A stretch of 35,416 nt of DNA from a virus. The stretch lies in the IMG/VR virus record IMGVR_UViG_3300042154_002794, positions 1 through 35,416 of that record, one strand, 5' to 3'. Shown one piece after another: positions 1 to 35,416 of the stretch (its first letter is position 1; every line of letters begins with the position of its first letter). The position numbers and the translations under genes are program-made. The notes below the pieces were generated by a model, which saw nothing but the letters and a program-made list of their open reading frames with translations, was not told the origin of the DNA and did not search any database.

Positions 1-2207
1 CAAACACAGGTTTGACTGACGCATCTATTGATGGTGTATATTCTTATCTTTTTGTATATAAAACTGCTACTACTGAGTTTGAGGTTACGAGATACAAGTA
101 TTCAGCATCTTTAAATCAAGATTATGCAGATAAAATTGTTTTATCATTAAGATCAAGAGGCTCATACGCTTTAGAAGTTTTAGGTTATAGAGTAACAGGT
201 TCTACTGCAGTACAAATATCTGGTGACAGTATTGGAACTAATCCATTATCTGAGTTTACCTTAAGTGTAACTGATGTTGATTCTGACGTAAAAACGTTCA
301 CATGTTCATTAGATAGTTCATCAACCAAGTATGTAACAAAGGTTATTGGTGTTGATGTATTTGATAAAGATAAAACTAATTATCCAGTATTCGTAAATGA
401 AGCTTATCCTAATTTAGTTGCTAACTTATTCGAACAAGGTTTGATTAGGGGTTTAAGTACAACAGAAGTAACTGTTGCTGAAGGTGATAACTTCAAAACA
501 CAATGGGATACTGCAAGTTCATCAATGGTTGTTTCAGAAGTAAGAGGTGGAACTGTTTCAGATCTATTTCAAGTTTTAACAATTTCTGATGGTGACAGTG
601 CTAACTTTAACGTTAAAATAACGATTCAAAATATTGATCTAGAAACTGGTGAATTTGATTTACTTGTTAGAGATTTTAATGATACTGATGAAAATATTGT
701 TGTATTAGAAAAATATACTAGATGTTCTATGAATCCAGATATGCCAGGATATATCGGAAGAAAAATTGGTACATCTGATGGTGAATATGAGTTGAGATCA
801 AAATATGTGATGTTATTATTAGCTACAGACCATCCAACGGATGCGGTTCCAGCTGGTTTTAAAGGAATGACAACTAAAGATAATATTGGTGGTGTTAGAT
901 TTAAAACACAATATTATGATGCTGGAGATACTTTGTATTTTTCTGCTAGTGGTGCACCCGTAACAACAAATGGTGATAAGGTTAGAAAAGTAACTTTAGG
1001 ATTTTCAACAGCTGATCATTTTGAATATGATAGAGATATGTTGAGATTTAAAGGTTCTAATGCTGCACAAACAACATTTGGTTTCCACATTTCAACAAAT
1101 GCATCTGTAATTGTTGACAATACAGGAAAACAAATCTATAAAACTACAGAATATGATTTAGAAGGTGTTACTAAAGGTAAATTAGATACTGTATTATACA
1201 GAAAATTCACAATGCCAGTATTTGGTGGTTTTGATGGATGGGACATTTATAGAAACGTAAGAACTTATGGTGATGCGTATATCTTTGGTAAAACTACTTA
1301 TTTAACAAATGTTAATAGTGGTGTTTTCAACGCTAATGTTGGTAACTCGGATTACTACGCTTATTTAGCTGGTATTGAAACATTTGCAAATCCAGAAGCT
1401 GTTGATATTAACTTGTTTTCAACTCCTGGAATTAACTGGAACAACCATAGTTCATTGGTAAATCAAGCAATTGATATTATCGAAAATGATAGAGCGGATT
1501 CATTGTATGTTATTAACTCACCTAATTTTAGTGGAACAACTGGTTCTGATGAAGTTATTGGCGCGTTAGATGACTTAGCAATTGATTCAAACTATTCAGC
1601 AACTTACTGGCCATGGATTCAAATTAGAGATACTGATAACGCAACACAATTATATATTCCACCAACAGGTGAAGTATTGAAAAACATTGCTTTAACAGAT
1701 AATGTTTCATTCCCTTGGTTTGCGCCAGCGGGTTATTCAAGAGGTTTAGTAAATGCAATAAAAGCAACTAAAAAATTAACTCTTGATGAAAGAGATAACT
1801 TATACAAAGCAAGAATTAATCCAATCGCAACATTTTCTGATACTGGAACAATTATTTGGGGTAATAAAACACTCCAAGTAAGAGAGTCGGCTTTAGATAG
1901 GATTAATGTTAGAAGATTATTGTTAAGAGCTAGAAAGTTGATTTCAGCTGTTGCAGTTAGATTATTGTTTGAACAAAATGATGAACAAGTTAGACAAGAA
2001 TTCTTAAGATTGGTTAATCCAATTTTAGAGTCAATCAAGAAAGAAAGAGGTCTTTTCGATTTCCGTGTAACGGTATCAAGCGATCCTGAGGATATTGATG
2101 CTAACACATTAAGAGGTAAGATTTTTGTTAAACCAACAAGAGCACTTGAATTCATTGATGTTGAGTTTGTGATTACACCAACTGGAGCATCATTTGAAAA
2201 CATATAA
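1..2207 (+). CDS. gp18: Contractile tail sheath protein, 5' truncated (gp18-like)
   Basis: This is the outer contractile tube of a myovirus tail; it polymerises around the tail tube and shortens to drive the tube through the host envelope. The frame is open from the first base of the window with no convincing start (TTG at 12 is internal), so the N-terminus lies upstream. At least 734 residues are present, against about 660 in T4 gp18. The C-terminal 130 residues carry the usual sheath features: a KARINPIATF strand, a WGNKTLQ turn, the helical INVRRLLLRARKLI segment, and a final strand pair ending VEFVITP. The C-terminal domain is the conserved interlocking core of sheath proteins, and the middle part resembles the variable surface domains. 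The gene is followed by a hairpin and a repeat tract before the tail tube gene, the same sheath-tube order as in T4. The family call is very secure. Confidence 0.95.
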   Translation, partial: NTGLTDASIDGVYSYLFVYKTATTEFEVTRYKYSASLNQDYADKIVLSLRSRGSYALEVLGYRVTGSTAVQISGDSIGTNPLSEFTLSVTDVDSDVKTFTCSLDSSSTKYVTKVIGVDVFDKDKTNYPVFVNEAYPNLVANLFEQGLIRGLSTTEVTVAEGDNFKTQWDTASSSMVVSEVRGGTVSDLFQVLTISDGDSANFNVKITIQNIDLETGEFDLLVRDFNDTDENIVVLEKYTRCSMNPDMPGYIGRKIGTSDGEYELRSKYVMLLLATDHPTDAVPAGFKGMTTKDNIGGVRFKTQYYDAGDTLYFSASGAPVTTNGDKVRKVTLGFSTADHFEYDRDMLRFKGSNAAQTTFGFHISTNASVIVDNTGKQIYKTTEYDLEGVTKGKLDTVLYRKFTMPVFGGFDGWDIYRNVRTYGDAYIFGKTTYLTNVNSGVFNANVGNSDYYAYLAGIETFANPEAVDINLFSTPGINWNNHSSLVNQAIDIIENDRADSLYVINSPNFSGTTGSDEVIGALDDLAIDSNYSATYWPWIQIRDTDNATQLYIPPTGEVLKNIALTDNVSFPWFAPAGYSRGLVNAIKATKKLTLDERDNLYKARINPIATFSDTGTIIWGNKTLQVRESALDRINVRRLLLRARKLISAVAVRLLFEQNDEQVRQEFLRLVNPILESIKKERGLFDFRVTVSSDPEDIDANTLRGKIFVKPTRALEFIDVEFVITPTGASFENI

Positions 2208-2212
2208 AAAAT

Positions 2213-2248
2213 TAATAGGGTGGGTTAAAAACATAGCTCACCCTATTA
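2213..2248. terminator. Hairpin after sheath gene, possible terminator
   Basis: A 10-bp perfect stem (TAATAGGGTG paired with CACCCTATTA) extends to about 14 bp with G-U pairs around a short A-rich loop. It begins six bases after the sheath stop codon. The + strand lacks a good T-run after the stem. The - strand reading is followed by a run of six T, so the element is better formed as a terminator for transcripts coming from the right. It may also protect the 3' end of the sheath mRNA. Confidence 0.5.
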
Positions 2249-2253
2249 TATAA

Positions 2254-2355
2254 TAATTAGTTTTAGTAGTTAGAAAATAGTAATTAGTACTTTAGTAATT
2301 AGAAAATAGTATTTAGTAATTAGTAATTAGTATTTAGTAATTAGTATTTTAGTAG
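2254..2355. repeat. Degenerate TAGTAATTAGTATTT tandem repeat tract
   Basis: About 100 bases consist of variants of a 7-8 base unit (TAGTAATTAG, TAGTATTT, TAGAAAA) arranged with a rough 15-base period: TAGTAGTTAGAAAA, TAGTAATTAGTACTT, TAGTAATTAGAAAA, TAGTATTT, then TAGTAATTAG copies. Stops are frequent in the frames I checked. It sits between the sheath hairpin and the tail tube leader. Function is unknown; slippage-generated filler, a recombination or replication site, and a protein-binding array are all possible. Confidence 0.75.
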
Positions 2356-2428
2356 TGAATATGCAAAAAGCTAAGGAAAAAAAATGACAAAGTCAAATAA
2401 TTTGAAAAAATTATTTATTTATTTGACA

Positions 2429-2436
2429 TATTTATA
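2429..2436 (+). promoter_or_regulatory. TATTTATA motif before tail tube gene
   Basis: TATTTATA lies 42 bases before the tail tube ATG, in the sequence CATATTTATAATAG. It is one of several related A/T-rich motifs before structural genes in this window and may be a promoter element. It is less well matched than the CTATTTATTAG copies elsewhere and could be chance in this AT-rich leader. Confidence 0.3.
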
Positions 2437-2470
2437 ATAGAATAAAAGAAAAAAACATAACTTAAATACA

Positions 2471-2959
2471 ATGGCAGATTTATTAATGAAAATGCCGGTT
2501 CCTTACGAACCGAAAAGAAAAAATAGATTTATCCTTAGATTTCCTTCATCTTTGGGTATTAACGAGTGGTACGTGACATCAACAGCACGTCCTAGCGCAA
2601 AAATAAATTCAGTGCCAATTCCCTTTTTAAATACGGAAACGTATGTTGCAGGTAGATTTACCTGGGAAGAGATTAAGGTTACCTTTAAAGACCCAATTGG
2701 TCCTTCTGCTTCACAAGCATTGATGGAATGGTTTCGTTTACACGCAGAATCGGTAACGGGTAGAATGGGTTACGCTGCTGGATATAAGAAGAACGTAGAA
2801 TTAGAAATGTTAGACCCAACTGGAGTTGTGGTTGAAAAATGGATCTTAGAAGGTTGTTTTTTAACTACTCTAAATTTTGGTGAATTGAACTATTCTCAAG
2901 ACGAATTAGCAACAATTGATGCTTCTTTGAGAATGGATAGATGTATTCAAGTTTATTAA
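2471..2959 (+). CDS. gp19: Tail tube protein (gp19-like)
   Basis: This is the major subunit of the inner tail tube, which stacks as hexameric rings inside the sheath and conducts DNA. The 162-aa length is almost the same as T4 gp19. The N-terminal PYEPKRKNRFILRFPS segment leads into the first strand of the tube beta-barrel. The central segment FTWEEIKVTFKDPIGPSASQ and the C-terminal half with LDPTGVVVEKWILEGCF, LNFGELNYSQDE and a final aspartate-initiated strand match the gp19 family layout. The start is ATG after an A-rich leader with no Shine-Dalgarno sequence. It lies directly after the sheath gene and before an intrinsic terminator, so it probably has its own abundant transcript, as expected for a high-copy structural protein. 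Confidence is high. Confidence 0.93.
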   Translation: MADLLMKMPVPYEPKRKNRFILRFPSSLGINEWYVTSTARPSAKINSVPIPFLNTETYVAGRFTWEEIKVTFKDPIGPSASQALMEWFRLHAESVTGRMGYAAGYKKNVELEMLDPTGVVVEKWILEGCFLTTLNFGELNYSQDELATIDASLRMDRCIQVY

Positions 2960-2981
2960 TTTTAAATTTATATTTTTTTAA

Positions 2982-3012
2982 AGCCTGTCTCAACTAGAGA
3001 TGGGCTTTTTAT
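2982..3012 (+). terminator. Intrinsic terminator after tail tube gene
   Basis: A 10-bp stem (AGCCTGTCTC paired with GAGATGGGCT, two G-U pairs) closes a 5-base loop and is followed by TTTTTATTTTG. This is a standard rho-independent terminator shape placed 22 bases after the tail tube stop codon. It would isolate the tail tube transcript from the gp26-like gene. Confidence 0.85.
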
Positions 3013-3065
3013 TTTGTTGAATATCAACTAGTTAAGTAAAGTGTTCCACAAGGAACGTTTATAAG

Positions 3066-3094
3066 TTGACTTTTAATTAATTTATACTTATATT
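3066..3094 (+). promoter_or_regulatory. Candidate sigma-70-like promoter before gp26-like gene
   Basis: TTGACT (3066-3071) and TATATT (3089-3094) are separated by 17 bases, close to the general bacterial sigma-70 consensus, and lie 26 bases before the ATG at 3120. The position just after a terminator supports a new transcript start. Bacteroidota primary promoters have a different consensus (TTTG / TAnnTTTG), so if the host is a member of that phylum this match may be fortuitous. Confidence 0.4.
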
Positions 3095-3119
3095 AGTAAC
3101 AAACTAAATTAATATTATT

Positions 3120-3860
3120 ATGGAAAACTTTGACCCAACCATAGCATATGATGTTGTCCAACTACCTTCACAGGGGATACATTATACAAATGGTAGAAAA
3201 TCATTAAAAATCGCATATTTAACTGCTGCTGATGAGAATATATTGACATCACCAAATCTAATTCAATCTGAATCAGTTGTTGATGAATTACTAAAAAGAA
3301 AAATTTTAGATAAAGATTTTGATGTATCTGAATTAATCGAAGAAGACAAACAAGCTATTTTAATTTTTTTAAGAAATACCGCTTTTGGTTCTGAATATAA
3401 GTTGGAATTAGTTGACCCAAAAACAAATAAAAATTTTGAAGCAACAATAGATCTGTCTGTATTAAAAACTAAAGAATTCAAATTGATTGCTGACTCAAAT
3501 AATGAATATGAGTTCTTTTTACCAATAAGTAAGAAAAAAATCACTTTTAAATATCTTACAACTAAACAAGATGATGAGTTAACCTTAATTAAAAATTCAT
3601 CTAAAGAAGCTGTTTTACCAATAACAACAAAAAGATTGGAAATGATGATTAAATCTGTCGATGGTAATAGAGACCAGATGGCAATTTATCAATTTATTCA
3701 AAATCTTCCAATTAAAGATTCGCAAGATTTTAAAAGATACGCATCAGAAAATAAACCCGGATTAAATTTAATCATTGAAGTAAACGCCCCGTCAGGAGAA
3801 AAAGTCCCAGTTTTGGTTGACTTTGGGGTGGAGTTTTTTCGTCCCTTCTACGGAATATAA
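3120..3860 (+). CDS. gp26: gp26-like baseplate hub / tail assembly protein
   Basis: This 246-aa protein resembles the T4 gp26 baseplate family. The N-terminus has the typical pattern of a short strand, LPSQG followed by Y and NGRK, then a hydrophobic strand and TAADENIL, a helix with LLKRKI, an acidic helix and a FLRNTAFG segment like the LR..sxG core of the family. The C-terminus ends in two beta strands and VDFGVEFFRP, similar to the FFWP-type ending of phage gp26 proteins. In T4 the equivalent is a hub assembly component encoded next to gene 51. Here it lies between tail tube and tape measure, the normal place of tail assembly chaperones. The zero-frame stop at 3858-3860 is probably bypassed in a fraction of ribosomes (see the overlapping extension at 3847-3981). 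Family assignment is from motif memory and moderately certain. Confidence 0.65.
   Translation: MENFDPTIAYDVVQLPSQGIHYTNGRKSLKIAYLTAADENILTSPNLIQSESVVDELLKRKILDKDFDVSELIEEDKQAILIFLRNTAFGSEYKLELVDPKTNKNFEATIDLSVLKTKEFKLIADSNNEYEFFLPISKKKITFKYLTTKQDDELTLIKNSSKEAVLPITTKRLEMMIKSVDGNRDQMAIYQFIQNLPIKDSQDFKRYASENKPGLNLIIEVNAPSGEKVPVLVDFGVEFFRPFYGI
3843..3846 (+). promoter_or_regulatory. Candidate +1 frameshift site CCC-T
   Basis: The zero-frame proline codon CCC (3843-3845) is followed by T, so a proline tRNA could re-pair on CCT after slipping forward one base. Overlapping proline codons of this kind are known +1 shift sites, for example in a Listeria phage. An alternative is a -2 slip on the TTT TTT run at 3834-3839, the direction used in phage Mu. 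Both place the ribosome in the frame that runs to 3981. The exact site is inferred, not shown. Confidence 0.45.
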
Positions 3861-3981
3861 AAAATATCAATTAGATTCAATAATTTTTCTAGTTAGCCGA
3901 GGTTTTGGGTATCGAGACATTTTAATGATGCCTGTGTATGAAAGGAATAATATAATTAATATAATGATTGAAAAAAGTTAG
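3847..3981 (+). CDS. Frameshifted C-terminal extension of the gp26-like protein (gp51-like)
   Basis: In the +1 frame relative to the gp26-like gene, an open stretch runs from 3784 to a TAG at 3979-3981. From 3847 it encodes 44 residues beginning STEYKKYQLDSIIF and ending with a helical tail that contains YRDILMMPVYERN. A strand-free amphipathic segment followed by a MPVYERN-type motif is what I associate with gp51-like and GT-type tail assembly proteins. The only in-frame ATGs are at 3925 and 3928, which would yield peptides of 18 and 17 residues, and there is no ribosome binding site, so independent translation is unlikely. A shift near 3843 would fuse it after FFRP to give about 286 residues. 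T4 genes 26 and 51 are adjacent separate genes, so this arrangement is unusual. Coding character is clear by eye; the mechanism is inferred. Confidence 0.65.
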   Translation, partial: STEYKKYQLDSIIFLVSRGFGYRDILMMPVYERNNIINIMIEKS

Positions 3982-3985
3982 TAAA

Positions 3986-3996
3986 CTATTTATTAG
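3986..3996 (+). promoter_or_regulatory. CTATTTATTAG motif before tape measure gene
   Basis: This 11-base motif lies 16 bases before the tape-measure ATG and is identical to the copy at 5967-5977 before the next gene. Exact recurrence in two short intergenic gaps suggests a phage-specific promoter element or translation-related leader element. No SD sequence is present. Confidence 0.5.
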
Positions 3997-4012
3997 TATT
4001 ACCAATCGATAA

Positions 4013-5950
4013 ATGACAGTAGAACAATATAAACAATATTTAATAACCGTAAAAAAGATGTCACCTTCTGATGCTGATGATGCAGCTAAGGAATTTGCTA
4101 AAGGTATTAATGAAGCGGCGTCAAAAGCGGGTAGAAGTTCTAGCTCAACCACAAAACTAAGTGGTTCTGTTTTAGACAATATTGCTAAAGCAGCTGCTTC
4201 TGGATTTTATGATAGGTTAGAAAGCACTCAAGCTAGAATTAGCGTTAGTACCATAGAAAAAATGGTTGGTAAATTAGCCGACATCCCAACCTTAAATCCA
4301 ATCGTATTAATTACAAATATTTTAAATGCTGGTGCGGATGTTTTAAGTACTGTTTTAACAGACTTATCTAAGTTAAATGATAATTTATTAGAATCAACAA
4401 AAGGATCAGCTGGTTACGTAGGTGAGGTTGGTGACGAGATGATTAAGGGTTTAAATGAAGCTATCATTGCAACAACAAAATTAGGTATTAGTGTTGATGA
4501 TTTTCTTTCGGCAACAAAGTCTTTAATGACCGAATCTGGAAGAATGGCATTTTATAGTGAAGAGACAATATACGCTGGAATGGAAGCTGCTATGGCTTAC
4601 ACAAAATCTTCACAAACATTATTAGAAAACTCAGAATCTTTTAGAAATGTAGGTCTTGGATTAAATGACGCCGCAAAGTCAATTTCTGATATAGGTAAAA
4701 ATTCCGTTAACATGGGATTGAGTGCAAAAGCGACCTCAGAAACATTAATAAAAAATTTAGGGATGCTTAACCAATACGGTTTTCAAAACGGTATAAAAGG
4801 TTTAGGTAAAATGGTTCAAGAGGCACAAGCACTCAAAATCAATATTGACGATACATTTAAGGTGGCTGAAAAACTATATGATCCAGAAGGGGCAATTAGT
4901 TTAGCCGCAAATTTACAAGTTATTGGTGGAGCATTTGGTGATTTAGGTGATCCAATTAAGTTAATGTACGACGCAACAAATAATGTTGAATCATTACAAA
5001 CAAGTATTATTGGTGCTGCAAGAAGTTTAGCGACGTATAATGCAGAACAAGGTCGATTTGAAGTTACTGGGGTTAATTTAAGACGAGCAAAAGCTATGTC
5101 TGATGCTTTAGGTATTTCAATGGGTGAGTTGACAAATATGGCAGTTAAAGGTGCTGCGAAATTTGAAGCAATGAGTCAGTTAGACATTTTCCCGGATATC
5201 ACCGAAGAACAAAAAGAGTTTGTTTCTAATTTAGCAACAATGAAAGATGGTAGAGTTGGGTTTGATTTACCTGATGATATGGCTAAAAAATTAGGTATAA
5301 CAAATCTTCAAGAGGGGTTTGTTGCAATGGATGATTTAAATTCAACACAACTTGTTCAATTAAAAAATTTACAAATAGCTAATGAAAAATTATCGACTAA
5401 AGATATTGCTAGAGAACAATTAAACTATACAACGCAAATGGCTAGTACTGTTAGTGCTATATATTTGAGGCTGATGGAAGATGCTAGAAGAAGTGATTTA
5501 GGTGGAAAAGCCGCAGAAGCGTTAAAAACTTCTAACAAATTTATGGACGATAATTTTGATCCAACAAAAATGTCAACAAAAGATATGCTTAATAAAGTAT
5601 ATAATGAATCTAGTGATTTCTTGAAAGGTCAAGCTGCGGAACAATATGAGGCAGCTAAAAAAATGTTACCAGATGTCACTAATTTCATGGAGGGTGGTTA
5701 TGAGTCTATTAAAAAAGCGGCAAAAGATATTAACATACCAGAATCATTTGAAGATTTAAAGAAAATGGCTGAGCCAGCAATAGAAAAAGGTAAAGAGATT
5801 TTACGTGAGATGGGAGTTACAGTTAAAGTCGATCTAAATAGTAGTAGTCAACTATTGGCTAACATGGTTGTTGATGAAATTATAAAAAACCCACAACTAA
5901 AGGCTAATTTTATGGATAGCATTACTAAAAACATCAAAGAATACGCATAA
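4013..5950 (+). CDS. Tape measure-like tail protein (gp29 counterpart)
   Basis: This 645-aa protein is predicted almost entirely alpha-helical, with Ala/Lys/Leu-rich segments and a hydrophobic stretch around residues 93-125 (NPIVLITNILNAGADVLSTVL). These properties and the position straight after the tail chaperone-type gene identify it as the tape measure, which sets tail length and is ejected with the DNA. T4 gp29 is 591 aa, so the tail is probably of roughly T4 length if the usual proportionality of about 1.5 angstrom per residue holds. The middle region (residues about 130-420) repeats helical blocks with many Gly/Ala turns, and the C-terminus is again lysine-rich. No enzymatic domain such as a peptidase or lysozyme was recognised. 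The ATG at 4013 follows an A/T-rich gap carrying the CTATTTATTAG motif and no SD. Confidence is good on role and lower on direct homology to gp29. Confidence 0.75.
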   Translation: MTVEQYKQYLITVKKMSPSDADDAAKEFAKGINEAASKAGRSSSSTTKLSGSVLDNIAKAAASGFYDRLESTQARISVSTIEKMVGKLADIPTLNPIVLITNILNAGADVLSTVLTDLSKLNDNLLESTKGSAGYVGEVGDEMIKGLNEAIIATTKLGISVDDFLSATKSLMTESGRMAFYSEETIYAGMEAAMAYTKSSQTLLENSESFRNVGLGLNDAAKSISDIGKNSVNMGLSAKATSETLIKNLGMLNQYGFQNGIKGLGKMVQEAQALKINIDDTFKVAEKLYDPEGAISLAANLQVIGGAFGDLGDPIKLMYDATNNVESLQTSIIGAARSLATYNAEQGRFEVTGVNLRRAKAMSDALGISMGELTNMAVKGAAKFEAMSQLDIFPDITEEQKEFVSNLATMKDGRVGFDLPDDMAKKLGITNLQEGFVAMDDLNSTQLVQLKNLQIANEKLSTKDIAREQLNYTTQMASTVSAIYLRLMEDARRSDLGGKAAEALKTSNKFMDDNFDPTKMSTKDMLNKVYNESSDFLKGQAAEQYEAAKKMLPDVTNFMEGGYESIKKAAKDINIPESFEDLKKMAEPAIEKGKEILREMGVTVKVDLNSSSQLLANMVVDEIIKNPQLKANFMDSITKNIKEYA

Positions 5951-5966
5951 TAAAATAATAATTTGT

Positions 5967-5977
5967 CTATTTATTAG
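5967..5977 (+). promoter_or_regulatory. CTATTTATTAG motif before 1591-aa baseplate gene
   Basis: This is an exact second copy of the 11-base motif at 3986-3996, here 12 bases before the ATG at 5990. The 39-base gap between the two genes holds nothing else recognisable. If it is a -10-like element, the resulting mRNA would have a very short leader. Confidence 0.5.
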
Positions 5978-5989
5978 ATAAAAGAATAG

Positions 5990-8900
5990 ATGTCAAATTT
6001 AGATTTTAATAATACAAAAAGTTTTAGAGATGCTTTGTTATCAAAGACATTACAAGCACCTAATGGTCCACAAACTTTTAGTTCAACATCGTATTCAGTA
6101 CAAAATACAAACAGTTTTTCAAATACAGATAGTGGTGACGTTGTTTTAAACGATGCTTATGATAGAAGTAATCTATTAAAAAATTCTTATACAATTAATA
6201 GATTTGGTCCAGAAAGTGGTGATAAGTTTGTTATTATTGAAGACATTAACACAATACCATCATTAGGGAACTTAGCTCTATACCCATATTTTCAAACACA
6301 AGATGTTCTTGGTAGAAGTTTAATTGGTGCATTAAATTCAGAAAATTATGAATTTGAATCAAAATTAGCGCAATTTTCAAACACATTTTTAAGTGATGAC
6401 CCACAGGGTCCAGTTCAAGCAAGAATTAGACAAAATTTAGAAACAGCTACATTAGGTAGATTAAGAATATTAGACGCTATAAATGGTAACACCTCTACAG
6501 CAATTAATATTATTAGAGGTAGAGAGAGTTTAATTGAAAAAAATTATAAAATTACTGTTGCAAGTTCAATACCTGGTAAGATTATTGACTTCGTACAAAC
6601 TGTTGCTGGGGTAGAATTTCCATTTTCAGAAATTCCTGGTGATTATTTATCAAACCCAGCTAATCCTGTTGTTAATAGACCAGAGCCAAGAACTCAATTT
6701 GGTGCGATTCTACAGGATGTAACAGGTGTCCTTGGTTCACTAGTCGGAATTAAAAGAAGACCTAAATTATCTAGTAAACCGTCCGATATAATGTATGAAT
6801 ACATGGGTAGTGGACAAAAACAAAACTTACATGATAATTTATATTTTTCAAAATACAAACCAGATTACACAACAACAGCAAGATCTCAACAATCAAGTAA
6901 GCTATTTAATTTTCCTGGAGCAATAGCACAAGGTATAAAAAATGTACTTGGTGTGGAGGCCCCAAAAGGTAATGCATATATTGGTGATGATAGATCTGAA
7001 AACGCAATTTATGCCACTTCTGATTTTAACGGGAATATTGTTAAAAGTCCATATTATCTATCATTGCTGTTTGATCCAATACAAGCAAGATATTTTCAAA
7101 ACGAAAGAAATATATCTGAAGGCGGACAAATTGGTGGTAAACTAACTTGGTATAGTAAGAACTCTAAAAATAAATTAGGTGCAAACAATAAAGAGTATAA
7201 CTCTGAGCGTTCTAAATTAGAAGAAAGCCTATCAACTAGAACCGCGTTTAGGGAAGATTCTATATTAGCAAAGACACAAGAATTATTAAACTCAATGCCA
7301 CTTGACGGTGCTCAATCTAGATCACACGTTGGTAATGCTATTGATCAAACAACTAGAATTTTCAGAGAGGGTGAAGTATTTTTATCTAAAGGTTCAGCAA
7401 TAAAATATATTAATAAAACAACAGGTTCTGAAGATGGTACCGAGTACTGTCGAGTTTGGACTAAGGATAGGGGATATATGAACTATTCTGATACAATGAA
7501 AAGAACCGGTTTAATTAGAAAAGTTGAAGATAGTATAATTTCAACACCATGGAATTTGAATATTGCCCCAATATCTAATGGACAAAGAAGTTTTAAAGAT
7601 TCAACAAATATTGAACAAACAGGTGTAGACCCAATAACAGGGAAAGCAAAAAAATATATGTTTTCAATTGAAAACTTAGCTTGGAAAACATCTAACAAAC
7701 CTGGTTACACAGTAGAAGATTTACCTATTTGTGAAAGAGGCTCAAATGGTGGTAGAGTTATGTGGTTTCCACCATATGATTTAAAAGTTAATGAGGTTAG
7801 TCAAGCTAACTGGGATAGTAATAAATTCATTGGTAGACCAGAACCGATTTACACATATCAAAACACCGAAAGAACCGGGACGGTATCGTTTAAGGTTATC
7901 GTTGATCACCCAAGTATTTTAAATTTATTAATAAAAGATATTAGTGACGAAGAAGCAGAAAATTATTTAAATGCATTTTTTGCTGGTTGTCAAGATATTG
8001 ATTTTTATACATTAGTTAGAAAATATACAACATTAGAAAGAGGTGATTTAGAATTAATTAGAACATATCTAGAATATTATAGAGACGGTAAAACATCAGA
8101 CACTACGGATATTCTATCATTTAAATCTATTGCTGGAGAACAAACGTTTGAAGCTGGAGGTGAAATTGGTGGAGCTCAGGGTGATGCCGGGGTTTCTGTT
8201 GCACCATTTAAAGACACAATGTATTTCCCAAATAATATTCCATATCCTAATAATGGTATTTACGCTGACAAAGGATATCTAGATGTGTATGAAGAATATA
8301 TTAAAGAAAAACCAGTTTTTTTAGCAAAACTAAACACTGAGTTAACTAAAATATTAACAGTTAATACTGCAGATAATATTAATGATAGAATTACAATTTT
8401 TGGTTCCGCAACACCAACAACAATTGGAACGACCGGATACTCAAACGCCCAATTAATAGAACAAAAACAAAATGAAATCGTTGCTGGATTTGATAAACTA
8501 GAAGCTAGCGTTTCAAAATTAACAAATGATTTAACAGCATTAAAAGAATTAATAAGCAAGAATCAAATAGATACTATTGATATTGGTATAACATCGACAA
8601 CATCTTTTGTTGCTGATGATATCTATAATATAAAATTATCATATAGAAGATCTGATAGTCTTTTTAATTATATTATTAAAACATTATCTAGTAATAATAC
8701 CTTTCCTTCCGACCTTGAAAAAAAATATTGGAAAAAAACAATAAGTGATTTAGATGCTAATCCAGCTCAGTCAGACGAGGCGATAACAATAGATCTTAAA
8801 GATTTAGGGTATGGACAAGATTTCACAGGAAAAATAAATTTAAAATTTGTAAATAAAGGGGAAAACGCTAAGGTTAATGATCAATACGATTGTACTAATC

Positions 8901-10765
8901 AAGAAATAAGAAATAAAGGTGGGTTAAAAAAATATGCACCAATAACATTTTATTGTAGATCCGCTGAATTAGATATTACAACAATAACTAAACCATCCCC
9001 AGACGAACCATCAACAAAACTTCCAGACGTAACAACAATTGGTGCAGAAAAGACTGACATTATTGTTACTAGAACTGAAAAAAATAGGAAACCACCATTA
9101 GATGAGGTTAAAAGAATTATTATGAAAACATTGTCAGAATGTTTTTATTTTAAAAAGTTAGAAGAAACTGACCCAGTTGTTTTTGGTAGTTTAAAAGATA
9201 AATTAAAATATTTTCACCCAGCGTTTCACTCGATGACACCAGAAGGCTTGAACAGCCGTTTAACTTTCTTACAACAATGTGTTAGACCGGGCGATACTAT
9301 ACCTGTAAAAGGTTTAGGTAGGGAAACTGATTATAGTTCAGATGCTAGAAATACAACATTTGGTCCACCACCTATTTGTGTATTAAGAGTTGGTGATTTT
9401 TACCACTCAAAAATTATAATAACAAACGTTAATATAAGTTTTGAAAATACAACTTGGGATATAAATCCTGAGGGTATTGGTATGCAGCCAATGATAGCTG
9501 ATGTGTCATTACAGATTACATTTATTGGTGGTCAAGGATTGAAGGAGCCTGTATCAAAACTACAGAATGCATTAAGTTCAAACTTCTATGCAAATACTGA
9601 AGTTTATGATTATAGATCTACCGCAACAACTAACGATCAAATGGCTCAATATAGAAAAGAATTTTTAGAATCATTTTTTATTAGTGAAACGCCTAAGACA
9701 CCAACATCTCCAGCGTCACCAGATTCCCCAATTAATGGGAAATATATTGGTACGCCAGTAGAAACTAAGTTTAGTTATAATGAAAATATAAAAGGAATTA
9801 TTGACGGGGCTAATGGTTATTTTAAAATATTTGGGGAAACATACAACGAATTACAAAAAGGTTTCGGTGTAGAAATGTTACCACTCTTTATTTCACCACT
9901 ATATAGAGTAAACAAGCAATTAGATGTTCAAAATACTTCAAGTAGTAACGTACAAATTAATTTACTTGGTAAGTATCAAATGGGTTATGATTTTATTAAT
10001 TTTATTACAGAATTTGAAAAAAGTTTTCTAGCGACAACTGAATCATCAGATCACAATATTATCTTTGATTTTGATATTCAAACCGGATCAGCTAAATACG
10101 AAAGATCAAGAAAAATTATTGATCCAATTATTAAAGAGTTGGTTACAGAATATTTGACGTTAATTAGAGATGATAAAAAAATTGTTGCTGTTGAAGAGGC
10201 TAGAAATAAATTTATTAATGAAGTTGATAAATTAAACTTTATAATGATGACTTCTGGTATTGACGCTAAAATAGATAAAGAGGTTGTTACTGCGAAATCA
10301 TTAACAAATTTTGATAATGCAAAAATGTTCGATCAATATGAAAAAGTTATAGATTTGTTTAATAAAAAACATATCATGTTTTCTGAAGACTTAGACGGTA
10401 CATTTGATTTTAAAACAATTTCAATTACTGACACCCAATATAAAAAAGTATTAGCATTTATTATTAAAGATAAAATCGATAAGATAAAAACTGCGTATAC
10501 TAGTTCTCCAGATAAAGATTTGTTTGATAACAACACAATTAAAAAAATCGAAAGAAGATTGGAAAAATTTTTATCAAACAATTTAACAGAACCAAAAGAC
10601 AAGAAATTCAAATTTAAAAATGTTGAAGTTAAAAAAGAACTTGAACCATATGAATATACTACTGGAACATTAGCACCAGATAAAGAAGAGATTTTAAGAA
10701 AAATTCATAACGATAAAGATTTTTCAACAAATACTAAATTAAATTTTACTAAAGCAATTAAATAA
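5990..10765 (+). CDS. Giant baseplate / tube-initiator-like protein with OmpA-like segment
   Basis: This 1591-aa structural protein lies between tape measure and gp53-like genes, where T4 has hub and tube-cap genes. Residues about 570-650 contain MWFPPYDLKVNE, then GRPEPIYTYQNTERTGTVSF, a strand-rich pattern that I associate with tail-tube initiator or LysM-associated baseplate proteins. Residues about 735-900 resemble an OmpA-type peptidoglycan-binding domain: an FKDTMYFPNNIPYPN opening, a long helix, then YNIKLSYRRSDSLFNYI, comparable to the N..LS..RA motif. Residues about 1126-1183 (VLRVGDFYHSKIII, then PMIADVSLQITFIGG) resemble the C-terminal strands of gp48/gp54 tube caps. The first 500 residues and the lysine-rich C-terminus are not recognised. 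Its stop codon overlaps the next ATG (TAATG). It may combine functions that T4 splits over several proteins. Domain calls are by eye and uncertain; a tail role is likely. Confidence 0.6.
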   Translation: MSNLDFNNTKSFRDALLSKTLQAPNGPQTFSSTSYSVQNTNSFSNTDSGDVVLNDAYDRSNLLKNSYTINRFGPESGDKFVIIEDINTIPSLGNLALYPYFQTQDVLGRSLIGALNSENYEFESKLAQFSNTFLSDDPQGPVQARIRQNLETATLGRLRILDAINGNTSTAINIIRGRESLIEKNYKITVASSIPGKIIDFVQTVAGVEFPFSEIPGDYLSNPANPVVNRPEPRTQFGAILQDVTGVLGSLVGIKRRPKLSSKPSDIMYEYMGSGQKQNLHDNLYFSKYKPDYTTTARSQQSSKLFNFPGAIAQGIKNVLGVEAPKGNAYIGDDRSENAIYATSDFNGNIVKSPYYLSLLFDPIQARYFQNERNISEGGQIGGKLTWYSKNSKNKLGANNKEYNSERSKLEESLSTRTAFREDSILAKTQELLNSMPLDGAQSRSHVGNAIDQTTRIFREGEVFLSKGSAIKYINKTTGSEDGTEYCRVWTKDRGYMNYSDTMKRTGLIRKVEDSIISTPWNLNIAPISNGQRSFKDSTNIEQTGVDPITGKAKKYMFSIENLAWKTSNKPGYTVEDLPICERGSNGGRVMWFPPYDLKVNEVSQANWDSNKFIGRPEPIYTYQNTERTGTVSFKVIVDHPSILNLLIKDISDEEAENYLNAFFAGCQDIDFYTLVRKYTTLERGDLELIRTYLEYYRDGKTSDTTDILSFKSIAGEQTFEAGGEIGGAQGDAGVSVAPFKDTMYFPNNIPYPNNGIYADKGYLDVYEEYIKEKPVFLAKLNTELTKILTVNTADNINDRITIFGSATPTTIGTTGYSNAQLIEQKQNEIVAGFDKLEASVSKLTNDLTALKELISKNQIDTIDIGITSTTSFVADDIYNIKLSYRRSDSLFNYIIKTLSSNNTFPSDLEKKYWKKTISDLDANPAQSDEAITIDLKDLGYGQDFTGKINLKFVNKGENAKVNDQYDCTNQEIRNKGGLKKYAPITFYCRSAELDITTITKPSPDEPSTKLPDVTTIGAEKTDIIVTRTEKNRKPPLDEVKRIIMKTLSECFYFKKLEETDPVVFGSLKDKLKYFHPAFHSMTPEGLNSRLTFLQQCVRPGDTIPVKGLGRETDYSSDARNTTFGPPPICVLRVGDFYHSKIIITNVNISFENTTWDINPEGIGMQPMIADVSLQITFIGGQGLKEPVSKLQNALSSNFYANTEVYDYRSTATTNDQMAQYRKEFLESFFISETPKTPTSPASPDSPINGKYIGTPVETKFSYNENIKGIIDGANGYFKIFGETYNELQKGFGVEMLPLFISPLYRVNKQLDVQNTSSSNVQINLLGKYQMGYDFINFITEFEKSFLATTESSDHNIIFDFDIQTGSAKYERSRKIIDPIIKELVTEYLTLIRDDKKIVAVEEARNKFINEVDKLNFIMMTSGIDAKIDKEVVTAKSLTNFDNAKMFDQYEKVIDLFNKKHIMFSEDLDGTFDFKTISITDTQYKKVLAFIIKDKIDKIKTAYTSSPDKDLFDNNTIKKIERRLEKFLSNNLTEPKDKKFKFKNVEVKKELEPYEYTTGTLAPDKEEILRKIHNDKDFSTNTKLNFTKAIK

Positions 10766-11085
10766 TGAATCAGTATTTTAATAGATATGAATATTTTACC
10801 GAAAATGGTGAACACAAGATTGTTCCTGGGATAGAAATACCTATTAGGTCAACTGATAAATTTACTAAATATAAAAAAGGTAAAGATAGGTTAGATAAAA
10901 TGTCTCAAGAGTATTATAGTACACCACTTTTTGGTTGGTTAATTATGTTAGCTAACCCAACACTAGGTTCTTTAGAGTTTGAAATACCCGATAATTCTAT
11001 TATTAGAATACCCTTTCCTTTAATTAACACTTTACAAGATTATAAAAAGGGTGTAGAATTGTATAAGCTATATTATGGCGAATGA
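10765..11085 (+). CDS. gp53: gp53-like baseplate wedge protein with LysM-like core
   Basis: This 106-aa protein shows the LysM-like pattern of gp53-type baseplate wedge proteins: GKDRLDKMSQEYYSTPLFGWLIMLANP (residues about 40-66), where a helix is followed by a Tyr-Tyr and a Trp-rich second helix, then FEIPDNSIIRIPFPL as the closing strand. Gp53 clamps neighbouring wedges together in the T4 baseplate, and related small LysM proteins are present in other contractile injection systems. T4 gp53 is longer (about 196 aa), so this is a reduced form. Its ATG overlaps the stop of the 1591-aa gene, and its own end overlaps the next gene by 11 bases, which suggests translational coupling in one baseplate operon. 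Confidence is moderate to good. Confidence 0.65.
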   Translation: MNQYFNRYEYFTENGEHKIVPGIEIPIRSTDKFTKYKKGKDRLDKMSQEYYSTPLFGWLIMLANPTLGSLEFEIPDNSIIRIPFPLINTLQDYKKGVELYKLYYGE

Positions 11086-14000
11086 TAAAATAAATCAAAC
11101 CGAAAACATATTAGTTAGAGTTGATCAACAAAACATTATACATATCGACCCAAACAGTGTTGTTGATAGTAATGGACAAATTCAAGCAAGACTTGTCGAT
11201 CACGAAAACTTAGTTATGTATCTTAACTTGGAAGCAGATTTGGTTCCAAGAACAACTTTCTATGCCGATAACCAAGAAAATCCATTATTAAGTATTGCTC
11301 AAGGTACTTTTAACTTATTAAGAAATCAGGGAGATAAAAACGAATTTGAAAATAACTTCGACACCAATTGGACTGAAACTTTTGTTTCAAACAATAATGT
11401 AGGTAGAAATAACACCACAGGTGGTAACACTATTTATGACCCAACAGCACAAACGTTTGGTATAGAAAGTGTTAACATCGTTGTTAAAGGTGCAAATAAT
11501 ATCCCACAAGTTTCAATTAATTTTGTTGACGTTAGAGGTAAGACATTATTTGAATCACCAGAGAACTCCCCTTACAAAGCATTTTTTCACCAACCTTGGC
11601 CAATATTTTATTTAACCGTTAAAGGTTATTATGGTAAAGCGATTCGTTACAGAATACAACTAGTTGACTTTAAATCAAAATTTAATGGAAGTAATGGTAA
11701 TTTTGAAATAACAACAAAATTCGTTGGTTCAACATATGCTTTTCTAAGTGATATTCTTTTTCAAAATGCTGTTAACGCGCCATTTATGTATATGGTGGAA
11801 AAACAGAATGAACCCTATCGTGTAAATGAAAAAACTGGATTCATTGAGAAAAAAATCTCAAAGACAACAAAGGGGTATTCAATATTAAGTTCAATTTATA
11901 GTGATTATAAAGCTAAAGGTTACATCCCCAATGATTTCCCGGTTAAGACATTAAGAGATTTATTAATGACCGCAAAGGGGTTAGATAAGATAATTGAAAC
12001 ACAATTATTTTCTGAAACCGTTGATCCCGGTGTTTTAACAGATGTTGCAGAATATGATACATTATTAGATAGTTTTGAAAGAAGGGTTCAAGCTTGGGCG
12101 AATAAGAATTTAAATTCACAAGAAGCTGAAATAAAAACAGAAGAACTTCCTGGTCCAGACGGTACTAATAAAATTTACAGATATTATAGAATTAGAAAAG
12201 CGGTCAATGATCAAACTAAAGTATCAAATGGCCCAGTTAATTCGGATGTTATTACAAGTAAAGATGATAAGTTATCATTACAATCAATTATTAATGATTT
12301 CATACAAAAAGCTGAAAAGAATACTGCTTTTGGTAATGATATTAAAACAAATAAAGGGAAAAACCCTTTAAAAACAACACCAATATCTATTGATAGAGTT
12401 AGAAATATAAATGACTTTTTCACATTTGATGGATCAGTTTATGGCGTGGCTATTGAAAAATTAGTGGACGCGATTAAAGCAATCCAAACAACATTTATAA
12501 CTAGTAGGACCAATGTTGAACTAAAGATTGAAGATGAAATGAATAAAATCATCTCAAACCCAGACCCTAATTTAGGTGGTTTTGGATTTAAACCAACGAT
12601 TAGAAATATTTTTGCTGTTATATTAGCAAACGCTGATGCGTACATTAGATTAATGAAAGATGTACACTCTAAAGCGATACAAAAAGCAAATGATAGAAAA
12701 GTAGGAATACCAATTCTAGAAAAATCTAAAGAATCGTTTTATCCTTGGCCTGAAGTGTTAAAAAAACAGAATAGTGAAACCAACGTTTCATTTTATCCTG
12801 CAGATCCAGCTATTGTTAAAGAAACTAAAGCAGATGATTTTAGTCTTTGGCCTGAAGTTGAATTTATTGAAACATATAATAGTGTGGCAACAAAAAGGGT
12901 TGACCCATTATCTGGTAAAGAAATTTCATCATCTGAGTTATCTTTTGTTTTTGAAAATGACCCAGACAAAAGAAATGTTAAAAACATTAGTTCTTTGTTT
13001 AAAATTAATAATGTTATTCCTTATACCAACAAATCTATACTCAATATAATATATGAAATGTATGAAAGAGCGTTCTATACAACATCATATAATAATTTTC
13101 AGTATGGTCAAGGATTAGATGAAATAGTCACTCACGAACTTGAAACAATACAAAGCTCACTTGAAAATGACATTGATATTAAGGATGTTCTGAGTAAGGA
13201 AATTAAAACAACAGAAATATTAACAAACAAATTAATTACCAGAGAAAGATATCCATTTTTCCAAAATAGGTTATCAACTACTGAATATATAAAAGAACTT
13301 GTTGATAATGATTTTGAGTTAATAAATCTTAATACATCTGATATTAATAGCACTACCGATTCTGGATATGTAAAACTACAAGAAGAATCGATAAACAAAT
13401 ATACAATTGACACATATAGGTTAAACGAATTTCCATTCAATTCAACATTATATGAAACATATATTGGTAGAAAAATAAATAATGCTGACTTTGAATATAA
13501 GAATATTTTAACAGTCGGTAATAACAATAGTTTTATTAGTTCACCAATTAAACCAGAGGCTTGGGTTAATAGCGTGTTCACAAAAAACATATTTTCAAAT
13601 AAAATAAAATTAAACACAATATCCCAAACAGGTGATGTCTTTGATTTATATGAAAATTTATTAAATACACCATATTTCCACAAACAACTTTACAACGATT
13701 TCCTTAAGGGTGGGGTAACAAATAGGTATGTTGGCTCAGCGTACTTATTACTTAATTCATTACCATTTAAAGAGATGGATGATTTAATTGATTTCAACGG
13801 AAGTCCAATATTGATGTCTTCTTTATTTAAGGAAGTTGGCGCGTCACACTTTATCCCATATCATTTAATATTAAAATGGGGTGCTCAATACCATAGGTAT
13901 AAAACATACCTTAAAGATGGTATTGACATAATAAGCGGTGCAACAGCGCCAATCAACGGAAGCACATTTTTTGACAATGGAACAAACACAACATTTAATT

Positions 14001-16864
14001 TAAGTGGTATAACAGCTTCAATGAGTGGTGCTACATACAATTCAAATGAATATATTGGTTTGTCACCATACTACTTTAGTATTTTTCATCAAATTGTAAA
14101 TGGGTATAGTTTTTACAATCCATCCGGATTTACTGGTACACCTACTAGTTCAGCAATTGCCGCGGCATTATTTGCAAATACAATTACTAGTGGAATAACA
14201 AAATACTCAGTTAATTCATCAATAGGTAGCCCTGGATATTCGATCACCTCTTTTGTTGATAATAGTAAATTTGAATCTTTGGATAAGAGGTATACAATAT
14301 TACCTTCTGCACAGATATATGATAGTCCAATAGATTTAGAAACAAACTTTAATGCTTTTATACAGGATTCATATAAATTAATTCTTGATAATCCAGGTAT
14401 GTATGTAGATGTGACACCGTATAGTGTTTTTAATTTACCTGAATATAACGAAGGGTTTAAAAATCTTAGTGGCACATATTCATTAATTGGGGAACAACGT
14501 AAGTTCTTTGATTTAATATCTGTGTTCAGTCCAAAATTATTAGATACCATGGAAGAGATGTTTATAGAATTTTCTTCCTTAGATCTTACTTTAGATTCGG
14601 CGAACAATCTTGAAAATTATAAAACATTTCAGGGGTTACTTAGAGCGATATGTTCATTACCTATGGATGGTATTGATTTTTCAAAAGATGAAAACAAAAT
14701 CAACATTGTTAAGAACCAAACAAAAAATTTAGAAAAAATAACACAATCTATTTTAGAAAATGTTAATCTAAAAAAACTAACTATTGGTAACCCAAAACAA
14801 ATTGACAACTACACTTTATCTGGATTTGCTGGTTATAGTGAAAACTATTCTGTTGGTCAATTTGATTCAACACAGGTAACGCAACAAAATTTAAAATTAA
14901 TTGAATTGTATGTTGGTTACAATATTACTGGAACAACATATTCAAATATAAGTAATAATTTATATTTAAATTTTTTCCAAGTAAACAATATAGGTCTTAA
15001 TGAACAAAATATCTATGATCACAGGGAATTGGCTAGAATATATGCTGGATGGGTAAAATCAAACAGGGATATATCAACTGGTTTTACACCAAGTAATTTA
15101 ACTTTTGTTTCATACATAAAAGACGAAATAGTTAAAAAACAAGATAAGAGATTATTAGACTATCTTGACAATATTATTCCAAAACTAAACACCTTAGCCC
15201 CAAATAAACAAACAGATAAAGTATCAATTTATCATGGATTTAATGAGGCGAAAACAACCAAATTAGATTTATACCAATTTTTCAAATCTTTTAATGATAA
15301 GTGGATTGCAGGTAATGCGATAGGCCAAAGGTATTTAATGGATGAATTTTTATTCTTAGATAGAGCCAATAAGGATATTGGTGACGATGCTTATATTTCA
15401 TTAGAAAGATTGATTTCATTGGCAGACGAAAAAAATATTAAGGTAGATTTATATAGCGCAATTTCTATATTAATCCAAGGTACTAATTTTGATATGAGAC
15501 CATTACCGGCTTATATAAATTTTTACGGTACAAACGCAGCAAACAAAAAGAAAGTAACACCGTCAAAAGGTTTAGCAAAAACTTTATTTGGAACACACTT
15601 AGATGTTGATTATCAGGATTCATCACCAAAAATTATTTTACAATATGTAAATGGGGTATCAAAGTATCTTGACATGAGTAGAGTTAGTAAAGAATATAGA
15701 TTTAAAAATGATGCTTTTGATATTAAAGACTCAACAAACAATCCATTGCTTATTGAACCAAAAATATTTTTGGATGCGGATCTTTCTAAATCAAATAGAG
15801 TTGTTTCTTTTGAAGTTAATTTTGGGGATTTTGGTCAAGGTATCTTTAAAGAAATATCTTTAGATCAAAGCACATATAAAAATACTAATGAAAGTGCTTT
15901 AGCTCAAGAAAGATTGGCTAGATCAGAGGGTGGTGGTGGTAGTCACCAGGTTGATATTGGTTTATTTGATATATACAAAACAGCATCTTATCAATGTACA
16001 ATTACAATGATGGGTAATGTGATGATGCAACCAACTATGTATTTTTATCTAGCAAATATCCCAATGTTTGAAGGAACATATTTGATTTTTGACGTTTCAC
16101 ACCAAATACGTGAAAATACAATACAAACAACACTAACAGGTGTTAGATTGTCAAATAGTATGTTACCTAATCTAGAAAACTCATTTATGTCTAGTTATAG
16201 ACCATTATTTAGTAGAGTACTATCTTCGGCAATAAAAAAGAAACAATATGCAGCTAATCAGATACAAACTGAAAAAACTATTACATTAAAGAATAATGAA
16301 AATGCTAATATCAATCCAGGAAATTCTGTTTCAGGTGAAGATTTGGATAAAATGATTATAAAGGAAAATGGGTTCCATAAAGATTTAATACCATTCAACG
16401 GAGTTAAGTACAACGGTAAAGAAGAAAAATTTGTACAATACATTGAAAAATCCACAAATGATAAGTGGTTACGTGCTGCTGTCATTAGAATGGGTGGGCC
16501 TCAATACCCTATTAGTGATAATGAAAATATGTTGTTAATATCTGGATTAAAATCCAATCCAACTATAATAAAAACTTGGGGGGATATTAGTGGTAGTCTT
16601 AATGAATATTATTCGGTTAGAGTAAATTTAAATCAATCTAATAAAGAAGATATTTTTAAATATAAAACAGAGTTTTTAAACCCTAAAACAAGCACAACAT
16701 ACACACTTCAACCAGTATTAAACGTGAACACAAGCACGTATAACGGACCAGTACATGTTGGTCCGCCAGAAAGTATCGGGAATTACGGTATTGGTATGAA
16801 CTCAATTCTAATGAAAAAATTAAAATTAAATGAGGGGGATATAGTTTATTTTAGACTTATTTAG
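11075..16864 (+). CDS. Giant baseplate hub-like protein, 1929 aa
   Basis: This very large protein is placed directly after the gp53-like gene and overlaps it. Residues about 128-235 form a beta-rich segment (FGIESVNIVVKG, then WPIFYLTVKGYYGKAIRYRIQLVDF and FEITTKFVGSTYAFLSDI) of a kind found in large phage baseplate proteins. Residues about 1625-1705 (CTITMMGNVMMQPTMYFYL, IPMFEGTYLIFDVSHQI, TTLTGVRL) resemble the tail-hub fold shared by gp27, gpD and VgrG, in which a P.F.G.Y.V..V.H pattern is common. A GGGGS stretch lies just before it at residues 1619-1623. The remaining 1400 residues are Asn/Tyr-rich and unrecognised. No lysozyme motif was found. T4 gp27 is under 400 aa, so if this is the hub it is greatly expanded. 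A structural baseplate role is likely; the hub assignment is tentative. Confidence 0.55.
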   Translation: MANDKINQTENILVRVDQQNIIHIDPNSVVDSNGQIQARLVDHENLVMYLNLEADLVPRTTFYADNQENPLLSIAQGTFNLLRNQGDKNEFENNFDTNWTETFVSNNNVGRNNTTGGNTIYDPTAQTFGIESVNIVVKGANNIPQVSINFVDVRGKTLFESPENSPYKAFFHQPWPIFYLTVKGYYGKAIRYRIQLVDFKSKFNGSNGNFEITTKFVGSTYAFLSDILFQNAVNAPFMYMVEKQNEPYRVNEKTGFIEKKISKTTKGYSILSSIYSDYKAKGYIPNDFPVKTLRDLLMTAKGLDKIIETQLFSETVDPGVLTDVAEYDTLLDSFERRVQAWANKNLNSQEAEIKTEELPGPDGTNKIYRYYRIRKAVNDQTKVSNGPVNSDVITSKDDKLSLQSIINDFIQKAEKNTAFGNDIKTNKGKNPLKTTPISIDRVRNINDFFTFDGSVYGVAIEKLVDAIKAIQTTFITSRTNVELKIEDEMNKIISNPDPNLGGFGFKPTIRNIFAVILANADAYIRLMKDVHSKAIQKANDRKVGIPILEKSKESFYPWPEVLKKQNSETNVSFYPADPAIVKETKADDFSLWPEVEFIETYNSVATKRVDPLSGKEISSSELSFVFENDPDKRNVKNISSLFKINNVIPYTNKSILNIIYEMYERAFYTTSYNNFQYGQGLDEIVTHELETIQSSLENDIDIKDVLSKEIKTTEILTNKLITRERYPFFQNRLSTTEYIKELVDNDFELINLNTSDINSTTDSGYVKLQEESINKYTIDTYRLNEFPFNSTLYETYIGRKINNADFEYKNILTVGNNNSFISSPIKPEAWVNSVFTKNIFSNKIKLNTISQTGDVFDLYENLLNTPYFHKQLYNDFLKGGVTNRYVGSAYLLLNSLPFKEMDDLIDFNGSPILMSSLFKEVGASHFIPYHLILKWGAQYHRYKTYLKDGIDIISGATAPINGSTFFDNGTNTTFNLSGITASMSGATYNSNEYIGLSPYYFSIFHQIVNGYSFYNPSGFTGTPTSSAIAAALFANTITSGITKYSVNSSIGSPGYSITSFVDNSKFESLDKRYTILPSAQIYDSPIDLETNFNAFIQDSYKLILDNPGMYVDVTPYSVFNLPEYNEGFKNLSGTYSLIGEQRKFFDLISVFSPKLLDTMEEMFIEFSSLDLTLDSANNLENYKTFQGLLRAICSLPMDGIDFSKDENKINIVKNQTKNLEKITQSILENVNLKKLTIGNPKQIDNYTLSGFAGYSENYSVGQFDSTQVTQQNLKLIELYVGYNITGTTYSNISNNLYLNFFQVNNIGLNEQNIYDHRELARIYAGWVKSNRDISTGFTPSNLTFVSYIKDEIVKKQDKRLLDYLDNIIPKLNTLAPNKQTDKVSIYHGFNEAKTTKLDLYQFFKSFNDKWIAGNAIGQRYLMDEFLFLDRANKDIGDDAYISLERLISLADEKNIKVDLYSAISILIQGTNFDMRPLPAYINFYGTNAANKKKVTPSKGLAKTLFGTHLDVDYQDSSPKIILQYVNGVSKYLDMSRVSKEYRFKNDAFDIKDSTNNPLLIEPKIFLDADLSKSNRVVSFEVNFGDFGQGIFKEISLDQSTYKNTNESALAQERLARSEGGGGSHQVDIGLFDIYKTASYQCTITMMGNVMMQPTMYFYLANIPMFEGTYLIFDVSHQIRENTIQTTLTGVRLSNSMLPNLENSFMSSYRPLFSRVLSSAIKKKQYAANQIQTEKTITLKNNENANINPGNSVSGEDLDKMIIKENGFHKDLIPFNGVKYNGKEEKFVQYIEKSTNDKWLRAAVIRMGGPQYPISDNENMLLISGLKSNPTIIKTWGDISGSLNEYYSVRVNLNQSNKEDIFKYKTEFLNPKTSTTYTLQPVLNVNTSTYNGPVHVGPPESIGNYGIGMNSILMKKLKLNEGDIVYFRLI

Positions 16865-16884
16865 TAAAATACTCATTTTTATAA

Positions 16885-16893
16885 TATTTATTG
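16885..16893 (+). promoter_or_regulatory. TATTTATTG motif before 65-aa gene
   Basis: ATATTTATTGATAT lies 18 bases before the ATG at 16911 in a 46-base gap and is close to the CTATTTATTAG motif. It is a weaker match than the copies before the tape measure and 1591-aa genes. Confidence 0.35.
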
Positions 16894-16910
16894 ATATACA
16901 TTTAAAAATT

Positions 16911-17108
16911 ATGAACAAAATAAATAATTCAGTTGACCAATTCTTAAGTCCAAAGACTTCAAGACAAGTGTCAAAAAATGAAATGGAAAGGGAAGAATGC
17001 GATTTACAAACCGGCGAATGCTATATCATTAGATCAAAAGACGGTATTGTTGAAAGAATAAATAAAAAATACGTTACCGAAGACGGTAGACAATTATTAC
17101 AAGACTAA
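16911..17108 (+). CDS. Small phage protein of unknown function, 65 aa
   Basis: I do not recognise a family. The protein is charged and hydrophilic, with an acidic mid-section holding two cysteines in EECDLQTGECY, followed by a predicted beta-hairpin (YIIRSKDGIVERINKKYVTEDG). There is no signal peptide or membrane segment. The two cysteines, seven residues apart, are too few for a zinc site unless the protein dimerises. It starts with ATG after an A/T-rich gap and ends four bases before the next gene, so it is co-transcribed with the acidic coiled-coil protein. Codon use matches its neighbours and the reading frame has no plausible competitor, so it is probably a real gene. Confidence 0.7.
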   Translation: MNKINNSVDQFLSPKTSRQVSKNEMEREECDLQTGECYIIRSKDGIVERINKKYVTEDGRQLLQD

Positions 17109-17112
17109 CATC

Positions 17113-17751
17113 ATGCTAGAAAAAAAATTATTAGAAGAGATTAATAGATATAAGTCTATTAATAAAAACGCTAACTCACTATATGTGATTAATGAACAAG
17201 AGGCTGCGTTACCTCCAGAATTACCTAGCCCTGAAGGCGAATTACCAGCACCAGACCCTGCAGCTAGTATGGGGGCACCAATGGAACCTGGTCCGGTTAT
17301 GGATTCTTCTGTTGAAAGCACTGAAGAAGTTGATGTTACAGATTTAGTTAATATGACTAAAAACATCAAAAATGAATTAGAGCAATCAAAAAATGAAAAT
17401 GGAGATGTTATTAGAAAAATGGATGATGTGTTTTCTAAATTAAGTGATTTGGAAACTAAACTATCTAATATGGATAACGTTTTAAACATGATTGATCAGT
17501 TGGGTGCTAAAATAGATGAAGTTAAACCACAAACACCTCAAGAAAAATTAGAGATGCGTTCTTTGGATTCATATCCTTTTAATCAAAAACCTCAAGAATT
17601 TTTCGCACATAAACAAGACGAAATGAGAGCTAGTGGTAAAAACGAATACGTTTTAACTAAAAACGATATAGAAAACTACTCTAAAGAAACATTACCAAAA
17701 ACATTTAATCCATTTACTGATGATGACCAAGAACCTAGATTCCAATATTAA
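17113..17751 (+). CDS. Acidic coiled-coil phage protein, possibly structural or scaffold-like
   Basis: The family is not recognised. The 212-aa protein has three visible parts: an N-terminal helix (LLEEINRYKSINKNAN), a Pro/Glu/Ala-rich low-complexity linker at residues about 33-68 (repeated PELPSPEGELPAPDP), and a heptad-patterned coiled coil at residues about 73-145 (KNIKNELEQSKNENG, FSKLSDLETKLSNMDNVL). The C-terminal 60 residues are mixed charge with aromatic residues and end in FQY. N-terminal ...EINRYK.IN starts are common among phage structural proteins of T4-like viruses, which suggests a virion or prohead role, but this is inference. The last 32 bases overlap the following gene in another frame. 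Confidence 0.6.
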   Translation: MLEKKLLEEINRYKSINKNANSLYVINEQEAALPPELPSPEGELPAPDPAASMGAPMEPGPVMDSSVESTEEVDVTDLVNMTKNIKNELEQSKNENGDVIRKMDDVFSKLSDLETKLSNMDNVLNMIDQLGAKIDEVKPQTPQEKLEMRSLDSYPFNQKPQEFFAHKQDEMRASGKNEYVLTKNDIENYSKETLPKTFNPFTDDDQEPRFQY

Positions 17752-18103
17752 TTTCTTTTTACAGACACAATTTCAATTAAGAATTCTTCATTGGCAAACA
17801 AAAGGATATGCTAGACATAAAGCGTTTGGTAAAACATATGATACACTAGAAGATTTAATTGATTCTTTTGTTGAGGTTTCTATGGGTAAAAATGGTAGAT
17901 TTGTTTTGCAAGAAGAAAATAAAACAATAAAAGTCGAAAATCTAGTTGAAGTTGGTATTGTTGATTTCTTACAAGGTATTAAAGCCAAACTAATAGGAAT
18001 GTCTGCGGAGCTTTCTAAAGAAAACGACACAGATTTATTAAATATTAGAGACGAAATGTTGGCAACAATCAATAAATTGGCTTATTTATTAACATTAGAA
18101 TAA
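17720..18103 (+). CDS. DUF5856-like helical protein
   Basis: This 127-aa all-helical protein contains LQTQFQLRILHWQTKGYARHKAFG, then YDTLEDLIDSFVEVSMGKNGRF, a pattern of histidines and acidic residues that I associate with the phage DUF5856 family and which resembles Dps/ferritin-like helical bundles. Function is unknown. A ferritin-like metal or stress role is only suggested by the His/Asp/Glu spacing. Starts at 17720 or 17723 are both possible ATGs and both lie inside the preceding gene, giving a 29-32 base overlap. No later ATG would retain the conserved HWQT segment, so the overlap is probably real and implies coupled translation. Confidence 0.65.
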   Translation: MMTKNLDSNINFFLQTQFQLRILHWQTKGYARHKAFGKTYDTLEDLIDSFVEVSMGKNGRFVLQEENKTIKVENLVEVGIVDFLQGIKAKLIGMSAELSKENDTDLLNIRDEMLATINKLAYLLTLE

Positions 18104-18117
18104 AATAAATTTAAAAA

Positions 18118-18354
18118 ATGATATCAGGTTCAGCAGCCCTACAGGCATCAAATACAACAACAGGTTCCCTTTCGTATATTAATACATTAGTTTCTGGTGC
18201 GACAGTACAAGGGGTTTACAGTATTATCGTTGGTGATAGTTACATTAATGACAGCATGGCCCAAGAACTAAGAAGTGTTTATGGTTACAATGTAACAAAA
18301 AGAAACGCATTTATGGGGACTAATTATGATTATATTGTTAAATGGGGGGATTAA
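18118..18354 (+). CDS. Small phage protein of unknown function, 78 aa
   Basis: I do not assign a family. The protein is rich in Ser, Gly and Thr in its first half (SGSAALQASNTTTGSLSYINT), followed by a beta-alpha-beta-like segment (GVYSIIVGDSYIND, MAQELRSVYGYNV) and a C-terminal NYDYIVKWGD. It has no signal peptide or membrane helix. It is the last gene before a strong terminator and follows the DUF5856-like gene by 14 bases, so it belongs to the same short operon. The clean ATG with an A-rich leader and matching codon use support a real gene. Confidence 0.65.
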   Translation: MISGSAALQASNTTTGSLSYINTLVSGATVQGVYSIIVGDSYINDSMAQELRSVYGYNVTKRNAFMGTNYDYIVKWGD

Positions 18355-18385
18355 ACATTATTTCCTTAAAATTTTAAAAAACATT

Positions 18386-18416
18386 AAGCCCAGATTTTTT
18401 TATCTGGGTTTTTTTA
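18386..18416 (+). terminator. Strong intrinsic terminator before gp32-like gene
   Basis: CCCAGAT and ATCTGGG form a 7-bp stem (extended by A-T and G-U pairs) with a 6-base T loop, followed by an uninterrupted run of eight T. It lies 32 bases after the 78-aa gene and separates the structural block from the replication cassette. Confidence 0.9.
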
Positions 18417-18418
18417 TT

Positions 18419-18426
18419 TATATTTG
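18419..18426 (+). promoter_or_regulatory. TATATTTG box, Bacteroidota-type -7 element before gp32-like gene
   Basis: TATATTTG fits the TAnnTTTG -7 consensus of Bacteroidota primary promoters and lies directly after the terminator, 33 bases before the ATG. No clear TTTG element is visible about 20 bases upstream, where the terminator stem lies, so the match is partial. It also contains the ATTTATAT pattern seen before structural genes. Confidence 0.45.
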
Positions 18427-18459
18427 TTTATAAGATTATTAACATTTAAATTTTAAATC

Positions 18460-19308
18460 ATGTCTAACGTTTTACAAGCAGCATTGGCTCAGTACGAAAA
18501 GAACACTAAGTCAAACACATCACAACAGAAAATCAGCTCAGAAGAGCGATTAAAAATGTATTTCGCAGCAATCCTACCAAAAGGACAAACTAGCGGAATG
18601 AAAAGAATCAGAATCCTTCCACCAGCAGAAGGACAAGAACTATTTTGGACGGAAAAATATTTCCACGAGATCCAAGTCGACAAAAAATGGGTAAAGTTAT
18701 ACGACCCTGCTCAGGATGGAGAAAAATCCCCACTAAATGAGGTTGCAGACGCATTAAAAATGACCGGTAACGAAGCAGACCGCAAATTAGCTGGTCAATA
18801 TCGCGCTAGAAAATTTTATATCTTAAGAGTTATCGATAGAGATAACGAACAAGACGGCGTAAAATTCTGGAGAATTAAACATAGCCTTAAAAACGATGGT
18901 GCTTATAACAAAATCATGGATATTGTTAAAGCTAAGAATGAAGATATCTCAGATCCAGTAAATGGTAGAGATTTGACAATTACTTTGTCAGTTATTAAAA
19001 ACCCTATGGGTGGTGAATATACCGCTATTACTAGTGTTATTCCGGATGACAAATCACCAATTAGCACTAACGAAGATCAAAAAGCGTTATGGTTAGGAAA
19101 TGAGATGACCTGGAGGGAGGCTTATTCAATTAAGCCAGTTGAATATCTACAAGGTATCGCTGAAGGGTATACTCCAAGATGGAATGGTGATACTAAAAAG
19201 TGGGTATATGGTGAGGAAGCTGAAATGCTATTAACACCAAATGCTGCTAGCGCTCCAGCAGTAGATCCACAACAAGATGACGTGGAGGACGAAGATCTAC
19301 CGTTCTAA
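18460..19308 (+). CDS. gp32: gp32-like single-stranded DNA-binding protein
   Basis: This 282-aa protein coats ssDNA at the fork and recruits replication and recombination partners. The N-terminal basic region with SSEERLKMYFAAILPKGQTSGMKRIRILPP and the core ARKFYILRVIDRDN..DGVKFWRIKHSL match the OB-fold core of T4-like gp32 proteins, and the length is near T4 gp32 (301 aa). It contains no cysteine at all, so the zinc site of T4 gp32 (His and three Cys) is absent. The tail DDVEDEDLPF is acidic and ends like bacterial SSB tails (DDDIPF), which dock repair and replication proteins. It leads the replication cassette behind a terminator and has G/C-richer codons than its neighbours, consistent with high expression. 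A hairpin after it may limit read-through into uvsX. Confidence 0.88.
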   Translation: MSNVLQAALAQYEKNTKSNTSQQKISSEERLKMYFAAILPKGQTSGMKRIRILPPAEGQELFWTEKYFHEIQVDKKWVKLYDPAQDGEKSPLNEVADALKMTGNEADRKLAGQYRARKFYILRVIDRDNEQDGVKFWRIKHSLKNDGAYNKIMDIVKAKNEDISDPVNGRDLTITLSVIKNPMGGEYTAITSVIPDDKSPISTNEDQKALWLGNEMTWREAYSIKPVEYLQGIAEGYTPRWNGDTKKWVYGEEAEMLLTPNAASAPAVDPQQDDVEDEDLPF

Positions 19309-19320
19309 TTAATTAACAAC

Positions 19321-19353
19321 ATGTCTCCGACACCAATGTCGGAGACATCTTTT
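19321..19353 (+). terminator. Hairpin between gp32-like and uvsX genes, partial terminator
   Basis: A 12-bp perfect stem (ATGTCTCCGACA with its complement) closes on a CCAA tetraloop and is followed by CTTTT. The T-run is short, so it is likely to be a leaky terminator or 3' stabiliser that lets gp32-like mRNA accumulate above the downstream genes. Confidence 0.75.
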
Positions 19354-19366
19354 AAAAAACAAAACA

Positions 19367-20392
19367 ATGGCTATTAAAAAACAAGACTTTTCTATTTCTA
19401 GTATTACTTCAAAGTATTCTAGTAAAACAACATATAAACCAGATAGGTTCTTAGATTTAGGTGACGCATTTCTAGATGCCACTGGACTACCAGGACCGTC
19501 TCTAGGACACATTAATATGTTCCTTGGTCACTCTGATACCGGAAAGACAACGGCTCTCTTAGGAGCCGCTTCAGACGCTATCAAGAAGGGTATGTTACCT
19601 ATCTTTATTATCACTGAACAGAAATTTGATTTTGATCATGCTAGTATCATGGGTATACCTGTGGTAAAAGAAGTTGATGAGTCAACTGGTGAGATAAATT
19701 ATTCTGGAGACTTTATTTTTAAGAATGATTTTGAATACATTGAACAAATCACGGATTTTATTAATGAAATGCTTGATTTACAAGAAAAGGGTGAGTTACC
19801 TTATGATTTATTATTCTTGTGGGATTCAGTTGGTTCAGTACCATGTAAAATGACGTTTGAAGGTAAAGGTGGTGCACAACATAATGCTAGAATCTTATCT
19901 GACAAAATAGGTCAGGGGCTAAACCAAAGAATTTCTGGATCTAGAAGAGCAGATAAACCACATACAAATACTTTAATTATTGTTAATCAACCTTGGGTTG
20001 AACTACCAGATAATCCGTTTGGACAACCAAAAATTAAAGCAAAGGGCGGTGAGGCTGTTTGGTTAAATTCGACATTGGTATTTAGATTTGGTAACGAAAA
20101 GAATGCTGGTACAACAAAAATTACTATCACAAAGAACAAGAGAACTGTAGTTATTGCTACTAGAAGCAAGATTACAGTTATGAAAAACCACGTTAATGGT
20201 ATTCAGTTTGGAGACGGTAAAATTATGGTAACACCACATGGTTTCATGAGAGCAAAAGAAGCTGCTGAAGAAAAGAAATCAAGGGAAGATTATGTTAAAG
20301 ATAACTTAAAATATTTGAGTTCATTATTTGAAGAAAATGTTGAAAGTGTGACAGATATCAAATTTGACTCAATCATAGAAGACACTGAATAG
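19367..20392 (+). CDS. uvsX: UvsX/RecA-like recombinase
   Basis: This recombinase forms helical filaments on ssDNA and catalyses ATP-dependent strand exchange in recombination-dependent replication and repair. Walker A is GHSDTGKT at residues 54-61. The catalytic glutamate is probably Glu84 in ITEQKFDFD. Walker B is LLFLWDSVG with Asp153. The loop 2 region NQPWVELPDNPFG, then KAKGGEAVWLNSTLVFRF (residues about 207-241), matches RecA/UvsX. At 341 aa it is shorter than T4 UvsX (about 391 aa). It follows the ssDNA-binding gene and precedes the 5' nuclease and helicase, the expected partners. No uvsY-like gene was recognised here. The ATG at 19367 follows an A-rich leader. Confidence 0.92.
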   Translation: MAIKKQDFSISSITSKYSSKTTYKPDRFLDLGDAFLDATGLPGPSLGHINMFLGHSDTGKTTALLGAASDAIKKGMLPIFIITEQKFDFDHASIMGIPVVKEVDESTGEINYSGDFIFKNDFEYIEQITDFINEMLDLQEKGELPYDLLFLWDSVGSVPCKMTFEGKGGAQHNARILSDKIGQGLNQRISGSRRADKPHTNTLIIVNQPWVELPDNPFGQPKIKAKGGEAVWLNSTLVFRFGNEKNAGTTKITITKNKRTVVIATRSKITVMKNHVNGIQFGDGKIMVTPHGFMRAKEAAEEKKSREDYVKDNLKYLSSLFEENVESVTDIKFDSIIEDTE

Positions 20393-20422
20393 TTATTGTT
20401 TAATTTATAATTTAAAGACATC

Positions 20423-21445
20423 ATGTCTAACGTATTATTGGTTGATGGAGACAATCTATTAACTATTGGGTTTCACGGTTTAAAAAACCACTACTACAAA
20501 GAAAAACACATTGGTGGCTTATATCACTTTATAAACACACTTAAGAGATCTTTTGATGCATTTCAACTAGATAAAATATGTGTTTTTTGGGACGGTAAAG
20601 ATGGATCTCTTTCAAGAAAGAAAATCTATCACCTCTATAAAGAAAATAGACGTGAAAGAATTAGAAGCGAAGAAGAGATCCATTCTTATCGATCTCAAAG
20701 AGATCGGGTAAAACAATATCTGGAAGAACTATATGTTAGACAAGCTGAGTTCGAATATTGTGAAGCTGACGATTGTATCGCATACTACACACAAACATCC
20801 CCAAAAGAAAAAAAAGTTATTTATTCATCTGATCGAGATTTAATGCAACTAATAAAAAAAGATGTTGCATTATATAATCCTTCACACCAAAAAGTTTATA
20901 ATGCAAACGACATTGTTGAATATGATAAGGAAAAAATTATCGTTGAAAACGTAAAGCTTGTTAAGATACTTTGTGGTGACCCTTCTGATAACATATATGG
21001 AATCAGAAATCTCGGGCTAAAAAGATTGATAACTTTATTCCCTGAAATACAAAATAAAGAGTTAACTTTATCAGAAGTTAGGGAAATGGGTGATAAATTG
21101 TTTGAGCAAGATAAACACAATAAATTAATACAAAATTTTCTAACCGGAGTAACCAAATTAGGTGTATTTGGTGATGAGTTTTTCGCAATTAATAACGAGA
21201 TAGTCTCACTGGACGAACCAATATTAACTGAAGATGCTAGAACTGGAATATCTGGACTTATTGATGAGCGTTTAGATACTGAAGGTAGATCCTATAAAAA
21301 CGCTATGAAAATGATGAGTGACGATGGAATTTTTACTCTACTACCCAAGGGGGATGACGCCGTAGTTAATTTCCTAAACCCATTCCTTAGATTAACAAGA
21401 ATCGAAAAAAATAAACAAATAATAAAATTTAAAATTAAAAAGTAA
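20423..21445 (+). CDS. 5'-3' exonuclease of the FEN family (T4 RNase H-like)
   Basis: This is a flap/5' nuclease that removes RNA primers and processes DNA ends in phage replication. The acidic metal-binding residues are visible in order: LLVDGDN (Asp8, Asp10), FWDGK (Asp57), YCEADD (Glu114, Asp116, Asp117), YSSDRD (Asp137, Asp139) and GDPSDN (Asp186, Asp189). The last leads into the H3TH DNA-binding motif with IRNLGLKRLITLF. At 340 aa it compares with about 305 aa in T4 RNase H, and the C-terminal 110 residues are less conserved and could be the SSB-contact arm. It is downstream of uvsX and upstream of an unknown gene and helicase. All catalytic positions appear intact. T4-type rnh and T5-type exonuclease are not resolved by eye, so no symbol is given. 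Confidence 0.9.
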   Translation: MSNVLLVDGDNLLTIGFHGLKNHYYKEKHIGGLYHFINTLKRSFDAFQLDKICVFWDGKDGSLSRKKIYHLYKENRRERIRSEEEIHSYRSQRDRVKQYLEELYVRQAEFEYCEADDCIAYYTQTSPKEKKVIYSSDRDLMQLIKKDVALYNPSHQKVYNANDIVEYDKEKIIVENVKLVKILCGDPSDNIYGIRNLGLKRLITLFPEIQNKELTLSEVREMGDKLFEQDKHNKLIQNFLTGVTKLGVFGDEFFAINNEIVSLDEPILTEDARTGISGLIDERLDTEGRSYKNAMKMMSDDGIFTLLPKGDDAVVNFLNPFLRLTRIEKNKQIIKFKIKK

Positions 21446-21457
21446 AAATTCAGTTTT

Positions 21458-21919
21458 ATGAATAAGCAAAAACAAACATTCAACGACGAAATGCAAAAAT
21501 TCGAGTTTCTATTAACTCTAGACGGAAACATTATTTGCCAAAGATATTTTTTTGTAAAGGATCATAACCCTAGAGCAAAAAGATCAATGGATTTACACTA
21601 TGAAGTGAAACAAATTTGTGACGATATTTCACATGATTTGAAATTAAAAAGTTCCGATTATTTAGCTGATAATCTACACTTTTTTACCAATAACGAGTTT
21701 GTGGAAGATCCAAAAGAGCGTGATGAGCAATACTTTTTATTGCAAATTAAACAATTTGACGATGTATTTATTGAAAGGATTTTCCCAGCACATTACTATC
21801 ACCCGAAAGTAAGATATGCTGTAGACATTCGACCAATGTTGAAAACAATCCTCAACAATTTAACTGAAATCTTGTCAGAAAGTAACCCTGAGACAAGATA
21901 TCTTCAGTACGAACTATAG
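21458..21919 (+). CDS. Unknown replication-cassette protein, 153 aa
   Basis: The family is not recognised. The protein begins with a basic, Gln/Lys-rich helix and contains strand LLTLDGNIICQRYFFV, a helical middle with ICDDISHDLKLK, and a C-terminal half with YFLLQIKQFDDVFIERIF, YYHPKVRYAVDIRPML and a final acidic helix. It looks globular and cytosolic, with no signal or membrane segment. It lies 12 bases after the 5' nuclease and 33 bases before the helicase gene, so it is in the replication operon. T4 has a helicase loader (gp59) but I see no gp59 signature; that role is only a positional guess. Confidence 0.75.
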   Translation: MNKQKQTFNDEMQKFEFLLTLDGNIICQRYFFVKDHNPRAKRSMDLHYEVKQICDDISHDLKLKSSDYLADNLHFFTNNEFVEDPKERDEQYFLLQIKQFDDVFIERIFPAHYYHPKVRYAVDIRPMLKTILNNLTEILSESNPETRYLQYEL

Positions 21920-21952
21920 TATTTTTATTTTTAAACATTATTAATTAATTTT

Positions 21953-23362
21953 ATGACAGATAGACACTTCGGACATTTAGGTACAGAATATCAAATGTCT
22001 TTATTAAAAATTTTAATTGAAGACAAGAAATTCGCTGAAACAATCATCGATGTACTAGATTCAACTTATTTTGAAAATGGATCTTTTAGGTTCATTATGC
22101 AAAATTTAAAGGAGTATAGCACTTCTTTCAAGACTATGCCGTCATATGACTCACTGAAACAAAAGATCATTTCAGAAAACTCAAATGATACTGTATTGAG
22201 ATCTAATATCGATACAATAGAAAATATTAAAAACCACGACATTGCCGGTGGTGATGTTAATTTCACAAAGGAAAAGGCTGTTAATTTTTGTAAACAACAA
22301 GTATTAAAAAAAGCTATAAAGGAAGTTGAATCAATTACTGCTAATGGTGAGTTCGAAGAATACCATAAGATTGAAAACATCATTCAAAAGGCTCTACAAG
22401 TAGGAATTACTAATGATGAATTACAAGACGTATTCGACAATATTGGTGATGCGTTAAAACCTGATTCAAGGTCACCAATTCCAACAGGAATTATTGGAAT
22501 TGATAATCTATTAAAAGGTGGATTAGGTAGAGGTGAACTAGGGGTAGTATTAGCACCAACAGGTACAGGTAAAACAACTTTACTAACCAAATTTTCTAAC
22601 ACTGCGTATAATACTGGTGCCAATGTTGTTCAAATTTTCTTTGAAGATAATATTAACAATATTAAGAAAAAACATTATACAATTTGGACGGGGATTTCAC
22701 CTGATGACCAAGTTTTAGATCCAGAACAAACAACAGCTTTAGTTGAAGAGGCCCAAGCTGGTAAAAAGGGACAACTTAGATTATTGAAACTACCTAGTGA
22801 TTCTGTTACTATTAGTTCAATTAAATCTAAATTAAGAAAGTTAATGGCAGATGGTTTTAAAATAGATCTATTAACTTTGGATTATATTGATTGTATTTCA
22901 CCAGAAAGAAGTACATTTGGGGAAGAATGGAAAGGTGAGGGGTCAATTATGAGAGCTTTAGAGTCAATGACATCCGAATTTGATATCGCAATATGGACCG
23001 CAACACAAGGTAATCGTGAATCAATATCATCTGAGGTTGTTACAACAGACCAAATGGGTGGTTCAATTAAGAAAGCTCAAATCGGCCACGTTGTTATGTC
23101 AATTGGTAAAACACTTGAACAGAAAGAACATAATTTGGCAACATTAACACTTTTGAAATCTAGAATTGGTAGAGATGGTGTGGTATTCAATAATTGTAAA
23201 TTCGATAATGAATATATTCTTATTGACACTGACTATCAAAATACACTTCTTGGCCACAGGGAGAATAAAGAAGAAGAAACTAAAGACAGAATTAGAAGAG
23301 CTTTAGAAAATAAGGAAAGAGTACAAAACGAAGTAAGAAAATCATTAAAAACAGAACAATAA
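21953..23362 (+). CDS. gp41: DnaB/gp41-like replicative helicase
   Basis: This hexameric 5'-3' helicase unwinds the fork. At 469 aa it matches T4 gp41 in size. An N-terminal helical domain (residues 1-150) leads to a RecA-like domain: [16 protein letters not shown], Walker [10 protein letters not shown] (residues 201-209), the catalytic Glu231 in FFED, Walker [10 protein letters not shown] with Asp310, and TATQGNRE near residue 355. [17 protein letters not shown] and [15 protein letters not shown] complete the ring-helicase pattern and include the likely arginine finger. It is followed by nrdB after seven bases, with translation probably A-rich leader dependent. A primase gene is not in this window. 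Confidence 0.92.
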
Positions 23363-23369
23363 AAAAAAC

Positions 23370-24341
23370 ATGAAAGAAAAGATCCTAACAGACAATCCAG
23401 GAAGATTCGTATTATTCCCAATTGAACACCATGACTTATGGAAGTTTTATAAACAACAAGAAGCGTGTTTTTGGACCGCAGAAGAAATAGATCTGCAACA
23501 AGACATATATGACTGGGATAACAAATTAAATGCTGATGAACAACATTTCGTTAAACACGTTTTAGCATTTTTTGCGGCTTCAGATGGTATTGTTAATGAA
23601 AATTTGGCAATGAACTTTGTTAATGAGGTACAATATACTGAAGCTAAATTTTTCTATGGTTTTCAAATCATGATGGAAAATATTCATAGTGAAACATATT
23701 CGCTATTGATAGATTCTTATATTAAAGATAAGGAAGAACAAAATAAATTATTTAATGCGATTGATACGATCCCAGCTATCAAAAAGAAAGCTGATTGGGC
23801 TATTAAATGGATTAATTCAGAATTATTTGTTGATCGTTTAGTTGCTTTTGCTGCAGTTGAAGGTATTTTCTTTTCTGGGTCATTTTGTTCAATTTTTTGG
23901 TTAAAAAAACGTGGTTTAATGCCTGGTTTAACATTTTCTAATGAATTAATATCAAGAGATGAGGGTATGCACTGTGATTATGCTTGTCATTTATTTAATA
24001 ACCATATTGAAAATAAAATTTCACATGAACGTATCAAAGAAATTATCTGCGGTGCGTTAGAGATTGAAAAGGAGTTTATTCTTGAAGCGTTACCAGTTCG
24101 TTTGATTGGTATGAATTCAGAGTTAATGGCTCAATACTTAGAATTTGTTACAGATAGACTATTGGTTTCTTTAGGTGTACCAAAAGTATACAATTCAGAA
24201 AACCCATTTGACTTTATGCAAAACATTGCATTGCAGGGCAAAACAAATTTCTTTGAAAAAAGAGTTGCTGAATATCAAAAAGCGGGTGTAAATAACGGTG
24301 CAGAAGATTTAGAATCTGCATTTGGTGAGGTTGATTTTTAA
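23370..24341 (+). CDS. nrdB: Ribonucleotide reductase small subunit, class Ia
   Basis: This subunit carries the diiron-tyrosyl radical cofactor that starts reduction of ribonucleoside diphosphates, supplying dNTPs for phage replication. Metal ligands align with mouse R2: Asp72 (AASDGIV), Glu103 and His106 (MENIHSE), Glu164 (AAVEGIF), Glu198 and His201 (SRDEGMHCD). The radical tyrosine is Tyr110. The text [33 protein letters not shown] and NPFDFMQNI is strikingly like animal R2 and Bacteroidota NrdB and unlike E. coli NrdB. At 323 aa it lacks the long N-terminal extension of animal R2 (about 390 aa). The C-terminal GEVDF is the expected docking tail for NrdA. It forms an operon with nrdA 20 bases downstream. 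Confidence 0.97.
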
Positions 24342-24361
24342 CATAACAGAATAGAATAAAA

Positions 24362-26794
24362 ATGAAAGTATTAAAAAGAAGTGGTTCCCTAGAGGAAATG
24401 AAATATGATAAAATTACACGAAGAATAAGCGCTTTGTGTGATGATTTAAACCTAGATTATATTGATCCAACCTTAATCACTTTAAAGGTGACACAAGGGA
24501 TATATGATGGGATATCAACAACAGAATTAGATACACTTGCAGCAGAAACAGCCGCATCTATGACAACCGTACATCCAGACTATGCCAGATTGGCTGGCCG
24601 TTTGGCTGTAACTAATTTACATAAAACAACACATAGAAAATTTTCACAAACAATTAAAGAATTACATTCTTTTGTTGAACCAAAAACAAATAAAGAATCT
24701 TCATTAATTGATGATGAGGTTTATAAATTTGTAATGGAAAATAAAGAAGTGTTGGATGGTGCAATTGTTATTGATAGAGATTTTGATTTTGACTATTTTG
24801 GTTTTAAAACACTAGAGCGTTCTTATTTACTTAAGATCGGCGATAGAGTTGTTGAAAGACCTCAGTATCTATACATGAGAGTAGCTGTGGGTATTTGTAA
24901 TGGGGATATTAAAGAAGCGCTTCGTATTTATGACGATTTATCACAACACTTTTACACACATGCGACACCAACATTATTTAATGCTGGAACTCGTAGACCA
25001 CAAATGTCTTCATGTTTTTTAATTGGTAATAAGGGTGACGATATTGATGGTTTATTTGACACAATTAAAGACGTTGCTAAGATATCTAAATGGGCTGGAG
25101 GTATTGGGCTTCATGTTCATGATGTTCGTGCTAAGGGCGCATATATTAAAGGCACTGGTGGACAATCAGATGGTTTGTTACCAATGATGAAAACATATAA
25201 TGAAGTTGCTCGTTGGATTAATCAAGGTGGTAAAAGAAAAGGGTCTTTTGCTGTTTATCTTGAACCATGGCATGCAGACATTATGGAATTCATTGATTTA
25301 CGAAAAAATCATGGTAAAGAAGAGATGAGAGCTAGAGATTTATTCTTAGCTATGTGGACACCAGATTTATTTATGCAACGTGTTGAAGCTGATGGTGACT
25401 GGTCACTATTTTCACCAGACGAAGCACCTGGATTATCAGATGCTTACGATACCCCAGAAGACAAAGCATTCACTCGTTTATATGAATCATATGAACAACA
25501 AGGCTTAGCTAGAAAAACTATCAAGGCTAGAAAATTAATGGATGCTATCTTGACGGCACAAATTGAAACAGGTACACCGTACATGTTATACAAGGATGCG
25601 GCGAATTATAAATCAAATCAAAAAAACCTAGGTACAATTAAATCATCAAATTTATGCACAGAGATAATTGAATATAGTTCACCAACAGAACAAGCTGTTT
25701 GTAATTTAGCGTCAATCGCTTTACCAAAATATATTGTAGATGGTGAGTTTAATCATGATTTATTATATGAATACACATATCAAGTAGTTAAAAACTTAAA
25801 CAATGTAATTAATTTAAATTTTTATCCAACTGAAGAAACTAAAAATTCTAATTTCAAACACAGACCAATTGGTTTAGGTATTCAAGGATTGGCAGATATT
25901 TTCTGTGTTTTAAATATTCCTTTTGAAAGTGAAGAAGCTGATAAATTGCAGACAGATATTTTTGAAACAATTTATTTTGCTGCAATGACATCATCAAAAG
26001 ATATTTCTAAAATTACTGGGCCATATGAATCAATTGTTGGGGCACCTATTGAAAAAGGTATTTTTCAATTTGAAATGTGGGGTAAAAAAGATAGCGATCT
26101 ATCCGGCAGATGGAATTGGAAAGCATTAAGAAAAGAAGTTATTAACTACGGTGTTCGAAATTCATTATTAGTTGCTCCGATGCCAACAGCATCTACGGCT
26201 CAGATTTTGGGTAATAACGAAGCGTTTGAACCATTTACAACTAATATGTATTCAAGAAGAACATTAGGTGGTGAATTCGTAGTTGTTAACAAACATTTAG
26301 TTACAAAATTGATGACTTTAAATTTATGGAATGAAGATTTGAAGAAAAAATTAATGTTAGAAAATGGTTCAGTTCAAAACATTCCAGAAATACCAACAGA
26401 GGTTAAAGAGGTTTATAAAACAGTTTGGGAGATGTCACAAAAAAGAATTCTTCAGATGGCGGCTAATAGATCAATTTTTATTGATCAGTCACAATCATTG
26501 AATTTATTTATTGCTGACGCAACTAAACCAAAACTTCTTGCCGCTCATTTATTTGGTTGGAAATTAGGTTTAAAAACAGGAATGTACTATCTAAGAACTA
26601 AATCTGCTGTCGATCCACTAAAAGGATTAGGTATGGATACAGCTACAGCAAAACCGGTTGAACAACAACAACAAACTGTGGTATATAATGTTCCTACAAA
26701 CAATAGTTTGATTAGCGAACAAACACCAGAGACTGTGATGATGTCGGAAAAACCGACAGATTCACCCTTTGAGTGTGAGGGTTGTGGATCATAA
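24362..26794 (+). CDS. nrdA: Ribonucleotide reductase large subunit, class Ia, eukaryote-like
   Basis: This is the catalytic and allosteric subunit pairing with NrdB. An N-terminal ATP-cone (VLKRSGSLEEMKYDKI, residues 3-18, and the following helices) is retained, so dATP/ATP activity control is likely. Catalytic residues match human RRM1 almost number for number: Cys218 (SSCFLIG), Asn430, Cys432 and Glu434 (SNLCTE), Cys447 (VCNLAS) and the radical pair Tyr742-Tyr743 (GMYYLRT). The C-terminal CEGCGS (Cys805, Cys808) is the swinging-arm redox pair of eukaryotic type. Full length, 810 aa against 792 in human. No glutaredoxin or thioredoxin gene is next to it, so reduction presumably uses another locus or the host. 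It is the last gene of the cassette before a structured GC-rich spacer and terminator. Confidence 0.97.
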   Translation: MKVLKRSGSLEEMKYDKITRRISALCDDLNLDYIDPTLITLKVTQGIYDGISTTELDTLAAETAASMTTVHPDYARLAGRLAVTNLHKTTHRKFSQTIKELHSFVEPKTNKESSLIDDEVYKFVMENKEVLDGAIVIDRDFDFDYFGFKTLERSYLLKIGDRVVERPQYLYMRVAVGICNGDIKEALRIYDDLSQHFYTHATPTLFNAGTRRPQMSSCFLIGNKGDDIDGLFDTIKDVAKISKWAGGIGLHVHDVRAKGAYIKGTGGQSDGLLPMMKTYNEVARWINQGGKRKGSFAVYLEPWHADIMEFIDLRKNHGKEEMRARDLFLAMWTPDLFMQRVEADGDWSLFSPDEAPGLSDAYDTPEDKAFTRLYESYEQQGLARKTIKARKLMDAILTAQIETGTPYMLYKDAANYKSNQKNLGTIKSSNLCTEIIEYSSPTEQAVCNLASIALPKYIVDGEFNHDLLYEYTYQVVKNLNNVINLNFYPTEETKNSNFKHRPIGLGIQGLADIFCVLNIPFESEEADKLQTDIFETIYFAAMTSSKDISKITGPYESIVGAPIEKGIFQFEMWGKKDSDLSGRWNWKALRKEVINYGVRNSLLVAPMPTASTAQILGNNEAFEPFTTNMYSRRTLGGEFVVVNKHLVTKLMTLNLWNEDLKKKLMLENGSVQNIPEIPTEVKEVYKTVWEMSQKRILQMAANRSIFIDQSQSLNLFIADATKPKLLAAHLFGWKLGLKTGMYYLRTKSAVDPLKGLGMDTATAKPVEQQQQTVVYNVPTNNSLISEQTPETVMMSEKPTDSPFECEGCGS

Positions 26795-26798
26795 AATA

Positions 26799-26885
26799 AT
26801 GGGTGGCTCCCTCAAAGCGTAGCTGTCGTTGAGGCGTACCTTAAGCATCCATGACTTGTGAATACAGGGGGCGAATATCAAGTCA
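26799..26885 (+). ncRNA. GC-richer structured segment after nrdA, possible ncRNA
   Basis: The segment stands out by a visibly higher G+C content than its surroundings. Three stems can be drawn: ATGGGTG (26799-26805) with CATCCAT (26846-26852), one G-U pair, enclosing CCTCAA (26810-26815) with TTGAGG (26829-26834); and TGACTTG (26852-26858) with CAAGTCA (26879-26885), which abuts or shares one base with the first stem. No open frame longer than about 20 codons has coding character and I cannot match it to tRNA or a named RNA family. It could be a processed 3' UTR RNA of nrdA or a remnant of an insertion. Confidence 0.4.
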
Positions 26886-26894
26886 CTAAATTAT

Positions 26895-26949
26895 ATTGCG
26901 ACATTTTTCAAGACATTTTATCTTGATTTATGTCGCAATTTTATTTATA
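26895..26949 (+). terminator. Long intrinsic terminator before gp25-like gene
   Basis: A 10-bp perfect outer stem (ATTGCGACAT with ATGTCGCAAT) encloses an inner TCAAGA/TCTTGA stem and an 8-base loop, followed by TTTTATTTATAT. It ends the nrdA transcript and separates the nucleotide cassette from the second baseplate block. Confidence 0.85.
26942..26949 (+). promoter_or_regulatory. TATTTATA motif before gp25-like gene
   Basis: TATTTATA occurs here and again at 26969-26976 immediately before the ATG at 26980. It fits the motif family before structural genes and is downstream of the terminator, as a promoter for the baseplate operon would be. The T-rich terminator tail makes chance matches likelier. 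Confidence 0.35.
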
Positions 26950-26979
26950 TCTATTTTAGTATTGTTTATATTTATATGT

Positions 26980-27435
26980 ATGGCTACAAGATATGGTATA
27001 GATTTTCCGTTTAGAGATAGTACTATCGGAGATTACGTTAGAATGACTCAGTCTAGAGAGGATGAAATTCGTGCTAACTTAGTTCATCTATTATTAACTA
27101 GAAGAGGGAGTAGATATTTTCTACCAGATTTTGGTACGAGATTATATGAATTTATATTTGATTTAAACGATTCAATAACGTACGCGAGTATTGAAGAAGA
27201 AATAAGGGAAACAATAAAAAAATACATACCTAACTTAGAAATAAACTCAATAAAAATAACAAACCCTGAATTAGAACCCGAAGACGGTATTTCTTCAGTT
27301 AGTGAGGAAGATGATGCTAGGTTATTCAGAATCGGAGATTCTTCTAGTAAACCATATACCGCAAAAATAAGGCTTGATTATGTAACTAATAATTCAACAT
27401 TTTCAATATCAGATTTTATAATTATCAATATATAA
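26980..27435 (+). CDS. gp25: gp25-like baseplate wedge protein
   Basis: This small wedge protein starts sheath assembly and is shared by T4-like phages, R-pyocins and type VI secretion (GPW/gp25 family). From ATG at 26980 it has 151 residues. The family core LLTRRGSRYFLPDFGTRLYEFIFD is visible at about residues 38-61, followed by helices ending in EEIRETIKKYIPNLEI and a C-terminal strand pair, with an acidic loop (PEDGISSVSEEDDARLF) before the final strands. I chose 26980 because the upstream 28 codons lie inside the terminator hairpin and would encode a spurious hydrophobic segment. The gene ends one base before the gp6-like ATG, consistent with a baseplate operon. Confidence 0.93.
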   Translation: MATRYGIDFPFRDSTIGDYVRMTQSREDEIRANLVHLLLTRRGSRYFLPDFGTRLYEFIFDLNDSITYASIEEEIRETIKKYIPNLEINSIKITNPELEPEDGISSVSEEDDARLFRIGDSSSKPYTAKIRLDYVTNNSTFSISDFIIINI

Positions 27436-27436
27436 T

Positions 27437-29269
27437 ATGAGCAAAAAAATTTCATATACTAATCGTGACTTTGCTGGGCTAAGACAAGATCTTGTTAAAT
27501 TAACAAACGAGTTTTATCCAGATGTCATTCAAAATACTAACGATGCGTCAATCTATTCGGTTTTATTAGATTTAAATGCCGCAATAGCGGATAACTTACA
27601 CCATCACATAGATAGAGTTTGGCAAGAAACTATGCTAGATTTTGCACAGCAAAGACAATCATTGTTTCATATTGCTAAAACATATGGTATCAGAATTCCT
27701 GGTTCTAGACCGTCTGTGGCTTTATGTGATTTTAGTATAATTGTGCCGGTTAAGGGTGATAAAGATGATGATAGATATGAAGGTATTTTAAGATCCGGTG
27801 TACAAATATCTGGTGGTGGGCAAATTTTTGAGACGATTAGTGATATTGATTTTTCAAACCCATTTAACGAAAGAGGGGAATCAAATAGATTAAAAATACC
27901 TAATTTTGATAATAACAACAGAATTATTTCATACACAATTACAAAAAGGGAACCCGTTGTAAATGGTGTCACAAAAATCTTTAGAAGAGTCATAACACAA
28001 AGAGACCAAAAACCATTTTTCAAATTATTTTTACCAGAACAAAATGTTTTAGGTATTAGTGGAATGATACATAAAGATGGTACTAATTTTATCAGTAATC
28101 CAACAAACACCGAATTTGCTACTAGTGCTAATAAATGGTATGAAGTTAAATCATTAGTTGAAGATAAAGTTTTTATCCCAAACACAACAGCCGTTTCAGA
28201 TAAAAATAATTTTAAAGCTGGTGAATACGTTTCAGTAAGCAATAAATTTATTACTGAATATACACCAGAAGGATATTATTATCTTACTTTCGGATCTGGA
28301 AACGTAAATCCATTAGACAATTTAAACGATTATATTACAAATAACCTTAAAGTTAATTTAGGTAATTATTTAAATAACACGTCTTTAGGCGCAATACCGA
28401 AGCAAGATACTACACTCTTTATAAAATATAGAATTGGTGGTGGTAAGGAAAGTAATTTAGGTATTGGTGTATTAAACAATGTTGAAAATTCTGAATTCAT
28501 TATAAACGGGCCTAACTCAGCTATAAATGACCAGGTGTCACAATCATTATCGGTTACAAATATTACAGCGGCCGTAGGTGGCGCGGACCAACCAACAGTA
28601 GAAGAACTACGTGGTATGATCGCATATAATTTCTCAGCCCAAAACAGAGCGGTTACATTGAATGATTATAAATCAATGGTGGAGACAATGCCATCAACAT
28701 ATGGCGCTCCAGCTAAAGTAAATGTGATGGAAGAAGACAATAAGGTAAGAATTAAACTATTATCATATGATGAGAGTGGAAATCTAACAAGTATTGTATC
28801 AAACACATTAAAACAAAACATATTAAACTATCTGTCTGAATATAGAATGATTAACGACTATTTGGATATTGTTAGTGGTGAAGTAATTGATTTGGGTTTA
28901 GAAATTGATGTTTTATTGGATAAAAATCAAAATCAAACCGAAGTTATTAGAGATATCATATCAAGCACAACCAGTTATTTTTCAATAGATAAAAGAAAAA
29001 TGGGCGACCCACTTTTTGTTGGTGAATTAATGAAAGAAGTTAGTAATGTTTCTGGTGTTGTAAACGTGATCGACGTTAGGGTTTTTAATAAAACCGGAGG
29101 CGAATATTCTTCGTCAGAAGTGTCTCAATCATACAAAGATGCAACAACTAAAGAAATCCAACAAAGTGATTTAACCGTCTTTATGAAAGCAAATCAGATT
29201 TTCCAAATCAGATTCCCAAACAAAGATGTTAAAATCAGGGTAAAAACATTAGGTTCGACTACATATTAA
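27437..29269 (+). CDS. gp6: gp6-like baseplate wedge protein (baseplate J family)
   Basis: This is the main wedge subunit that forms the continuous inner ring of the baseplate. The N-terminal SYTNRDFAGLRQDLVKLTNEFYPDVIQN, then a helical segment with ADNLHHHIDRVWQETML, and a mid-region GVLNNVENSEFIING, TNITAAVGGADQPTVEELRGM with YNFSAQNRAVTLNDYKSMV (residues about 370-415) match gp6/baseplate J proteins. The C-terminal half contains the SNVSGVVNVIDVRVFN segment. The 610-aa length is close to T4 gp6 (660 aa). It follows gp25-like directly. The 60-base gap after it holds a CTATTTATAG motif and the start of the next gene. Confidence 0.92.
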   Translation: MSKKISYTNRDFAGLRQDLVKLTNEFYPDVIQNTNDASIYSVLLDLNAAIADNLHHHIDRVWQETMLDFAQQRQSLFHIAKTYGIRIPGSRPSVALCDFSIIVPVKGDKDDDRYEGILRSGVQISGGGQIFETISDIDFSNPFNERGESNRLKIPNFDNNNRIISYTITKREPVVNGVTKIFRRVITQRDQKPFFKLFLPEQNVLGISGMIHKDGTNFISNPTNTEFATSANKWYEVKSLVEDKVFIPNTTAVSDKNNFKAGEYVSVSNKFITEYTPEGYYYLTFGSGNVNPLDNLNDYITNNLKVNLGNYLNNTSLGAIPKQDTTLFIKYRIGGGKESNLGIGVLNNVENSEFIINGPNSAINDQVSQSLSVTNITAAVGGADQPTVEELRGMIAYNFSAQNRAVTLNDYKSMVETMPSTYGAPAKVNVMEEDNKVRIKLLSYDESGNLTSIVSNTLKQNILNYLSEYRMINDYLDIVSGEVIDLGLEIDVLLDKNQNQTEVIRDIISSTTSYFSIDKRKMGDPLFVGELMKEVSNVSGVVNVIDVRVFNKTGGEYSSSEVSQSYKDATTKEIQQSDLTVFMKANQIFQIRFPNKDVKIRVKTLGSTTY

Positions 29270-29314
29270 TCTATTTTTTACTTATCTTTTTAATTACAGA
29301 AATTAGATAAGTTT

Positions 29315-29324
29315 CTATTTATAG
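29315..29324 (+). promoter_or_regulatory. CTATTTATAG motif before 1266-aa gene
   Basis: TTTCTATTTATAGATAG sits 5 bases before the ATG and shares CTATTTAT with the copies at 3986 and 5967. Its closeness to the start codon would make a transcript beginning downstream nearly leaderless, so a role in translation or a promoter further upstream cannot be excluded. Confidence 0.4.
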
Positions 29325-29329
29325 ATAGT

Positions 29330-32300
29330 ATGGTTCAAAAACACAGAATAAACACTAGATTAAATAGTGACAAGAAAATATCGGTCGAATTAAAGCAAAA
29401 TTATGACCTTTTAGAAATCTTATCACTTAAGTTCACGCAACAAGATGCGTATACGTCATTGTGTGCCGATTACGGCGTTGTTTGCGGAAGAATATCCGTT
29501 AACAATGGATTAGGTGTTCCTAACGCCAGAGTATCTATTTTTATCCCTTTAACGGAACAAGACGAATTAGATCCAGTTGTATCAACATTATATCCTTATA
29601 AATTAACTAATGACACAAATGAAGAGGGTTATAGATATAATCTATTTCCAGCTAGAAAACAGCATGGTGGACATGAACCAATAGGAACATTCCCCGACCA
29701 AGCAAATATTCTTGGGTCAGAAGAGTATTTAGAGGTTTACGAAAAATATTATAGATACGTAGCCAAAACCAATTCTTCTGGTGACTTCATGATCTGGGGC
29801 GTACCTCTTGGAGAACAGTTAATCCACGTCGATGTTGATCTATCTGATATCGGGTGCTTTTCATTAAGACCGGATGATTTTATTAGACAAGGTAAGGGTG
29901 TTGATGCATTTAAAAATACATATACCTTTAAAAACTCTACCGATTACGCATCACTACCACAAGTTGTTTCTTTTGAGCAAACTATTGATGTCGCGCCTTT
30001 TTGGGGTAATGTTGACCTATGTCAAATAGGTATAACTAGAACCGACTTTGATCTATCTGATCAAGGTGTTAAAATAGAGCCAAAGTCATATGTATTAGGT
30101 TCCGTATTTAGCGACCAGGGTAATAACGCAGTTAATAAAAATTGCCGAGCAAAACCTGGTATGGGTGAAAAATGTTCATTAATAGCTGAAGAAGCTGTTG
30201 TTGAAGTATTAAGGTTCACCAATCGAAAAGACGAAAATAATAGACCTATACTTGAATTTTATGAATTAAACGAAGATGTTGATGAAAGTGGCTCATTTGT
30301 TTTAAGTTTACCAATGAACATGGAGTATGTTTATACTAATGAATTTGGTGAAAATGAAATAACAAATGATCCAAACAAAGGTGTTCCAACCTCATCATGT
30401 TATAGATTCAGAGTTTCAATAAAAAATGAGTCATTAGGTAGAGTAAGAACAACAGCATCATATCTAATTCCAAATATTAGAGAGTATGCAACAAGTGACA
30501 CAGAAATAGATAAATCATATGCTTGGTCAACAAATTGGTCAGATTACCCAACAGCGGCATTAAACGATCAAATGATTTTTAAAAATACTGAAGGTAGTTT
30601 TTACCCTCAAGATTATTTTTATAGATTAAATTATAACAAAGTTTACAGTGTATCTTCATTTATAAGTTCTTATGATGGAGGTACCTTAGGCATACAAGAA
30701 ATTTCACCAAAAGCTGAGGATAACTGTGAAAGCAATGTTGTTACACCACCAGTTAATTTTGGAACAAAAAACTTTTCATTTTCAATTTTATTAGCAATAA
30801 TAATTAATACTTTCGAAAGGCTTATTTACTACGCTTTTGTTGCTGCGGTACAGGTTTTGATCTTACCATTTCAAAAACTTTACGAATTTAGAATTTATGC
30901 TAGAGCGTTAGGGGTTACTATCATTGACTGGAGACCATTTGGTTTTTTTGATAGACTAGTTATTGAACCATTACAAAGATTTGGAACTGTCAGATTAGGT
31001 ATTGCGATATATCCTGAATGTGAAACATGTGACAACTTAGACTATAGTAATGATGCACCAGAAACTAATATAGACCCTGAAGGTTATTATACACAAGTTG
31101 GTACTGGAACAGCATATCCAGATAGTTTATTGGCTAGCGCATGTTCGATCACAGATGAAGACACCTCGCTAGCCACAGTTTATTTAAAAATACCTAGTGG
31201 AATTGCTGGTTGTACATTACCATCGTTTCAACCAACATTGACGGGGATAACGATCGATGATATTAAATCGTCATCAGGTAGATATATATTTAAAGTTGTT
31301 TCCACAGGTCTTTATACAGATTTAGATGTTTACACTCGAGAGTTTGTTGATGTTAGTGGTACCACACATACATTGTATTATTTTGACGACACCAGACAAA
31401 ATACTTGGGTTAGTGGTTCACCACAAACAACAACATTTTCATATAAAATATTTGATTCACAATCCTTAGTTAGTGGTGGGCAACCTTCTGGTGGGCTAAA
31501 TTCAGAATTAGAAGGTGGATGTCAACAATATGTTACAGTTTATAAGGAAAGTATTGTTAAGGGTACATATTGTGTCACAAATCCAGCAACACCATATAGT
31601 GGATTAACGTCTTCAGATATCACAACCGGAACAGCATGCACGTCTGGTAAAATAGCTGTTGGTCAAGTAATAAGAAGTGTTACTAATAACCCTTGTGGTA
31701 CATGTGGTACACATAGTGGTTTTTCTGAGTTCAGATATGGGTTATACACAATTATTCCTGCTGCGGCAACCGGTAACTGGGTGGCAAACTTTGATGCAAT
31801 AACTGAATACTCTAGAAGAAAACTAGTTGGTAAATTATTTTGTGGAGGTATATCAAACTATAAATTTATTGATAACTGGTTAACAGGCGCTTTATATATG
31901 TTTCCATTTAAAGCTAAGGTTAGATGGGATGATGAAGAAACTCTAGATTTAAATTATCGAAGAACAAAATTTTGTGATGATTTAGTTTATTTTAAAGTCG
32001 GCTCAATTGACAACCCAAACAAAAGATTCTATTACAGATCAACCTATTTTAATGGATCTACCTTCAATAGAAGTGTGAGAAATAGTCTTGGGCACCCAAC
32101 AACACTAGTTGATATGGGACCAAGAGATGAATTTATTAAAGAAATTTGTGTTGATCCATTACTTGATCCAAACTGTTCAGTTACTAGAAATATCGGACCA
32201 ACATCATTTCAAAGTTTTGGTGAAATGCTAGGATTATATATTAATTATAAACTAGATTATCTAAACGAAAATGGTAATTATAATTCATTTTTTCAAAATG

Positions 32301-33130
32301 ATGGGTTTTATTCTACACTAGGTGTCGACAATGTTATGAATGGGGATATTACACAATTAATATCTATGAACAACGAGGCGGGTATTGAAGAATTTGATTT
32401 ACAAAATAGAAATTACGCTGTTTATTCGCCACAGGTTTTAGACGTGGAAAGTTATCCAACATTATTAGATGGTGGGCCAATGCCAATAAATTTGGTATTA
32501 GATGATGGTGAGGGGTATAGAGTTAGAGCTTGTTTAAACGAACCTGGTAGATTAACAGAATCATCACAACCTGTACCATTTCACTTATGGGATAAAAAGG
32601 GTGCTGGTTTTGGTAGTGGTGTAGATCAATCTTGGAATTATTCAGGTATACAAACACAACCACTCCAAGGTATGACCTACGGTTATAACTATACAGGTGA
32701 TACTTCACACAAGTATATTCTATTTCCAATGACAAAACAATATGCTGGAAATGTATTTGAATATGGTGGTGTTGTACTTAATGATGTAAATGCTGATTTT
32801 GAAATTGTTGGTGTAACAAATACAGAATACACAAACTTTAATAATCAAGAAGAAGGATTTACGGTTTTAATAATAACATCAGGAACACTTGACAACCCAT
32901 TAACAGGAACGTTATGGACAAGAACTGGTGAGGTTGGTAATTGGACATCACAAGCATGGAATAATGATGTTGATTTTGTAATTAAACCAACAACAACAAA
33001 TTATAATAGTAACTTACAAATTTTATCAACACCATTTTTATTTTATTTTGGTTTAAGACCAGGTAAAACTGCGGTAGATAAATTTATAGAAAGATTTGGA
33101 CCTAAAGGAGCGTTCCCATCAGCAGAATAA
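29330..33130 (+). CDS. Large baseplate-region protein with transthyretin-like N-terminus, 1266 aa
   Basis: The protein occupies the place of T4 gene 7 (1032 aa) but I see no clear gp7 signature. Residues about 45-190 resemble a carboxypeptidase-regulatory/transthyretin-like beta domain: VCGRISVNNGLGVPNARVSI, then TNSSGDFMIWGVPLGEQLIHVDVDL. A strongly hydrophobic stretch at residues about 480-510 (FSILLAIIINTFERLIYYAFV, then AVQVLIL) is unusual for a soluble baseplate protein and might be a buried helix or membrane-active part. Cysteine clusters CETCDNLDYS and PCGTCGTHSG suggest metal or disulfide sites. The C-terminal third is Asn/Tyr-rich with conserved-looking SFQSFGEMLGLYINYKLDY. The stop codon overlaps the next ATG (TAATG). 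A structural role is inferred from position and size. Confidence 0.6.
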   Translation: MVQKHRINTRLNSDKKISVELKQNYDLLEILSLKFTQQDAYTSLCADYGVVCGRISVNNGLGVPNARVSIFIPLTEQDELDPVVSTLYPYKLTNDTNEEGYRYNLFPARKQHGGHEPIGTFPDQANILGSEEYLEVYEKYYRYVAKTNSSGDFMIWGVPLGEQLIHVDVDLSDIGCFSLRPDDFIRQGKGVDAFKNTYTFKNSTDYASLPQVVSFEQTIDVAPFWGNVDLCQIGITRTDFDLSDQGVKIEPKSYVLGSVFSDQGNNAVNKNCRAKPGMGEKCSLIAEEAVVEVLRFTNRKDENNRPILEFYELNEDVDESGSFVLSLPMNMEYVYTNEFGENEITNDPNKGVPTSSCYRFRVSIKNESLGRVRTTASYLIPNIREYATSDTEIDKSYAWSTNWSDYPTAALNDQMIFKNTEGSFYPQDYFYRLNYNKVYSVSSFISSYDGGTLGIQEISPKAEDNCESNVVTPPVNFGTKNFSFSILLAIIINTFERLIYYAFVAAVQVLILPFQKLYEFRIYARALGVTIIDWRPFGFFDRLVIEPLQRFGTVRLGIAIYPECETCDNLDYSNDAPETNIDPEGYYTQVGTGTAYPDSLLASACSITDEDTSLATVYLKIPSGIAGCTLPSFQPTLTGITIDDIKSSSGRYIFKVVSTGLYTDLDVYTREFVDVSGTTHTLYYFDDTRQNTWVSGSPQTTTFSYKIFDSQSLVSGGQPSGGLNSELEGGCQQYVTVYKESIVKGTYCVTNPATPYSGLTSSDITTGTACTSGKIAVGQVIRSVTNNPCGTCGTHSGFSEFRYGLYTIIPAAATGNWVANFDAITEYSRRKLVGKLFCGGISNYKFIDNWLTGALYMFPFKAKVRWDDEETLDLNYRRTKFCDDLVYFKVGSIDNPNKRFYYRSTYFNGSTFNRSVRNSLGHPTTLVDMGPRDEFIKEICVDPLLDPNCSVTRNIGPTSFQSFGEMLGLYINYKLDYLNENGNYNSFFQNDGFYSTLGVDNVMNGDITQLISMNNEAGIEEFDLQNRNYAVYSPQVLDVESYPTLLDGGPMPINLVLDDGEGYRVRACLNEPGRLTESSQPVPFHLWDKKGAGFGSGVDQSWNYSGIQTQPLQGMTYGYNYTGDTSHKYILFPMTKQYAGNVFEYGGVVLNDVNADFEIVGVTNTEYTNFNNQEEGFTVLIITSGTLDNPLTGTLWTRTGEVGNWTSQAWNNDVDFVIKPTTTNYNSNLQILSTPFLFYFGLRPGKTAVDKFIERFGPKGAFPSAE

Positions 33131-34890
33131 TGAAAAAGAAAACAATTATATTACCAGAATTAAGGTACAATGGCGCACCGTCCGAAGATCAAGAAGTTAA
33201 AGTTGATTTAGAAATCAATGACCAACTTCTTAGAGAAGGGGATAGGAATGTAATTTTAGATTTAGATGTATTATTTTCTAAAGAAAGAAATGAATGCAAA
33301 AAGTATAAAATTTATGGTAAGTTAAAAATGGTTTTTAAAAACTTATATAGAGGTTACTCACCATATTTAAATCTACAAGAATACCTAGCACTACATGGTG
33401 ATGGTAGTAATTCAGATTTTACTGGTTACCTACCGTATGATGAGTTTGCATTTTTAAGAACAGATACTAATAAACAAGATATTTCAATACCAACTGTTAG
33501 TGGTTCAACATATGGAACATACTCTCCGGTAATAGCGGCGCCAACTAGACCAAGAAACAAGCATGTTAGTATATCTAATATAGACGCGCCATATCATAAT
33601 TGGAATTTATATTTAAGCTATGTTTATACTAGTGATTCAAACTACCCATTAAAATATACATTAAGTGGAACAACAAAAGTTGAAGATCAAAATATAATAT
33701 CTTTTGTTAGTGGTGATGGTATACCATGTAGAGTTGAAGACAAAACAACTTATTACAAATTAATATCACCAATTGAACATGGGTTTAATGAAAATGAATA
33801 TGTTATATTTTCTTCGGTTTCAACAATTACCGGTAAAACATATTCAGTTAGTAGTCTTGGCGACACTAAATTTAACTCTGAAAAATATGTTTTAAATATT
33901 AATAAACAACAATTTAGTGGTGTTACACTTCCGGGTGTTGTTACCATTAAAAGATGTATTGATGAAAATAATATATCAGGAACCACATCAACATATTATG
34001 TACACAAACATAAAACGTTGACATGTACTTCTGATTATATAATGGACAAAGCTGGATTCGAGTCGCCAATATTTGAAGATGAAAGAAAAATCATATTTGA
34101 AAATATATCTGGTGAAAATGATTTGTTGGTTGAAAGAAACAGAATGGAGTCAGTTATTTTTGATTTTAAAGATGCTTTTAATTTAAGTGGTCTAACAAAT
34201 AACTTAGATTTCACACCTACAGAAGTTTATTTAACAACAATATTCAGAAACAATTCTGGTTATTTCGAATACCCGCCTAAGAATGGTTATAAATTTCATT
34301 TTCATAATAATTGGATTGATGATCACTTTGCACAAGCAAGCGCTATCGAAACAACGATACCTTTTACCACAGGAATAACCAGCGGTATAACATTTACTTA
34401 CGGTGAATCACTACCAGTTGGCACAATATTAACGGGTGCTTTTGTTGAATATAACAGAAGTGAGTTAAAAGAAAGGATTATTTCAGAGTCTGTTCACAAA
34501 ATATCAAATCCAGTAACAATATTTGATCATGATCAAGATATTAATGTAACTAATTTTAGTGGTGCCACAACAAATAATAAAATGGGATTACTTTATCAAC
34601 CACACCATAGAATAAAATTAAGACAATTATCTAATTATATTGAGACATCTAACACTGATAACATATATGGGTTGCCAGATAATGTCGAATTTTTCCAAGA
34701 CGAAAGATTATGGAAATGGAGGGATGTTTACGAACATGGCTACATTGATGTTGATGGAAATGGTACTGATTTTCCATTTGTTAATGGGCAACACTATGTT
34801 AAGTCAGATATAAATTTTTATTTCAGAAATGAAAAGGAGTTTTTAAATAAAGCGGATGGATTTAAAGGATTTAATAACACAAACTGTTAA
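33130..34890 (+). CDS. Baseplate-region protein of unknown family, 586 aa
   Basis: No T4 family is recognised. The protein begins KKKTIILPELRYNG with a basic, strand-rich segment, continues with many beta strands (Ser/Thr/Tyr/Asn-rich, as in phage surface proteins), and ends with a conserved-looking WKWRDVYEHGYIDVDGNG, DFPFVNGQHYVKSDINFYFR segment (residues about 526-568). It starts by TAATG overlap with the 1266-aa gene and ends in the same type of overlap with the next one, so all three are probably translated in a coupled way from one message. Position corresponds to T4 gene 8. A wedge component or adaptor is plausible. Confidence 0.65.
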   Translation: MKKKTIILPELRYNGAPSEDQEVKVDLEINDQLLREGDRNVILDLDVLFSKERNECKKYKIYGKLKMVFKNLYRGYSPYLNLQEYLALHGDGSNSDFTGYLPYDEFAFLRTDTNKQDISIPTVSGSTYGTYSPVIAAPTRPRNKHVSISNIDAPYHNWNLYLSYVYTSDSNYPLKYTLSGTTKVEDQNIISFVSGDGIPCRVEDKTTYYKLISPIEHGFNENEYVIFSSVSTITGKTYSVSSLGDTKFNSEKYVLNINKQQFSGVTLPGVVTIKRCIDENNISGTTSTYYVHKHKTLTCTSDYIMDKAGFESPIFEDERKIIFENISGENDLLVERNRMESVIFDFKDAFNLSGLTNNLDFTPTEVYLTTIFRNNSGYFEYPPKNGYKFHFHNNWIDDHFAQASAIETTIPFTTGITSGITFTYGESLPVGTILTGAFVEYNRSELKERIISESVHKISNPVTIFDHDQDINVTNFSGATTNNKMGLLYQPHHRIKLRQLSNYIETSNTDNIYGLPDNVEFFQDERLWKWRDVYEHGYIDVDGNGTDFPFVNGQHYVKSDINFYFRNEKEFLNKADGFKGFNNTNC

Positions 34891-35416
34891 TGAAAATTTT
34901 AAAAAAAAATATTAGCAATTCATTTATTCTAGATCAAACAACTAATTTCAAAACAGATTTAGGTTGGGAGGAAGCTTTTAATGAAATTGAACAAGATATA
35001 TTAGAAACAATAATAAATCCAGTTGAAAACTATGAAACCATTCGTTACATTAACGAACCTTATAGTGGGGTAACCGGAGACATTTGTGATATCTGGTATT
35101 ATTTTAATTTTTTAAATAATCAAAATCCTAAAACTTATGCAAATGGGTTAGATTATAATTTAATTGGTATAAGCCCTAAAGAAAATGCTTCGCTATTAAA
35201 ACACACAGTTAAAAGTTTTTTTAGGTTAGAGTTTTACTCAACACCTAATAGGGAAACACAAAAACTAGTATTTGCTAAAAATTTATCAATCCCATTAGGG
35301 CAAAAGGTATATGATAAATCATTAATGGACACAATTTTTGTCCCAGTTTTTAATGGAAATAATTTCAGAAATACTGAAAACATGTATTTGTTTTGGTTTC
35401 CAGATAATAGTGTGTT
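34890..35416 (+). CDS. Unknown baseplate-region protein, 3' end cut by window
   Basis: An open frame begins with ATG at 34890 inside the previous stop codon (TAATG) and is uninterrupted to the last base, giving 175 residues. The N-terminus MKILKKNISNSFILDQTTNF is followed by DLGWEEAFNEIEQDIL, Asn/Tyr-rich strands, a helix PKENASLLKHTVKSFFRLEF, and VPVFNGNNFRNTENMYLFWF. This resembles the compact alpha/beta character of baseplate or fibre-adaptor proteins, but I do not recognise the family. It probably continues the operon beyond the window. Codon use is the same as in its neighbours. Confidence 0.7.
   Translation, partial: MKILKKNISNSFILDQTTNFKTDLGWEEAFNEIEQDILETIINPVENYETIRYINEPYSGVTGDICDIWYYFNFLNNQNPKTYANGLDYNLIGISPKENASLLKHTVKSFFRLEFYSTPNRETQKLVFAKNLSIPLGQKVYDKSLMDTIFVPVFNGNNFRNTENMYLFWFPDNSV

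Follow-up and report, generated by a model that had tools for sequence, protein, structure and literature searches.

Gene order and the gp26-like protein

The window (the whole stretch of DNA that was analysed) is a 35.4-kb viral metagenome record. The features considered here are as follows.

3-2207: tail sheath, upstream of the chaperone gene
2471..2959, + strand: tail tube protein, gp19-like (phrog_4542 tail tube, 2.2e-27; PF06841, 1.2e-5, slightly under the curated cut-off)
3120..3860, + strand: gp26-like protein of 246 aa in the zero frame, the short tail assembly chaperone or TAC-N (PF12322, phrog_150)
3825..3828, + strand: GGGG element, 8 nt upstream of codon 240
3834..3842, + strand: predicted shift site TTT-TTT-CGT, Phe codons 239-240 followed by a rare Arg codon
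3841..3981, + strand: +1-frame tail VPSTEYKK...IEKS, 46 aa plus stop (conserved coding signal, profile homology)
4013..5950, + strand: presumed tape measure protein, 645 aa (position only)

The 246-aa frame is directly preceded by the tail tube gene, as identified by profile match. The 645-aa ORF on its other side occupies the slot annotated as tape measure in Flavobacterium phage immuto, Bacillus phage SP-15, and Listeria phage LIS04; profile searches and tblastn gave no informative match for its own sequence, and its identity as the tape measure protein is presumed from position. With this presumption, the gene order agrees with the placement of the chaperone gene directly upstream of the tape measure gene in the preliminary description. 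No tRNA genes were found in the window. Two proteins of 1591 and 1929 aa in the baseplate region (5990-10765 and 11075-16864, respectively) have no Pfam match.

The 246-aa protein matches PF12322 (T4_baseplate; the T4 gp26/gp51 family) over residues 26-231 (2.3e-8), with a score of 34.4 bits against the curated cut-off of 24.5. The AlphaFold2 model covering this 246-aa form (pLDDT 88.7) has fold matches in BFVD to the baseplate hub of SP-15 (E 2e-15) and to gp26 of Aeromonas phage 25 (E 5e-5). Among solved structures, no fold match was significant (E 5.4 for the HK97 chaperone gp13, 2ob9, and about 5 for 3klu, YqbN), and a sequence search against solved structures returned nothing relevant.

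Coding signal in the second frame

The positions given in the preliminary description proved correct: the zero frame extends from 3120 to 3860, the +1 frame is open from 3784 to 3981, the T6 run lies at 3834-3839, CCC-T at 3843-3846, and the ATG codons at 3925 and 3928. The open +1 frame reads ...SFFVPSTEYKKYQLDSIIFLVSRGFGYRDILMMPVYERNNIINIMIEKS and then a stop codon. Translation of the fusion joins residues 1-240 to the 46-aa tail and yields a 286-aa long chaperone (TAC-NC).

Nearly every locus among the close relatives (n=80) has the same junction and a conserved +1 tail. The +1 frame remains open for at least 75 nt beyond the zero-frame stop in 319 of the 323 loci with a complete gene, so that the conservation of the second frame, for which an alignment of relatives had been suggested as a check, is borne out. 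Counted in this set are five named phages with a +1 tail, namely Flavobacterium immuto, Microcystis Mel-JY01, Bacillus SP-15, Listeria LIS04, and the uncultured LR756508. The identity of their homologs is only about 30%, and the tail is unannotated in all five; in immuto, SP-15, and LIS04 it stops shortly before the annotated tape measure gene. One apparent exception (L108) conforms on inspection.

Among the 72 non-redundant close relatives, a single member has a +1-frame stop in the 102 nt after the junction, compared with 71 and 70 members that have one in the remaining frames. When pairwise tail differences are sorted by +1-frame codon position, they follow the order 3 > 1 > 2 (44646, 32760, and 21794, respectively). 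Synonymous diversity in the same 72 relatives is lowest in the 3' part of the gene, and the junction's GGG, TTT-TTT, and TTC show no or almost no variation. Although homopolymer runs are prone to error, the same split recurring across hundreds of independent contigs as well as isolate genomes, together with the site-specific synonymous constraint at the junction, leaves practically no probability that a continuous gene was divided by a one-base assembly error. A sequencing error of one base at the junction, named earlier as a finding that would overturn the frameshift, is ruled out by the relatives.

The tail might instead be a separate small protein initiated inside the gene, comparable to the annotated 43-aa 'gp51' of cyanophage Syn1. 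Annotators have drawn such a small gene in Syn1, HTVC008M, OLIVR6, and RHph_I1_9, and the window has TTG codons upstream of T6 in the +1 frame, so that the original statement that the tail has no useful start holds for ATG in the window itself and does not extend to TTG. However, the sole in-frame ATGs of the window lie 17-18 codons before the tail stop, the open conserved frame extends back to the shift site, and T4 gp51 carries the tail fused in frame. In nine non-redundant relatives, a +1-frame stop lies 5 or 14 nt ahead of codon 240, and none of the codons ATG, GTG, and TTG follows it before tail residue 24; separate initiation of the tail is therefore excluded in these nine, and we consider it very unlikely overall.

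Some loci deviate from the common arrangement. At L011:3001-3759 the junction runs into the apparent middle of the tape measure gene, reflecting a deletion or a chimeric contig. In two MAG contigs of Prevotellaceae and Bacteroidaceae (L431 and L437) the gp26-like gene passes straight into the next ORF, and neither of the other two frames has a recognizable tail. These two Bacteroidales loci seem to be really devoid of the tail, and a loss of the long form in them is possible.

Probable shift site and direction of the shift

The constant element of the junction is a pair of Phe-Phe codons, which is found as TTT-TTT-CGY-CCY in the close family and as TTT-YTT-TGG-CCT or TTC-TTT-TGG-CCT in the others, and is generalized across families as YTT-Y. 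The TTT-TTT-CGT site itself is conserved in nearly all close-family loci, mostly as T6. The +1-frame stops place the shift after GAR, and the zero-frame stop places it before TAA. Re-pairing of the P-site codon in the +1 direction is possible at the first or second position of the Phe-Phe pair in 108 of the 109 distinct junctions, one of these 108 requiring a C-to-U first-position mismatch. A mismatch of the same type is present at the +1 site of prfB. Either codon 1 or codon 2 of the pair may be the P-site codon.

Two sites had been proposed, CCC-T and T6, and the second was retained in the form of the Phe-Phe site TTT-TTT-CGY. As to the first, CCC-T is replaced by CCT-T in 53 of the 72 non-redundant relatives and has no equivalent in some other relatives, and a slip on the proline codon (codon 4) allows +1 re-pairing in just 4 of the 109 distinct junctions; CCC-T was rejected as a slip site.

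The Arg residue at codon 3 is encoded by CGN in all 72 non-redundant close relatives. In the window, the main Arg codon is AGA (28.5 per 1000 codons), compared with 4.4 for all CGN codons and 3.0 for CGT plus CGC, and slow decoding of the A-site CGN codon is a putative component of the shift. The close family carries a UUU_C-type site, TTT-CGY, with the rare CGN as the next codon. Upstream of it, the Gly codon GGG (3825-3827), a minor codon for Gly, is fixed in 72/72 non-redundant relatives with a synonymous diversity of 0, and the GGGG element may be a further stimulating signal. The search for a downstream RNA structure was negative: all Rfam matches were under the gathering scores, and local RNA folds were inconsistent (z between +0.9 and -2.8 relative to simple base shuffles).

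Slippage by -2 on T6 would produce the same fusion with one extra Phe, and the preliminary description had left +1 and -2 side by side. A -2 shift is used by phage Mu (PMC5009743), and T6 or T7 runs permit perfect -2 re-pairing in 87 of the 109 distinct junctions, including that of the window. The +1 shift is favored because the other 22 distinct junctions cannot re-pair at -2; the +1 tail is kept behind TTT-CTT-TGG, TTC-TTT-TGG, and TTT-CTA junctions, where such re-pairing is impossible, and the rare A-site codon suits +1. Across all families, re-pairing at +1 is the one of the two that fits. We consequently regard a -2 shift as unlikely. RNA polymerase slippage on the T run, resulting in mRNAs one base shorter or two longer, could draw on the T6-T7 runs of most members, but a T6 run is short for polymerase slippage, and many immuto-type loci carry TTTCTTTGG, with runs of at most 3, and still keep the frame; this explanation is highly improbable.

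As judged from sequence comparison, a +1 frameshift at the Phe-Phe site very probably lets this one gene specify the two tail assembly chaperones of a contractile tail of the T4 type. The proposal of a programmed frameshift that yields 246-aa and 286-aa products, joining a gp26-like body to a gp51-like tail, is strongly supported by the comparison. The comparison showed that both frames, the site, and the tail are conserved, and it showed their homology; from these results we infer that the slip takes place in cells, along with its efficiency and precise register and the role of the products. Most ribosomes would terminate at 3858-3860 and release the 246-aa short form, and a minority would stall while UUU (codon 240) occupies the P site and the rare Arg codon CGU the A site. 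Re-pairing of the P-site TTT on TTC (3838-3840) would then shift the frame by +1 into the tail (3841-3981). The predicted tryptic peptide across the junction is VPVLVDFGVEFFVPSTEYK for a +1 shift and VPVLVDFGVEFFFVPSTEYK for a -2 shift. If the pair works as lambda G/GT does, the role of the short form would be to coat the tape measure protein and that of the long-form tail to bring in tail tube subunits.

Comparison with T4 gp26/gp51 and with known frameshift systems

Frameshifts in chaperone genes upstream of the tape measure gene are known for lambda G/GT (-1), Mu (-2), and the haloarchaeal HSTV-2 (probably +1), with T4 named as the exception to chaperone frameshifting (PMC5009743). The window gene resembles these systems in that one gene upstream of the presumed tape measure would give rise to two chaperones, whereas the proteins are different or very distant and the shift sites are other ones. 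The chaperone gene of Pakpunavirus Adele, a recently recognized missed frameshift, occupies the same genomic slot, but shifts by -1 at GTTTTT (PMC12846349). A likeness of the site itself is provided by influenza A PA-X, for which a +1 shift at UCC_UUU_CGU was demonstrated by peptide sequencing and a class of UUU_C sites was predicted (PMC3498833). At both sites the P-site codon is UUU and a rare CGN codon comes next, although the PA-X shift involves a eukaryotic ribosome, an unrelated gene, and a different E-site codon. The UUU_C class predicted from PA-X would find a natural phage counterpart in the window-type site.

Both T4 gp26 and T4 gp51 match PF12322 (8.8e-64 and 3.9e-52, respectively), and gp51 has about 45 C-terminal residues in addition to those of gp26, with this tail in frame. 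Genes 26 and 51 are adjacent, as had been stated, but they are full-length paralogs on opposite strands and are divergently transcribed; T4 thus has a short gene and an in-frame long gene rather than a split G/GT pair. The proteins of T4 and the window belong to the same family, with short and long forms, the long one bearing a C-terminal tail, whereas T4 uses two genes on opposite strands and the window one gene with a probable shift.

A tail in the -1 frame was found in cyanophages, Aeromonas Ah1, Pelagibacter HTVC008M, Vibrio phi-Grn1, Stenotrophomonas YB07, and Agrobacterium OLIVR6, and no full-length gp51 gene adjoins gp26 in these T4-like phages. Among the cyanophage-type loci, 78/79 have T_TTT_TTC and one has T_TTT_TTT. 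The gp26 genes of the cyanophage, Pelagibacter, and KVP40 types share with the window gene a homologous body and tail and the same Phe-Phe pair ahead of the stop, but shift by -1 at T_TTT_TTC, in contrast to +1 at TTT-CGY or YTT-TGG. In profile comparisons, the window-type tails match the other +1 tails (98%); these in turn match the -1 tails (96%), from which T4 gp51 is reached at its C-terminus (97%). Compared directly, the window-type tail and the gp51 C-terminus give a weak match (hhalign 11%, E 0.003), so that the homology of the tail to T4 gp51 runs via a chain through the other families.

As far as its title and its citations in PMC12846349 and PMC10885494 go, an earlier study (Vladimirov, Gautam and Davidson, 2022, Virology 566:9-15) identified the tail assembly chaperones in T4-like phages, with gp26 and gp51 as the short and long forms in T4, and proposed a mechanism other than frameshifting. 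Passages in these citing papers also describe some T4-like phages as carrying a short gene together with a fused long one (PMC10885494) and poly-T as a known -1 signal in T4-like chaperone genes (PMC12846349). On the basis of these papers, we count as known both the -1 sites in T4-like phages and the link between the 26/51 pair and G/GT; the link drawn in the preliminary description holds, but was published in 2022.

Taken together, it is likely that a single chaperone family joins the same C-terminal tail in three ways, with the direction of the shift flipped on a conserved Phe-Phe pair: by +1 (the window phage and its Flavobacterium, Microcystis, and Bacillus relatives), by -1 (cyanophages, the Pelagibacter phage, and Schizotequatrovirus), and as an in-frame paralog (T4). 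The +1 form, its YTT-Y site followed by a rare codon, and the switch of direction were not found in the literature searched, from which subscription papers were mostly absent, and both the +1 variety and a switch of direction inside a single family seem to be new. With its apparent +1 shift at UUU-Y before a rare codon, this large T4-related group offers a natural series for comparing shift direction, shift site, and gene duplication among homologous proteins. If the reading is true, the flip on the conserved Phe-Phe pair can be traced in evolution and compared in reporters, and corrections would be due in the records of many phages, where the long chaperone is not annotated and its tail is labelled a hypothetical protein.

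Proteins of 43-60 aa are annotated separately as 'gp51' or 'baseplate hub assembly catalyst' in Prochlorococcus phage Syn1 (L429:3217-3399) and at three other loci (L422, L424, and L428); since in all four the open -1 frame extends back as far as the shift site, they look like missed -1 frameshifts. Gene 51 of Acinetobacter phage ZZ1 (L335:1501-2255) lies in two frames, unlike in its close relatives, which is probably a sequencing error. The gp26 homologs of the Ackermannviridae type in Salmonella phage Vi01 (L426:2438-3241) and Vibrio phage D532 (L425:2483-3223) have a -1 tail with the weaker sites ATT-TTC and CTT-TTC, and the next annotated large gene in both is gp5-like and not a tape measure gene.
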